Assembly (NCBI GenBank): GCA_937944885.1
Contig: CALFBB010000002.1
Span: forward strand, 1-64,000
Source of the DNA: an uncultured cyanobacterium
GTDB taxonomy: Bacteria; Cyanobacteriota; Cyanobacteriia; Thermostichales; Thermostichaceae
DNA length: 64,000 nucleotides
Reading direction: 5' to 3'
Positions 1 to 64,000 of the stretch are shown here, piece by piece. The first letter of the stretch is position 1; each line of letters starts with the position of its first letter. A model generated the notes under the pieces. That model was not told where the DNA came from. It made no database searches and saw only the letters and a list, made by a program, of their open reading frames with translations. Position numbers and translations under genes: made by a program.

Positions 1-117
1 GTCATTCTTTCGGGATGGCCTGACCTCATCGTGGGATTGGGAATCCTGGCAATGAATGCCGATGCGGCGCGACAGGTCTGGATTGCGGCGCGACGTGAGG
101 TCCGTACTGAGAAGTGA
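1..117 (+). CDS. Cation diffusion facilitator transporter, C-terminal fragment (5' end outside window)
   Basis: Frame 1 is open from the first base to a TGA at 115-117 and gives 38 residues. They include SGWPDLIVGLGI and MNADAAR, followed by an Arg/Glu-rich tail. This is the usual last transmembrane segment and cytosolic end of CDF-family (CzcD-like) divalent cation/proton antiporters, in which a conserved GxxxxNxDA stretch precedes the C-terminus. The family exports Zn, Co or Cd, but nothing here shows the metal. The gene enters from the left edge and ends 67 bp before hisH on the same strand. The identification rests only on this short tail. Confidence 0.65.
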   Translation, partial: VILSGWPDLIVGLGILAMNADAARQVWIAARREVRTEK

Positions 118-184
118 TACTAATGTGCGATCGGTCAGCTCCCCACTCTCTGGGGATCCCTATAAGCTGGAAAAAATTGGAAAC

Positions 185-853
185 ATGAAAGTGGTGCGGC
201 TGGCGGTAATTGACTACGATGCTGGGAATCTGCATTCTGCCTGCAAAGGGCTAGAACATGCCGGGGCAGAAGTGCATCTGATCGATCATCCAGTTGGGCT
301 GGAGAATTTTGATGCTGTGGTTTTGCCTGGAGATGGAGCCTTTGACCCTGCCATGCAACAGCTGCAAGAGCGGGGCTTTGTGGAGCCGATTCGGGAAGTG
401 GTGCGGCGGCAGCAGCCTTTTCTGGGCATTTGCATCGGTTTGCAAGTATTGTTTGAAGACAGTGAAGAAGGTCGGGCAGCCGGTTTAGGAATTGTTCCTG
501 GCCACGTTAAGCGCTTCCAGCCAGAACCTGGCTTACGCATCCCCCACATGGGCTGGAACCAGCTACACCTCACCCAACCTAACTCTCCGCTGTGGGCAGG
601 GATCCCTGAGAATACCTGGGTCTACTTTGTCCACTCCTATCACGTTGTGCCTGAGGATCCGAGCTGGGTAGCGGCAACTGTTCAACATGGCACCCAGATC
701 GTTGTGGCTGCCATTGCCCGCGGAAGCCTATGGGCCACCCAGTTTCATCCAGAAAAATCTGGCTCCTATGGCTTGAAGATGCTGCAAAACTTTGTCACCT
801 TTGTTGCCCAACGGGATCCCCTGACTGGCCTTACCTCTGTTCAAAGGGCCTGA
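185..853 (+). CDS. hisH: Imidazole glycerol phosphate synthase, glutamine amidotransferase subunit HisH
   Basis: HisH hydrolyses glutamine and passes ammonia to HisF, which makes imidazole glycerol phosphate and AICAR in histidine synthesis. The 222-residue product is a class I amidotransferase. The nucleophile lies in GICIGLQ (Cys83), and the catalytic His-Glu pair is in TQFHPEKSG near the C-terminus. The frame is open back to 56, but the family N-terminus (LAVIDYDAGNLHS) begins at the ATG at 185, so the upstream 43 codons are unlikely to be translated. hisF is not in the window, which is normal for dispersed cyanobacterial his genes. The EVE-domain gene follows after 6 bp and may be cotranscribed. 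Confidence 0.96.
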   Translation: MKVVRLAVIDYDAGNLHSACKGLEHAGAEVHLIDHPVGLENFDAVVLPGDGAFDPAMQQLQERGFVEPIREVVRRQQPFLGICIGLQVLFEDSEEGRAAGLGIVPGHVKRFQPEPGLRIPHMGWNQLHLTQPNSPLWAGIPENTWVYFVHSYHVVPEDPSWVAATVQHGTQIVVAAIARGSLWATQFHPEKSGSYGLKMLQNFVTFVAQRDPLTGLTSVQRA

Positions 854-859
854 TTTCCT

Positions 860-1348
860 ATGAACTACTGGCTGATGAAGTCCGAGCCTAGTGTCTATAG
901 CATTTGGGATCTACAACGGGAGGGACAAACCCTGTGGGATGGTGTGCGGAACTATCAAGCTCGTAACTACCTCAAAGCAATGCAGCCGGGGGATCGTGCC
1001 TTTTTCTACCATTCCAATGCCGATCCACCTGGAATTGCTGGTTTGATGCAGATTGTGGAAACTCAGGTGGTGGATCCCAGCCAGTTTGATGCTACTAGCC
1101 CCTACTACGATCCCAAATCCAGACCCGGGGATCCCCGTTGGTATACGGTGCGGGTGGAGTTTGTAGCAGTTCTGGAACGCTTTCTTTCTTTGGCGGAGTT
1201 ACGAGAGATTTTTAGCTCTGAGGAGCTAGAAGTGGTGCGAAGGGGCACACGACTGTCTGTAGTGCCAGTTTCTCAAGAGGTAGCAGAGCGGGTGTTGGCA
1301 CTAACAACAGCTTCCGCCGGCCTCTATGGTGATATAAAGAAACGATAA
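860..1348 (+). CDS. EVE domain-containing protein (thymocyte nuclear protein 1-like)
   Basis: This is a 162-residue single-domain protein of the EVE (PUA-like) family. The N-terminus YWLMKSEP, then WDGVRNYQARN and GDRAFFYHSN, match the family blocks in order. EVE domains are thought to bind modified bases in DNA or RNA; the bacterial housekeeping members have no settled biochemical role. The length is normal for a complete stand-alone protein. It starts 6 bp after hisH, which suggests joint transcription without implying a shared function. Confidence 0.9.
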   Translation: MNYWLMKSEPSVYSIWDLQREGQTLWDGVRNYQARNYLKAMQPGDRAFFYHSNADPPGIAGLMQIVETQVVDPSQFDATSPYYDPKSRPGDPRWYTVRVEFVAVLERFLSLAELREIFSSEELEVVRRGTRLSVVPVSQEVAERVLALTTASAGLYGDIKKR

Positions 1349-1432
1349 CGGGTAAGGCTTCAAGTCTTCTCAGGCCTGTGAAATCCAAATCCACTGTGGC
1401 TTTCGTTCAACGACTGAGCAAAGCGGTCAACC

Positions 1433-2449
1433 ATGGCACCAATGGCTAACTTTGAGGAATCGTTGGAGGTAGCTGAGCTGCTTGCTCGTTACGCAGCCGG
1501 GGAGCGCTATTTTCGCAGTGTTAATCTCTCAGGCGCCAACCTCATGGAAGCCCATCTAATCGGTATCGACCTGAGCCAAGCTCGTCTGTGTGGGGCCAAC
1601 TGTAGCAAGTCCAACCTAAAGGATGCCGATTTAAGTGGGGCCGACCTTCTGGCTGCCTATTTCAGCTTTGCCAACCTGAGTGGAGCCAACTTGAGCAAGG
1701 CCAATCTCTACGCCAGCAACTTCAGCAAAGCCGATTTGCGGGGGACAAACCTGGCCGGAGCGCTGATGCAGGAATCCGATCTGAGTGGGGCGAATTTAAG
1801 TGGAGCGAATTTAAGTGGAGCGAATTTGCAAGAGGCCAATCTGAGTGGAGCCAACCTGATTCGGGCCAAGCTCTCTGCAGCCAACCTCAGCTGGGCCAAG
1901 TTACGGGGGGCAAATTTGATGGAGGCAGAGCTGAACGCTGCCAATCTGCGGGAAGCTAATCTTTGGGAAGCAGTATTAAGCCGGGCAGACTTAACAGGGG
2001 CTCACCTGGAAGGAGCCCGCCTAAGCGGTGTACTGATGGAGCGGGCACGGCTAGAGGGATCCAACCTGCAAGATGCCAAATTGTGGGGGGCAAAGCTGCG
2101 GGCTTGCCAGATGGCCAATGCTAACCTGCGGGGGGCCAACCTGAGTGGGGCTAACCTTTGGACAGCTGACCTCAGGCGTTGTGATCTCGCCTTTGCTGAT
2201 ATTCGTGAGGCTGACCTGATGGGATCTGCTTTGAGAGAAGCTAACTTAGCCGGAGCTAGCTTGCGGGGTACTGACCTAAGTGGGGCCGATTTAACAGGGG
2301 CAGATCTGAGCGGGGCCAATCTGTCGTCGACTAGCTTAAACGGTGCTTTCTTGACAGGGGCGATCTACAGTTGCGATACTCGCTTTCCCATGGATTTTGA
2401 CCCAGAATCGGAGGGATTGCAACTGCTGGGTGCTGACTCTGAGGGTTAA
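1433..2449 (+). CDS. Large pentapeptide-repeat protein
   Basis: The protein has 338 residues. After a short N-terminal stretch (EESLEVAELLARYAAGERYF) it is almost entirely A(D/N)LxX repeats, such as LSGAN, LSGAD and LREAN, which fold as a right-handed quadrilateral beta-helix. There is no signal peptide, so it is probably cytoplasmic. Pentapeptide proteins are abundant in cyanobacteria and mostly of unknown function. The N-terminal motif '..ELLxRYAAGER.F' is shared with the pentapeptide gene at 32072-32566, so the two are paralogues. Two ATGs, at 1433 and 1442, are possible starts. Near 1791-1830 the DNA itself repeats a 15-bp unit almost perfectly. Confidence 0.9.
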   Translation: MAPMANFEESLEVAELLARYAAGERYFRSVNLSGANLMEAHLIGIDLSQARLCGANCSKSNLKDADLSGADLLAAYFSFANLSGANLSKANLYASNFSKADLRGTNLAGALMQESDLSGANLSGANLSGANLQEANLSGANLIRAKLSAANLSWAKLRGANLMEAELNAANLREANLWEAVLSRADLTGAHLEGARLSGVLMERARLEGSNLQDAKLWGAKLRACQMANANLRGANLSGANLWTADLRRCDLAFADIREADLMGSALREANLAGASLRGTDLSGADLTGADLSGANLSSTSLNGAFLTGAIYSCDTRFPMDFDPESEGLQLLGADSEG

Positions 2450-2567
2450 GTACCGCTTTTGTCTCACTTCTAACGCCCCCAGAAGAGGTCCCATACCCTG
2501 TGCCAAGGGCAAGGGGCTGTTGATCCCATTCTCTTGAAGTGTGTGAAGTAGAGAGCTTTGAGCTGTA

Positions 2568-3347
2568 TTAGCTGCCAAAGCTGGAAAGGCCCCATTGCTG
2601 TAAGCTGGCAAAGGCGGCGTAAGCGGTCAGATCCGGTTGCAGCGGTGTAATAGCAACATAGCGCTCCAGCACCGCTCGGACATCGGAACGGGGATCCACC
2701 TCATCTTCCACTGCTTCTCCTGCTAACCAATAGTAGGTTTTGCCGCGCGGATCCACCCGTTTTTCGTAGATATCAGTATATTTGCGCCAGCCCAAGGGAG
2801 CCAGAACCATGCCGCGAATCTCTGGGGCCGGTACAGCTGGAACATTGACGTTCAACAGCATCGGCTCAGCCAAAGGCTTGAGGCTCAGCTTTTCAAGCAG
2901 AGTCAGCACCACCTCCGCTGCTGGTTGAAAATCCTGAGCTGTAAAGCTAGCCAGACTCACCGCCATGCTGGGGATCCCTTCCAGTAGCCCTTCCATGGCT
3001 GCCGATACCGTGCCGGAATAGAGCACATCCGTACCGAGATTGGATCCCTGGTTAATACCGGAGATCACCCAATCGGGAGGATGATCCAACAATCCATCCA
3101 GACCCAACTTCACGCAATCAGAGGGGGTACCGGAACAGGCCCAAGCCTGCACCCCTGGGGGAAATCCCTCCAACACTAGGTCCGCTCGTAAGGGTTTGTG
3201 TAAAGTCAGGGCATGACCGGTGGCGGAGCGCTCCCGATCCGGACAGACTACGGTGATGCGGTGCCCACCCACCTGGGCTAGAGTCCTAGCCAAGCAGCGC
3301 ACCCCTGCCGCCTGAATACCATCATCGTTGCTGATTAAAATGTTCAT
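2568..3347 (-). CDS. surE: 5'-nucleotidase SurE
   Basis: SurE is a metal-dependent 5'/3'-nucleotidase (survival protein E family) that dephosphorylates nucleoside monophosphates. The product has 259 residues, a normal length. It begins [15 protein letters not shown], with the metal-binding Asp pair at residues 8-9. [19 protein letters not shown] supplies further active-site Asn, Ser and Gly residues. It is convergent with the pentapeptide gene to the left, with about 120 bp between them and no clear terminator. To the right, about 150 bp separate it from a divergent small gene. Confidence 0.95.
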
Positions 3348-3501
3348 CTTGGCCTACCCACACCGGCCCCCATATCACTTGCATCATAAGTGATTCGCTG
3401 ATCATCCGCCGGGTATTTCAATCGGGTCTTTCAATACGGACTCAGGTGCTCCCCCCAATGACCTGGTACCCTGTAGAACGATAACCCACAGGAGCCGGGT
3501 C

Positions 3502-5132
<1,631 letters not shown>

Positions 5133-5398
5133 TTATCAAGTACAAGCTTAGCTGAAGCCCAAGGGCGAGAATCGGGATGAAATTAAAATCAGAATCTACC
5201 TACTTATATCATGAGGTATCCCTACTATTCATTACAATTAGTGATTTAATAGTTAAGGTGTTTTGTACCTGTTTCACGTCAGTTTACTTCTAAAAGCAGT
5301 TAAACAACACTTCACCATTTTGAGCATTATTTTGATTGGTGGACCTAAGGGAGGAAAAAGTATTTGTTTTGCTTTTTCCCCCGCAGGACTAAACTACT

Positions 5399-6484
<1,086 letters not shown>

Positions 6485-6551
6485 CTACAAATTGATAAGG
6501 TTTGAGATGATTTGCGTAAGAGTTTCTTAAATCTTGGAAATAAGGGATCCC

Positions 6552-7403
6552 TTACACTAAGGCCGGCTCACGGGCTGCTGCTGGAGCAGCCGGGAGGTTG
6601 TAGAAGTCAGAGAGCAGAGCAAAGAGATCCCGATCTTGGATATCTTGGGGCACGACCCCTTCTGGGCGGGCCAGCAATTCATCAGCAATGTTTAGGTAAT
6701 ACTGACAGACTGGCTCTAGACTCGGGTCAGATTCTGCCATCTCGAAGAGGGTTTTGCCCTTCACCCGCGAGATGCGGATATCCTCAATCAAGGGCAGCAC
6801 CTCGAGTACAGGCATTGGTACTGCGGCAACGTATTTATCAATGAGATCCCGCTTGCCGGTGCGATTGCCGATTAAGCCTGCCAAGCGTAACTTGCGGGTT
6901 TTGGCCTTTTCGCGTACAGAGGCAGCAATGCGATTGGCAGCAAACAAAGCATCAAAGCCGTTGTCCGTGACGATGAGGCAGTAATCGGCGTAGTTGAGGG
7001 GGGCCGCAAAGCCGCCACATACCACATCCCCTAGCACATCGAAGAGAATGACATCATATTCATCAAAAGCATTCAGTTCCTTGAGGAGCTTGACGGTTTC
7101 TCCCACCACGTAGCCACCGCAGCCGGCACCTGCGGGGGGCCCCCCTGCTTCCACACAATCGACTCCGCCATAGCCGGGGTGGATGACATCCTCGGCATAG
7201 ACATCTTCGTAGTGGTAGCCCTTGGCTTCTAAGGTGTCGATGATGGTGGGAATGAGAAAGCCGGTCAGGGTGAAGGTGCTGTCGTGCTTGGGATCGCAGC
7301 CGATCTGCAAGACTTTCTTGCCCCGCTTGGCCAAGGCTACGGAAATGTTGCAACTCGTGGTGGATTTGCCAATGCCACCTTTTCCATAAACTGCCAGTTT
7401 CAC
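6552..7403 (-). CDS. chlL: Light-independent protochlorophyllide reductase iron-sulfur ATP-binding protein
   Basis: ChlL is the NifH-like ATP-dependent reductase that feeds electrons to ChlN/ChlB. The P-loop [10 protein letters not shown] is at the N-terminus. The two cysteines expected to hold the intersubunit [4Fe-4S] cluster are in GAGCGGY and DVVCGGF. I place the start at the GTG at 7403: it gives the family N-terminus ([10 protein letters not shown], 283 aa) and has GAGGAA 6 bp upstream. An ATG at 7436 and a longer open frame to 7514 exist but lack a ribosome site and would add a tail foreign to the family. Confidence 0.96.
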
Positions 7404-7832
7404 AGCGCGTTCCTCAATGGGGCTTCCAAGGGTCATTATCTGCAGCCAATCCACCGCTTGAGAACTGTTGCGAAGGATGAAGCCAGATGTTGGAGAGGGC
7501 AAGAAAATTCCCAAGAAATCAAATGAAGCAAATCAATAGCCCCATCAACTCTAGAGGCGTTTCCTAGAACCATGAGAGAATTTGTTTTTAGATTTACTCA
7601 TAGATCTGATCAAAAGCAAGTGAGATGGTGCAAGAGCTTGTCCTGGTAGACAAGGGATCCCGTCTACTACACTGAACGTGGCAAAGGGTACCGCGGTCCC
7701 AAGAGGGGATCCTGCTTTTACCTCAGCACTTCTGAAAAGGGGTAGTATCAAGAATTATCTCAGTTGCTCCGGCGATTCGGCAGGGTCCCTGAGGAGGAGC
7801 CTCGACAAGATGACCGAAGCTAGGGGTGCGGA
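7404..7832. other. Non-coding stretch upstream of chlL
   Basis: About 430 bp separate the chlL start from the coiled-coil gene. I see no convincing gene, tRNA or hairpin terminator. The stretch holds several GGGATCC-type palindromes, and the promoter for chlL is presumably here, but I cannot place it. Confidence 0.4.
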
Positions 7833-8276
7833 TTAGCCGGTGAAAAATAAGTACTTAATAAAGCCTGAGGCGACCCCGACAACTAAGGCAAGAATGGCCC
7901 CGCGACTGACAAACTCCTGTTGATCCAAGCGTTTGCCATAGCCATCCATTTTGGCACTAAGCTCGGCGATCTTGACCTCTAGCTCACTGCGGCTAAGGTC
8001 AATTTTGGCTTCCAGTTCTCTGCGGCTGAGGTCGATCTTGGCTTCTAGCTCACTGCGGCTGAGGTCAATTTTGGCTTCCAGTTCTCTGCGGCTGAGGTCA
8101 ATCTTGGCTTCTAGCTCACTGCGGCTGAGGTCGATCTTGGCTTCTAGCTCGGTTCTCACCAGCCGCACCTCGTTTCTGAGGTCGGTAATTTGAGTCTCGA
8201 ATTTGCGATCGAAACCATCTAGCTTTTTGTCCAAAGCCAAGATTAACTCTTTGAGCTCTTGATTGGGATCCGACAT
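7833..8276 (-). CDS. Hendecad-repeat coiled-coil protein with C-terminal membrane anchor
   Basis: A 147-residue protein of unknown function. Residues about 1-45 are helical and charged. The centre consists of 11-residue units of the form (S/R)ELEAKIDLSR, repeated five times, followed by a diverged copy and KMDGYGKRLDQQEF. The last 22 residues (from about GAILALVVG) form one hydrophobic segment, so the likely topology is a long cytoplasmic coiled coil anchored in a membrane. The 11-residue period fits a right-handed coiled coil. Related repeat proteins with ELEAKID-like units often have variable repeat number. It lies upstream of no obvious partner; the recombinase homologue is 180 bp away on the same strand. 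Confidence 0.75.
   Translation of the reverse strand: MSDPNQELKELILALDKKLDGFDRKFETQITDLRNEVRLVRTELEAKIDLSRSELEAKIDLSRRELEAKIDLSRSELEAKIDLSRRELEAKIDLSRSELEVKIAELSAKMDGYGKRLDQQEFVSRGAILALVVGVASGFIKYLFFTG
7981..8150. repeat. 33-bp tandem repeats with a 66-bp higher-order period
   Basis: Within the coiled-coil gene, 33-bp units alternate between two variants, one containing CTTCCAGTTCTCTGCGG and the other CTTCTAGCTCACTGCGG. The true repeat is therefore a 66-bp A-B dimer present about two and a half times. The dimers differ only by a few silent changes, which points to recent expansion in pairs. Confidence 0.85.
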
Positions 8277-8455
8277 CTGCTGCAGCGTTTAGGAGAGATA
8301 ACTTGAGTATAGCCTCGGGGTACATCCGCCTCAGAAACTAAAACCAAGGCTACCGCTGCTGTTGGATCCCGGATTCTGAGACTCAAGTGATACTCAAGAA
8401 GAACAACCCTTTCTCTAGGTATCTCTCAGGAGATTAGTAAAGTATAACTCTCCTT

Positions 8456-9781
8456 TCACATAAGTGGGAGGAAGTTCTTTGCGGTACAAGGAACATAGGG
8501 ATCAAATACAAAAATCACCCGTACATCCCCGCTGGCATCCACCTCAATGCTGCGTAGAAATTCCCGCAAATAGGCACGTCGTTCGGTTTCCGTGAGATCT
8601 TCCCAGAAGGGCTGAATGGAGAGGGTTTGAGCAATCTGGGGTAGGTTGGGCGGCGGCAGTTGCTCCAGCTTCTGAGCTAGGAGGGCATTTTCTGCCCGCA
8701 ACTGGTAGCGGCGCTGGGCCAAGCACTGCTCATCCATCAACCCGGATTGCTGCAATTGTTCTAGGTGCTGCAAAAGGTCAGTATTGGCTTGCAGTTGGGA
8801 TTGGATCTCTTGGCGAGACCGGGTGAGCGCATCCGTATCCAGTTGCTGAGCCCGTTGAGGTAACTGTTCACAGACTTGCTGAATCACTGCTTCCAGAACT
8901 TCGGCGTAGCGAAGGCTGTAGTGGCAAGTTTGACAGCGCAGATAAAGGTAGGAAGGACTGTTGTGCTTGCCCTGGCGAGGGGTGGTTTGCACAATGCGCA
9001 GGGATCCCCCGCAGACGCGGCATTGGACCAAACCGGCCAGAGCGCGGGGAGCACTGGCGCTGCGGCGCGGGATCCCTCGGTTGCGTTTCAGCCAGCGATC
9101 GATCTGGGCTGCTTCGGTGCGGCTGAGCAGAGCCGGGTGGGTATCTCGCAGGGTGGTACCATCGGCGTAGGCCAGATCCCCCCGGTAGACTGGGTTGATC
9201 AACCAGTTGCGCCCGGTGGCCACCGAGATGTATTTGTGGTGTTTCTCCGCAATGAAGCGCACCGCCTGTCGCAGGGATCCGTAAAGCAAAAAGTGCTGAA
9301 AAAAATCCTTAACAACACCGGCTTGCTTACGATCCGGCAAGTAGCGCTCCCCTTCTCGGCGGTAGCCAAAGGGGGCAGGACCAGGGGGTGGTTTACCGGC
9401 AAGGCGGTTTTTGGCTTGGCGGCAGCAGAGGCGACGGCTTTGCAACTGATGGGGAATTTCCGCCAACAGAGGGAGCCAGGCTTCTGGGTCGGTGGGGGTT
9501 TGGATCCCCGATTCGCTCACCAAGCTGATCCGGATGCCAGCCTGCTGTATCTTCAGAAGGCACTCATGAATCTCATCGCTGCTATCCCCCAAGTCGGATA
9601 GATGCAGCAGCAGCAACTCCTGCACCGATCCTGCCGTAATCTGTTGCAGCAATTGCTCCAAGTAGACACGGGAGCCCCAATCTTGGAAAACGGGGTTAGC
9701 CCCCCGCCGTTGCAGACATGCCGCACCCTGGATATCCAAAGGTGCATAGGAAGGCGTGTAGAGATAGCCACAAGTGCTCAT
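8456..9781 (-). CDS. Large serine recombinase homologue with degenerate catalytic domain
   Basis: The 441-residue protein has the layout of large serine recombinases (XisF-like). A resolvase-type N-terminal domain (about 1-100) is followed by a Recombinase domain (about 135-240, with PFGY and NPVYRG), a zinc ribbon (Cys254, Cys257, Cys283, Cys286), a coiled coil (about 310-385) and the usual C-terminal tail. The catalytic parts are missing. The YxRxS motif reads YLYTP, so the nucleophilic Ser is Pro10 and the Arg is Tyr8. The DRLSRS motif reads SDLGDS, with both Arg changed to Asp. The frame is intact, so the protein is probably made but cannot cut DNA. No element ends or att sites are evident nearby. 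Confidence 0.85.
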   Translation of the reverse strand: MSTCGYLYTPSYAPLDIQGAACLQRRGANPVFQDWGSRVYLEQLLQQITAGSVQELLLLHLSDLGDSSDEIHECLLKIQQAGIRISLVSESGIQTPTDPEAWLPLLAEIPHQLQSRRLCCRQAKNRLAGKPPPGPAPFGYRREGERYLPDRKQAGVVKDFFQHFLLYGSLRQAVRFIAEKHHKYISVATGRNWLINPVYRGDLAYADGTTLRDTHPALLSRTEAAQIDRWLKRNRGIPRRSASAPRALAGLVQCRVCGGSLRIVQTTPRQGKHNSPSYLYLRCQTCHYSLRYAEVLEAVIQQVCEQLPQRAQQLDTDALTRSRQEIQSQLQANTDLLQHLEQLQQSGLMDEQCLAQRRYQLRAENALLAQKLEQLPPPNLPQIAQTLSIQPFWEDLTETERRAYLREFLRSIEVDASGDVRVIFVFDPYVPCTAKNFLPLM

Positions 9782-9793
9782 GAGCCAGCCAGA

Positions 9794-10717
9794 TCACAGG
9801 TACTGGGGTAAAGCTGAATCTAGCACTTGACGTATCCTACCGTTTGCCTGTTGCAAGTGTTGGCGAGCCTCCTGGGCAGAATACCCCAGCAAAGCAACGA
9901 GGATGGCGGTTTTCACCTCTCCGTCACAGTCCTGCAACAGTTGAGCTGCCGTTGCTGGATCCAGATCACAAGCCAGGGCTACCATCCGTTCCGCCCGTTG
10001 TCTCAGCTTGGCATTGCTAGCTTGCAGATCCACCATCAGGTTGCCGTAGGTTTTACCTAGGCGCACCATCACACCGGTTGAGATTGTGTTTAGGACCAAC
10101 TTTTGCGCCGTGCCTGCCTTCATACGGGTTGAGCCGAGGATTACCTCCGGCCCTACCAAGGGGGCAATGGCAATATCCACCTGCTCAGTCAGGGGTGAAG
10201 GGTGATTGCAGGCAAGGCCAATGGTCAGAGCTCCTACCTGTCGGGCAGCTTGGATCCCACCCAAAACAAAGGGGGTGCGGCCACTAGCAGCAATTCCCAC
10301 TACACTGTCACGGCTTTGAAGGTCAAGATCTTGTAAGGCAAGGGCACCCGCTTCCCCATCATCCTCCGCTCCCTCTACCGCCTGAGTTAGGGCTTTTTCC
10401 CCGCCGGCAATCAAACCAATCACCTCCCCAGGCCGGGTGCTAAAGGTAGGCGGACACTCGGCGGCATCCAAAACCCCCAAGCGGCCTGAGGTGCCGGCCC
10501 CGATGTAGATCAACCGCCCTCCCCGGTCCATCCGTTCGGCAATGGCGTCAATCGCTGCTGCTATCGACTGCGCTTGTCCGGCCACCGCTTCCGGCACACG
10601 GCGATCCTCGGCGTTGATCCGCAGCACCAACTCAAGAGTACTGAGGGTATCTAGATCTGCTGTGGCAGGGTTGAGACTTTCGGTCAGGGATCCCGGATCC
10701 CAGTTGTGCTCTTCCAT
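9794..10717 (-). CDS. murQ: N-acetylmuramic acid 6-phosphate etherase
   Basis: MurQ cleaves the lactyl ether of MurNAc-6-phosphate to give GlcNAc-6-phosphate and lactate in peptidoglycan recycling. The 307-residue protein has the SIS fold, with [20 protein letters not shown] as the sugar-phosphate loop, the catalytic Glu region around EGAEDD, and [16 protein letters not shown]. Length and blocks are complete. It ends 12 bp from the start of the recombinase homologue on the same strand, so the two could be cotranscribed. No MurNAc uptake gene (murP) is nearby, so its substrate would come from internal wall turnover. Confidence 0.95.
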
Positions 10718-11026
10718 AGCAAGTACCAGTTAATCAGCCTATACATCCATCCTCGAGAACTCCAGATGAGTTATCAGCTGTTTTGCTTTTACCCCTCCCA
10801 TTTCGCTTGGACTTGCGCTGTTGAGTTCTGAAGGAATCTCTTGGTGCTGGGATCCCTGTCAGCCAAAGTCGGCAGACTCCGCAGACGCAGCGAAAATAAC
10901 TCAGGTGTTAGACCAACTTCTTGGTTGATGACTTCCTGGGTCGTTCCATCCCTCTGGGTCGTAAAACCCAACCGTCAGGGATCTAGGCGGAACGGCTAGA
11001 CTGAATCTGTGCCTCCTCAACAAGTT
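10718..11026. other. Divergent spacer between murQ and uvrB
   Basis: About 310 bp between divergent genes should hold both promoters. A minus-strand frame at 10789-10971 has only a TTG start, no ribosome site and no recognisable family, so I do not call it. No hairpin or SOS box (CTG-N10-CAG type or the cyanobacterial RGTACNNNDGTWCB type) stood out by eye. Confidence 0.35.
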
Positions 11027-13114
11027 ATGTCAGAGTTTCAACTGGTTTCTCCTTATCAACCCACCGGAGATCAACCCAAGGCCATTGCCGGGTTGGTGGA
11101 ATCGATTGCAGCAGGCCACCGTTTCCAAACCTTACTTGGAGCGACAGGCACCGGCAAAACCTTCACCATTGCCCACACCATTCAACAGGTGGGCAAACCC
11201 ACCTTGGTGATGGCCCACAACAAAACCTTGGCGGCACAGTTGTGTAACGAATTGCGAGAATTATTCCCCCACAATGCTGTGGAATACTTCATCAGCTATT
11301 ACGACTATTATCAACCCGAGGCTTACGTCCCCAGCACAGATACTTATATTGCCAAATCCTCTTCCATTAACGACGAAATTGATATGCTGCGGCACTCTGC
11401 CACCCGTTCTTTATTTGAACGGCGGGATGTAATTGTTGTCGCGTCCGTGAGTTGTATCTATGGCTTGGGTATGCCAGAAGAGTACCTGAAAGCCTCCATT
11501 CCCTTCAAGGTAGGACAAGAACTCAACCAGCGGGATCTGTTGCGAGACCTAGCCAGCATACAGTACGAGCGCAACGACTTAGAGCTGAGCCGGGGGCGCT
11601 TCCGTCTGAAGGGAGATGTGCTAGAAATTGTTCCGGCTTACGAGGATCGGGTAATTCGTATTGAATTTTTCGGAGATGAGATCGATGCCATTCGTTTACT
11701 TGATCCGGTCACTGGTGAAATCTTGAACAGCCTCAGTGCCCTCAGGCTTTATCCGGCTCGACACTTTGTCACACCGGAAGCACAGCTGGAACAGGCGTTG
11801 ATCAACATCGAGCAAGAATTGGAAGAGCAACTAGCTCTTTTTCGCAGAGAAGGCAAACTTCTAGAAGCGCAACGTCTAGAGCAACGTACCCGCTACGACT
11901 TAGAAATGCTGCGGGAAGTTGGTTACTGCAACGGCGTAGAAAATTATTCTCGACACCTGACAGGGCGTAAGCCGGGGGAGCCCCCTGCCTGTTTGGTGGA
12001 TTATTTTAAAGCCAAGGATTGGCTATTGGTGGTTGATGAATCTCATGTCACGGTGCCCCAAATTCGGGGTATGTACAACGGCGACCGGGCCCGTAAACAG
12101 GTGCTGGTGGATCACGGCTTTCGTTTGCCTAGTGCCCTAGATAATCGTCCCCTTAAGGCAGAAGAGTTTTGGGCAAAGGTGGATCAATGCATTTTTGTTT
12201 CTGCCACTCCTGGCAATTGGGAACTGCAACAAAGTGGAGCTGAGTTTGAAAGCTTGATCGAACAGGGCAAAGAAGTGTTCCTTTACCGAGCCGGTACAGG
12301 ACGAGTGGTAGAACAGGTGATTCGACCAACAGGGGTGGTGGATCCCCAGATTTATGTGCGCCCCACTGCCGGACAGGTGGATGACTTAATGGGAGAAATT
12401 TACGAACGTTTAGAACGCTCCCAACAGGGTCCTGCTGAACGGGTGATTATAACCACTCTCACCAAGCGCATGGCAGAGGATCTCACGGAATACCTACAGG
12501 AACGTGGGATCCGTGTCCGTTATTTGCATTCCGAGATCACCTCAATTGAGCGGATTGAGATTCTACAAGATTTTCGTGAAGGCGCTTTTGATGTACTGGT
12601 GGGTGTAAACCTGCTGCGGGAAGGGTTGGATTTGCCGGAGGTTTCCTTAGTGGCAATTCTGGATGCGGATAAGGAAGGGTTTTTGCGGGCAGAACGCTCT
12701 TTGATCCAGATGATTGGCCGGGCTGCCCGAAATGTGCGCGGAACTGTGATCATGTATGCTGACAACATGACCGCTAGTATGGCTCGAGCTATTGCAGAAA
12801 CAGATCGCCGTCGGGAAATTCAATTGCAATACAACCTTGAAAATAACATTACCCCCAAGCCGATCATCAAAAAAAATAGCAATGCCATCCTATCCTTCTT
12901 AGCTATCTCTCGAAAACTCAGCGATCAAGATCTGGAAAAAGTCTTTCAAGACTCAGAAGAGATCCCACTCTCGGAGATTCCGGAGTTGATCAGCCAACTG
13001 GAACTCAAGATGAAAACAGCTGCCAAAAACCTGGAATTTGAAGAAGCAGCTGAGCTGCGGGATAAGATCAAAAAGTTGCGCCAACGCCTTTTGGGTAACC
13101 ATCAAGGCACTTAA
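11027..13114 (+). CDS. uvrB: Excinuclease ABC subunit B
   Basis: UvrB is the damage-verifying helicase-like subunit of nucleotide excision repair, loaded by UvrA and then bound by UvrC. The 695-residue product has the Walker A loop [10 protein letters not shown], the beta-hairpin [18 protein letters not shown], the DEAD-type box VVDESHV, motif VI (QMIGRAARN) and a C-terminal UVR domain that contacts UvrC. The start is set at the ATG at 11027 ([17 protein letters not shown]), the family N-terminus. A GTG at 11009 would add six residues, and neither has a clear ribosome site. uvrA and uvrC are not in the window. Confidence 0.97.
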
Positions 13115-13192
13115 AATTTCCCTCAAACCCACGAATAGGAGGAGTTGCATGTGCCACCATGAGTTTGCAGATTAGCATCCCAGGAATTCCCA

Positions 13193-15025
13193 ATGACGGG
13201 TGGTCGTGTTAAGCCAGCCATTGCAGCACTGATCGTAGGGCTAATGGTTGCGATTAGCCTCTGGCTTATCCCTGCTGTTGCCGCTGCTGCTTTACCTCCT
13301 GTGGCCCAAGCTCTGGATTTCCGGGATCCCAACTTTCTTCTGACGGACCCCAGTCCCTCCCCCACCGAAACACCCGCTCCCGAGGCCTCTCCCTCCCTTA
13401 GAGGGATCCCTTTGACCGGGCAAGAGGGCACAGAAGTGTTGGTGGGAAATATCCCTGTGTTTCGCTTGCAGACGGCGGAATACCCTAGCGATGTGCGGGC
13501 CGATAACGTGCGGGCGGTGATCGAGCGCTTCTTGGAGGAGGGGCAGTTACCCGAGCCGGAGGTGCGGGTAGCCCAAGATCCGAATGGCCAATACATTTTG
13601 CGGCTGGGAGAAAGAGGCCGCTTTGAACGCACCCAGCGGTATCTATTCACCGTCACCTATGCTGATGCGGCTGCTGAACGACGGTTGCCTCTTAGCCAAG
13701 TAGGCCTGAATGAAGTGCGTTTGGTGGCCAACAGCTGGGCCCGGCGACTGGAGCAGGCCATTGGCGAATACCGGCAGGATCTACTGGCGCTACAACGGGC
13801 TCGGGATCCACGTGTACTGATTTTAACAATCCTGGCTGGGATCGCCACCTTGGTGGTGGGGTTCTTTCTTTGGCGGTTGTTCGACCGCAGCTTAACCCGC
13901 TTGCAGAAATTCTTAGAGCTCAAGGCTGGGGAACCTTGGCGTACCTGGATTGATATCGGTGGGGTGCTGTTGCGGGGCGCAGGGGCGCTTTTGATCGTCG
14001 GGCTATCGGTGGATCGGGGTATCAGCCTTGTGCCGGCTCTGCGGCCTTTTCAACGCTCTTTTTACCTGGGGCTGAGCCGCCTGCTGAACACAGCCTTTGG
14101 GGTGTTAACCCAGCCCCTGCCCAATTCCAGCTTATCCATTGCCAGCTTGCTGGTCTTTATCGCCCTCTCCATCTTGGTTTTTACGATTTCCCACTATATC
14201 AGTGTCGGTTTTAAGGAGCGGTTTTTGACGCGCCTAGGGCTGGACTTGGGTACCCAGGAATCCTCAGCAGCCATCTTCAAATACACCCTGACACTGCTGG
14301 GGATCCTGTTGGTTTTGCCCTTCAGTGGCCTCAACCTCAGCTCGCTGACGGTGATTGCCGGGGCAGTGGGTTTGGGGATTGGCTTTGGCTTGCAGAACCT
14401 TTCCAACAACTACATCAGCTATGTAGCTATTTTGCTGGAGCGCCCCATCCAAATCGGCGATCTGGTGGAAGTGGATGATTTGTTGGGGACAGTGGAGCGA
14501 ATCGGGCCACGGGCCACTGTCTTGCGCACACTGGATCGCATTTTTGTAATAGTGCCCAATTCTCGCTTCACAGAATCCAAGGTGGTGAACTGGAGCTACC
14601 GGGATCCCCGTTGTCGCATTCACATTCCGGTGGGAGTAGCCTATGGAACAGACACGGCCTTGGTTACAGAGGCTCTGCTCAGTGCTGCCAAAGAAAATGC
14701 CCGGGTGCTCAGTAGTCCGGCACCCCAGGTATGGTTGAAGTCCTTTGGTCCCTCTGCTCTCAATTTTGAGCTGCTGGTGTGGATCAACCGTCCGCAAGAT
14801 CAATTCGTCTTAATCAGCGAGTTAAACTTCTTGATTGAGGCAGAGTTTCGACGGCGTGGCATTCGTATCCCCTTCCCCCAGCAAGATATCCACATCCGCA
14901 GCCTGGAAGGCCTCACCTCCCTCAACCCAAATGGCGGATCCCCCCCCCTGCCAGATACCGATTCCATCCAGTCGGCCCTCAAAGAGGCGGCGCAATTACC
15001 GGCACAAAAGGGCAGCGCCTCCTGA
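13193..15025 (+). CDS. MscS-family mechanosensitive channel with periplasmic N-terminal domain
   Basis: A 610-residue small-conductance mechanosensitive channel homologue, which would release solutes on hypo-osmotic shock. Residues about 1-40 form a signal peptide or first membrane segment. A Pro/Thr-rich linker and a periplasmic domain of about 150 residues follow, then a membrane segment near residue 205-225 and further segments to about residue 400. The MscS pore helix and beta-domain are recognisable by AGAVGLGIGFGLQNL, YVAILLERPIQIGDLVEV and VPNSRFTESKVVNWSY. The longer N-terminus puts it with the larger cyanobacterial and plant-like MscS paralogues rather than the minimal E. coli MscS. 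The C-terminal 25 residues are low-complexity. Confidence 0.92.
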   Translation: MTGGRVKPAIAALIVGLMVAISLWLIPAVAAAALPPVAQALDFRDPNFLLTDPSPSPTETPAPEASPSLRGIPLTGQEGTEVLVGNIPVFRLQTAEYPSDVRADNVRAVIERFLEEGQLPEPEVRVAQDPNGQYILRLGERGRFERTQRYLFTVTYADAAAERRLPLSQVGLNEVRLVANSWARRLEQAIGEYRQDLLALQRARDPRVLILTILAGIATLVVGFFLWRLFDRSLTRLQKFLELKAGEPWRTWIDIGGVLLRGAGALLIVGLSVDRGISLVPALRPFQRSFYLGLSRLLNTAFGVLTQPLPNSSLSIASLLVFIALSILVFTISHYISVGFKERFLTRLGLDLGTQESSAAIFKYTLTLLGILLVLPFSGLNLSSLTVIAGAVGLGIGFGLQNLSNNYISYVAILLERPIQIGDLVEVDDLLGTVERIGPRATVLRTLDRIFVIVPNSRFTESKVVNWSYRDPRCRIHIPVGVAYGTDTALVTEALLSAAKENARVLSSPAPQVWLKSFGPSALNFELLVWINRPQDQFVLISELNFLIEAEFRRRGIRIPFPQQDIHIRSLEGLTSLNPNGGSPPLPDTDSIQSALKEAAQLPAQKGSAS

Positions 15026-15120
15026 GTTCTGGCATCGGGGTAGACTGGGATCCTTTCGCCCCCAATCTCATGGCAGAGAGAAGCTTAACAACCCTCCTCT
15101 CCTGTTCACGGAGGGTATCT

Positions 15121-16080
15121 CTACCCAGGGATCCCTCGATTCAAGCGATCCAACACCTGCAACTGCTGATAGAGCATCTCAATGCGGGGTAGGTGGATCC
15201 CGGCCTGTTGGGCATAGCGCAGGGGATTGGCAAAAATCACCTGCAGCTCCAGGGGGCGCTTGCGTTCGTAATCAATCTTCATGCTAGTCCGGTAAGGTGC
15301 CATCTTTTGGGTGTTGTCCAACATCTGTTCAATCAGCGAATCAGGAATCAAGCGCTGACAGGCGGCGGCTCCCTCCACCACCTCTCTCATCAAGGTTTTG
15401 GCTAAAGTACAGGTCTCCGGATCCCGGATCATCTGCTGGGTGTCGGCATTGAACACCACCGATAGGCCATTGAAGGGAATGTTCCAAACCAACTTCTGCC
15501 AGCGGGCCATCATCAGATCAGGTGAGAGGGATGTCGGTATCCCGGCCCGTTGAAAATCCGCTTGTAGCTGTTCTAGCTGAGGTGGGATCCCTTGGGCAGC
15601 ATAGTCAGGGCCGTACTGGGCCAGCAGGATGGAGCCATAGTCGAGGTGGTGAATATGACCGGGGCCAACCTTATTGGAGCTGATGAAACACAAGCCCCCC
15701 ATCACCCGCTCTGGGCTAACATACTCAGCAATTTCAGGCTCCACTCCCAGACCATTTTGGAGCAGAACCACCACCCCATCCTTAGCCAACACCGGTGGGA
15801 TCAGCCGTGGCAAAAGAGCATTCTGGGTTCCTTTCAAAGCAACCATCACCACTTCACAAGGGGGCATCTCCTCCACCGCTGCATAGGCATTGACCTGCGG
15901 CAGATGAAAATCCCCCCAGCAGGACTGCACCCGCAACCCCTGTTGGCGAACATGCTCGTAATCACTGTGGAGCAAGAAATGGACCTCAAAGCCGGCCTGT
16001 TGCAGCTTCGCCCCGTAAAACCCCCCCAAAGCACCTGTACCCAAGACAGCATAACGACGGGTTTCCGGCAGCAAGAACAT
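15121..16080 (-). CDS. panE: 2-dehydropantoate 2-reductase (ketopantoate reductase)
   Basis: This enzyme reduces ketopantoate to pantoate with NADPH for pantothenate and CoA synthesis. The 319-residue protein has the Rossmann loop VLGTGALGGFYGAKL near the N-terminus, VALKGTQ and LLQNGLG in the middle, and the catalytic Lys in MMARWQKLVWNIPFN. Its length is normal. The ApbA/PanE family includes reductases for other 2-oxoacids, so substrate assignment is by family. It lies 58 bp from pyrR on the same strand. Confidence 0.9.
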   Translation of the reverse strand: MFLLPETRRYAVLGTGALGGFYGAKLQQAGFEVHFLLHSDYEHVRQQGLRVQSCWGDFHLPQVNAYAAVEEMPPCEVVMVALKGTQNALLPRLIPPVLAKDGVVVLLQNGLGVEPEIAEYVSPERVMGGLCFISSNKVGPGHIHHLDYGSILLAQYGPDYAAQGIPPQLEQLQADFQRAGIPTSLSPDLMMARWQKLVWNIPFNGLSVVFNADTQQMIRDPETCTLAKTLMREVVEGAAACQRLIPDSLIEQMLDNTQKMAPYRTSMKIDYERKRPLELQVIFANPLRYAQQAGIHLPRIEMLYQQLQVLDRLNRGIPG

Positions 16081-16138
16081 GGTGAAGCACAGTTAACAGG
16101 TCATCCCCAAAATACCCCACCCCGGAGCCTGATTTTGC

Positions 16139-16681
16139 CTAGCCAGCGGGATCTAAAGCACAGAGCAACACTCGTTCTTCTCCATCCGTTTCCAGCAGAT
16201 GTACCCGCACAATTTGCTCCGGCTGTGTTGGCAATTGCCGGCCACAGTAGTCCGGTTGAATGGGAAACTGCCGATGCCCACGGTCGATCAGTACCGCCAG
16301 TCGTACCCGTTCCGGTCGTCCGAAATGGTTGAGGGCCTCCAAAGCTGCCCGAATCGTCCGTCCGCGAAAAATAACATCATCCACCAGCACCACCTCTTTG
16401 CCGGTCAGATCCCGCGGCATCTCACTCCGGTCTGGAGTGCGCAGGCCGCCACGGCCCAAATCATCCCGAAAGAAGGTAATGTCCAATTCCCCCACCTGGG
16501 GTGAGGTCCCAAAGCGAGCGGCCATCTGCTCCCGCAACCGATAAGCCAAGGGAACCCCACGGGTGCGAATTCCAATTAAAGCCAACCGTTCCAAGTCAGG
16601 GTGATCCACCCCAATCTCACCGGCTAGCCGTTCGATTAACTGCCCCAATTGTTCTGCATCAAGGATCTCAACGGTGGACAT
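16139..16681 (-). CDS. pyrR: Bifunctional pyr operon regulator / uracil phosphoribosyltransferase
   Basis: The 180-residue protein belongs to the PyrR type of phosphoribosyltransferase. The PRPP loop is [18 protein letters not shown], preceded by [11 protein letters not shown], and [17 protein letters not shown] is the typical later block. PyrR converts uracil and PRPP to UMP, and in Bacillus it binds pyr mRNA to cause attenuation. No pyr biosynthetic gene lies beside it here, so only the enzyme role is supported by context. It is upstream of panE on the same strand and divergent from the lumenal pentapeptide gene. Confidence 0.93.
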
Positions 16682-16801
16682 GGATCCCTATCCCCTCCTC
16701 ACCGGATTCAGTCGGCAAAAGGTTAAGATAGCCCAACCAGCAGACGGGATCCCCATCCGTTAGGATAAGAATAATTCCCACATTGATTCGGTTAGGGATC
16801 C

Positions 16802-17344
16802 ATGATATCTGCTCTCCTGCCCGCTTCTTTTCTTAAGTCTCTCAAGAGAGGGGCTGTGTGGGCCCATTTGACCTGGGGTATCTTGATTTTTCTACTGATG
16901 ATTGCCCTGTGGATGACCTTGTTGGGATCCCCGGCCCAAGCCGAAGACTACACCAAACGCGATCTGCAGGGGATGAGCTTTGCCGGGCAAGACCTGACCG
17001 GCGCCAAATTTCTCAAAGCCAATCTACGCCAAAGCGATCTCAACCACGTCAAAGCGGTGGGGGTGAATTTATTTGGAGCCAACTTGAGCAAAGCCAACCT
17101 GCAGGGAGCAGATCTGCGCGGCGCCACTTTGGATATGGCCAACTTACAGGGGGCAGATTTGCGAGAAGCCCAGCTGCAAGACAGCATGATGTGGCTAGCG
17201 CGGGTGGATGGAGCCCAAATCGAAGGGGCCGACTTTACCAATGCACTGATCCGTCAGGATGCTCTCTCCATCCTCTGCGAACGGGCGGCAGGCGTTAACC
17301 CCGTAACGGGTAGAGCCACCCGCGATACCCTTGAATGTGAGTAA
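16802..17344 (+). CDS. Exported pentapeptide-repeat protein, probably lumenal or periplasmic
   Basis: A 180-residue protein with an N-terminal hydrophobic segment (about residues 18-45) ending in SPAQAED, a good signal-peptidase site. About 15 pentapeptide units follow (for example LTGAK, LFGAN, LQGAD and LRGAT). The C-terminus has two cysteines (ILCERAAG and DTLECE) that could form a disulfide, as in lumenal pentapeptide proteins of plant thylakoids such as TL15/TL17. It is most likely in the thylakoid lumen or periplasm. Function unknown. Confidence 0.88.
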   Translation: MISALLPASFLKSLKRGAVWAHLTWGILIFLLMIALWMTLLGSPAQAEDYTKRDLQGMSFAGQDLTGAKFLKANLRQSDLNHVKAVGVNLFGANLSKANLQGADLRGATLDMANLQGADLREAQLQDSMMWLARVDGAQIEGADFTNALIRQDALSILCERAAGVNPVTGRATRDTLECE

Positions 17345-17493
17345 TCCCCTACCTAAACCAGTCCCAAAAATAGGGATCCCCTAGAGGGATCCCGGTCAGG
17401 CCAGAGACCTTGTCAATCTCTCTTTAAGTTAAGCAAAGCCGATCCCAGGAATCAGTCGAGACCAATACAACAAGATCAATACAACAAAATCAA

Positions 17494-18231
17494 TCAAGAG
17501 CTAGGGGCCGCTGCCTCAGAGCGATCCACCCGGCGTTGAAACTGGCTTTTCAAGGAGTTCCAGGTCAGACGAGCCATGGACAACAGCCAGTTTCCTTCCA
17601 ATTCCCTAAACAAGTCCATGTTCATCTTAAAAGCATAGTTAGCCTCCGCCACGATGCGGTCAATAGTGACTTGATCCAAATCCAAAGCATCCATCTGGGC
17701 CCGGTAACGTTGCTTGAACTTCCCTTCATGGGGGATCTGCTCAAAGTCGTAAAAAGCCGTCCCTTCTCCTTCCGGTAAGCCCATGGCCCGTCGGGCAATC
17801 TTCTTGAGAATTTGACCACCGGAAAGATCACCAATGTAGCGGGTGTAAGCATGGGCCACCAGCAACACAGGGTCCTTTTGGGCAACCTCTCGAATCCGAT
17901 CCACATACACCTGGCAAGCAGGCGAAGGCTGCACCATTGCCCGCCAATCAGGGCCAAGAAAATAGGTCAAATCTCGCTCAATACTGGACTTGCGCCACAG
18001 CTCCGGGTAGTAAAGCTTACCCACCACCGGGTGCTGCCGTAGCTGTGTAAAGCTCTCCTCCAAAGCACCGTAAACAAAATAAAAATTGCCCACATAACGG
18101 CTGTAGGCGCGCTTATCCACCACCCCTTTCAGGAAGCACTTAATAAACCCAACATTCTCCGCCATTGTGTGGGATTGCTTCGTCCCTTCCCGCAGTTGTA
18201 CTGACAAACGGGTATCCAAGCTCTGACTCAC
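17494..18231 (-). CDS. ho1: Heme oxygenase (biliverdin-forming)
   Basis: Ferredoxin-dependent heme oxygenase opens heme to biliverdin IX-alpha, CO and iron. Biliverdin is the precursor of phycocyanobilin for phycobilisomes. The 245-residue protein has the proximal His in LREGTKQSHTMAENVGF, the distal helix GDLSGGQILKKIARRA and the YTRYIGDLSGG block. Length and blocks match cyanobacterial HO1. The last 15 residues are Ala/Ser-rich and variable. It is transcribed away from rpoB across a 540-bp spacer. Confidence 0.96.
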   Translation of the reverse strand: MSQSLDTRLSVQLREGTKQSHTMAENVGFIKCFLKGVVDKRAYSRYVGNFYFVYGALEESFTQLRQHPVVGKLYYPELWRKSSIERDLTYFLGPDWRAMVQPSPACQVYVDRIREVAQKDPVLLVAHAYTRYIGDLSGGQILKKIARRAMGLPEGEGTAFYDFEQIPHEGKFKQRYRAQMDALDLDQVTIDRIVAEANYAFKMNMDLFRELEGNWLLSMARLTWNSLKSQFQRRVDRSEAAAPSS

Positions 18232-18774
18232 AAAACCCTCCTAGCAAGTTAGACAAACAACCCAAAAAACACTGCTGCTTCTACCCATCCGCAACGGTTC
18301 CTCCGCCTGAGACACTGTGTGAAAACCAGCCTCTGCTCCCTTCTCGAGCAGCCTACACGTCGCCAGTGTGGGCCATATCGACACCCCACACGCAAAAGCA
18401 ACAAGGTCAAAACCACAGGCTACTCTACCGACAAGCTCAGACTGCGGCCCAACCTGCCAGGCAGCCATTCACCCCGGAGCCCTTGAACCTCTCCACAGCA
18501 ACCCAAGAGCAACCAGAGGAATCCAGGACAAAGTCAGCAGATGGTTAATGATTAGAATAGTTCGCCTGAGTGTGAATGGATATTAACAATCCTTAAGGCC
18601 TCAGAGAAAAAGGAGCGCTCTGGTGCAAGGGCAGAGGGCAAGTCAGTTCTGCCCCCATACCGGCGGCAAGAGTAGCGGAGCCGGGCTCTGATTCCGTAAC
18701 GTTCGTTGACGATCTTTGGAGAAGGTCTCTATAATTAAAGACCTGACTGCAGCGCGATCCCTCCTAAGCAACGC
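18232..18774. other. Spacer between heme oxygenase and rpoB
   Basis: This 543-bp divergent spacer holds no credible gene. A plus-strand frame overlapping the ho1 start has no family features and runs through a Pro/Ser/Gln-rich translation. The right end contains the rpoB promoter described separately. Confidence 0.45.
18706..18735 (+). promoter_or_regulatory. Near-consensus sigma70 promoter of the rpoB operon
   Basis: TTGACG at 18706-18711 and TATAAT at 18730-18735 are 18 bp apart, a strong housekeeping-type promoter. Transcription would start near 18742, which leaves a leader of about 33 nt before the rpoB ATG. No strong ribosome site precedes that ATG. Confidence 0.72.
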
Positions 18775-21700
18775 ATGACACAATTAGCGCAACTTCCTTC
18801 CGCTCCTACCTTTCCTGATCTGGTAGAGATTCAGCGGGAGAGTTTTTTATGGTTTTTGAGAGAAGGGTTTGAAGAGGAGCTCCTCAGCTTTTCCCCTATT
18901 GTTGACTATACCGGCAAACTGGAACTACACTTCCTACCGGATTTTCGCTTGGGGGACACCTCCAAAGGCTACAAGATCAACCAGCCCCGCTACGACCCTG
19001 ATGAAGCCAAGCGCCGCGATGCCACGTATCAGGCGCAGCTGCGTGTGCCCACCCGTTTGATCAACAAAGAGACGGGTGAAATCAAGGACATGGACGTCTT
19101 CATCGGCGAACTACCCTTGATGACAGATCGGGGTACCTTCATCATCAACGGCGCCGAGCGGGTAATTGTTAATCAGATCGTCCGTAGCCCTGGTGTCTAC
19201 TACAAGTCTGATTTGGACAAAAATGGTCGGCGCACCTACAGTGCCAGCCTTATCCCCAACCGAGGTGCTTGGCTGAAGTTCGAGACCGACAAAAACGGCT
19301 TGGTTTGGGTTCGCATTGACAAAACCCGTAAGCTCTCGGCGGCTGTCCTGCTCAAAGCCCTTGGCCTGAGTGATTCCGAGATCTACGATGGCCTGCGCCA
19401 CCCCGAATTTTTCCAAAAGACCATGGAAAAAGAGGGGCACTACAGCGAAGAAGAAGCTCTGATGGAGCTCTATCGCAAGCTGCGGCCCGGTGAACCGCCC
19501 ACCGTCTCTGGGGGTCAGCAACTGCTGGAGTCCCGCTTCTTTGACCCCAAACGCTACGATCTCGGGCGAGTCGGTCGCTACAAGCTGAACAAAAAGCTGA
19601 ATTTAGCGGTGCCGGAAAATGTACGGGTGCTCACCATCCCCGACATTCTGGCGGTTATCGACTATCTGATTAACTTGGAGTACGACATCGGCCACGTAGA
19701 TGACATCGACCACTTGGGTAACCGCCGTGTGCGCTCGGTGGGTGAGCTGCTGCAAAACCAAGTGCGGGTAGGTCTCAACCGTCTGGAGCGAATTATTCGG
19801 GAGCGGATGACGGTATCCGAGTCGGAAAATCTCACGCCGGCTTCCTTGGTCAATCCCAAGCCTTTGGTGGCGGCAATCAAGGAGTTTTTTGGCTCCAGCC
19901 AGCTTTCCCAGTTCATGGATCAAACCAATCCTCTGGCGGAGCTGACCCATAAACGGCGGCTCTCGGCGCTTGGCCCTGGCGGTTTGAGTCGGGAACGGGC
20001 CGGTTTTGCGGTGCGGGATATTCACCCCAGCCACTACGGTCGCATTTGTCCGATTGAAACTCCAGAAGGTCCCAATGCTGGGTTGATCGGATCCCTGGCC
20101 ACCCATGCCCGTGTCAACCGCTACGGCTTTGTGGAAAGCCCCTACTACCGCGTCGAGAATGGCTTGGTGCGCAAGGACTTGGGCATGGTCTACCTCACCG
20201 CCGATGAGGAAGATGAATATCGGGTGGCTCCAGGGGATGTTCCTGTAGATGCGGAGGGACGTATTCTCGGTGAATTAGTCCCCGTGCGCTATCGCCAGGA
20301 GTTCGCCACAGCCCATCCGACCGAAGTGCATTACGTGCAAGTGGCACCGGTACAGGTGATCTCGGTGGCGACTTCCTTGATCCCCTTCTTGGAACACGAC
20401 GATGCCAACCGGGCCCTCATGGGAGCCAACATGCAGCGGCAAGCGGTGCCTTTACTCAAGCCGGATCGGCCCTACGTGGGTACCGGCTTAGAGGCCCAAG
20501 CAGCCCGAGATTCCGGCATGGTGGTGGTGTCCCGCACCAATGGTGTGGTGGTGGATGTTTGTGCCGACCAGGTGGTGGTTCGCCCTGAGGATGGTGGGGA
20601 TCCGATTGTTTACCGTTTACAGAAGTACCAGCGCTCCAACCAAGATACCTGTTTGAATCAGCGTCCTTTGGTTAAAACCGGGGAGCGTGTGGTGGCTGGT
20701 CAGGTTCTGGCAGATGGCCCTGCCACTGAAGGGGGTGAGCTGGCGCTGGGGCAAAATGTCCTAGTGGCCTACATGCCCTGGGAGGGTTACAACTACGAAG
20801 ATGCCATCCTGATCAGCGAGCGATTGGTGTACGACGATGTCTTTACCTCCGTACACATCGAGAAGCACGAGATCGAAGCCCGGCAAACCAAGCTAGGCCC
20901 AGAGGAGATCACCCGTGAAATCCCCAACGTTGGGGAAGATGCCCTGCGCAACTTGGATGAAAACGGGATTGTGCGCATCGGGGCCTGGGTGGAATCTGGG
21001 GACATTCTGGTGGGTAAGGTGACCCCGAAAGGGGAATCGGATCAACCGCCGGAAGAGCGTCTGCTGCGGGCCATCTTCGGGGAAAAAGCCCGTGATGTGC
21101 GGGACAACTCTCTGCGGGTGCCCAACGGGGAACGGGGGCGGGTGGTGGATGTGCGTATCTTTACCCGTGAACAGGGGGATGAGCTGCCGCCCGGTGCCAA
21201 CATGGTGGTACGGGTGTATATTGCCCTAAAGCGCAAGATTCAGGTGGGAGACAAGATTGCCGGTCGTCACGGCAACAAAGGTATTATCTCCCGTATCCTG
21301 CCTTGTGAGGATATGCCCTACTTACCGGATGGCACGCCAGTGGATGTGGTGCTCAATCCCTTGGGGGTGCCCTCCCGCATGAATGTGGGTCAGGTATTTG
21401 AATGTCTGCTCGGCTGGGCAGCAGAGCACTTAGGGGTGCGCTTTAAGTTGATGCCCTTCGATGAGATGCATGGCCTGGAAGCCTCGCGCCTGACTGTAGA
21501 AGCCAAGCTCATGGAGGCGCGGGAAAAAACCGGTCGGGATTGGATTTTTAACCCAGAAGGTAAGCACCGCGGCAAGGTGCAGGTGTTCGATGGCCGTACG
21601 GGTGAACCTTTCGATCAGCCGGTCACAGTGGGTCGTGCCTACATGTTGAAGTTGGTGCACTTGGTGGATGACAAGATTCACGCCCGCTCCACCGGTCCCT

Positions 21701-22170
21701 ACTCTTTGGTGACGCAGCAGCCCTTGGGAGGCAAAGCGCAGCAGGGTGGACAGCGCTTTGGGGAAATGGAAGTGTGGGCTTTGGAGGCTTTTGGGGCCGC
21801 CTACATCCTGCAGGAGTTGCTCACGGTTAAGTCCGATGACATGGTCGGTCGCAACGAGGCGTTGAACGCGATTGTCAAGGGCAAACCGATCCCCCGCCCC
21901 GGTACGCCGGAATCCTTCAAGGTGTTGGTGCGGGAATTGCAGTCCCTCTGCCTAGATGTGTCGGTGCACAAGGTTGAGGTGGACAGCGATGGGCAAACCC
22001 GCGATGTGGAGGTAGATCTCATGGCGGATGCATCCAGTCGCCATACCCCATCGCGGCCTACCTATGAATCCGTCACATCAGAGGATCTCTCCTCCACGCC
22101 GGGGGCCTATGCCTTTGCCAGTCGCAGCCATGCAGAGGACGAAGATGGAGAGGATGAAGACGACTTCTAA
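18775..22170 (+). CDS. rpoB: RNA polymerase beta subunit
   Basis: RpoB, 1131 residues, forms half of the polymerase active-site cleft. Typical blocks are seen in order: [18 protein letters not shown] at the N-terminus, [15 protein letters not shown], the rifampicin region around [35 protein letters not shown], and [19 protein letters not shown]. The rifampicin cluster looks wild type ([19 protein letters not shown]). The C-terminus ends in an acidic tail ([10 protein letters not shown]). It is the first gene of rpoB-rpoC1-rpoC2 and is preceded by a near-consensus promoter. The length is typical of the shorter cyanobacterial beta subunits. Confidence 0.98.
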
Positions 22171-22341
22171 GCTTCTAAATTCCAGGCTTCTACTTTTGGA
22201 TCACATCATTTTGAACCCCAGGTAATCATCCAGTAACTATCCCAAAGAGCCGGTTGGGATCCCGGCCAGGGGTGGTATTGGTCATCCCTAAAGTCCATCG
22301 GATTCAGTAAAAGGGCAGCAGCAAGTTAGGAGCAAACCGCC

Positions 22342-24225
22342 ATGGCGAAAACAGAGCAACGTTTTGATTACGTCAAAATTGGGTTAGCCTCCCCCGAGCG
22401 GATCATGCAGTGGGGACAGCGCACGCTACCCAATGGCCAGGTGGTGGGGGAAGTAACCAAACCGGAAACCATCAACTACCGTACCCTCAAGCCGGAAATG
22501 GACGGCCTCTTTTGCGAACGCATCTTTGGGCCGGCCAAAGACTGGGAATGCCACTGCGGTAAGTACAAGCGGGTACGGCACCGCGGCATTGTCTGCGAGC
22601 GCTGTGGGGTGGAGGTGACCGAGTCACGGGTGCGGCGCCACCGCATGGGTTATATCAAGTTGGCGGCTCCGGTTACCCATGTTTGGTACTTGAAAGGGAT
22701 CCCTAGCCACATTGCCACTCTGCTGGATATGCCGCTGCGGGATGTGGAGCAGGTGGTTTATTTTAACGCCTACGTGGTGGTAGACCCGGGCAACGCCCAA
22801 AACCTCTTCTATAAGCAACTGCTGACGGAGGATCAATTCCTCGAGATCGAGGACCAGATGTACGAGGAGGGATCCGAGCTACAACTGCCGGAGCACTGGG
22901 CCATGATCGGGGCGGAGGCGATTGAGCGCCTGCTGATGGATATTGACCTGGAAAAAGAAGCCGAGCAACTGCGGGAGGAAATTGCCACTGCCCGCGGCCA
23001 AAAACGGTCCCGTCTGATCAAGCGGTTGCGGGTGATCGACAACTTCATTGCCACCGGATCCCGACCGGAGTGGATGGTGCTACGGGTGATCCCGGTGATC
23101 CCACCGGATTTGCGCCCGATGGTGCAGTTGGATGGGGGCCGCTTTGCCACCAGTGACCTGAATGATCTCTATCGCCGTGTGATCAACCGCAACAACCGTT
23201 TGGCCCGCTTGCAGGAGATCCTGGCCCCTGAGATTATTGTGCGCAACGAAAAACGCATGCTGCAGGAGGCGGTAGATGCCCTGATCGACAATGGTCGACG
23301 GGGACGCACGGTGGTGGGTGCCAACAACCGCGCTCTCAAATCCCTCTCGGATATTATCGAAGGCAAACAAGGTCGTTTCCGGCAAAACCTGCTAGGCAAA
23401 CGGGTGGACTACTCCGGGCGATCGGTAATCGTGGTCGGCCCTAGTTTGCGCATGAACCAATGCGGCTTGCCCAAGGAGATGGCCATTGAGCTGTTTCAGC
23501 CCTTTGTCATTCATAAGCTGATCAAGCGGGGTATTGTCAACAACATCAAAGCGGCCAAAAAGTTGATCCAAAGCAACGATCCCCAGATCTGGGACGTGCT
23601 AGAGGAAGTGATCGACGGCCACCCTGTGTTGCTCAACCGTGCTCCCACATTGCACCGTCTTGGTATCCAAGCTTTTGAGCCGATTTTGGTAGAAGGTCGA
23701 GCCATCCAGTTGCATCCCTTGGTGTGTCCGGCTTTCAACGCTGACTTTGATGGCGACCAAATGGCGGTTCATGTTCCCCTCTCTCTGGAGGCGCAGGCGG
23801 AGGCTCGCCTCTTGATGTTGGCCACCAATAACATCCTTTCCCCGGCCACGGGTACCCCGATTATCACCCCCAGCCAAGACATGGTTTTGGGATGTTACTA
23901 CCTGACCGCCGAGAATCCGCAACAGCCGCAAACCGGGGAGCGCTATTTCTCCAGCCTAGAGGATGCTCTGGTTGCCTATGACCGCGGTGCCGTGGGGCTG
24001 CACACCAAAATTTGGGTACGTTACAACGGCCCGATGGAGCTAGGCAAAGGAGAAAAAGAGTCGGAGCCAGAAATTACGGAGGAACCGGGCGGCATTCGCG
24101 TTAAAGTCACCAACTACCGCCGTATCCGCGAAGATCAGGAGGGTAACGTTCTCAGCCAGTACATTCGCACCACCCCAGGTCGGATTATCTTCAACAAAAT
24201 TGTGCAGGATGCTTTGTCTGCCTAG
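22342..24225 (+). CDS. rpoC1: RNA polymerase gamma subunit (N-terminal half of beta')
   Basis: Cyanobacteria split beta' into RpoC1 (gamma) and RpoC2. This 627-residue protein contains the N-terminal zinc site ([20 protein letters not shown]), the clamp and the catalytic [12 protein letters not shown] motif that holds the active-site Mg. [16 protein letters not shown] precedes the motif as expected. It is separated from rpoB by 171 bp with no terminator seen, and from rpoC2 by 53 bp. Confidence 0.98.
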
Positions 24226-24278
24226 CCTGCCATCGCAGTTTCAAGTCTTTACCTGCCGTTAGTTACCTCAGAGGAATC

Positions 24279-27200
24279 ATGAGCGTCATGAGCGAAAAAG
24301 GACGATCTGCTGCTGATCAGTCGCGCCACGCTGCCGATGGCAAGACCCCTTCTCCCCCTGTACCCTTTCGCAACTATCAAATTGGCAAAAAAGAGCTGCG
24401 CAACCTCATCGCCTGGTCCTTTGCCCGTTATGGTACTGCCCGCACCGCCCAGATGGCGGATGCTTTGAAGGCAATGGGCTTTAAGTATGCTACGCAGGCA
24501 GCGGTTTCCATTAGTATTGAAGATCTGCGTATTCCACCCAGCAAGCGGCAGTTGTTAGCCCAGGCAGAAGCGGAGATTGAGGCAGCCACAGAGCGCTTTA
24601 CCCGCGGTGAAATTACCGAGGTAGAGCGCTATCAGAAAGTTATCGACACCTGGAATCAAACCAACGACCAGATCAAGGAGGAGTTGCTCAACAACTTTAA
24701 GCAAAACGATCCCCTCAATTCCGTTTACATGATGGCCAACTCTGGGGCACGGGGAAATGTGTCTCAGGTGCGGCAGTTGGTGGGTATGCGTGGCCTGATG
24801 GCCAATCCGCAGGGGGAAATCATCGACCTGCCGATTAAGACCAACTTCCGTGAGGGTCTGACGGTTACGGAGTACATTATCTCCTCCTACGGCGCCCGCA
24901 AGGGCTTGGTGGACACGGCTTTGCGCACTGCTGACTCCGGTTATCTTACCCGCCGTCTGGTGGATGTGTCTCAAGATGTCATTGTGCGGGAAGCTGACTG
25001 CGGCACCGAACAGGGCATCCTGCTGGAATATCTAATGGACGGGGACAAGGTGGTGGTGTCTCTGGAGGAGCGCCTAGTGGGGCGGGTGCTAGCGCGGGAT
25101 GTCTTGCACCCTGAGACTCAAGCAGTGATTGCCCATCGCAATCAAGAGGTGGATCACGATCTGGCCAAGACAATTGTCGAGGCTGGCATTCGACAGGTCA
25201 TGGTGCGTTCTCCCCTCACCTGTGAGGCCAATCGTTCTGTCTGCCGTCTTTGCTATGGCTGGAGCCTGGCCCACTCTCGCTTGGTGGATTTGGGAGAAGC
25301 GGTGGGTATCATTGCTGCCCAATCCATTGGCGAGCCGGGTACCCAATTGACAATGCGCACCTTCCATACTGGAGGGGTGTTTACGGGTGAGGTAGCCCGG
25401 CAAATTCGTGCCCCCTTTGCGGGCATAGTGCGCTTTCCCAAAAACCTGCGTACTCGTCCCTTCCGCACCCGCCACGGGGATGATGCCCTGCAGGTGGAGG
25501 TGAATAACCAAATCACCCTTGAGGGATCCGATGGGCGGCAGGAGCAGTTTGAGCTCACTCAGGGCTCCACTCTGCTGGTGCGGGATGGCACCCAGGTGGA
25601 GGCTGACCAGCTGATTGCAGAGGTATCGCTGGCCAAGGCTACCCGCAAGAGTACGGAAAAAGCTCAAAAAGAAGTGATTGCTGACTTGGCCGGGGAGATT
25701 CGCTTTGCCGATCTACCCATCGAAGAGAAGACCGACCGTCAAGGTAACGTCACCTACACCGCCCAGCGGCAGGGCTTGATTTGGGTATTGTCGGGCCAGG
25801 TGTACAATCTCCCCCCTGGTGCTGAGCCGGTGGTGAAGAACGGGGATACCGTACAGGTGGGGGATGTGATTGCGGAAACCTCCATCAAAACGGAGCACGG
25901 CGGTATTGTGCGACTGCCAGAGCGCAGCGATAGCAGGAGCGGACGGGAAGTGGAGATCATCAACGCTTCTGTGGTTTTGCACGAGGCGCGGGTACGGGTG
26001 GAGTCCCACCAAAGTCGGGAACAGTTTTTGCTCGACACAGCAGGGGGGCAAACCTTCGTTCTCAAGGCAACCCCTGGCACGAAGGTGGGCAACGATGAGG
26101 TGGTAGCAGAGCTCATTGAAAACAATTTTCGCACCCAAACCGGCGGCTTGGTCAAGTTCGCGGGCATTGAGGTGGCACGGCGGGGTAAGGCCAAGCAGGG
26201 CTATGAGGTGATTAAAGGAGGCACCCTGCTGTGGATCCCGGAAGAAACCCATGAGGTGAACAAAGATATCTCGCTGCTGAATGTGGAGGATGGTCAGTTT
26301 GTGGAAGCGGGCACTGAGGTGGTGAAGGATATCTTCTGCCAAAATGCCGGCATCGTCGAGGTGATCCAGAAAAACGACATTCTGCGAGAAATTATCATCA
26401 AGCCAGGGGACCTCCATTTGGTGGAAAACCCCGCCGATCTGGAAGTGAAAAGCGGCACTTTGATCCAGCCGGGGCAACAGGTGCTTAGTAGCCTTGTGCC
26501 AGACCGATTGGTTTATTTGGAACATGTGGAAACCCCGGAAGGGCCAGGGTTACTGCTGCGCCCGGTGCAGGAGTATGAAATTCCGGACCATCCTTCTGTT
26601 CCCAGTCAAGAGTCCACCAGCGAGTCAGGTCGCTCGATTCGCCTGCGGGCAGTACAGCGCATTCCCTTCAAGGATGGTGAGCGTGTGCGCTCGGTTGGGG
26701 GAGTGGAACTGTTGCGCACCCAACTGGTGCTAGAAATCGACACCGATGCTCCGCAACTGAAAGCAGATATTGAGCTGATTCAGGATGAAGCGGATCCCGC
26801 TATTCGTCGCTTGCAGCTGGTGATTCTAGAAACTCTACTGCTGCGCCGTGATGTGGAAGCAGATCTGACCCAGGGCAGTACCCACACCCGCCTGTTGGTG
26901 GGAGAAGGGGACAGCATTGGCAGTGGAGCTGTCATTGCCCGCACGGAAATTCAGGCCAAGAAAGCCGGAGTTGTGCAAGGGATCCGCCAAGGGGCGGAAG
27001 TGGTGCGCCGGGTGTTGGTGGTCACCGAAGAGGATCAGGTGACGGTGCCCTTCACAGGCAGTACTTCTCTAAAGGTAGGGGATCTGGTGCGGGCCAAAGA
27101 TGAGATTGCGCCTGGGATCCTGTCGCCTGAGTCGGGTCAGGTGATGGAGATCAGCGAAGGGCGATTGGTCTTGCGCAGTGCACGGCCCTATCTGGTTTCC

Positions 27201-28193
27201 GGCGGAGCTATTTTACAGGTGGCGGATGGCGACCTAGTACAGCGGGGAGATGCTCTCGCTTTATTGGTGTTCGAGCGAGCCAAAACTGGGGATATCATCC
27301 AAGGTCTGCCGCGGATCGAAGAGCTGTTGGAGGCTCGCAAGCCGAAGGAAATGTGTGTTCTGGCCAAGCGACCCGGTACGGTTCAACTGAGCTGGCGGGG
27401 GGAAGAGCCGGACCTGAAGATTATCGAGAGCGATGGTACGGTTACCGACTATCCGCTCTTGCCTGGGCAAAACCTCATTGTGGTTGATGGACAGCAGATA
27501 GGAGTGGGCGAGCCCCTCACGGATGGCCCTGCCAATCCGCACGACATTCTAGAAAGCTACTACGAGTATTATCGCCAAACCCTTGGGGATGACCAAGCCG
27601 CTCGTTTGGCTCTGCGGGAAGTGCAGCGCTTCTTCGTTAACGAGGTGCAGAATGTGTACCGCTCCCAAGGGGTAGAGATCTCCGACAAACACATCGAGGT
27701 TGTGGTGCGGCAAATGACCTCGAAGGTGCGGGTAGACGACAGTGGTGATAGCATTCTGCTACCGGGTGAACTGGTGGAGCTGCGGGAGATTCAGCAAACC
27801 AATGCTACTTTGGCCATTAGCGGGGGAGCACCGGCCAAGTACACCCCTGTTCTGCTAGGGATCACCAAGGCCAGTTTGAACACCGACAGCTTTATCTCGG
27901 CAGCCAGCTTCCAGGAAACCACCCGCGTCCTGACTGAGGCTGCTATTGAAGGTAAGTCAGACTGGTTGCGCGGTCTTAAGGAGAATGTAATCATCGGGCG
28001 CTTGATTCCAGCCGGCACTGGATTTAGTACCTATGAAGAGAGCACCTCTGAGTCAGAACTCTATGAAGAAGAGGAGGAGCCGCCGGTGGTGCTCCCAGAA
28101 CTGCCCCCTCGTTTGATTCTGGAGGATGACCAGCTCATCGATGACTCTACCCCTGCCTTTGATGAGTCGGAGGAGGATGACGAGGAGGAGTGA
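24279..28193 (+). CDS. rpoC2: RNA polymerase beta' subunit (C-terminal half)
   Basis: RpoC2, 1304 residues, carries the C-terminal half of beta' including the trigger loop, which is interrupted by the long cyanobacterial SI3 insertion. The bridge-helix and trigger-loop region is near the N-terminus ([19 protein letters not shown], then [19 protein letters not shown]). The SI3 region follows as repeated sandwich-barrel hybrid motifs to about residue 1000. The C-terminal part ([36 protein letters not shown]) is complete. It ends in a very acidic tail whose coding region overlaps the start of the glycosylase gene. In-frame ATGs lie at 24279 and 24288. Confidence 0.98.
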
Positions 28194-28881
28194 ACCACAG
28201 GTAGCTTGGGCTACCCTGGAGGCAGAAATCATTGCCTGCCGTCACTGTCCCCGTTTGGTTCACTGGCGGGAAGCAGTTGCTTTTGAGAAGGTAGCTCGCT
28301 TTCGGGAGCAGTCCTATTGGGGTAAGCCTGTAGCAGGGTTTGGGGATCCCCAGGCCCGGTTATGGGTGATTGGCCTGGCCCCAGCGGCTCATGGAGGCAA
28401 TCGAACAGGACGAGTATTTACCGGGGATCCAAGCGGCGACTGGTTATTTCGGGCTTTGCACCGAGCTGGCTTTGCCAATCAGCCCATCTCTACCCATCGA
28501 CAGGATGGCCTTCAGCTCACGGATTGCTACATTTCGGCGGTGGTTCGTTGTGTTCCCCCGGCCAATCGCCCCACCGCCACAGAGGCCAAGACTTGTTTGC
28601 CCTACCTGAGGCAGGAGCTGAGTTTGCTCTCTCGGGTACAGGTCATCTTGGCCTTGGGCCACTTTGCCTTCCGGTACACTCTCCTTCTGCTCAACTTGCC
28701 CAAGCCTCGCCCCCATTTCGGCCATAACCAAGTTATCTCTCTTGCCCAGGGGCAGTATTTACTAACCTCCTACCATCCCAGCCAACGCAATACAGCCACC
28801 AAGTTGCTCACCGAAGACATGCTGGATGCCGTCTTTAGCCAGGCTAAGCAGTTACTGAGGAGAGCGCAACCATCACACTAA
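28177..28881 (+). CDS. Family 5 (UdgB-type) uracil-DNA glycosylase
   Basis: The 234-residue protein matches the heat-stable family 5 uracil-DNA glycosylases. The first active-site block is [19 protein letters not shown], with SGDWLF after it, and the later block is [13 protein letters not shown]. Cysteines near the N-terminus (ACRHCPRLV) and at [18 protein letters not shown] fit the [4Fe-4S] site of this superfamily. It would remove uracil and other deaminated bases from DNA. The start is uncertain: ATG at 28177 overlaps rpoC2 by 17 bp and directly follows GGAGGAGG, and ATG at 28162 is the alternative. It is probably translated from the rpo operon message. Its stop overlaps that of tenA by 4 bp. 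Confidence 0.88.
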
Positions 28882-29537
28882 CTGGGCAGCCAAGTCTCTA
28901 AACGATAGGCACTGTCCCAAAATAGCCATTCCAGACGGGAGGCAGTGACAAAGGCTGCTGTCATTCTGTCTTGCAGCATCACAGGGGTCTGCTGGGCAAG
29001 CGATTCAGTGATGTCGATGGCCTGCTGTACCACCTGGGCAAATTCTTCCCCAGCATAGGTATCGATCCACTGTTGATAGGGGTTGTTGGGTTGTGCCGTT
29101 CGGTAAATCTCGGATCCCACCTCTCGATAGATCCAAAAACAAGGCAGTACAGTAGCAATTGCTACCTCGTAAGGATCCAAAGCTGCCGCAGCCAACAGCG
29201 CTCGTGTATAAGCAAAACAAGCAGGGGCATAGGTGGTCTGGGGTTGGATTTCGTAGAGGCGAAAATAACTTTCGTGCAGACTACGTTCGGCCACAATCGC
29301 GCCGATGGCAAAATTCAAAAAACTCACCACCTGCTCTGCCCCCTCAGAGCGAGCGGCAATCAGCCCCAAAGCGCGGGCAAAATCTGTTAGATAGAGAGCA
29401 TCCTGCTGCAAATAAAATTGAAACCGCTCTCGGGATAAGCTTCCGTTAGCCAATTCCTGGTTAAAGGGATGGGCTAAAATCTGCCGATAAATCGGTTGAA
29501 TAGTTTGCCAAAGATGATCAGTAAAGGAATTGGACAT
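28878..29537 (-). CDS. tenA: TenA-family thiaminase II / aminopyrimidine aminohydrolase
   Basis: TenA hydrolyses thiamine breakdown products such as aminomethylpyrimidine so that the pyrimidine can be salvaged. The 219-residue all-helical protein begins with FTDHLWQTIQPIYRQILAHPF and contains the cysteine block TVLPCFWIYREVG, where the active-site Cys sits in this family. The C-terminal helix EWLFWDSAY carries the usual Glu. I found no thiamine-pyrophosphate riboswitch in its 130-bp upstream stretch. It converges on the glycosylase gene with a 4-bp overlap. Confidence 0.9.
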   Translation of the reverse strand: MSNSFTDHLWQTIQPIYRQILAHPFNQELANGSLSRERFQFYLQQDALYLTDFARALGLIAARSEGAEQVVSFLNFAIGAIVAERSLHESYFRLYEIQPQTTYAPACFAYTRALLAAAALDPYEVAIATVLPCFWIYREVGSEIYRTAQPNNPYQQWIDTYAGEEFAQVVQQAIDITESLAQQTPVMLQDRMTAAFVTASRLEWLFWDSAYRLETWLPS

Positions 29538-29667
29538 GGTGAAAAAACTTCCACAAGGTTATGGACTAGCAAGGATCCCTCCTGGAGAAATGAGATTAAC
29601 TTTCTTTTGATCGATAGCAAAACAAATACAACAGAAAACAAAAGAACTTCTAGAGGGATCCTAGTTT

Positions 29668-30693
29668 CTAAGCTTCCGGCATCAGCGGTCGAAATCCATG
29701 CTTACGGGAAAGCTGCCCAATTAAATCCAGTTTTTCTAGGGTAATCAGATTACGACCCCAACTGAAATTGGTATGCAGACCTTCAAATTCCAACAGCATG
29801 GACTCGGCAAAACAAGCAAAAAGCTGACGAGCCGGATTGGCTACATTGAGAAACTGCATGATGTTCCATTCAATATCCAAAGAGTGCTCCACCATGCCGC
29901 CATCGATCACATAAACCCCCTGTCGTTGCAGGGTAGAGGCAATGTTCTTAGGGTAACCGCCGTCGATGATCACACAGGGATCCCGCAACACCTGGGGATC
30001 CAGAACTACACCCTGACTCATACTGGCCACCCAAACAATAAAATCGGCACGCGGTAGGGCTGCTTCCAGTGAAGAGATCTCTCCCTGCTTGAGGTTAGCC
30101 TGCAATTCTTCCAAGCGCTGTCGATCCCGCGCCACCAACAGCAACTTACCCAGCTGGGTATGGGCTGCTAACCATTGACAGATGGCACTGCCAATATCCC
30201 CAGTTGCCCCTATCACTGCCACTGTGGCTGCCGCCAAGTCCATAACATAGCGTTGGGCCGCCAACTGCAACTGCTGACAGATGATGTAAGCAGTGTGGGT
30301 GTTGCCGGTGGTGAAGCGTCGCACTTCTAGGTCGATATTGCGAACCCGCCTCAGGCTATCAAGCCGAAAATTCTCAAAAATGATGCTGCTAAATCCTCCC
30401 AAAGCGGTAATACTCAGTCCACGTCGTTGGGCCAAAGCCATGGCATTGAGGATTTTCCGACAAGCCGCTTTGAACCGTCCGCCGGCCAGCATTTCTGGCA
30501 AGAAGCAGGATTCAACATATTGTCCGTGGATCTTTTGGCCGGTAATGCTGGTAACCGTGATCTCATCGACAACCTGCGGGGGAGCCATGCACCAAAATTC
30601 CAGGTCGCTGTCCGCGTATTCTGGATAGCCCAGCTTGTCTGCCACCCGTTTCGCATGGGCAAGACTGGTCAAGTGCCCGATCAAGCCGAACAT
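29668..30693 (-). CDS. aar: Long-chain acyl-ACP reductase
   Basis: AAR reduces fatty acyl-ACP to fatty aldehyde, the first step of cyanobacterial alkane synthesis. The 341-residue protein begins [18 protein letters not shown], has the NADPH-binding loop [13 protein letters not shown] around the middle, and contains the block GGYPKNIAS. The length matches characterised cyanobacterial AARs (about 340). The aldehyde deformylating oxygenase gene lies 126 bp upstream on the same strand, with a hairpin between them. Confidence 0.95.
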
Positions 30694-30745
30694 AGAGGTT
30701 TACTCACTTGGATAAATCAACTCTTGGATCTCATCAGAACACAAC

Positions 30746-30769
30746 CATACCCTAAGAGGGTATGTTTTT
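30746..30769 (+). terminator. Perfect hairpin with T-tract in the ado-aar spacer
   Basis: CATACCCT and AGGGTATG form a perfect 8-bp stem with a 3-nt loop, followed on the plus strand by TTTTT. As a terminator it would act on plus-strand transcription, but no plus-strand gene ends here. On the minus strand it lies between ado and aar and has no T-tract, so it may instead be an mRNA-stability or processing hairpin. Confidence 0.5.
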
Positions 30770-30819
30770 GGCCGGAATTTGGGCCGGTTACCCTACTTCT
30801 TTGCCTTACAGGACAACAG

Positions 30820-31551
30820 TCATGCTGCTCGCAACCCTTGAGCCGAGAGACGCATCACTTCGCGGGTGCTAAAGCCGATGTTGGCCAAAGCCTCACCGTA
30901 GGCAATCATAAAGTCTTCTACAATGGCTTCTCGATCCATGTAAATGCTCTCTACATCCTTATCCACTTGTTGGAGCATTTGCCAAACCAAGGGCAAGTTT
31001 TGGGCATTGGCCGCTTCAATTTGGGCCTTAACTTCACTGAAGTGCTCTCCTAGCCAGCGTTCCCCAAAGTTCAGATGGAGATACTCATCCTTGACTACCC
31101 CTTCGGTAATCTTGCGAGCAAACTCATCGGCAACCGGGATGTAGATATTGTAAGCGGCAATAGCAAAGCACTCGATGATCAAAGACTGAATCACAAAGCA
31201 GGTCACCAAATCCCCAACAGCTGCAGCTTTCTGGAAGTTGTTGCGCAATGGAGCAAAGAAGGCGCGGGCAAATTCCATGTCTGGCTCCACCTGCAAGTTT
31301 TTGCCGCAAGACTGGAAGCCTTTCATGTGACGTAACTCCATTTTGGCCAGTTTGCGCAACTCCTCTGCAGCTTCAGGGAGCATCTCTGCTAGCTTCAGGT
31401 AGTTGTCGTTGGCTTCCTGCTCCCCTTCGATAACAATGCCGTTGATGCGTGAGTAGGCCTGCCGGTAGACTGTACTGCTGTAGTCAAGGGCGGTGCGAGC
31501 TTCTCCCGCCAAGGATTGGGGGCTATTAGGCAGGACATTGGCTTGGGCCAT
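30820..31551 (-). CDS. ado: Aldehyde deformylating oxygenase (alkane synthesis)
   Basis: ADO converts fatty aldehydes to alkanes and formate with O2 and reduced ferredoxin at a di-iron centre. The 243-residue helical protein shows the iron ligands in [37 protein letters not shown] and [12 protein letters not shown]. The length is near the typical 231. aar lies downstream on the same strand, so the pair makes the usual C15-C17 alkanes. The start at 31551 follows a purine-rich stretch (AGGAGATGCATCAGT). Confidence 0.96.
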
Positions 31552-31702
31552 ACTGATGCATCTCCTCTGGTCTTTTAACGATCATATCGATTCCTTTCTA
31601 TCAGGATAGCCCCAGCCGGAGCAGAATCTGTCGGATTTGTTGGGTGCTGAGGAGTAGCGGTTTGATAGGGTGGGGATCCAAATGCTGTTGTGAGGCTGCT
31701 GC

Positions 31703-32011
31703 ATGTCTGCTCTTGGGGATGGCCTGAACCAGTTGCGTCAGTTACTCCTTCAATTGGAAGATCAATCCATCGATCAACCGATTGGCACTGCAGAAGAGGT
31801 GTTGCAAGCAATCGAGCTGGCAACTGCTTTTGAACTGTTCGAAACAGAAAGCAGCAACCTCTTGATGCAAATTGCTGCCAACCTCTGGGATCGGGTAAGA
31901 CAACAGGATCTCTCAGCGGAGGAATTGCAGGTGGTCTCGGAAAAGCTGCGGGCTATAGGTTATGCCGATGTAGAGATTCAAGAGCTTCTGGATCTGGAAG
32001 GAGAAGAATAA
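31703..32011 (+). CDS. Small helical protein, 102 aa, unknown
   Basis: A 102-residue acidic protein predicted to be all-helical, with Leu-rich amphipathic stretches (LNQLRQLLLQLED, LSAEELQVVSEKLRAIG) and an acidic end (LDLEGEE). There is no signal peptide. I do not recognise the family. It is divergent from ado by about 150 bp and convergent with a pentapeptide gene. Codon use resembles that of the neighbours, which supports a real gene. Confidence 0.6.
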   Translation: MSALGDGLNQLRQLLLQLEDQSIDQPIGTAEEVLQAIELATAFELFETESSNLLMQIAANLWDRVRQQDLSAEELQVVSEKLRAIGYADVEIQELLDLEGEE

Positions 32012-32071
32012 ATGGGGAGACACTTTAGGGATAGGGATCCCCTCAAGCAAACAAGGTTGATGTGTTGTCTA

Positions 32072-32566
32072 CTACTCACAGACCATCCCCAATGCAACTG
32101 GGTCAACCTCTGCTTCCATTTGTGTGGCTGCATCGTAACGAGCCTCGCGCAGGTTGGCCAGCTTGAGCTTGCAGCCAGTTAAGATAGCCCCTTTCAGGTT
32201 GGCCCCGGTGAAGTTGGCCCCCACCAGATCTACCCCACTCAGATCAGCTCCGCTCAGATCCGCAGCGATGAGACTGGCCCCGCGCAAGTTGGCCCCTTGC
32301 AACCGGGATCCGTGGAGGCGGGTTTTTTCTAGGTTGGCCAGCCGCAGGTTGGACCCGGTCAAGTCAGCCTGGCTCAAATCCGCCCCACCCAGGTAAGCAC
32401 GCTCTAAATTGGCAGCAGCGAACTTGGCTTGTTTGAGCACTGACCCCCCGAAGTCGATTCCGGTCAGCTCCGCTCCTGTCAGGTCAACTTCTGCCAGCTG
32501 GCTGTTGCTGAAGTCCCGCTCACCGCTGCCGTAGCGCTGCAACAGTTCTGCTGCTGTTTCCGTCAT
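32072..32566 (-). CDS. Pentapeptide-repeat protein
   Basis: A 164-residue protein beginning MTETAAELLQRYGSGERDFS, followed by about 20 A(D/N)LxX units. The ATG at 32566 is preferred over an upstream start at 32629 because AAGGAA lies about 7 bp before it and because this N-terminus matches the paralogue at 1433 (ELLARYAAGERYF). There is no signal peptide, so it is probably cytoplasmic. Function unknown. Confidence 0.88.
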   Translation of the reverse strand: MTETAAELLQRYGSGERDFSNSQLAEVDLTGAELTGIDFGGSVLKQAKFAAANLERAYLGGADLSQADLTGSNLRLANLEKTRLHGSRLQGANLRGASLIAADLSGADLSGVDLVGANFTGANLKGAILTGCKLKLANLREARYDAATQMEAEVDPVALGMVCE

Positions 32567-32750
32567 AGTGCACTTCCTTGTGCCTGTCAAATCGGATCCT
32601 ACTGCGGAAGCAATTTCTCGCCAAGCCATGGGGGTTGCGAACCCTTTTTGCTCTTGACCATCCCTATTTTGGCTGCACTTCTAAGACCGAGTTTGGCCCC
32701 CTTTTGGCTAAGATATGCGCAAATCCTCTCCTCTTGCCGGGATCCCGATC

Positions 32751-33074
32751 ATGAGCTTACCCCGTGTGCCCCGTTCTCGCCCCCGCCCAAAGCTGCGCTC
32801 GATCCCCCGCCGCAAAACCGAATCTGCCCTCTACGCCGAAATGCAGCAGCTCACCGTAGAAAAACAGCGGCTCAACCAAGAATTGGAAGCCATTCAAGAG
32901 CGCCAAGGACAAATCCATACACGGTTGCAGGAGATCGATCAAGCCATGCAGCAGTTGAGACAAGATGCAGAAACTTTTGCTACCACAGCCGGTGGGGATC
33001 CCGTCTCTCCCTCAAAGCCCAGACAGCACAAATCTCCACTTTCGCAGTTCTCCCCGATGACCATTGACTACTGA
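32751..33074 (+). CDS. Small coiled-coil protein, possibly gas vesicle GvpV-like
   Basis: The product has 107 residues from the ATG at 32751 (119 from the ATG at 32715). A basic N-terminus (PRVPRSRPRPKLRSIPRRK) precedes a 55-residue coiled coil (LYAEMQQLTVEKQRLNQEL and onward) and a loose C-terminal tail. The arrangement 'RRK-x-x-x-A-x-Y-x-E, then EK-x-RL-x-x-EL' reminds me of cyanobacterial proteins annotated as gas vesicle GvpV, but no other gvp gene is in the window. That link is a weak memory-based match. It could equally be an unrelated small coiled-coil protein. Confidence 0.55.
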   Translation: MSLPRVPRSRPRPKLRSIPRRKTESALYAEMQQLTVEKQRLNQELEAIQERQGQIHTRLQEIDQAMQQLRQDAETFATTAGGDPVSPSKPRQHKSPLSQFSPMTIDY

Positions 33075-33217
33075 GTGGTAAGGCAGAAGAAGAAAATGAG
33101 TAGCAAACTTAACGGTTTGATGTTTCCATAAAGGAGAATCCTGAAAACTGAGTCTGTTCACAGTTGCTGCTCACTGGGTGTCAGGTTACCTGTTCTGTTG
33201 TTTGCTTTTCACCGCTT

Positions 33218-33328
33218 ATGATTGCTTTACCCTGGCTTGCTCGTCGGCGCCCTGTTTTGTCTTGGCTAGTGGGGCTATTACCCACATTCTGGTTAGCGGG
33301 ATCCCCTGCGGCCTTGCCTCAATTTTGA
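33218..33328 (+). pseudogene. Possible remnant of an ABC substrate-binding protein signal peptide
   Basis: An ATG at 33218 opens a 36-codon frame that looks like a signal peptide: a basic start (LARRRP), then a hydrophobic core (SWLVGLLPTFWLAGSPAA), ended by TGA at 33326-33328. Directly after it, in another frame, comes the tail of an ABC ATPase. This could be the start of a binding-protein gene fused by deletion to the end of its ATPase gene. The evidence is only composition and context. Confidence 0.3.
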
Positions 33329-33565
33329 GGATCACCCACGACGTAGAAGAAGCTGTCTTTCTATCCCAGCGCATTTACGTACTCAGCGTCCATCCGGGTC
33401 GGGTGAAGCGGGAAATCTGGGTGGATTTACTTAATGGATTTACTTAGCCAGCGAGACTACGGCCTCAAGCGTACCGCTGCGTTTCTAGATATCAAAGATG
33501 AGATCATAGCCCTCCTGCGGGATCGACAAGGGATCCCTTTGAGCAACGCTGCAGATGCCGGTTGA
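33329..33565 (+). pseudogene. Remnant of a nitrate/sulfonate-type ABC transporter ATPase
   Basis: The translation reads ITHDVEEAVFLSQRIYVLS then PGRVKREIWVDLL. This is the H-loop and C-terminal end of NrtD/SsuB/TauB-type ATPases. All earlier motifs (Walker A, signature, Walker B) are absent. A perfect 12-bp repeat with period 13 (TGGATTTACTTA at 33422-33433 and 33435-33446) shifts the frame. Removing one copy restores the family tail (DLLSQRDYGLKRTAAFLDIK) to a TGA at 33563-33565. It is clearly a broken, 5'-deleted gene. Confidence 0.8.
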
Positions 33566-33760
33566 GAGACTGAGAAATCTCCACACGCTTTGGTTAGCCG
33601 CGGGAGTCTTGTTACCCGTTATGCCTAGGGGGCACCAGGCGACCAGCGACCTCACTTACTACTTCAGGTGTAGCAGCGGTGAAAGTCTCCACAGTTGTTC
33701 TCTAGCAGTTCTCCCCTCGCAATAGTAGCCCGGAATCCTTATGCCCCCGGTACTATCTTG

Positions 33761-34615
33761 TCACTCAGTCTCCAACATCTCCACTGGTCTGCTACCTTTC
33801 GATTTGCGCAAACTCTTCCCAGAATGAGCCCGAGCCTGCTTGTAAAGTAAGGACTGAACAGCAATCTGGTTAGTCAGTTTCTCAGGGGTGTTTTGGTTTA
33901 GATACTCACCGGATTTGGCGAAGGCATTTAGCGCCGCATATCGTTTCAAGGTATCTTGCAAAAAGTACTGCACCGTCTGTAAATCGCGGCGGTCATTTGC
34001 TCAGAAGGAGCAGAGATTTCTCGACTCACCTCCAGACTCTGTCGCCTCTGCCGCACCTGCAATGAGCGCAAATAAATGTGCTTTTTAACCAACTGAGTTG
34101 CCAACAGTTCTCGCAGCTGTTGACAGGCATTAGCCTGCAACAGTCAGTTACGCAGCGAAATCCCCAACGGGAGCCCGACCCACGTCATAACCCTACCTAC
34201 AAAGGCAATCCCCCCATGGGCCTGTTGTCAGGATCCAGAGCTCTGTCAGAGAAAGGTGAGGATACCCCCGGAAAGAATGCTTGCCAAATTGGTGATAAGA
34301 AAGCGCCTGCAAACGTTTCCGTATCCGTAATCCTATCCCCATCACACTCAAGGGCAGAATTAAGGTTACCGCTATCGCTACCCCTGGAAAAGCATCCGCC
34401 ACTGACTTGTGAGATAACGAACTAAGTCTCTCCAGATCAGCCGATTCCAGCTGGCTACAGGCATCGGTTTTTCTCCTAGCCAACGCCAATCTCCACTGCT
34501 GCCCCACCAGAATCGCCGTACCCGCCTGCGACACTCTACCCATCTGCGCAACCCATGTCGACGCCTGGAGATGAAAAGTTTTACTAACTGCACACCCTCT
34601 AGTGAGACAAAACAA
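33761..34615 (-). pseudogene. Multiply broken gene(s) of unknown function
   Basis: Three minus-strand frames join end to end like one or two decayed genes. Frame one runs from 34615 to 34193 and includes a membrane-like stretch (VADAFPGVAIAVTLILPLS). A second frame, 34140 to about 33980, carries charged helical sequence (LLATQLVKKHIYLRSLQVRQRR), with an in-frame TGA just upstream (near 34152) that separates it from GLPLGISLRN. A frameshift near 33975 leads into the third (VQYFLQDTLKRYAALNAFA) down to 33761. Each junction keeps protein-like sequence on both sides. I do not recognise a family. At least one stop and two frameshifts are needed to reconnect it. Confidence 0.5.
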
Positions 34616-34686
34616 AATGGGGTTTTTCTAGCCCAGTTGCTTGCACTCTACCGAGGCTATCCTACAATCTTGCGGCTCCTAGGGAT

Positions 34687-35643
34687 TTAACTCAAGGGGT
34701 TAAGCCGCTTACTGGTTTTGGGCGTGGAGTACTCCTGTTGTAGCCGCCGCAATTTTCGTAAAGCCCGCCGCTCGATCTGCCGTACCCGCTCCCGCGAAAG
34801 ACCAATGTGCTCACCAATCTCCCGTAGCGTCAGGCCATTGGATCCATCTAGGCCGTAGCGGGCCACAATCACCTGTTGTTCCCGCTCGCTCAGTTGACCG
34901 ACTAGGGCACGCACTTCCTCCTGATGGGCAACTCGATTTAGGTGCTCAACTGGATCGTTGTCTTCATCGGGAATAAAATGTTGCAGCTCAGTGCCCTCTT
35001 CATCCCCGACCCCCATGTTCAGAGAGCGCATCTCTGCCATGTGACGGGTAATCAAGTCCCGGTAATTCTCCCCAATCTCCAGGGATTCAAACACCTCTTC
35101 TGCTTGCGGACGGGATCCCCTTTCCGCAGATAGCTCTCGGTAACGCCGCTTCACCTGCGAGACCTTTTCGTACATGTGGGCAGGTAGGCGGATCATGCGC
35201 CCCTTATTCTGGAGACCACGATTCACGCTTTGGCGGATCCACCAGGTGGCATAGGTAGAGAACTTGTAGCCGCGGGTGGGATCAAACTTTTCCACGGCAC
35301 GGGTAAGGCCGATAGTCCCCTCCTGGATTAGATCCAGAAAGGGTAAGCCGCGATTGCGGTAGCGCTTGGCAATGGACACCACCAGCCGTAAGTTACATTC
35401 CACCATCCGCTTCTTGGCCGCTTCCCCCTGTTTCAAGATCTGCTGTAAATCGTCCAAAGGGATCCCCACGCGCCTAGCCCAGTCCTCAAGGGGTTCGCAG
35501 CTCTGCCGTTGTTCCAGCAGCCTCATCATCTGTTGAACCTGGTGGGCCAAACGCAATTCCTCTTCCGCAGTCAGCAACGAGTAACGCCCGATGGTCTTTA
35601 AGAAACGTCCCACCGCGTCTTGCAGGTCAAGATTTTCCGACAT
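34687..35643 (-). CDS. Group 2 RNA polymerase sigma70-family factor
   Basis: A 318-residue sigma factor without the long region 1.1 of the primary sigma, hence group 2 (SigB/C/D/E type). Visible regions: 1.2 (VGRFLKTIGRYSLLTAEEE), 2 (NLRLVVSIAKRYRNRGLPFLD, then GTIGLTRAVEKFDPTRGYKF and STYATWWIRQSVNR), 3, and 4.2 (GLTLREIGEHIGLSRERVRQ). It would direct transcription of a stress or nutrient regulon, but the specific paralogue cannot be told. The start is set at ATG 35643 (MSENLDLQD); a GTG at 35655 is the alternative. A 640-bp AT-rich spacer lies upstream. Confidence 0.94.
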   Translation of the reverse strand: MSENLDLQDAVGRFLKTIGRYSLLTAEEELRLAHQVQQMMRLLEQRQSCEPLEDWARRVGIPLDDLQQILKQGEAAKKRMVECNLRLVVSIAKRYRNRGLPFLDLIQEGTIGLTRAVEKFDPTRGYKFSTYATWWIRQSVNRGLQNKGRMIRLPAHMYEKVSQVKRRYRELSAERGSRPQAEEVFESLEIGENYRDLITRHMAEMRSLNMGVGDEEGTELQHFIPDEDNDPVEHLNRVAHQEEVRALVGQLSEREQQVIVARYGLDGSNGLTLREIGEHIGLSRERVRQIERRALRKLRRLQQEYSTPKTSKRLNPLS

Positions 35644-35854
35644 ATCCAACCCCACACCATAAATTCATGCCTTGCCAGGACTTCCAGTTCTCCCGCTGTA
35701 CGAGGCCCTCTTCTCTTTGACGAAGATGACTTTTCGGCAAAGAGTATCTTATTCATATCAATAGATAAGGGTTTCCGTAAAGGTTTTAGTCCTAAAAACT
35801 AGAACTAACAGCGAGGATTTGATTCACTAAATATGTTGAATCTAGAGTCTAGGT

Positions 35855-35870
35855 ACACTACCAGCAGTGT
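35855..35870. repeat. Inverted repeat ACACT-N6-AGTGT
   Basis: The 16-bp site ACACTACCAGCAGTGT lies about 210 bp upstream of the sigma-factor start. It is of the operator-like size range, and similar half-sites recur at 36208-36225 and 36240-36255. Confidence 0.45.
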
Positions 35871-36239
35871 TTTTAGTAAATTTTCACAGGCTTTCTACAC
35901 TACCGGAGAAAGAGCCAAAAATTATAGCTTTTACTAGAAGAGATAATTTTATATTCATTAGAGTCAGGAAAAATAATCTTGAGTTGAAGTATTTTCCTGC
36001 AGGAATTTTCCGGTTTATTCTGATATTCAAAATCTTGGCCTACACAAAACTTTCTGTTGCAGCTTACTTCTTAAAAACTACTCAAACCTTGCGCTATAAG
36101 GAGCGTAGGGATCCCTGAGAGTCATTTCCATCGACTGTTCGAGGGCTGACTTGTGTCGACACCAAGCAACCCAAAGATGGGATCCCTATAGAACCCCTCT
36201 CCTAGACACTACTAAGTTTAGTGCCCACATTAACTGTAG

Positions 36240-36255
36240 ACACTACTGGTAGTGT
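36240..36255. repeat. Inverted repeat ACACTAC-TG-GTAGTGT
   Basis: A perfect 7-bp inverted repeat with a 2-bp centre, 30 bp beyond the stop of the lipoprotein gene. It has the same half-site as the repeat at 35855. The short loop makes it a poor terminator; a protein-binding site is as likely. Confidence 0.5.
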
Positions 36256-36284
36256 TCATCATGGATATATCAGGCTGCTAACCG

Positions 36285-37595
36285 CTAGAGAGCATCTGCC
36301 GGGCTGTGGAGGCCAGGGGGGAAAAGCCGCAAGCCCTGCTGCTTAACCTGTTGCCGTGCTTCTAAAGGCAGGGGAGTAACTCGTGGTAGCGGAGTGGGCG
36401 GAGCTTCTGAGGGAGTCGGAACAGGTGTGGGAGTAGGCGGTGAGATTTCAGGAGTAGCGACTACCGGTGGTGGAGTTGGGATAGGAGTGAGCGGTTCCAG
36501 CGGCATCGGCTGTGGGCTCGGACGAGGCCGCCCCAATTGAAAACGAGGCTGCCGACGCGGCACTGAGGCGGGGGTAGGACTGGGCTCTGGCGTGGGAGTA
36601 GGGGTGGGGGTCGGTGTCGGTGTGGGCGTGGGAGTAGGCTCTGGCGTGGGAGTAGGCTCTGGCGTGGGAGTAGGGGTGGGGGTCGGAGTGGCTTCCGGCT
36701 TAGGCTGCACAATGGACAGGGCCTCTTCGGCCAGCAATTCTCCCCGAATCAAGCGGGAGAGGGTGTCTTGACCACCGGGGGTATAGGTGATCTCGCGGGC
36801 GGCACTGTTGAACACATTGCGGATGGGATCCCCCTTGCTATCCACCAGTTCCACCACCATGACATTGTGGCCAGGCTTGAGGCCCTTGAGATAAAAAGAT
36901 TCCCAGCGATCCAGTAAGCCTGATTGTCCATTTAAGGTGTAGCGGATCCGCCAATCCCGCGGTAAATCGCTGAGCAGGCTTTCCCGAACAGGGGCATTGG
37001 CCAGCCAAAAATCCACCAGAATCGGCTCAGCTCCGTAGTTGCCCTTGGGTCGGTTGTAGGTGAGTAAGGGCAGTTGCGGCTGCGGCACATATTCTGGGGT
37101 TGGGGCCAGCACATGAAAACTCACCTGGGCGTAGGCTTCTGCATTCTTGAAGCTCTCGTGCCACGGTTTACCGGCAAAAACCCGCAGAGTGTGGGATCCC
37201 GGCTCCAACTCTCTAAAAACAAGAGGCGTATCGAGGTCGTAGTAGGCTACGTAGGGCTGGTTGTCCAGCACCACATGCAGATGAGGACCAAGCCCTAGCT
37301 GGGGATCCTGAAAGATGGGGTACCCCTCCACCGCAAAACGAACCGTCACCTGACGCTCGGGTAGTACCTCCCCTGGCTTGGGACTAAGGATTTGCACCCG
37401 TGGATGGCAGTACTGAAGATAAGCATCCAGCTTGGCAATCTCAGCAGGAACCGGAACGCGTTCCAGTTGGGGCAGCTGTTCCTCCGGTTCAGGTGGGGAT
37501 CCCCCACAAGCGACTAAAACCAGGGCGGCTAACAGACACATCCACCATGCCAGCCCCCATGTTCTAAATTTGGCACTTCCTGCGTGTTCTTGCAT
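36285..37595 (-). CDS. Putative lipoprotein with Pro/Thr/Glu-rich C-terminal region
   Basis: From the ATG at 37595 the product has 436 residues. It begins with a lipoprotein signal, with the lipobox LVAC placing the acylated Cys at residue 30 and GGSPPEPEE after it. Residues about 45-290 form a folded extracytoplasmic region, with repeated beta-sandwich-like stretches such as [21 protein letters not shown] and [21 protein letters not shown] long (PT)n/(PEPT)n linker and a Pro-rich tail follow. The frame is open back to 37745, but those residues precede the signal and look non-native. It is probably anchored on the outer face of a membrane. I know no function for it. Confidence 0.8.
36585..36695. 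repeat. Low-complexity tandem repeats encoding Pro-Thr/Pro-Glu
   Basis: Short units such as GGCGTGGGAGTAGGCTCT and GGGGTGGGGGTCGGTGTC repeat with 6-18 bp periods. They encode the PTPT/PEPT linker of the lipoprotein. The number of units is likely to vary between strains. Confidence 0.7.
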
Positions 37596-37883
37596 GAGCC
37601 TCACATCCAACAATACGGTCGCATTGACAGAGGGTTGTTCTGTCGCGTTAGAGGAACTTCCCCCTAGCCGATTCAAAGGTTCAGGATTAGCAAAAAGGGA
37701 CTCCGTCCTGCAAAGGCGAACGGTATCCTGTTGAGCCCTACACAAGCCATCCCCACATTACCAGCATGTGTCTTTGGGGAGGATCCCTTCTTGCGCCCCT
37801 AGAATGGAATCAATAGGCTCCTCCGATGAAGGATGAGGAATTCTTTGAGGTTGCACATGGTGGTACTAGCGTTCACGGGGGGG

Positions 37884-38924
37884 ATGGATCTCACCCAGTT
37901 GCAAGGTCTGCTGAACAATGCGGCATTTGCCATCTGTTTTGCAGCGATGTTGCTCTACTGGGCCGGAGCAGCTTTCCCCCAGGTGAAGCTCTTGGCGGAA
38001 TTGGGCTTGGCGGGGATGATCGGGGCTAACTTGACCATGGCGGCACTGCTGACAGCCCGCTGGATAGATGCCGGTTATTTCCCCTTAAGTAACCTATATG
38101 AGTCTTTGTTTTTCTTGGCTTGGGGCATCACTGCATTGCATCTGCTGGCCCTCTACTGGAGCCGTAGCCGCTGGGTTGGGGTGATGACAGCCCCCGTTGT
38201 TACGGGGATCGTTGCTTTTGCAGCCCTGGTTCTGCCGGAAGACATGCAGGCGGCTCAACCGCTGGTACCGGCGCTGCAATCCAACTGGTTGATGATGCAT
38301 GTCACTGTCATGCTGCTTAGCTACGCGGCGCTGCTGGTGGGATCCCTACTTTCGGTGAGCTTTTTGATTGTCACCCGTGGCCAACCCGTGCAGCTCAAAG
38401 GTAATTCTCTGGGTCTGCAATTTCGGGCCCCGCAGCGCTCGACTCATCCCGAATGGGCAGAATCCCCCACCCCTGTCTCAGAGTTGGCCTATGCCAGCGC
38501 CGGGATCCGCACCTCTCCTGCTGCTACCTCTCCTTTGCCTGATCGCGTTAGCGAGACGAAGTCCTTGCCCACTCCTGCCCTTGAACCCCTTCCCCTGCAG
38601 CAGCTCACCCTGGCAGAAATCTTAGATAACACCAGCTATCGGTTGATCGGCTTGGGGTTCCCGTTGCTCACCATCGGCATTATTGCAGGCGCCGTTTGGG
38701 CCAACGAAGCCTGGGGTACTTACTGGAGCTGGGATCCGAAAGAAACCTGGGCCTTAATCACCTGGTTGGTGTTTGCCGCCTATCTACACGCCCGCATCAC
38801 CAAAGGTTGGCAGGGCAGGCGCCCCGCTCTGCTGGCCAGCCTTGGCTTTGTAGTGGTCTGGGTTTGTTATCTGGGAGTGAACCTCTTGGGTAAAGGCTTA
38901 CACAGCTATGGCTGGTTTTTCTGA
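37884..38924 (+). CDS. ccsA: System II cytochrome c biogenesis protein CcsA (ResC type)
   Basis: CcsA delivers heme across the thylakoid membrane for attachment to apocytochromes c (c6, f) together with Ccs1/CcsB. From ATG 37884 ([16 protein letters not shown]) it has 346 residues and about eight membrane segments. The tryptophan-rich heme-handling motif [18 protein letters not shown] and nearby His residues are intact. An upstream ATG at 37833 would add 17 residues that precede the family N-terminus. The central loop (about residues 175-245) is longer and Pro/Ser-rich. LapA-like and trigger factor genes follow on the same strand. The name CcsB is used for the same protein in some annotations. 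Confidence 0.94.
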
Positions 38925-39022
38925 GGAGAGTTTTGACTGGAGTTTCTCCTATCAACTGACCCACGTTTCTCGGTATTCTGGTGCTGGCAAGCCGTAGTGG
39001 ATCCTTATAGAGGAGAAAAGCG

Positions 39023-39406
39023 ATGCGACTGTTCAACTACCTGATCTTGTTTACGGCCCTTCTGGGCATTGCCCTCTTTGCTATGCAAAATGCTACCCCC
39101 GTTACTGTCACTTTTGCCCCTGGTGTCAGCATCGAAAGCCCTCTGGTCATGGAGCTACTGGCTGCTTCCGGCATTGGAGCGGCCCTTGCTTGGCTCTACA
39201 GCCTCTGGATGCGGGTGCAATTCACCCTTGAGGCCCGCGAGAAAAACCGGCAACTGCAAGAAAAAGAGGTGGCCATCACCGAATTGAAGGAAATGGTGGT
39301 GGAGCTAGAAGCCAAGGTTAAGCAACTGCCGCCAAGCAAACGAGCCGAACCCCAAGAGGACATCCAGGAGGTGAAAGAGGTAGCGGCCGAGGGATCCCCA
39401 GCTTAA
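39023..39406 (+). CDS. LapA-domain (DUF1049) membrane protein
   Basis: A 127-residue protein with two membrane segments (about residues 4-22 and 40-62) separated by ATPVTVTFAPG, the pattern of lipopolysaccharide assembly protein A-domain proteins. A coiled coil (about 68-105) and an acidic tail follow. E. coli LapA helps control LPS synthesis; the cyanobacterial role is unknown. GGAG lies about 11 bp upstream of the ATG. It sits between ccsA and tig, all on the same strand. Confidence 0.82.
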   Translation: MRLFNYLILFTALLGIALFAMQNATPVTVTFAPGVSIESPLVMELLAASGIGAALAWLYSLWMRVQFTLEAREKNRQLQEKEVAITELKEMVVELEAKVKQLPPSKRAEPQEDIQEVKEVAAEGSPA

Positions 39407-39511
39407 GGGGATATTCTCAAGAAAAGGGCGACCGTGGGTTAGGATGACCTACCGGTTGTTGAGGTATCATTAAGCCTCTGTCCGCACATCTTACCTAGCG
39501 AATAACTCCCT

Positions 39512-41167
39512 ATGCAGGTCATACAAGAAAAACGTCCTGGCAGCCGAGTTGGCCTCAAAATCACCATAGAAGCCGAACGGGTCAAGCGCTCCTACGAAAA
39601 AACCTTGCGCCAACTGGTGCAGAACGTCCAAATTCAAGGGTTTCGCAAGGGGAAGGCCCCCCGCAACATAGTCATGCGGCAGGTAGGCCGGGAGCGGGTC
39701 ATGGCCAGTGCAGTAGATGACCTGATCAACGACGCTATCAAGCAAGCTTTCCAGGAAATCAAGCTTACCCCCCTTGGCCAATTTGAGCTGGATGATCAGG
39801 TGACCGACTTGCTGGCTCAGTTTAACCCAGAAACAGAGTTCAGCTTCTCAGGGTACATCGAAGTCTATCCCGAAGCCAAGGTCGGCCAGTACAAAGGCCT
39901 GACAGTCACCGTCACCCGTGCCGAAGCCAAGCCAGAGCAAATTGATGCGGCCATTAACCGTTGGCGAGAGCAAAGGGCAACGTTGCTGCCGGTGGAAGAT
40001 CGGCCTGCTCAACTGGGGGATGTGGTAATGATTGACTTTAGTGCCTGTGATGCAGAAGGGAAGCTCCTAGAAGAGGTCACTGCCCAAGACTTCCAATTGG
40101 AGCTGAAAGAAGACAACTTTATTCCGGGTTTTGTGGCCGGTGTCGTTGGTATGCATCTAGACGAAACCAAGAAAATCGAGGCCACTTTCCCTCAAGATTA
40201 CTTCAAAAAAGAATTGGCCGGGAAAACTGCAACTTTTACCGTCACCCTCAACGAGATCAAAACCAAAGAGTTACCGGAGCTAGACGATGCCTTTGTCCAG
40301 GAGATCAGCAGCTTGCAAACGGTGGCCGAACTGCGGGAACACCTAAGACAGCACCTAGAGCAGGAGGCCCTTGCTCAATCGGAGAAAAACCTGGAAAATG
40401 CCATTCTCGACGCCATTCTGCAAACCACCGAAGTGGAATTGCCAGAGACCCTGGTGCATCAGGAAACCACCCAGCTATTGGCCCAAAGCTTGAATACTCT
40501 GCAACGGCAAGGTATGAAGGTGGGGGATATTCGCAAATTTTTGTCGCAGTTGCCCCCCGAAGACCTAAACAATCTTATGGATCGCTACCGTCCGGAGGCG
40601 ATAGATCGGCTGCGGCGCACCCTGGCTCTAGGAGCCATCATCCGCCAGGAGCAGATCGCTGTCGGATCCACTGAGTTGGCTGTAGAAGTGCAGGAGGTGA
40701 TGTCTGCCTATGCCCAGCAGGGGCAGCGCTTGGATCCAGAACGGGTACGGCAGGCAGTTCATGAGGAATTGCTCACCAACAAAGTCATGGCCTGGTTAAA
40801 GGCTCAAACCACCGTTCATTGGGTAGATAGCGAGGGCAACCCCACGGAAGCACCTCTTTTCTCTCAGGCCGTTGAAGAGAGCGCCGTTGAAGCTGGTGTT
40901 AAATCCGGGATCGTGCCAGAGGCCGAGTTGGGTCATGATGAGCCAGAAACCCGAGAAGAAACAACAGCAGCAGAGGTGGCTACCTCTCCAGAAACGGTTG
41001 CTGCTGCCACGGATACTGATGAAGGGGAGCACTCCTCAGAGATAGAGCCGCCAGAGCCAGCAGGTTCAGCATCTAACCTGGCTACTCTCACAGAGCAAGA
41101 GAATACAACACAAGAGAATACAACAAGTGCAACCGAACCACGCGAACAGACCCAGCCGGAGAACTGA
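39512..41167 (+). CDS. tig: Trigger factor with extended acidic C-terminus
   Basis: Trigger factor is the ribosome-associated chaperone and peptidyl-prolyl isomerase. The ribosome-docking motif appears as QGFRKGKAPRNIVMRQ in the N-terminal domain, the FKBP-type PPIase domain spans about 165-245 (GDVVMIDFSACDAEGKLLEE), and the helical C-domain runs to about 435. About 115 further residues are an acidic Glu/Thr/Ala-rich tail with repeated ENTTQ. The total of 551 residues is longer than typical (about 430-490), and the excess is that tail. The start ATG at 39512 matches the family (MQVIQEKRPGSRVGL). Confidence 0.95.
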   Translation: MQVIQEKRPGSRVGLKITIEAERVKRSYEKTLRQLVQNVQIQGFRKGKAPRNIVMRQVGRERVMASAVDDLINDAIKQAFQEIKLTPLGQFELDDQVTDLLAQFNPETEFSFSGYIEVYPEAKVGQYKGLTVTVTRAEAKPEQIDAAINRWREQRATLLPVEDRPAQLGDVVMIDFSACDAEGKLLEEVTAQDFQLELKEDNFIPGFVAGVVGMHLDETKKIEATFPQDYFKKELAGKTATFTVTLNEIKTKELPELDDAFVQEISSLQTVAELREHLRQHLEQEALAQSEKNLENAILDAILQTTEVELPETLVHQETTQLLAQSLNTLQRQGMKVGDIRKFLSQLPPEDLNNLMDRYRPEAIDRLRRTLALGAIIRQEQIAVGSTELAVEVQEVMSAYAQQGQRLDPERVRQAVHEELLTNKVMAWLKAQTTVHWVDSEGNPTEAPLFSQAVEESAVEAGVKSGIVPEAELGHDEPETREETTAAEVATSPETVAAATDTDEGEHSSEIEPPEPAGSASNLATLTEQENTTQENTTSATEPREQTQPEN

Positions 41168-41290
41168 CTCTCTTCTCCAACTCTCTTCTCCATTGAGGTA
41201 AACCCGAAAACTGCCCTCATGCGGTGCAGCAGCTGCAGAGGGGAGGCGGGAGATTCTCTTCAGCCCAAATCCTCCCTAGAGGGTAAAGGG

Positions 41291-41392
41291 CTAGGTTAGA
41301 TGCTCACCAAACACCGCCAACAGAAGGGTCAAGATCACCAAATCTGACAAGAGGATTCCTAAGGGGAGCTTTGGATTCAGTAACTTAGCCAC
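41291..41392 (-). CDS. Possible 33-aa single-span membrane peptide
   Basis: A GTG at 41392, inside the end of the upstream beta-barrel gene (16-bp overlap), opens 33 codons. They include LPLGILLSDLVILTLLLAV, a clean membrane segment, and the frame ends at a TAG at 41291-41293. The size is like that of photosystem small subunits, but the sequence matches none that I know, and no ribosome site is evident. It may be a chance frame. Confidence 0.2.
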   Translation of the reverse strand: MAKLLNPKLPLGILLSDLVILTLLLAVFGEHLT

Positions 41393-42228
41393 ACATAACC
41401 GGTGACCCCACCGCCGGCTCTGGTGTTACGTCCGCTCAGGTAGTGAAACCCTCCCAAGCCGAGCGTCGGGCCGCCACCCAAGCGCCAATTTAACTGGCCA
41501 GAAAGTTTCAGGCTGTCATAATCCGGATCCTGCACAGGCTCACCCTCAAACAGGAGGGCAGCACCGTTGCCCAGGGTAAAATCTCCATCCAAAGCCAGGA
41601 TAATCTGCAGATCCCGTAGCAGGTCTGCTCCGGCAGTGAGGTTGGCTTTGATGCGATCACCCGGGTAGCCCAAGTAGTCCCGAAAAGTGAGGCAGGAGTC
41701 GAAAAAGGTGGGCAGGGATCCCATGCGTCCATAGACCGCCACACCTCCACTTAGGTCGTAGCCAAAAATACCGTATCCCAGAGGCAAGGGAGTGGTTTGG
41801 GTATCGTAGCCGGGTGGGATTAAAGCGGTGAGCTGCGCCGAAAAGAAGGGATCCCCATCCCCCCAAGAGTAGCGCAGGCCTAGCTCCACATCTCGTAGGC
41901 CTTGGTTGCGCTGGGTAATGGTTTCTGGGCCACTGGCAAAACGGTTTTCTAGAAAAGCATAGGCTGTATTCAGGCTAACGGTCAGGCGATCCGTCAGGCC
42001 GGCTTCGGCAAAGAGGCTCAGTTTACTTTCATCAAACTCCGAGGGTGCCGGCACTACTTCTCCCCCTTGATCGAATTGGGTACGTGGTCGAAAGATCTCT
42101 GGCTGTAGGGAAAAAAACAGTTTCCCTGCCCCGCGAGGAAACCCACACCCTGCCCAGCTGGGTTGTGCCCAGAAGGGGATCCCTAAGAAGAGACAACCTA
42201 TTGGCAAAAGCTTCCGCATCCTCATCAC
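41377..42228 (-). CDS. Exported beta-rich protein, probable outer-membrane barrel
   Basis: A 283-residue protein with a signal peptide (LLPIGCLFLGIPFWAQPSWAG) followed by alternating amphipathic strands, such as LTVSLNTAYAFLEN, RDVELGLRYSWGDG and TLGLGGFHYLSG. It ends with an aromatic residue (GYVWLSY), as outer-membrane beta-barrels do. I do not recognise a named family. The start may be ATG 42228 or the Met two residues later. Two genes with possible envelope roles lie upstream on the same strand. Confidence 0.72.
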   Translation of the reverse strand: MMRMRKLLPIGCLFLGIPFWAQPSWAGCGFPRGAGKLFFSLQPEIFRPRTQFDQGGEVVPAPSEFDESKLSLFAEAGLTDRLTVSLNTAYAFLENRFASGPETITQRNQGLRDVELGLRYSWGDGDPFFSAQLTALIPPGYDTQTTPLPLGYGIFGYDLSGGVAVYGRMGSLPTFFDSCLTFRDYLGYPGDRIKANLTAGADLLRDLQIILALDGDFTLGNGAALLFEGEPVQDPDYDSLKLSGQLNWRLGGGPTLGLGGFHYLSGRNTRAGGGVTGYVWLSY

Positions 42229-42363
42229 TCACTTCTCCTGTTCTGGGCAAGCCACGGCCTAAAGCCAGTCTGACCTAAGTAATCGTACACAACGCAGACC
42301 AAGTTGGGCCACCTTGCCAGAGATTGCCAGCAGGATTGAGTTTATTCAGCCCCTGCCAACCCA

Positions 42364-43428
42364 TCAGCTCACTCGGGTGCGAAACTGACGGGCTGCTGTC
42401 AGTGCACCAAAGGGATCCCCTTTGTAAAGTCCGTAGTGCATCAGAGACATGCGCCGCAGACCCAGGCGCGAGACCTCAGCCAGCCAATCCGGTTGGCTCA
42501 TGATTTGAAAATCCTCTTGCACGGTGTCGGCTCGTCCACCACTGGGGTGTTTGTCTTTAATGGCCGGCTCGTAGTGGGCCAACATCAGGTTGCTGTGGAT
42601 GGGGGAAAACAACTGGCAACAAAGACGGATCTGTTCCGGGTTACCGGGATCCGGTGCGTTTAACTCCGGGTTAAATTCCCCCGTTCGCCGCTGGCGCATC
42701 GATTGGAAGGCGATCCCATCCATTTGGCTCATCATCTCAGCAAAGGGATCCACCATGCTGCGTCCGCTGCCCCGTTCCGGTTGATCAAAGGTGGCGATCC
42801 AGCCGCCCCAGCAGAGGGCCACCTGCGCTTCCGGCAACCGCTCCTTGATCACCTGCCGTGCCTTGAGAAGATTCTGCATCAAAGCCTGGTAGTAGGGAGC
42901 CGTCTCGCTGTTGTAGGTATCGGCAGGTACACGCCAGTAGGAAAACTCCGTAGCCAAGCTCCAGTCGGTGCGGCGGCCCTGGGGATTGGCTTGAGCCATG
43001 TAACCAGCCAGTTCCCCGACATCCTCCAGAAATTGCTCCGAGAGGTGGTACTCCCCGCAAGGGCGGGTGGTGTCATCTTCCCAGGTGATGATGTGCAGGC
43101 TGTAACCCCGCTCAAACCAGTCCGCCAGCCACCCGGCTTGGTGCCAATCCCGCCAGAAAGATAGATCCCCCCTCTTGTGGTCAAAGCTGTTCAGCCAACC
43201 ACTCAAAAAGTGGGGATCCCAGGCTTGGGCCACGGCTGCCACCTGCGGATCAGACTCTATTTCCCAAATGAACCGACCGGGATCCTCCCCAATACCCACC
43301 TGCCAGCCCAAGCCGCTCATTCTCTTACCCATGTCTAAACAAGCACTAGCCATCGCCATCGGTCCCAGAGCAGCCGCCCCCAGCTGTAAAAAGCGCCGCC
43401 GACTGTGTCTGATTCGCATGGCACCCAT
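42364..43428 (-). CDS. Tat-exported protein, possibly glycosidase-like (alpha/beta barrel)
   Basis: A 354-residue protein with a twin-arginine signal (RRRFLQLGAAALGPMAMASA), so it is probably exported folded. The mature part is Trp-rich and reads like an alpha/beta-barrel hydrolase: PHFLSGWLNSFDHKRGD, HIITWEDDTTRPCG, WSLATEFSYWRVP and GGWIATFDQ. The Glu/Asp-rich strand ends would suit a glycoside hydrolase of the GH26/GH39 kind, but I cannot name the family and the activity is conjecture. Its 5' end overlaps the 3' end of the polytopic membrane gene by 83 bp in another frame. Confidence 0.75.
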   Translation of the reverse strand: MGAMRIRHSRRRFLQLGAAALGPMAMASACLDMGKRMSGLGWQVGIGEDPGRFIWEIESDPQVAAVAQAWDPHFLSGWLNSFDHKRGDLSFWRDWHQAGWLADWFERGYSLHIITWEDDTTRPCGEYHLSEQFLEDVGELAGYMAQANPQGRRTDWSLATEFSYWRVPADTYNSETAPYYQALMQNLLKARQVIKERLPEAQVALCWGGWIATFDQPERGSGRSMVDPFAEMMSQMDGIAFQSMRQRRTGEFNPELNAPDPGNPEQIRLCCQLFSPIHSNLMLAHYEPAIKDKHPSGGRADTVQEDFQIMSQPDWLAEVSRLGLRRMSLMHYGLYKGDPFGALTAARQFRTRVS

Positions 43429-45028
43429 TCCCTTGCCGCATCAACAACCTTAAAGACCAAGACGGTGATCCCGGCAACGCAAAAGTAGATTCACCCTCCA
43501 CCAACCCGTAAACCTCAAGAAACCCAGGTAGTGAGCCAAAGGTTAGCTCCGGCCAAAATTGTAGCAGTCGATCCGACTGTCCTAAGGGATCCCCTAGCCC
43601 CGACAACAGCAGGTAATCGGTCCAGTCTTGGGGCTGTTGTAGGGCGAGGGCAAATTCGTACTGATGGGGCGTAATAAACAAACGTGGATCCCTGGCCCAG
43701 AAGATGGCCTCAAAATGCAGAGCATCATCCACAAGAACCCGCTCTTTGGGGAGTAGATGCTGGAATAGGTACTGCCCCACCTGTCGATGGGCTTGCCGTT
43801 GGGCCCGCCACGAGACCAGAAGCTCCTGCTGCCCTGGAGGCTGGGTGTCAAGCTCCGCCTGCGGTCGTAACCGTTGCCACAGCTCCTGTTCTTCTGGCAC
43901 CAAAAAACCTTGGTCAAGAACATAACCACCGCTAAACAAGCTGAGGAGCAGCACAACCGTAATCCCTAGCTTCTGCAAGCTGCTGACTCGGCTCCTGAGT
44001 CTTAAATAGGATCCCAACAGGAGCGGCATCAGCACCCAAAAGATCCCGAAGCGGCTCAGCTCCGGTACAAAAAGCCCCTGCCAGAAGGAAGCCAGAACCA
44101 TCACCAACGGCAATGCCCAACACAGAAGCCAGACCCAGCGCCCCCGACCGTAAGCAAGAAACGTCACCAACCCCAGCAGCACATAGGCAGGCACCACCGC
44201 CAACAGCCAGCGTCCCGTCTCCAATAGGCTATCCCACCCCCCTGCGGAGCGTAGCCAAGCTTGCCATTGGGGCAACCGCAACCCACTCCCGGGTTCGTAG
44301 GTAAAAGTCCAGGGATCCCCCTTGGCCAACCAGTTTATATACAGCCAGCCCAGGATCAGCACCACACTCATGAAGCTGACCACCAACACCGCTGTAGCCC
44401 GGAAACCCCAAGCTTCTCGCCATAGGGCCACCACCACCAGCAAGATCATCCACGGCAGCAGCCACCAACTTTCCCAACGCAGCAGCATCAAAGGGGATAA
44501 CCCCAGACCCAGGAGCACCAGTCGTAGGTTTAGGGGCAAAGATCCGCCGAGGAATGCCTGCTGAGGGTTCTGGTAGCTCAGAGGTAGAAGCAGGAGCATA
44601 TTGAAGCTGAGCAATCCCGCCGTTGCGGCCCAACTGGGGCTGCGCAACAGCATCAAACCCAAGCTGGGCTGTACAACCATGAGCATTCCCCATAGCCAGC
44701 GCCACCCTACTCCCACCGGCAGCTGAGCCAACAGTTGCCACCACCACACCACTACCACCGTTCCCAGCAGCAGTTGCAACAGCAGCGGCGATCCGAGAAT
44801 AGCTGTCCCCAACACCAATAGAGGCGGAAAACTCACCCCCACAGTCGTTAAACGGGGATCCGGACCCATTGCTGCTACGGATCCCTTGTAGCCTAGAAAT
44901 TGCAGCTCCAGACTCACCCACCCCCAGCCCCAGAGCAGTCCCAGCAAAACCAGTCCCAGGAGTACAAACGGAATAGCAGTAGAACGCAAAAATCGAAAGG
45001 AGCTCTTAAGTGGTGTTGCCGGAAACAT
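43346..45028 (-). CDS. Polytopic membrane protein, possible GT-C-type glycosyltransferase
   Basis: A 560-residue protein with about 11 hydrophobic segments (residues about 15-370) and a C-terminal soluble domain (about 380-525). The layout (many spans, then a mixed alpha/beta domain with RVLVDDALHFEAIFWARDPR) resembles GT-C or ArnT/GT39-like lipid-sugar transferases, but the catalytic acidic pair in the first loop is not obvious. The last 35 or so residues (from LLMRQGNG) look unlike a protein end and lie inside the next gene, suggesting a lost stop codon. It probably lies in the cytoplasmic membrane. Function unproven. Confidence 0.72.
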   Translation of the reverse strand: MFPATPLKSSFRFLRSTAIPFVLLGLVLLGLLWGWGWVSLELQFLGYKGSVAAMGPDPRLTTVGVSFPPLLVLGTAILGSPLLLQLLLGTVVVVWWWQLLAQLPVGVGWRWLWGMLMVVQPSLGLMLLRSPSWAATAGLLSFNMLLLLPLSYQNPQQAFLGGSLPLNLRLVLLGLGLSPLMLLRWESWWLLPWMILLVVVALWREAWGFRATAVLVVSFMSVVLILGWLYINWLAKGDPWTFTYEPGSGLRLPQWQAWLRSAGGWDSLLETGRWLLAVVPAYVLLGLVTFLAYGRGRWVWLLCWALPLVMVLASFWQGLFVPELSRFGIFWVLMPLLLGSYLRLRSRVSSLQKLGITVVLLLSLFSGGYVLDQGFLVPEEQELWQRLRPQAELDTQPPGQQELLVSWRAQRQAHRQVGQYLFQHLLPKERVLVDDALHFEAIFWARDPRLFITPHQYEFALALQQPQDWTDYLLLSGLGDPLGQSDRLLQFWPELTFGSLPGFLEVYGLVEGESTFALPGSPSWSLRLLMRQGNGCHANQTQSAALFTAGGGCSGTDGDG

Positions 45029-45134
45029 TTTATCCTGAAATAGGGATAGGGAAGTATCTCGATAGAATATCCCTAATCAACCCGAGCGCCAACCCTCAGA
45101 GATTGGCTGCTGTAGCAGAGATTAGCCCTTCACC

Positions 45135-45392
45135 CTATTGCTGCAAGTCTGCAAGGATTGCTGCCTCTAAATCTTTATTCTCCATGCGAATCGTCAAACG
45201 AGGTAGGCGTAGGGAGGCCGTAATCCGACCCCCAGGAAAATCCAGCCACACTAGCTGATAAAACTGGCGACAGCGACCGCCATATCGCTCCGCAAGAGCT
45301 GCAAGTTCACCGTAGGTGAGCAACCGGCTCAAACTTACATCCGTTACCCAGCTACCGCCGCATTCCCGCCGCCGAGAAATTTGAATGGGCAT
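45135..45392 (-). CDS. Small unknown protein downstream of the V4R gene, 85 aa
   Basis: An 85-residue basic protein. It has the stretches SRLLTYGELAALAERYGGRCRQ and FYQLVWLDFPGGRITASL, followed by a charged helix (MENKDLEAAILADLQQ). The mixture suggests a small folded domain; I do not recognise it. It follows the V4R-domain gene on the same strand after a 63-bp AT-rich spacer that holds short direct repeats, so cotranscription is plausible. No strong ribosome site precedes the ATG. Confidence 0.5.
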   Translation of the reverse strand: MPIQISRRRECGGSWVTDVSLSRLLTYGELAALAERYGGRCRQFYQLVWLDFPGGRITASLRLPRLTIRMENKDLEAAILADLQQ

Positions 45393-45429
45393 TCTTAATT
45401 GGGACTTAATAATTAGGACTTAATTAAGT

Positions 45430-45453
45430 TAATCAAGTAATCAAGTAATCAAG
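45430..45453. repeat. Three tandem copies of TAATCAAG
   Basis: A perfect 8-bp microsatellite directly after the V4R-gene stop, followed by two copies of GGACTTAAT (45402-45425 region) before the next gene. It lies between two genes that look cotranscribed, so copy-number change could alter their spacing by steps of 8 bp. Confidence 0.6.
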
Positions 45454-45455
45454 AC

Positions 45456-46697
45456 TTACGACCGCTGGGCATAAAATTCACACCACGGATCCCCTTTTTC
45501 TCGGGCTTTCACCTCCGCCCCTCCGAAAAGACCGTTCCGCTGGAATAGCCGATGGTAAAGCGCCTCATCCAAGACAGGCTTTTGCTGGATGTGCCCGTTA
45601 TAAACAACATTCATGATGGCCGGCACAGCCCCCTGGGCAAAGTAACAGCTGGGTTGGTCAGCAGAGGGGTAAGAAGCCAGGAAGTAGCTGGTCTCATAAT
45701 TACCGTCAATGGCCACACGACAAGATGTATTACTGATTACCTCTAACGCTTGCCACCGCCCCCATCCCAAACTACTGGCAACAGCATAGGCACCGTGAAC
45801 CCAATCCGTATCGGTATTTAGCATTGGGCCAACTACCGTCTCCCATTCCAGAGATTCCATGATGTTGCCAAAGGTGTAGAAGACACAAACATGGCCGGAC
45901 TCGCGGATTAAGTCCTGGCCAATCCCCAAAAGCTGAGGATCCAGCTTTTGCAGTTCATCCAGGAAGCGATATTGAATGCGGTTGTAGTAATTGGCCGGCA
46001 TCCGTGTCAGCAGCACGTTGAAGGCACGAATTTGACCTTTGTCATCCCCCTCTAGAGGCAAACTCCAGAGCGCCTCATTGACGACATCGTAATTAACACT
46101 GGTTTGGGGCAGGGGCAAAGGAGCAGGTTGCTCGATGAGCTTGCCCATTTGTGGACTAGGCGTGAGCTGGCGACGTACCGGTGCTCGCGTTACCTGAATG
46201 CGGCAGGACCCTTGACGGGTTACCGCCACACAGCGGGTTTCCTCAGCTACATAGGTCCCTAACTCGGCAAATGTGGCATCTAAGGCAGCGGCTACATAGC
46301 CCACCGCCATGTGATCAATGGGCTTAGTGCGGTTCACCTGCTCGCCATACTTCCCTAGCCAGCCTGTGGCGTAGTGGGAGTTGGCCAATTCCACCTCCCC
46401 CCCTCCCTCAGTGACTTCGAAGTTAAGCTGACCAAAGCCCAAAAAGCTAAACATCCGGGCCGCTGTGGCCAGTCGCTCTGCTGCTGTCTCTATCCCAAGG
46501 GTAACAAAGGCATTTTTCAGCAGACTGTAGAAGATTTCCTGCGCGGAGGTCTGCAGAATACTCACACCATCAATCCAATCCGGATCTTCAATGGTTTGCT
46601 GCAAGAACAGATTGTAGTGGTGACAGTGAAAGATCACTGGCTCGTTAAACAAGCCAACCAGCTTGCGGAGGCGATCGATCTGTAGGTGCGAAAACAT
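45456..46697 (-). CDS. Tandem V4R-domain protein
   Basis: A 413-residue protein that I read as two V4R (vinyl-4-reductase/TRAPP-like) domains. In the first half, LGFGQLNFEVTEGGGEVELA, a central HMAVGYVAAALDATF helix and the Cys-containing hairpin EETRCVAVTRQGSCRIQV follow the V4R pattern. The second half repeats it: LGWGRWQALEVISNTSCRVA, PSCYFAQGAVPAIMNVVY and the closing GDPWCEF. V4R domains bind small molecules, including tetrapyrroles, and serve as regulators or assembly factors. Synechocystis V4R proteins in the slr0144-slr0152 cluster are linked to photosystem II assembly. GGAGG precedes the ATG. Function here is inferred. Confidence 0.75.
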   Translation of the reverse strand: MFSHLQIDRLRKLVGLFNEPVIFHCHHYNLFLQQTIEDPDWIDGVSILQTSAQEIFYSLLKNAFVTLGIETAAERLATAARMFSFLGFGQLNFEVTEGGGEVELANSHYATGWLGKYGEQVNRTKPIDHMAVGYVAAALDATFAELGTYVAEETRCVAVTRQGSCRIQVTRAPVRRQLTPSPQMGKLIEQPAPLPLPQTSVNYDVVNEALWSLPLEGDDKGQIRAFNVLLTRMPANYYNRIQYRFLDELQKLDPQLLGIGQDLIRESGHVCVFYTFGNIMESLEWETVVGPMLNTDTDWVHGAYAVASSLGWGRWQALEVISNTSCRVAIDGNYETSYFLASYPSADQPSCYFAQGAVPAIMNVVYNGHIQQKPVLDEALYHRLFQRNGLFGGAEVKAREKGDPWCEFYAQRS

Positions 46698-46797
46698 TTT
46701 TTCCTCCCCTACCCGGGTGAGTCAACCATGGATGAATCAATATGGATCAATCGATAAGGATCAAAAAGATCTGCCATAGGGATGACGAAAAAGAAAC

Positions 46798-47292
46798 CTA
46801 GGGAAGGGCAATGGGGAGACGCTCGGTCCCTAGTATGTCCGCCACAGCCTTGTAGAGAATGCGCACCTCCTGTTCATTTAACTCCCCTTTCTCCAGCCGC
46901 TCCCGGTGTAGACCTGTTTTCAAAGACAGCCGCAATGTAACAAAGTTGGGATCCGGAGCATAGCGGCGAGCATAGTTCAACAAAAGTTTTGCCGTCGAGA
47001 CAGCCTGATCTTGCACAGGGGGCAGTAGCGGCTTCCCATCCACCAAAATGGCATTGATGCGCTCAAGCACCAGCTTGAGGTTGGTACTACTCTTGGTGAG
47101 GAGCAAGACAAAGTAAGGGGTTTTACTGAAAGCTTTGATTACTAGCCGCACTTCCGCTGAGCCTGCTAGCAGATAGTCTGCCTCTGAGGCAGAACCCACC
47201 ACTTGGCAAACCCGATTGTTCGCTCGCAATAGGTCACTGGCATAGGTCCCTAGAGAATCGAGAGCAGCCTTCTCCAAACTGTCGCTACTCAA
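46798..47292 (-). CDS. Possible roadblock/LC7-like small protein upstream of the V4R gene
   Basis: A 164-residue protein read from TTG 47292. The central part (EVRLVIKAFSKTPYFVLLLT then NLKLVLERINAIL) resembles the last strands and helix of roadblock/LC7 domains, with a helical C-terminal extension (LSLKTGLHRERLEKGELNE). The first half of a roadblock fold is short or absent, so the match is partial. The start is odd. A strong AGGAGG serves an ATG at 47308 that opens only seven codons in another frame and ends just inside this gene (see 47285-47308). The gene lies 100 bp upstream of the V4R gene on the same strand. Confidence 0.6.
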   Translation of the reverse strand: MSSDSLEKAALDSLGTYASDLLRANNRVCQVVGSASEADYLLAGSAEVRLVIKAFSKTPYFVLLLTKSSTNLKLVLERINAILVDGKPLLPPVQDQAVSTAKLLLNYARRYAPDPNFVTLRLSLKTGLHRERLEKGELNEQEVRILYKAVADILGTERLPIALP

Positions 47293-47308
47293 GTGTTCTT
47301 ACCGGCAT
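47285..47308 (-). other. Seven-codon leader frame with strong ribosome site overlapping the next start
   Basis: AGGAGGAG at 47313-47320 (minus strand) is optimally placed for the ATG at 47308. That frame reads MPVRTLE and stops at TAG (47287-47285), 5 bp inside the downstream frame that starts at TTG 47292. Deleting one base would fuse the leader to the downstream protein. This is either a translational-coupling leader or a single-base frameshift in the gene (or the assembly). Confidence 0.6.
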
Positions 47309-47918
47309 TTGACTCCTCCTGGTACAATCACCTGACAATTCTTAATCTTATTTTTGTTGTCTATATCAGGCAAGATTTTATTTATAGAATAAAACAGAAT
47401 GAATACTTCTGTTTCCTGAATCCAAGACAAGTTGTTCAGGGTAATCTATGTTGATTGGGTTTCAGCTCACAGATACAGTCCTTCCTCACTTGATACAAGC
47501 TCGTGCACCTAATCCTTTTGCTAAGAAGAAAGCAGGATCCTGTCTGAACACTCTCAGAACACGACTGCAGCTATTCTTCCTGTTCTGTAGTGCTTTAGGA
47601 AAGGTCTAGATAGATAATTAGCTTAATGAGGATAATACTGGAAAGAGAGGCTGAAACTCCTGTAAGTCTCCTATTATTTACATAGTAATCCAAGGTCTGT
47701 TCTGTAATATAAACTTGTCCTGCTCGCAACTCTTGAAAGATTCTTAAGAGGAAGAGGGTTAGTCCGTATGTTTACAGAGACCCTCGAGAAAATTAGGGTA
47801 CGATTCCCTTGCAATGAGGGTCCTACGTCTTTTCGCTTATGCTCATTCAGCACAATCCCCGATGGAGTCTTCTTGTCTAAGTTGAGATCATAGGGAAGTC
47901 TTCAAGAAGGATCCCTAG
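47309..47918. other. AT-rich divergent spacer
   Basis: This 610-bp spacer between the roadblock-like gene and the cupin gene is richer in A/T than its surroundings. I see no tRNA, terminator or convincing small gene. It should contain promoters for both directions. Confidence 0.4.
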
Positions 47919-48326
47919 ATGTTGCAGGCTATGAACAAGGTCGAAGTTGTCTCCCCGGTCCTAGAGCTATTGCCTTCTCCTTCCTGTGATGCTCCTACCG
48001 TTCGCCCCTGGGGGATGTTTTGCGTTCTGGAGGAGGGGCCGACGTACAAGATTAAGCGCCTTGAGGTTCAACCAGGCCACCGTCTTAGCTTGCAGATGCA
48101 CCATCACCGCAGTGAACATTGGATTGTTGTCCGAGGCACGGCCCGAGTTACCCGCGGCGATGAAGTGGTATTGCTAACCGCCAACCAGTCTACCTATATC
48201 CCTCCTTGTACTCCCCATCGGCTGGAAAACCCTGGCAGGATCCCGCTGGTGGTCATTGAGGTGCAAAACGGGCAATATCTAGGGGAAGATGATATCGTCC
48301 GCTTTCAGGATGATTATAATCGCTAA
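47919..48326 (+). CDS. Cupin, mannose-6-phosphate isomerase type II-like
   Basis: A 135-residue cupin matching the C-terminal isomerase domain of bifunctional ManC/AlgA proteins: RPWGMFCVLEEG, then YKIKRLEVQPGHRLSLQMHHHRSEHW with the metal-binding His cluster and Glu, and IPPCTPHRLENPG with a further His. It would interconvert mannose-6-P and fructose-6-P and so supply GDP-mannose. The separate isomerase domain without the guanylyltransferase half is common in cyanobacteria. It precedes the BcsB-like and glycosyltransferase genes by 80 bp, so a role in exopolysaccharide is likely. Confidence 0.88.
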   Translation: MLQAMNKVEVVSPVLELLPSPSCDAPTVRPWGMFCVLEEGPTYKIKRLEVQPGHRLSLQMHHHRSEHWIVVRGTARVTRGDEVVLLTANQSTYIPPCTPHRLENPGRIPLVVIEVQNGQYLGEDDIVRFQDDYNR

Positions 48327-48406
48327 ATGGGATCCCACTGCAGCAGCCGAGGATACTTAAGGTTGTTGGTGTTAAGTGTTGTTGGTGTTAAGTAAAGAGG
48401 GCGAGG

Positions 48407-50347
48407 ATGCGCAACTCACGGCTGTACTGGGGTCTGCTGGCTACTGGTTTATTTTGGGGAGGAGGAGCTGAAGCAGCAGAAATTGTCCTGCTCCAGTCTC
48501 TTGGCTATACTCGTCCGATTGTCCTGGAGGGAGTCACTCCAGAGTTGAATCTGGCCATTCCTGCTCCTAACGGTGGAGTTGATCCTGCCACCAGCTTTGT
48601 GCGGCTGCGCCTTGAGCCTTCGCCGGTGCTGGGTCCGTCCTCTAGCGTGCGGGTGTCCATCAATCAAGAGCCGGTGGCGGTACTGCCGGCTGAGCAGCTG
48701 CAGAGCAACCCAGTAGTACAGGTACCTATCCCCGCTTTGCCCCCTGGTGAGCGTTTTATTAACCTATCCCTGCAGCCTTTTTTGACCATTAGCGGTGATG
48801 TCTGCCAAGATACCCGCACCAACAACCTGTTTCTCAAGGTAGGGCAGGACAGTTTTTTTCAGGTGGTACCCCGGGTTGCCGATAGCACTGTGGCCGATTT
48901 CTTTCGCCCACTTTACCCGCAACTCAGTCTGGTAGTCCCTGCTACTTTCAGCCCTGAGTCTGCGCAAGCAGCCCTCTGGCTTTACAGCCTACTGGCCCAT
49001 CAGTTTCCGCAAACTCCGATCTTCTGGACCAAGGGCTCTGCCAAGGGTGCACAGGTGGTTCTGGAGCCGGCGGACTTTACCCCCCAGCTGCAGTACGGGT
49101 CCACTCAGGAGGGCCCTCGCCTGCGGGTGGCTGCTCGTCCAGAGGCTATCCGTGCTCTCATGGCCGAGTGGCAGCGCCCAGGTCTTTTGAGCCGTTCTGT
49201 CCAAGTAAACGTAGCACCTGCTGAGGAAGCAGTACCCCTGGAGAATCGCCTTAGCCTGCACCAGTTGGGATTTAGGGATCCCATTTTGCGGGGGGTGGGC
49301 ACACAATCTTTGATTTTGAACGTTGATCTGGCGCAGTTTGGGGGGCGGCCACAGGATCTCAGTTTTCACCTGGATGCAGTGATGACCCCTGTGGAGAGTG
49401 CAACTGGGGATCGGCTGAATGGTCAGGTGTTTTGGAATGGAGCTTTGGTGCAAGCTTACCATTTGACGGGACGTAGCCGACTGCAGGAATCGCTACTTCT
49501 GCCTACCGATTTGCTGCGTCGCACCAATACCTTGGAGTTGCGCTTTGACTATGCCCTTAGCCAGGGCAACTGCCGGGGAACCGTGCCCTCTTTTATGATG
49601 CAGGTGAGGTCAGAAAACTCCGGCTTTCTTTGGAGTAGATACACAGCTCCCACCGGAGAATTGCAGGAGATCCCTGCCCTTCTGCAGGGATCCGGTCAGT
49701 TGCTTTTAGAGGACCTGGAGCTGCTGCCCAGTGCTGCCTATCTGTTGGGATCCTTGAGTCGGCTCTCAGCTCAGCCCCTCTTGCCCACCCTAAAACTGCT
49801 TTCTGGAGAAGTTGTCTCTCCCGCTTCGTTAGGGCAAGCCCGTTGGTCGGTAATTGTGGCAGCACCGGATCAGGTGCAACTCAATACCCCGATCCGTTTG
49901 GGATCCCAGTTTGAGATTCTCAATCCTCTCAATCAACAGGCAGTGCTGGCTGTTCAGCCCCAAGATGAACTGGGCCTGTTGCAGTATGTTTTGGTGAATA
50001 GTAGGCCTACCCTTTGGCTTTCTTGGTGGGGTGCTAACCCGGCGATTGCAGAGCGCTTGAGCCGTTCCCTTGCCGATCCCCGTACCCTAGCTGCTAGGCA
50101 GATGCAAGGAAATGTGGTGACTGCCTATGCAGCAGCTGTAGATCTCACTCGGCTACAAAGCTGGGATCTGACCGGCCAGACCTACCGCGTGCGCTACCTA
50201 GGGCAATGGAACTGGCGGCTGCTCCTGTGGCGATATCGGTTTCTGCTGGTGATTGCCGTGGCGCTCGCGGGGGCAAGCTTAGCTTGGGGGCTGTATCGCC
50301 GGCTGGGGCAATCGCCGCAAGTCCCTCTTCCTCCAACTGGACAGTAA
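48407..50347 (+). CDS. BcsB-like exopolysaccharide synthesis subunit
   Basis: A 646-residue protein with a signal peptide (about residues 1-24, ending EAAE), a large beta-rich periplasmic part and one C-terminal membrane helix (about 610-632) followed by a short basic tail. This is the layout of BcsB, which sits on the cellulose synthase BcsA and guides the polymer through the periplasm. Blocks such as SLGYTRPIVLEGVTPELNLAI and LRLEPSPVLGPSSSVRVSIN fit the BcsB family. A glycosyltransferase gene follows 54 bp downstream, so the two probably form a synthase pair. The polymer is unknown. Confidence 0.85.
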   Translation: MRNSRLYWGLLATGLFWGGGAEAAEIVLLQSLGYTRPIVLEGVTPELNLAIPAPNGGVDPATSFVRLRLEPSPVLGPSSSVRVSINQEPVAVLPAEQLQSNPVVQVPIPALPPGERFINLSLQPFLTISGDVCQDTRTNNLFLKVGQDSFFQVVPRVADSTVADFFRPLYPQLSLVVPATFSPESAQAALWLYSLLAHQFPQTPIFWTKGSAKGAQVVLEPADFTPQLQYGSTQEGPRLRVAARPEAIRALMAEWQRPGLLSRSVQVNVAPAEEAVPLENRLSLHQLGFRDPILRGVGTQSLILNVDLAQFGGRPQDLSFHLDAVMTPVESATGDRLNGQVFWNGALVQAYHLTGRSRLQESLLLPTDLLRRTNTLELRFDYALSQGNCRGTVPSFMMQVRSENSGFLWSRYTAPTGELQEIPALLQGSGQLLLEDLELLPSAAYLLGSLSRLSAQPLLPTLKLLSGEVVSPASLGQARWSVIVAAPDQVQLNTPIRLGSQFEILNPLNQQAVLAVQPQDELGLLQYVLVNSRPTLWLSWWGANPAIAERLSRSLADPRTLAARQMQGNVVTAYAAAVDLTRLQSWDLTGQTYRVRYLGQWNWRLLLWRYRFLLVIAVALAGASLAWGLYRRLGQSPQVPLPPTGQ

Positions 50348-50401
50348 GGGCTGTGGGATCGGCTGGTAGCCTGTTGCTTTTTCCCACAACTCCAGTGTCA
50401 G

Positions 50402-52789
50402 GTGAGCAAAACGATACCTGATAGTGACCTCAAAATTATGAAGTCTGCTGCCTTCTCTAATTTTGCTGCCCTGTTTTTGGAATCCTGGCTGATTCGCGCC
50501 GGTTATCTCACCCCTGAGCAACTGGCACAAGCCCGTGAGTATCAACAGAAGGCTTACTGCTCCTTGCCGCGTGCCCTTTGGAGCTTGCAGCAGATGCACC
50601 CCTCTAAGTTTGTTCGCTTATGGTCGGGTTTTGCCAACCGACCTACCCTATGGCAATGGCTAAAACAGCATCCCCTTGACCCCGAGCTGATCTGGCTGGT
50701 TGAGTCAACGGATCTGTTACCGGTGCGCTTCTTACCCTGTGGGTGGGCTGATATCAGAACCCGCACTTTGGTGGTTGCGGCTGAAGAACCCGGACATCCC
50801 GAAGTGCGACGCAATGTACAGCGCCTCTTTCCCGAAGTCAAGGTTTGGGAAATCCCAGCTACCGAGCAGCAGATCCTTTCAGTACTTGTGGAATACAAAC
50901 TGACAGTCGACTTGCTAGGCAGCAAGCTAACCCTGGAAGAATGGCAGCGGGTGCAATTAACACGCAGGCGTACCGGTTCCAGCTTGGGGCAGGTTTTAAC
51001 CCGCTTGAACTACGTGCCCTCAGGGGAGTACCTGAATATCCTCACCCAGCTGTTGGGCTACCCGATATTTTCAGATCTGATCGGTACCGGCTTGCTTTAC
51101 CTGGATCCCGCCCTGAGCGAAGGCTTCGATTCAAACGTGATGATGCGGCACCTTTTTTACCCTCTTGCTTGGGTAAAAGAAGACACCCTCATGGTGATGG
51201 TGGAGGATCCCCTAGATCCGGTGGTGGACGAATCCATTTATGCCTTACGCCCCGGCTTGTGTATTGAAAAGGTCTTAGGAACGGAGAGGGACTTAACCCA
51301 TCTGTTGGCTGAAAGCCATGGAGCCAAATTCAGCCAAGATGCGGTGTACCGTCTGCTAGGGCGATTGCCGGAAGAATCTGCTTCACGAGTGTTTACCCTA
51401 CCCCAAATCCTTGTCGGCTACGGCCTACTGGTTTTTCTAGCCTGGGGTTTGGCAGCGGCTCCCTGGACTACCCTCACCCTCTTGGTGTCGCTGGTGAATC
51501 TCTTCTACATCAGCTCTATTGCTTACAAATTTCTTCTCAGTTTAGTGGGATCCAACGACCAAGCCCATTACATCACCGACGCAGAGGTGGCAGCCCTAGA
51601 TGATCGCAGTCTTCCCATTTACACCATTCTGGTGCCGGTGTACAACGAGCCGGAGGTGATGCCGATTTTGATTGGATCCCTAGCGAAGCTGGATTACCCC
51701 CACGAAAAGTTAGATGTCCTGATCCTGTTGGAGGAAAAGGATCAAGTGACCATTGATGCAGCGCGGGCTGCCAAGCCCCCCAACTTTGTTCGCTTGATTC
51801 GTGTGCCGGAAAGCCATCCCAAAACCAAACCCAAAGCCTGTAACTATGGTCTTGCCTTTGCCCGCGGTGATTATCTCACCATTTATGATGCTGAGGATAT
51901 TCCAGAGCCGGATCAACTGAAAAAAGCCATCATTGCCTTCCGCAAGGGGGATCCCAGTCTGATGTGTGTTCAGGCGGCTCTCAACTACTTCAACCGCAGT
52001 GAGAACTTCCTCACCCGCATGTTTACCTTGGAATACTCCTATTGGTTTGACTATCTGTTGCCGGGGTTACAGGCTCTGAAAATGCCCATTCCTCTAGGGG
52101 GAACCAGTAACCACTTTCGCACCGACCGCCTGCGAGAGTTGGAAGGATGGGATCCCTTTAATGTAACCGAAGATGCGGATCTGGGAATTCGGGCTAGCCA
52201 ACACGGCTACACGGTTGGTGTAATCAACTCTACCACCTACGAAGAGGCCAACTGTGCTCTCAAAAATTGGATTCGTCAGCGTTCTCGCTGGATCAAGGGC
52301 TATATGCAAACGTGGTTGGTGCACAACCGGCGCCCTTTGAAATCTTTGCGCAAATTGGGCTTGAAAAACTGGCTTTCCTATCAATTTTTTATTGGGGGTA
52401 CAGTTTTAACCTTTCTAACCAGCCCTATTATGTGGCTTATCTTTTTCTTTTGGTTGTTTACCCGTGCTACCTGGCTACAAAATCTCTTCCCCAGTTGGTT
52501 AATTTATGTTGGGCTCTTCAACCTAATCATAGGCAATGGAATTGGCATCTACCTGAACTTGACTGCTGTTTTCCGGCGCGGGTACTACGATCTGACTCTC
52601 TATGCTCTTCTTAACCCTATCTACTGGCAGCTCCACTCCATTGCCGCCTATATGGCCCTCTGGCAGCTGTTTACCAAACCCTTTTACTGGGAAAAAACTA
52701 TCCATGGCTTGAGTAAATTCACCCAAGCCAAGGTCCATGCTGCCACTCACTCCATTGACTCGGCTGGAGCCACAGCTGAGAAACCCTAG
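50402..52789 (+). CDS. Processive GT2 glycosyltransferase with N-terminal MshEN-type domain
   Basis: A 795-residue membrane enzyme. Residues about 30-165 and 172-305 look like two MshEN (T2SSE N-terminal) repeats, the second clear (LTLEEWQRVQLTRRRTGSSL, then GQVLTRL). Two membrane helices (about 333-385) precede a GT2 catalytic domain with VPVYNEPEVMPIL, DAED at 496-499, TEDADLG at 589-595 and QRSRW at 626-630, and four or so membrane helices follow. It should polymerise a sugar and export it. MshEN domains can bind c-di-GMP, suggesting allosteric control. E. coli NfrB combines the same two domains in the opposite order. The start may be GTG 50402 or ATG 50438. Confidence 0.9.
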   Translation: MSKTIPDSDLKIMKSAAFSNFAALFLESWLIRAGYLTPEQLAQAREYQQKAYCSLPRALWSLQQMHPSKFVRLWSGFANRPTLWQWLKQHPLDPELIWLVESTDLLPVRFLPCGWADIRTRTLVVAAEEPGHPEVRRNVQRLFPEVKVWEIPATEQQILSVLVEYKLTVDLLGSKLTLEEWQRVQLTRRRTGSSLGQVLTRLNYVPSGEYLNILTQLLGYPIFSDLIGTGLLYLDPALSEGFDSNVMMRHLFYPLAWVKEDTLMVMVEDPLDPVVDESIYALRPGLCIEKVLGTERDLTHLLAESHGAKFSQDAVYRLLGRLPEESASRVFTLPQILVGYGLLVFLAWGLAAAPWTTLTLLVSLVNLFYISSIAYKFLLSLVGSNDQAHYITDAEVAALDDRSLPIYTILVPVYNEPEVMPILIGSLAKLDYPHEKLDVLILLEEKDQVTIDAARAAKPPNFVRLIRVPESHPKTKPKACNYGLAFARGDYLTIYDAEDIPEPDQLKKAIIAFRKGDPSLMCVQAALNYFNRSENFLTRMFTLEYSYWFDYLLPGLQALKMPIPLGGTSNHFRTDRLRELEGWDPFNVTEDADLGIRASQHGYTVGVINSTTYEEANCALKNWIRQRSRWIKGYMQTWLVHNRRPLKSLRKLGLKNWLSYQFFIGGTVLTFLTSPIMWLIFFFWLFTRATWLQNLFPSWLIYVGLFNLIIGNGIGIYLNLTAVFRRGYYDLTLYALLNPIYWQLHSIAAYMALWQLFTKPFYWEKTIHGLSKFTQAKVHAATHSIDSAGATAEKP

Positions 52790-53180
52790 TTGGCATGTTG
52801 GCATCCATCCTGACCCAAGCAGAGGGTACTGCAGTTGGATGGGATCCTGACAATAATTGCACTGACAATAATTGCAATAGTTGCGAGAACCATCTGCAGA
52901 GGGGGAGAGGGTTGTCTTTCCACCTCCACCACCCCTAACCCCCCTGTGCTCCATAGGATCATGAGCAGAACCCTATGCTAGGCCTGAGTAGCCGGCCAGA
53001 CAACTAAGGGGCCCTCCCTTTGCCCTCGGATGGATAAGATGCAAAAAATAGAGGTTGGGCTGGGGCTCTGTCTAGGTAACCGCAACCTTTTGCCAGCTTG
53101 GCACCACCTAGGAAGCTGGGTTAGCAAGACTTGTGGCCTCTCCGGTTCCCATCTCGACACGCTGCATTGGGGAAAACATC
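52790..53180. other. Spacer between glycosyltransferase and potD
   Basis: This 391-bp stretch contains TGACAATAATTGCA twice in tandem (52848-52861 and 52863-52876), with a third partial copy (AATAGTTGC) after it. I see no hairpin terminator for the exopolysaccharide genes and no gene. The potD leader lies at the right end. Confidence 0.45.
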
Positions 53181-54245
53181 ATGAAAAAGTGGATTGCCTC
53201 GGTGACGACACTGCTCTGCTGCCTGCTCACCCTAGTGGCTTTCTGGCCCAACACCACCTCAGCCCAAGGGCAAACCCTCAACCTCTACATTTGGTCAGAG
53301 TACATTGACCCTGATATTCTCACCGCCTTTGAGCAAGAGACCAACAGCCGCGTTGTAGTCAGTCTGTACGAATCCAACGAAGACATGGTGGCCAAGCTGC
53401 GGGGGGGCGGCGTTAGTCAGTACGACATTGTGGTGCCGACAGACTACATTGTGCCTACCATGCTGGAGCTGGGCCTGCTGCAACCCCTGAACAAAGACCT
53501 GATCCCCAACTTCAGCAACCTCGGCGAAAAATTTGTCAGCCTACCCTTTGATCCTGAGGATACATACACCGTTGCTTACCAATGGGGCACCACAGGGATT
53601 GGCTACCGTAAGGATCGCCTGCCGGAGGATTTTGAGCGCTCCTGGGGCTTGATCTTTGATCCTGCCCAGCAACAGGGCCCCTTTGTCATGATCGATGAGA
53701 TGCGTACCCTGATTGGCTCTGCTGCTCTCTACCTAGGCTTTGATATGAATACCACCCTACCTGCGGAGCTACGGCAGATCCAACAGCTCTTGATCGAGAG
53801 CAAACGTCGTAGTGCCGGGTTGATCGGCGGCGTGGGTGGCAAAAATCAGCTGGTTTCCGGCACTGCCAATGTAGCTATGGTATACAGCGGCGATGCCCTG
53901 CAAGCTGCTGAAGAAAACCCCGAGATCGGCTACTTCATTCCAAAAGAAGGGGCCAGCATTTGGCTGGATACCTTGGCCATTCCGGCGCAAGCCCCCCATC
54001 CAGAACTGGCTAACCGCTTTATCAACTTTATTTTGGATGCCGAGGTAGGTGCCCAACTGAGCAACTACAACCGCTTCGCTACCCCCAACGCGGCAGCTTT
54101 GCTGGGGATCAATCCAGAGGACCGGCAAAACCCTGCTATCTACCCCGATGAAGCGACCCTCGCCAAGCTCACCTACTTCAGACCGCTCTCCGGGCAAGAA
54201 ATGCGCTTGCTCGATGCCCTCTGGACAGGGGTGAAGAGCAGCTAA
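53181..54245 (+). CDS. potD: Spermidine/putrescine-binding periplasmic protein (PotD-like)
   Basis: From ATG 53181 the product has 354 residues, with a signal peptide (KKWIASVTTLLCCLLTL, cleavage near SAQG) followed by NLYIWSEYIDPDILTAFEQE, the typical PotD start. Blocks YDIVVPTDYIVPTM, QWGTTGIGYR and AMVYSGDALQA are conserved in polyamine-binding proteins. It should capture polyamines for an ABC importer, but no permease or ATPase gene (potABC) lies alongside, as in several cyanobacteria where potD stands alone. An upstream in-frame ATG at 53133 would hide the signal peptide, so it is rejected. Confidence 0.92.
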   Translation: MKKWIASVTTLLCCLLTLVAFWPNTTSAQGQTLNLYIWSEYIDPDILTAFEQETNSRVVVSLYESNEDMVAKLRGGGVSQYDIVVPTDYIVPTMLELGLLQPLNKDLIPNFSNLGEKFVSLPFDPEDTYTVAYQWGTTGIGYRKDRLPEDFERSWGLIFDPAQQQGPFVMIDEMRTLIGSAALYLGFDMNTTLPAELRQIQQLLIESKRRSAGLIGGVGGKNQLVSGTANVAMVYSGDALQAAEENPEIGYFIPKEGASIWLDTLAIPAQAPHPELANRFINFILDAEVGAQLSNYNRFATPNAAALLGINPEDRQNPAIYPDEATLAKLTYFRPLSGQEMRLLDALWTGVKSS

Positions 54246-54335
54246 ACCCAGACTCGGTACCCCAACAGCTCGGCTCTCAGAGGCCAGGATCGAGAAGGGT
54301 AAAATGCCAAGGAAATGCCTTAAGGTCCTTTGCTG

Positions 54336-54927
54336 ATGCTCAACTTGTGCGCTTAGCCTACCCCCAATGGCTACAAGATTTCCATCATGCTCGAGGAAGT
54401 GGGGATCCCTTACCATGTCATTCCCATCAACATTGCTGAAGGGGATTCGGTTTGACCCTGAGTTTCTTAAGATCAGCCCCAATAACAAAATACCCGTTAT
54501 TGTGGATCCCGATGGACCAGATGGCAAGCCCTACTCGCTATTTGAGTCCGGGGCAATTTTGATGTACCTAGCGGAGAAAACAGTACTACGCCCTGGAAAA
54601 GATTCGCTATGCCATCGAGCGCTACGTGAGAGAACGTGAGAGAAACTGAGCGCCTGTTTGCGGTGGTAGATCGGGTGCTAGCGGAGTCGGAATACTTGGC
54701 AGAGGACTACTTGATTGCCAACCAGCTTCCCTTGGATGCGCGGTTACGAACACCTGAATATCCAGGCCTTTCCCCACGTCAAACGCTGGTTGGCAGCGAT
54801 TGAGGCCCGTCCTGCCGTACAAAAGGGCTTACAGCTACTAGCAGAGGTACGCCGCTCCCCTGAGCAAGGCCTGAGCGACCAAGAGCGACAGATTCCGTTT
54901 GCAGACAGGCAGTACCAAAAGCACTAG
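54336..54927 (+). pseudogene. Glutathione S-transferase (YghU/YfcG type) pseudogene
   Basis: Pieces of one GST follow each other in order: [39 protein letters not shown] with [25 protein letters not shown], and FPHVKRWLAAIEARPAVQ. Breaks: an in-frame TAG at 54354-54356 where family members have Trp; a frameshift near 54445; loss of about 50 codons after AEKT (54580); a perfect 10-bp duplication CGTGAGAGAA at 54625-54644 that shifts the frame; and a 2-base loss near 54718. The ATG at 54336 is the relic start. The gene cannot make a working enzyme. Confidence 0.88.
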
Positions 54928-54970
54928 TGTCAAGGAGTCGTGACGACATGACTGGCTCTCGAAATAAAAC

Positions 54971-54988
54971 TTGACACTTTTTAACACT
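54971..54988 (+). promoter_or_regulatory. HLR1-like direct repeat upstream of the Hli gene
   Basis: TTGACACT and TTAACACT are separated by exactly 2 bp, the spacing of the high-light regulatory element HLR1 bound by RpaB. Each half matches about 6 of 8 consensus positions. TTGACA could also be a -35 box. It lies 43 bp before the Hli start codon. Confidence 0.4.
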
Positions 54989-55030
54989 TAGGCCACATTG
55001 GAGGTAACACCCACAAATGGAGTTGAAACT

Positions 55031-55174
55031 ATGGAAAACCAAGAAGCTAAGTTTGGATTTACTGCCTTCGCCGAGAAGTGGAATGGCCGTTTGGCGATGC
55101 TGGGCTTTGTGATTGGCGTGGCTACTGAGTTGCTCACCGGCCAAGGGATCCTCTCCCAAATCGGCCTGCTGTGA
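55031..55174 (+). CDS. High-light-inducible protein (HliP/Scp), 47 aa
   Basis: A single-helix chlorophyll-binding protein. The 47 residues include FTAFAEKWNGRLAMLGFVIG, with the ExxNGRxAM chlorophyll-binding motif, and the usual ending LLTGQGILSQIGLL. Hli proteins protect photosystem II assembly intermediates and chlorophyll synthesis under strong light. The start at ATG 55031 gives the family N-terminus. GGAGGT at 55000-55005 is far (25 bp) from it and nearer to an out-of-frame ATG at 55017, so initiation may be weak or the message may be processed. A terminator follows, so it is a monocistronic unit. Confidence 0.93.
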   Translation: MENQEAKFGFTAFAEKWNGRLAMLGFVIGVATELLTGQGILSQIGLL

Positions 55175-55527
55175 CTTACGGCTTAGAAGGTCCTTAAAAC
55201 TTAGAGCCTAGTAACGTCTCATAGCAGATATCTAACAATCCTAAGCTGGATCAGAAGCTGAGCTAGGTCAAGTGCTCTTTCTGATCCGGTTTTTTTTGGA
55301 GTAGAACATGACTTGGGCTGGCATAGGCTCAGAGGTTTTGGCGCTGTCTCCTCAACCCAAGGCTACACAGACCGTAAACCCAAGCGGCTGAGTCTTGGCA
55401 GGCATTTGATTGATCGGAACTCATCCATCCTCAGGGTGCTGTTCTTCTCGGACTGGGCCTGCAATGAGCGGCTCTCTGGGGTAGAAAACCGGAATGAATC
55501 TCGGTAAAAATTGCAAGTGGCCTCCTC
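55175..55527. other. Spacer between Hli gene and eda
   Basis: Apart from the terminator at 55248-55298, this 353-bp spacer shows no convincing gene. A plus-strand frame at 55313-55507 lacks recognisable features and is not called. Confidence 0.45.
55248..55298 (+). terminator. Intrinsic terminator of the Hli gene
   Basis: GGATCAGAA (55248-55256) pairs perfectly with TTCTGATCC (55279-55287), and nine or so T residues follow after GG. It lies 74 bp after the Hli stop codon and is the clearest Rho-independent terminator in the window. Confidence 0.85.
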
Positions 55528-56250
55528 ATGGTATCGGACTATCCTGTCAGGATGTCTGTTGGTTCTGAGCCTAGCCTGGATAGCCGTTGGACCCACCCCT
55601 GGTTGCTGCAGTTGTGGCAGCACCCCTTAATCGGAGTGATTCGGGCCCGCGAGAGTTTGGCACAAGCGACCCAACAGGCAACAGTAGCCATCCGAGCTGG
55701 GATCCGACATCTTGAAATCACCACCCAGGTGCCCCAGTATTTGCAGTTGATTGCTTGGTTACGGCAACACTATCCCCACTGCTGGATTGGGGTAGGCACC
55801 GTTTTGCATCAACAAATGGCCGAGGAGGCTTGGCAAGCAGGAGCCCAGTTTTGTGTATCCCCTTTTGCCAACGAGCAGATCATCCGCTGGAGCTGGGAAG
55901 TTGGCTTACCCGTTGTTCCGGGGGCTCTTACCCCGACGGAAATTTGGTCTGTTTGGCAGGCGGGAGCAACAGCGGTGAAGGTCTTCCCGGTAGAAAGTCT
56001 GGGCGGATCCCGCTACATTCGCCATCTGCGGCAACCCTTGGGATCCCTACCCCTCATTCCAACTGGGGGAGTAACCCTGGCCAATAGCTTGGAGTACCTA
56101 CGAGTCGGGGCCTGGGCCGTGGGCATTGCCGGGGATTTATTTCCACCAGAAGCGCGTACAGGGGGGCAAAGCCCGGAGCATCGCATTCATCAAGCTCTCG
56201 CGCCGTTGGTCAAAATGCGCCAATTTGTGCCGAAACCTGGCCTAATCTGA
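55528..56250 (+). CDS. eda: KDPG / 4-hydroxy-2-oxoglutarate aldolase
   Basis: Eda splits 2-keto-3-deoxy-6-phosphogluconate to pyruvate and glyceraldehyde-3-phosphate, the last step of the Entner-Doudoroff route, which operates in cyanobacteria. The 240-residue protein shows GVIRARESLAQA, EITTQVPQY, VGTVLHQ and the Schiff-base Lys in AVKVFPVESLGG. IPTGGVTLAN follows as expected. The N-terminal 25 residues are variable, and a Met at residue 9 (55552) may be the real start. It is followed by ybeY after 46 bp. The edd gene is not in the window. Confidence 0.9.
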   Translation: MVSDYPVRMSVGSEPSLDSRWTHPWLLQLWQHPLIGVIRARESLAQATQQATVAIRAGIRHLEITTQVPQYLQLIAWLRQHYPHCWIGVGTVLHQQMAEEAWQAGAQFCVSPFANEQIIRWSWEVGLPVVPGALTPTEIWSVWQAGATAVKVFPVESLGGSRYIRHLRQPLGSLPLIPTGGVTLANSLEYLRVGAWAVGIAGDLFPPEARTGGQSPEHRIHQALAPLVKMRQFVPKPGLI

Positions 56251-56296
56251 CCTACCCACTAGAATAGGGGGCATGTTGGTGTGGAGTGAGGCCCGC

Positions 56297-56782
56297 ATGG
56301 ATGGATTCCTGGATCTGTATCTGCAGTTCAACGTCCCTAGCCCAATTGAAGAGACCACCTGGTGCGATTGGTTTAAGACTTGGTTGCGGGAGCTGGGGGT
56401 GACGATCCCGTGTGAACTGAGCCTGTGCTTAACCTCTGACGATCACATTCGCGAGCTAAACCGTGAATTTCGCCAAATTGATGAGCCCACCGATGTGTTG
56501 GCCTTTGCCGCACAAGAAATGCCGGCTCCGGTTGCAATCCGTGAAGTGTCGGGGGTACGGCTGCTAGGGGATATTGTCATCTCGGTACCAACGGCCCGTC
56601 TGCAGGCAAGGGCGCAGGGGCACCGTCTCTCGGATGAGCTAGCTTGGTTAGCCACCCATGGATTGCTTCACCTCCTGGGGTGGGATCACCCGGATGAACT
56701 TTCCCTGCAGCGTATGTTGCAACAACAGCGGCAACTGTTATCGGCAATCCAGTTAGGCTTGGAGGTGACCCATGGCCAGTAG
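56297..56782 (+). CDS. ybeY: Endoribonuclease YbeY
   Basis: YbeY is a zinc-dependent single-strand endoribonuclease needed for 16S rRNA 3'-end maturation and ribosome quality control. The zinc motif HGLLHLLGWDH is intact, preceded by LNREFRQIDEPTDVLAFAAQE and LLGDIVISV. The start at ATG 56297 has GAGG 5-6 bp upstream; a longer start at 56273 adds eight residues. The 161-residue length is normal. The stop overlaps dgkA by 11 bp, a conserved pairing in many bacteria. Confidence 0.94.
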   Translation: MDGFLDLYLQFNVPSPIEETTWCDWFKTWLRELGVTIPCELSLCLTSDDHIRELNREFRQIDEPTDVLAFAAQEMPAPVAIREVSGVRLLGDIVISVPTARLQARAQGHRLSDELAWLATHGLLHLLGWDHPDELSLQRMLQQQRQLLSAIQLGLEVTHGQ

Positions 56783-57323
56783 TTCTAGCCGGTTCCCTCA
56801 GGGTCCGCGGTTGCTGGAGCGCTCTCAATGGGTGGCCTTTCGACGGCGCAGACCCGATTCTAGTCCCCCCCCTCATCCATCCGCTTCAGCAGAGGAACCT
56901 CAGCAGACGGATCCCTGGCAACGCCCTCCCTCCTGGCGAGTGGCAACCAACCTGAGCAAAAGCTTCTACTATGCCGGCAAGGGCTTGGTGTATGCGGTCC
57001 GCACTCAACGGAACTTCCGCATTCATATTGCCGTGGCAGTGGTGGCTTTTGGTCTGGGTTTTGGCCTGAGGTTGAGTGCAGTGGAAATGGCCCTGATCAG
57101 TTTGGCCACCGGATTGGTGATGGCCCTTGAGCTGGTGAATACCGCCCTAGAAGCAGTGGTGGATCTGACCTTGGGCAGCGAATATCATCTGCTGGCGGCA
57201 ATTGCTAAAGATTGTGCGGCAGGGGCAGTGTTAATTGCCGCAGGGGTAGCGCTCTTGGTGGCGGCTTGGTTGTTTTTACCTCCTTTGCTGCTGCTGCAGA
57301 ACGTCAGAGGGGTGGCGGGGTAG
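56772..57323 (+). CDS. dgkA: Diacylglycerol/undecaprenol kinase family protein
   Basis: A 183-residue protein with a 50-residue Pro/Ser/Arg-rich N-terminal extension followed by the DgkA fold. SFYYAGKGLVYAVRTQRNFRIH, MALELVNTALEAVVDL (the ATP/Mg-binding ExxNTxxE block) and three hydrophobic helices are visible. Gram-positive-type DgkA enzymes phosphorylate undecaprenol for wall synthesis or diacylglycerol; which one applies here is unknown. It overlaps the end of ybeY by 11 bp, so the two are translationally linked. It converges on thrB with 10 bp between. Confidence 0.9.
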   Translation: MASSSSRFPQGPRLLERSQWVAFRRRRPDSSPPPHPSASAEEPQQTDPWQRPPSWRVATNLSKSFYYAGKGLVYAVRTQRNFRIHIAVAVVAFGLGFGLRLSAVEMALISLATGLVMALELVNTALEAVVDLTLGSEYHLLAAIAKDCAAGAVLIAAGVALLVAAWLFLPPLLLLQNVRGVAG

Positions 57324-57333
57324 CTCTGTGATT

Positions 57334-58323
57334 TCATATCTCCTTTGTTTTTTGAGGGGGCAAGTTGGGATCCTCTGAAGCGGCACCTTGCAGCACCCGT
57401 CCCCCCTGTCGATCCAGGTTGAGTAGTTTGGCCTCCGATTCAATATCCAGTTGTCTCCAGGCATTGACCATGGCGGATCCCACCCGTTCCCGGTCATCAG
57501 GGGCACAAAGGGCCAAAAGGGTGGGGCCGGCTCCACTAATCACCACCCCATAGGCACCGGCCGCCTGGGCAGCAGCCTGGACGGTTTTGAAGCCGGTAAT
57601 CAACTCCAAACGAGCTGGCTGATGCAGACGATCCTGCAGAGCTACCTTCAGCCAGTCCACCCGGCCCAGCTGCAAGCTGCGGATCAGCAGACCCAGATGA
57701 CTGCTGGAAAAGACCGCATCCGCTAGGCTGACGGATTTGGGTAGAATCTCGCGGGCAGCCTGGGTGGAGAGCTTAAAGTTGGGCACCACCGCCACGATGC
57801 CAATGCTCTCGTGCCACTCCAGCGGACAAAACACCCACTGCCCCTGCTGCCCTTGTACGCACAACTGACAACTGCCCTGCAAAGCAGGTACTACATTGTC
57901 CGGATGACCCTCAAGAGCAATGGCCAATTGCAGGAGGGTTTCTGGGGCTAGGTTGAGCCCCCCGATAGCATTGGCCCCCAGCAATCCCCCGACAATAGCA
58001 GTGGCAGAGCTACCTAAGCCACGGGAGAGGGGCACATTTAGGGTAATTTCAATTTCTACCCCCGGCACAGGTTTGCTCAGTAACTCAAAAGCACGGCTGA
58101 AGGCCCGGTAGACAAGGTTGTCTTTGCTCTGGCTCACGTGGTCGCTGCCGCGATAGTGAATGTTGAGGCCAGAAGGGATCTCACGAAATTGAAAGTGATT
58201 GTAAAGATCCAAAGCTGCACCAATGCAATCGAAGCCCGGCCCCAAGTTAGCCGTGGTAGCCGGGACGATTACCTGCACTTGCTCTTTTGCCAAAGGACCA
58301 ACTCCTTGAAAGACAGCGGGCAC
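57334..58323 (-). CDS. thrB: Homoserine kinase
   Basis: ThrB phosphorylates homoserine in threonine synthesis. The 329-residue GHMP kinase shows VIVPATTANLGPGFDCIGAA near the N-terminus, the ATP loop PLSRGLGSSATAIVGGLLGA and the C-terminal GAGPTLLALC. The length is a little more than the typical 300-310 because of extra residues at both ends; an alternative start at the second in-frame GTG or Met is possible. It lies upstream of no other threonine gene here. Confidence 0.95.
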   Translation of the reverse strand: MPAVFQGVGPLAKEQVQVIVPATTANLGPGFDCIGAALDLYNHFQFREIPSGLNIHYRGSDHVSQSKDNLVYRAFSRAFELLSKPVPGVEIEITLNVPLSRGLGSSATAIVGGLLGANAIGGLNLAPETLLQLAIALEGHPDNVVPALQGSCQLCVQGQQGQWVFCPLEWHESIGIVAVVPNFKLSTQAAREILPKSVSLADAVFSSSHLGLLIRSLQLGRVDWLKVALQDRLHQPARLELITGFKTVQAAAQAAGAYGVVISGAGPTLLALCAPDDRERVGSAMVNAWRQLDIESEAKLLNLDRQGGRVLQGAASEDPNLPPQKTKEI

Positions 58324-58378
58324 CCCAGTTGCTCACAAGCTGGAGAATTTGGGATCCCTTGCGGGGATAGCTTACGAG

Positions 58379-58921
58379 TCAAGGCAACCAGGCCAGAATA
58401 GCCAACGAGGCCGAGAGGATCCCAATCAATACCCAAACAAGTTTAGTATCAAAGTGCTCAGCTGCGCCGGGGCGAGAGGGATCCACAGATTGGGCGGCAG
58501 AGCTTGAGGTAGTGCTTTCCCCTTGAAGTCGGCGATAGGCTAAGCGGCGTTCCGGTGGCTCTGCCTCCTCTAGTTGGCTAAGATCAGGGATTTCGCTCAG
58601 CCACTCCGATGGACGGCGCAAGCGGGGAGCCTGCCAGATACCCAGGACATAACGAGCCTGCTGGGCTACCTCTGGGTCAGGGTTGCCTACTAGGGTTTGC
58701 ACCAGTAGGATGGCCTCCTGGGTTTGCCCCAGAGCTTCTTGGGCCAGTGCTTGCCAAAGCCGTAGTTTGCCCGACTGTGGATAACAGCTCTGGGCCTGTC
58801 GGATCTGATCTAGCACTTGCCGGTACTGGCCTTGCTCAAACTGCAACTGGATCAAGGTCAAGTACTGGGGTAGTCTCAGGTCTGAAGACTTCGTCCCACT
58901 GACGCGAACGGAAGGACTCAT
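58379..58921 (-). CDS. TPR-containing membrane-anchored protein
   Basis: A 180-residue protein. Residues about 18-95 contain two or more tetratricopeptide-like helical hairpins (YLTLIQLQFEQGQYRQVLDQ, LWQALAQEALGQTQEAILLV). A linker rich in Ser, Glu and Pro follows, and then a single C-terminal membrane helix (VWVLIGILSASLAILAWL). The topology suggests a tail-anchored cytoplasmic scaffold. The family is unknown to me. It is downstream of cpcS by 16 bp on the same strand, so the two are probably cotranscribed. Confidence 0.75.
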   Translation of the reverse strand: MSPSVRVSGTKSSDLRLPQYLTLIQLQFEQGQYRQVLDQIRQAQSCYPQSGKLRLWQALAQEALGQTQEAILLVQTLVGNPDPEVAQQARYVLGIWQAPRLRRPSEWLSEIPDLSQLEEAEPPERRLAYRRLQGESTTSSSAAQSVDPSRPGAAEHFDTKLVWVLIGILSASLAILAWLP

Positions 58922-58937
58922 GGTAGGGATCCACAGG

Positions 58938-59492
58938 TTAGGTCAGCTTCTGTTCTACCCCAAACCCCACCAGCAACAGCTCCTGTAGCGGTTGGCCGGC
59001 CGGAGGACGCTCATAGGTGAGAATCTGCCGCAGGCGTAGGCGGGGATTGAGCAATGTGATGGAGTCGATGGCAACCACATGAGTATAGGTGGTGGTCATG
59101 ACCAATTGCAGGGATCCAGGATCAAAGCGAAAGGTAGCTACAATCGGTCGGTCTTCCTCGTAAGCCCGATCCCGTAGATAGTCTCCCTCCAGGCTGGTTG
59201 GGCTTTCCTGCTGTGGCACAAAGAGCATATTGAGTTCCTGGGCCACCTCTTCTCCGGTTTCAGAAACCGTCTCAAAAGCAAGGTGAAAGCCCAAAAAACC
59301 ATCCACACCGTGGTTGGGGTAATGGTTATCGGCCAGAACCTTGTGCTTCAGCTCAGGGGTCAGGGTGCGGATGGTAAATTCGGTGCGGGAGCGCTCCACT
59401 TCGCCACGAGTGAGGTAATGGTAGGTTCGCTCTGTGCTCCAAGCACCAATACAGCAGTTAAAAAAATGGTGAAACCGATCCAGGGACTTCAT
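58938..59492 (-). CDS. cpcS: CpcS/CpeS-family phycobiliprotein lyase
   Basis: This family attaches phycocyanobilin to Cys84-equivalent sites of phycobiliproteins. The 184-residue lipocalin-like protein begins with FHHFFNCCIGAWSTERTYHY and contains SRTEFTIRTL, GFLGFHLAFET and RPIVATFRFDP, as in CpcS. Length and strand pattern are normal. Whether it is CpcS, CpeS or CpeU type cannot be decided from sequence reading; no phycoerythrin gene is in view. The TPR gene follows closely. Confidence 0.88.
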   Translation of the reverse strand: MKSLDRFHHFFNCCIGAWSTERTYHYLTRGEVERSRTEFTIRTLTPELKHKVLADNHYPNHGVDGFLGFHLAFETVSETGEEVAQELNMLFVPQQESPTSLEGDYLRDRAYEEDRPIVATFRFDPGSLQLVMTTTYTHVVAIDSITLLNPRLRLRQILTYERPPAGQPLQELLLVGFGVEQKLT

Positions 59493-59604
59493 GCGAGGTT
59501 CATCTGCAGGGCGGGGTCAGGGTTTAGACAGAGCTGTTGCCAAAGGGGTGCGAAACCAGTGCTTCTGATCCTAAAACAATCCCTAACGCTGAGATCGAAA
59601 TCCT

Positions 59605-60888
59605 TCAGGTTGTTTGTCCTATCAGTTTCCCTTTAGCCACCAGCATCTGTTGCTCCAGCAACTGCAAAGCCCGCTGCAACTGCACATCCTCTGGCCCGGC
59701 TAAAGTCTCTACCGTCAGGGGTACGGCTCCCTCCGGTACCACCACATCCGGCTGGATTCCCTGTCGATGGATGTCGTGGCCGCTAGGGGTCAGGTACTTG
59801 GCAGTGGTCACTGCCAGCCCCGAACCATCCGCCAATTCCAAAAGCGATTGAATTAGCCCCTTGCCAAAGGTACGGGTACCCACTAACCGGGCCCGTCCAC
59901 TATCTTGGAGTGCTCCTGCCAACACTTCGCTGGCACTGGCACTACCTTGATTCACCAGCACCACCAGGGGAGCTGCCGTCAGAACCTCTCCTGTGGCGGG
60001 AATGCTCTCTTGAATGCCGTGCCGATCGGTCACTCGCACAATGTCTCCCTTCGGGATCCAAAACCGGCCAATCTCAATCGCTGCCTGCAACAGGCCACCC
60101 GGATTGTTGCGCAGATCCAAAATGTAGCCCCGGACTCCTCTAGCCTCAGCCGCTTGGATAGCCTGCTTGACCTCGGCGGCAGCTTTGCCGTTGAACTGGC
60201 TAAGGCGAATGTAAGCAATGGATCCCTGCGGTTGCTCAAAAAAATGGGTGCGGACCGGGTTGATACTAATCGATTCCCGGATCAGTTCCACCTCCCAGAT
60301 GTGATCCTGTCGTTTCAGCTGCAGGCGTACCGGCGTGCCACTCGGGCCCCGCATCCGCTCTGCTACTTCATCCAGGCTGAGCCCGGCCACCGTCACACCA
60401 TCCACTGCCAATACCTCATCCTGACTCTGGATCCCAGCCTGTTCTGCCGGGGTTCCTTCCATGGGAGCAATCACCCGTACCGACCCCTGATCGTCAATAG
60501 CAATCTGCAAACCAATGCCGCTCAGTTCCCCAGCAGTGGAGGTTTGTAGGCTTAGGTAGTGCTCCTTATCCAAAAAGCGGGTGAAGGGATCCCCCAGGGT
60601 TGCCAACATCTCTTCAATGGCCTGGTAGGCTTGCTGCCTCCCCTGCAAGGGCCGAGAGAGCACCCGTTGCCGCACTTGCCACCAGTTTTGCCCGTTAAAA
60701 GCCGGATCCACATAGGCTCGATCCACGTAGGCCCAGGCCTGAGCCACCAGTTGCTGCTCTTCTCCCCAGCGGCCGGCCTGCACCTGACAGGCACCAATAC
60801 CCAAGCTGACCCACAGCAAACACCCCAGCAGCAGAACCTGGATCCCCCGGCATACCCCCGCTAGGATCCCTCCTCTCCTTCGACCCAT
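59605..60888 (-). CDS. ctpA: Carboxyl-terminal processing protease (S41 family, CtpA-like)
   Basis: CtpA-type proteases remove C-terminal extensions of proteins such as the photosystem II D1 precursor in the lumen. From ATG 60888 the product has 427 residues: a signal peptide (GIQVLLLGCLLWVSLGIGAC region), a PDZ domain (about 95-175, with LSGIGLQIAID) and the peptidase core. The catalytic Ser is in NQGSASASEVLAGALQD and the Lys in GTRTFGKGLIQS. An upstream start at 60960 precedes the signal and is less likely. Cyanobacteria carry several paralogues (CtpA, CtpB, CtpC), and which one this is remains open. Confidence 0.9.
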   Translation of the reverse strand: MGRRRGGILAGVCRGIQVLLLGCLLWVSLGIGACQVQAGRWGEEQQLVAQAWAYVDRAYVDPAFNGQNWWQVRQRVLSRPLQGRQQAYQAIEEMLATLGDPFTRFLDKEHYLSLQTSTAGELSGIGLQIAIDDQGSVRVIAPMEGTPAEQAGIQSQDEVLAVDGVTVAGLSLDEVAERMRGPSGTPVRLQLKRQDHIWEVELIRESISINPVRTHFFEQPQGSIAYIRLSQFNGKAAAEVKQAIQAAEARGVRGYILDLRNNPGGLLQAAIEIGRFWIPKGDIVRVTDRHGIQESIPATGEVLTAAPLVVLVNQGSASASEVLAGALQDSGRARLVGTRTFGKGLIQSLLELADGSGLAVTTAKYLTPSGHDIHRQGIQPDVVVPEGAVPLTVETLAGPEDVQLQRALQLLEQQMLVAKGKLIGQTT

Positions 60889-61093
60889 GCCCACCCATCT
60901 TGACCTCAGCACAGCATCCCAATGAAGAAAAATATGAAGAAACATGAAGAAAGTAGACATGACAGGATTGCTTTTAAGCGGTTGGAGCCAGAACTTGCTC
61001 CTCTGAAGCTGAGCCTAGCTCAATGAACGTGTTACATTGCTGAATGGAGAGCTCAGCTGAGCCCAATCCATCGTTTCAAAACCCACAGGCATT

Positions 61094-61741
61094 ATGAGCA
61101 AAGTTTACGACTGGTTAGACGAGCGGCTGGAGATTACGCCTTTCGTCGATGATGCAACTGGGAAATTCATTCCGCCTCACGTTAACATCTTTTATTGCCT
61201 AGGCGGCATAACCTTGGTGTGCTTCTTGATTCAGTTTGCCACAGGCTTCGCCATGACCTTCTACTACCGCCCAACGGTAGCTGAGGCCTTCGAGTCGGTG
61301 AACTACATCATGACCCAGGTCAACTTTGGTTGGCTGTTACGTTCCATCCACCGCTGGAGCGCCTCCATGATGGTGTTGATGATGATCCTGCACACTTTCC
61401 GGGTTTACTTGACCGGTGGCTTTAAGAAGCCCCGCGAGCTGACCTGGGTAACCGGTGTAATCTTGGCGGTGCTAACCGTTTCTTTTGGTGTTACGGGCTA
61501 CTCTCTGCCCTGGGATCAAGTGGGATACTGGGCCGTTAAGATCGTATCCGGTGTACCCAGTGCTATCCCAGTAGTGGGGGATCTGTTGGTGCAGCTGATC
61601 CGGGGTGGTGAAGCGGTTGGCCAGGCCACCTTGACTCGCTTCTACAGCTTGCATACCTTTGTGCTGCCCTGGCTGATTGCCGTCTTTATGACCATGCACT
61701 TTTTAATGATCCGCCGCCAAGGTATTTCCGGGCCTTTGTGA
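61094..61741 (+). CDS. petB: Cytochrome b6
   Basis: PetB is the heme-carrying membrane subunit of the cytochrome b6f complex. The 215-residue protein has four helices. The high-spin heme c-n is attached at Cys35 ([11 protein letters not shown]). The paired heme ligands are in [20 protein letters not shown] (helix B) and [19 protein letters not shown] (helix D). The length is identical to the usual 215. petD follows after 98 bp on the same strand. Confidence 0.98.
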
Positions 61742-61839
61742 TCTGTCCATGGGTTTGGTTATGGGGGTCTCTAGCTCCTTACTGTAACCAAGCCCATTCC
61801 TGACTTAGTAACTTTTGCACCTCGACAAGGAGAACTTCT

Positions 61840-62352
61840 ATGGCTGTCTCGAAGCAGGTTATTGCTACCGAGGCGATTACCCGTAAGGTTGACCTCGACA
61901 ACCCTAAGGTAGTTGCCAAGCTCAAGAAAAATATGGGCCACATGACCTATGGTGAGCCGGCTTGGCCCAATGATTTGCTCTACATGTTTCCGGTGGTCAT
62001 TTTGGGCACCATCGGCTTGATTGTGGCCCTCTCAGTGATGGATCCGGCGGGCGTGGGTGAGCCTGCCGATCCCTTTGCTACTCCCCTGGAGATTTTGCCC
62101 GAATGGTACCTTTATCCGGCTTTCCACCTGTTGCGCATTGCACCCAACAAGCTCCTGGGGATCGCCCTGATGTCGGCCATTCCCGTCGGTCTGCTGTTTG
62201 TACCTTTCATCGAAAACGTCAACAAGTTTCAGAATCCGCTGCGTCGCCCTGTGGCCACCACGGTGTTTCTGATCGGTACTCTGGTTACCCTCTACCTGGG
62301 CATCGGCGCCACCCTGCCTTTGGACAAGTGGGTTACCCTGGGCCTGTTCTAG
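61840..62352 (+). CDS. petD: Cytochrome b6f subunit IV
   Basis: PetD is the three-helix partner of cytochrome b6 and forms part of the plastoquinol oxidation site. The 170-residue protein contains the PEWY motif ([15 protein letters not shown]) at the Qo site and [19 protein letters not shown]. It has the typical 160 residues plus an N-terminal extension of about ten ([11 protein letters not shown]). An AAGGAG ribosome site precedes the ATG. A terminator follows at 62401-62433. Confidence 0.98.
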
Positions 62353-62400
62353 AGTAACTTGTCCCTAGGCGGGATACCTGTTTATTTGTTCATCCTTCGG

Positions 62401-62433
62401 AAGTGCAGTTGGGAAACACCCGGCTGCACTTTT
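62401..62433 (+). terminator. Terminator downstream of petBD
   Basis: AAGTGCAG at 62401-62408 pairs with CTGCACTT at 62424-62431, and the stem continues inward (TTGGG with CCCGG) around an AAACA loop. Four T residues overlap its end. It lies about 50 bp after the petD stop and should end the petBD message, although the T-tract is short. Confidence 0.7.
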
Positions 62434-62513
62434 GCCTTGGATCTGGATTAGAAAGGAGGGGGGGATCCAGGCATCCAAAATGGTAATATCTCTAAGCCCT
62501 TGCTTGCGTTCAG

Positions 62514-63608
62514 ATGGCTATGACTGCACCTACCTATCGGATCACCGCCCTGGCCGGGGATGGTATTGGCCCCGAAATTATGCAGGTAGGGCGGGCAGTT
62601 TTGGATGCAGTGGCCAAGCAGTCGGGGTTTGACATCCAGTGGCAGGAGGGCCTTATCGGCGGTATTGCCTATGAGCAAACAGGGGATCCCTTGCCGGCAG
62701 AAACCCTGAAAATGGCCCAAAATAGCGATGCCATTTACTTGGCTGCTGTTGGGGACTTTAAGTACGATACCTTACCTCGCAACAAACGACCGGAACAGGC
62801 TTTGCTCGGTCTAAGAGCCGGTCTAGGGCTGTTTGCCAATTTGCGCCCGGTGAAAATTTTGCCTCAACTGGTTAATTCTTCCTCCCTAAAGCCAGAGGTC
62901 ATCGAGGGAATCGATCTAATGGTGGTACGGGAATTAACCGGCGGCATCTACTTTGGCCAGCCCAAGGGTATCTTTACCGATGCTTCCGGATCCCGCCGTG
63001 GTGTCAATACCATGGTCTATAGCGAGGCGGAAGTGGATCGCATTGCCCACGTAGCCTTTGACCTAGCCCGTAAGCGAAGGCGCAAGCTTTGCTCGGTGGA
63101 TAAAGCTAATGTTTTGGAGGTCTCCCAACTGTGGCGGGAGCGGGTAACCGCTATTGCAGCAGCCTACCCCGAGGTTGAGCTCTCCCATATGTACGTCGAC
63201 AATGCAGCGATGCAGCTGGTGCGCTGGCCAAAGCAATTTGATGTCATTCTCACCGGCAACCTCTTTGGGGATATCCTCTCCGATGAAGCCGCGATGCTCA
63301 CCGGCTCGATTGGCATGTTACCTTCTGCTTCTTTGGGCTCCACCGGACCTGGAGTCTATGAACCGGTACACGGCTCTGCCCCCGATATTGCCGGTCAAGA
63401 CAAAGCTAACCCGATTGCTCAGGTGCTCTCCGGAGCCATGATGTTGCGCTACTCCTTGAATCAACCGGAAGCAGCCACCCGGATTGAGCAAGCTGTGGAA
63501 ACAGTTCTAGCCCAAGGCTACCGCACCGGAGATATCTACTCTGAGGGAATGACCTTAGTCGGGTGCCAGCAGATGGGAGAAAAAATCTTAGCTGCCTTGT
63601 CGGTTTGA
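62514..63608 (+). CDS. leuB: 3-isopropylmalate dehydrogenase
   Basis: LeuB oxidises 3-isopropylmalate to 2-oxoisocaproate with NAD in leucine synthesis. The 364-residue protein begins [16 protein letters not shown] and has the substrate-loop [14 protein letters not shown], the catalytic Lys region [10 protein letters not shown], and the metal site [33 protein letters not shown] is the NAD-binding block. The length is normal. It is separated from petBD by a terminator, so it probably has its own promoter. Confidence 0.97.
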
Positions 63609-63615
63609 TTTTGAT

Positions 63616-64000
63616 CTAGTTGATTGAGGAACCTGCTGCTTGACGAGCGCAAATGTGCCGGCCAATCTGCTTGTCAACTTTCATAATGTGGTTTACTAGC
63701 CAGTCAGCTAACTTTTTATGGATTATCTCCGGCAAAGATTCATTAGCCGGATCCTGGCGATACTGCTGCTGTAGCTCCTCGAAAAGGCGTACAAACTCCG
63801 CATGAGCTTTGCAGTTCATCTCTGCAGCAGGGCATTGGTGAGCAGCAGCACAGCTTTCTTCTTGCTCAAAGTGCCACTCTGCATAGTATTTCATAAAAGT
63901 CAGGAGCTTTTTGAGAAAGGAACTGCCCTTTCCTTCTTCAATAGAGACTGCTAAGTCATTTACCGTAGCAACCAACTCCTTGTGTTGAACATCAATAGTG
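63616..64000 (-). CDS. Hemerythrin-like O2-binding protein, 5' end beyond window
   Basis: The minus-strand frame is open to the window edge and reads TIDVQHKELVATVNDLAVS at its visible start, so the annotated Leu/Val starts inside are not the true start. Hemerythrin di-iron ligands appear as QHKEL, EWHFEQEE, KAHAEF and NHIMKVDK, the usual order in bacteriohemerythrins. The helix B-C loop contains three cysteines (ESCAAAHQCPAAEMNC), which are unusual for the family. It could bind O2, NO or serve in iron or redox sensing. It converges with leuB, with 7 bp between stops. Confidence 0.85.
   Translation of the reverse strand, partial: TIDVQHKELVATVNDLAVSIEEGKGSSFLKKLLTFMKYYAEWHFEQEESCAAAHQCPAAEMNCKAHAEFVRLFEELQQQYRQDPANESLPEIIHKKLADWLVNHIMKVDKQIGRHICARQAAGSSIN

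Follow-up and report, generated by a model that had tools for sequence, protein, structure and literature searches.

Does the GT2 glycosyltransferase encoded beside a BcsB-like gene in this cyanobacterial DNA make a c-di-GMP-controlled exopolysaccharide other than cellulose, as had been proposed from the sequence? We addressed this question in the window, by which we mean the whole 64,000-nucleotide stretch analyzed here, and in relatives of the enzyme from other genomes. Our analysis favors, at a probability of about two in three, a six-gene, synthase-dependent system for a non-cellulose exopolysaccharide, possibly mannose-based, in which the doubled MshEN module has decayed and c-di-GMP control has probably been lost.

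The synthase and its neighboring genes

A Pfam search of the 795-aa synthase identified a GT2 domain (PF13641, 4.6e-24, residues 407-633) and MshEN (PF05157, 5.1e-12) in two stretches, the best of which covers residues 232-304. No PilZ match was found by the same search across the whole protein. The AlphaFold2 model (mean pLDDT 84.7) shows, from the N- to the C-terminus, two tandem helical and alpha/beta MshEN-like modules, two membrane helices, the glycosyltransferase domain and further membrane helices. Pfam and the model therefore agree with the original prediction that two MshEN-like repeats precede the catalytic domain, and that MshEN occupies the N-terminus in place of the PilZ domain of BcsA. 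Furthermore, a profile built from 50 homologues matched the crystal structure of Vibrio cholerae MshE (5htl, 1.9e-13), as well as Thermus PilF domains, several type IV pilus ATPases, and BcsA and other cellulose synthases. A fold search with the model retrieved hyaluronan and cellulose synthases, together with the archaeal mannosyltransferase 6yv7 (TM-score of about 0.65 by target). The motifs of processive GT2 enzymes (DxD, TED and QxxRW) are present, the first as DAED instead of a strict DxD, and D496-A-E-D499, T589-E-D591, and Q626 and W630 of QRSRW (626-630) are invariant among the 50 aligned homologues.

Features of the locus, in window coordinates.
Feature	Position	Strand	Remarks
Candidate outer-membrane beta-barrel, 283 aa	41377..42228	-	In diderm loci, homologues immediately precede GT2
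Secreted protein of unnamed family, 354 aa	42364..43428	-	Twin-arginine-like start; homologue after the GT-C gene in Aquificota
GT-C-fold membrane protein (predicted), 560 aa	43346..45028	-	Homologue directly after GT2 in other phyla
Type II mannose-6-phosphate isomerase cupin, 135 aa	47919..48326	+	PF01050
BcsB-like periplasmic partner, 646 aa	48407..50347	+	PF03170; C-terminal hydrophobic anchor
MshEN-MshEN-GT2 synthase, 795 aa	50402..52789	+	GTG start
MshEN repeat 1 (residues ~25-152)	50474..50857	+	Additional copy of cyanobacterial homologues
MshEN repeat 2 (residues ~155-292)	50864..51277	+	Matches the lone MshEN of other phyla; register read by hand
Two predicted membrane helices (residues 333-385)	51398..51556	+	Between MshEN and GT domains; AlphaFold2 model
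GT2 catalytic domain (residues ~400-640)	51599..52321	+	Pfam, AlphaFold2 model, fold search
C-terminal membrane helices (residues 645-758)	52334..52675	+	No PilZ after them

The predicted identities of the two genes upstream were borne out. The BcsB-like partner matches PF03170 (5.9e-17) with 61.7 bits against a gathering score of 21, and the mannose-6-phosphate isomerase-like cupin matches PF01050 at 1.5e-49, its guanylyltransferase half being absent.

Three more genes of the system, which had escaped the original prediction, lie divergently on the minus strand (41377-45028). The 560-aa membrane protein belongs to no Pfam family and to no NCBIfam family above cut-off. Its AlphaFold2 model (pLDDT 85.2) has STT3, ArnT, AftD, ALG9 and PMT as best Foldseek matches (probability 0.99-1.00), and from this consistent fold class we assign the model to the GT-C fold, though the E-values are 0.002 or worse. 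In the first periplasmic loop, where GT-C enzymes carry an acidic catalytic residue, the family has no invariant acidic residue; K48, R59 and P68 are conserved instead. A match of the family profile to a heat-shock factor (PDB 1hks) was at chance level and was dismissed. The GT-C frame shares 83 bases (43346-43428, minus strand) with that of the 354-aa secreted protein, an overlap that suggests coupled translation. We left the latter protein without a name, and did not retain it as a hydrolase, because no Pfam match was found at E-values up to 5 and PDB profile matches reached only 0.3. The third product is a candidate beta-barrel, as indicated by its restriction to diderms, an aromatic C-terminus and a weak Pfam match of a homologue (E 0.012). 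Two genes between the clusters (45456-46697 and 46798-47292) were not linked to the system, since their homologues are missing near all other loci; the former, on the minus strand, encodes a 413-aa protein with a V4R match (E 2.4e-4) below the gathering score.

A gene unit shared across phyla and its probable product

Relatives of the GT2 enzyme were fetched from 80 genome contigs and come from at least 14 bacterial phyla. Most have about 620 residues and a single MshEN, the additional N-terminal copy being a trait of the cyanobacterial homologues. Clustering of the neighbors placed a BcsB-like gene at 65 of about 80 loci, mostly directly upstream of GT2, and the GT-C family at 68, nearly always directly downstream, although such co-occurrence statistics overstate independence because the loci are related by descent and short contigs are among them. 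The core order in other phyla is BcsB, (barrel), MshEN-GT2, GT-C. In Aquificota it reads BcsB, a 260-aa barrel candidate, MshEN-GT2, membrane protein and secreted protein, and ends in two loci with a GDP-mannose pyrophosphorylase/isomerase. All six gene families of the window, three on the plus and three on the minus strand, thus recur beside GT2 relatives in other phyla. The barrel family occurs at 22 loci, all of them diderm, and at none of 21 monoderm loci, according to a sorting of the taxa that we take from general knowledge. Two further observations concern individual operons: a TPR protein with a PelB-type beta-barrel (PF24604, 2.7e-27), a candidate BcsC/PgaA-like exporter, is encoded upstream of the operon in Hydrogenobaculum (L010:1828-4824), and Kryptonia-type operons (L042, L058) include a CotH kinase-family secreted protein.

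Within Cyanobacteria, GT2 was found in only 5 of 386 genomes, which belong to two genera, and it is present in 6/6 species of the window's genus; the other genus is represented by the Gloeomargarita lineage. The GT-C gene (39 relatives) is found in exactly the same two genera, about 180 kb away from GT2 in one Gloeomargarita genome. The barrel family (59 relatives) is likewise limited to these genera; it is weak in Gloeomargarita, and in two members of the window's genus its gene is present yet unlinked. Among the relatives searched, the 354-aa secreted protein is confined to the window's genus. BcsB-family proteins are themselves uncommon in the phylum (16/292 cyanobacterial genomes). In the literature that we could reach we found no published description of a system combining an N-terminal MshEN-GT2 with BcsB, and an earlier one may exist.

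Which polymer might this unit make? If the enzyme were a synthase of cellulose or another beta-glucan acting on UDP-glucose, the cupin and the GDP-mannose neighbors would be incidental. A cellulose synthase model is indeed its best curated GT2 match, the partner is of the BcsB family, and a GH5-family hydrolase lies near 20 Bacteroidota loci. However, the match amounts to 72.8 bits, far under the cut-off of 699.1, and the family members inspected also remain far below it. PilZ is missing, no BcsC-type exporter was recognized among the genes of the system, and GDP-mannose synthesis genes or a cupin adjoin nine of about 80 loci, in five phyla. Moreover, we know of no cellulose operon that contains a GT-C enzyme. 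We consider a beta-glucan product improbable, and the proposal of a non-cellulose exopolysaccharide synthase is supported as the probable one.

It is also conceivable that GT2 and GT-C serve the synthesis of a glycolipid or surface glycan and not of a secreted polymer, given that GT-C enzymes use polyprenyl-phosphate sugars, that the synthase fold also matches 6yv7 and that monoderm members are devoid of the barrel. Against this stand the conserved processive QxxRW motif, the BcsB partner of most loci, and the barrel candidate of diderm loci, one of which has the PelB-type TPR barrel upstream, and we regard this explanation as very unlikely. For the secreted non-cellulose polysaccharide, the nine loci with GDP-mannose genes or a cupin and the mannosyltransferase among the fold neighbors favor a mannose-containing polymer. 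The sugar should be taken as a lead only, because the cupin comes without a guanylyltransferase half and GDP-mannose genes occur at just these nine loci.

The c-di-GMP motif in the family and in the window's genus

Ligand binding was assessed with NF053729, the curated NCBI model of the 53-residue c-di-GMP motif, which consists of two 24-residue RLGxx..Q motifs 5 residues apart and has a cut-off of 38 bits. With an E-value set to equal the cut-off, the model recognized 41 of the 50 family members, and it also accepted all five Gloeomargarita-lineage proteins scanned (40.7-66.5 bits). The motif of the relative from Thermus scotoductus (L040) is almost intact. The window protein scored 24.3 bits, and every same-genus homologue scanned also failed (27.0-29.8 bits). 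Because of this score, the PF05157 matches of the window protein must be read as MshEN homology and not as ligand binding.

Inspection of the contact positions gave the same picture. The window protein keeps 11 of 22, compared with 14-16 in Gloeomargarita and 16-21 in intact relatives outside Cyanobacteria. Shuffled versions of its sequence kept 10.1 on average and equaled or exceeded it in 28.5% of trials (p 0.285); for Gloeomargarita this happened in 0/1000. In repeat 1, motif I is partly kept (FLESWLIRAGYLTPEQLAQAREYQ) and motif II is decayed (SLPRALWSLQQMHPSKFVRLWSGF), with S, P, Q and F standing in place of the contact residues R, G, G and Q. Conversely, repeat 2 has a decayed motif I (YKLTVDLLGSKLTLEEWQRVQLTR), in which the same positions have become Y, L, S and R, and a partly kept motif II. 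The cyanobacterial GT2s form one fully supported group in our tree, within which only the window's genus fails NF053729, a distribution that suggests decay within this genus. The motif has decayed in Bacteroidota relatives too, whose operons often start with a histidine-kinase-like gene; in Mucilaginibacter and relatives (L054-L083) such a gene is usually found upstream and a GH5-family hydrolase nearby.

Could the pair nonetheless bind c-di-GMP and activate GT2, perhaps through a composite site formed by the better-kept motif of each repeat, I in the first and II in the second? The window's genome encodes four GGDEF proteins and one EAL protein and contains no detected PilZ, and therefore needs another receptor. 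The motifs are intact in most homologues, those of Gloeomargarita included, and E. coli NfrB provides a precedent, as its binding of c-di-GMP has been shown (PMC8669469, PMC8669472). Furthermore, the arginines are dispensable in Thermus PilF, where GSPII-B binds c-di-GMP at 6 nM without them (PMC11731258); since the motif tolerates changes at this residue, weak or composite binding across both repeats is possible. These points must be weighed against the failure of the window protein and its same-genus homologues in NF053729 and the replacement of R, G, G and Q in one motif of each repeat. Moreover, GSPII-A of PilF is less degenerate, one of its motifs being near-perfect and the other at 45%, and it fails to bind c-di-GMP (PMC11731258), and GspE of Xanthomonas (Xcc) lost binding through comparable changes (PMC5013675). 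Retained activation by c-di-GMP hence appears unlikely to us, and from the decayed motifs and these two non-binding proteins we conclude that binding has likely been lost in the window protein.

The contact residues, on which the original prediction had staked c-di-GMP control, are thus kept no better than by chance in the window protein, being largely gone in both repeats. For the family as a whole, judged by its sequences, such control of GT2 is likely. Elsewhere in the window's own genome (contig C45, L002) we noted an MshEN-containing protein of 342 aa whose C-terminal part resembles PilB; no obvious ATP-binding motif was seen in it.

Proposed mechanism and comparison with known systems

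In the mechanism that we propose, GT2 would build the chain from a nucleotide sugar at the cytoplasmic face of the membrane and extrude it via its own membrane helices, and the BcsB-like protein would receive it in the periplasm. The GT-C enzyme, using a polyprenyl-phosphate sugar as donor, might then decorate or branch the chain or act on an acceptor. Judging by gene position, the small barrel could let the chain out through the outer membrane, and the 354-aa secreted protein could trim or modify it. That the product contains mannose or a GDP-sugar is suggested by the cupin and by the GDP-mannose synthesis genes that recur near relatives. Ancestrally, the family's N-terminal MshEN presumably gated GT2 by binding c-di-GMP. 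In the window's genus, MshEN would have been doubled and its binding residues would have decayed; most likely the two copies now have a structural role, are constitutive or respond to a different partner. Of this scheme, sequences and models show the domains, the fold, the linkage of the genes and the decay of the motifs, and the polymer, the part played by each subunit and the loss of regulation are inferred.

These results define a conserved polysaccharide machine, common in thermophiles, made of BcsB, MshEN-GT2 and GT-C, plus a barrel in diderms. It would represent another route, besides PilZ and NfrB, for attaching c-di-GMP control to a GT2 synthase, and the intact motifs of Gloeomargarita versus the decayed ones of the window's genus make gain or loss of this control directly testable in one enzyme. 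If the system is active, part of the extracellular matrix of a hot-spring cyanobacterium would come from it. A more ambitious and still doubtful proposal is that MshEN-gated GT2, BcsB and GT-C form a new synthase class in at least 14 phyla that makes a branched polymer derived from GDP-mannose, the MshEN of the hot-spring genus being a pseudo-receptor that takes another input.

Several known systems invite comparison. Synechocystis Sll1377 was rejected as a model homologue, being the glycolipid synthase MgdA. ArnT, PMT, STT3 and AftD are GT-C glycosyltransferases that have the predicted fold of the 560-aa membrane protein in common, the latter lying outside any Pfam family. The MshEN repeats fall in the same profile family as the MshEN of MshE and the GSPII domains that Thermus PilF carries in tandem (PMC5013675, PMC11731258), and like the PilF copies they are unequally conserved; unlike in MshE and PilF, they are fused to a glycosyltransferase and most of their contact residues are gone. 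With the BcsA-BcsB cellulose synthase, the system shares the processive GT2 core, the membrane helices and the BcsB-family partner. It differs by its N-terminal MshEN instead of PilZ, its GT-C enzyme and small barrel, the GDP-mannose genes near some relatives and a score far from the cellulose synthase cut-off; with PilZ missing and the score low, we did not file the enzyme as BcsA.

The synthase of the N4 glycan receptor of E. coli, NfrB/NfrA (PMC8669469, PMC8669472), likewise combines a GT2-MshEN fusion with synthase-dependent export, and NfrB-like binding of c-di-GMP is likely for the intact homologues of the window system. In NfrB, however, GT2 is N-terminal and MshEN C-terminal; the window synthase has the reverse order, with MshEN duplicated and decayed. 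The partners also differ, namely NfrA and YbcH on the one hand and the BcsB-like protein, GT-C enzyme and barrel on the other, and no NfrA-like gene was recognized among the genes of the system. The NCBI NfrB model (cut-off 1170 bits) gave at most 34.5 bits for the homologues inspected and was not listed for the window protein. The parallel originally drawn with NfrB therefore holds by analogy and does not extend to the partners, and with domain order and partners both different, the enzyme was not filed as NfrB. We view the MshEN-GT2/BcsB/GT-C system as a new variant that stands between BcsAB and NfrB.
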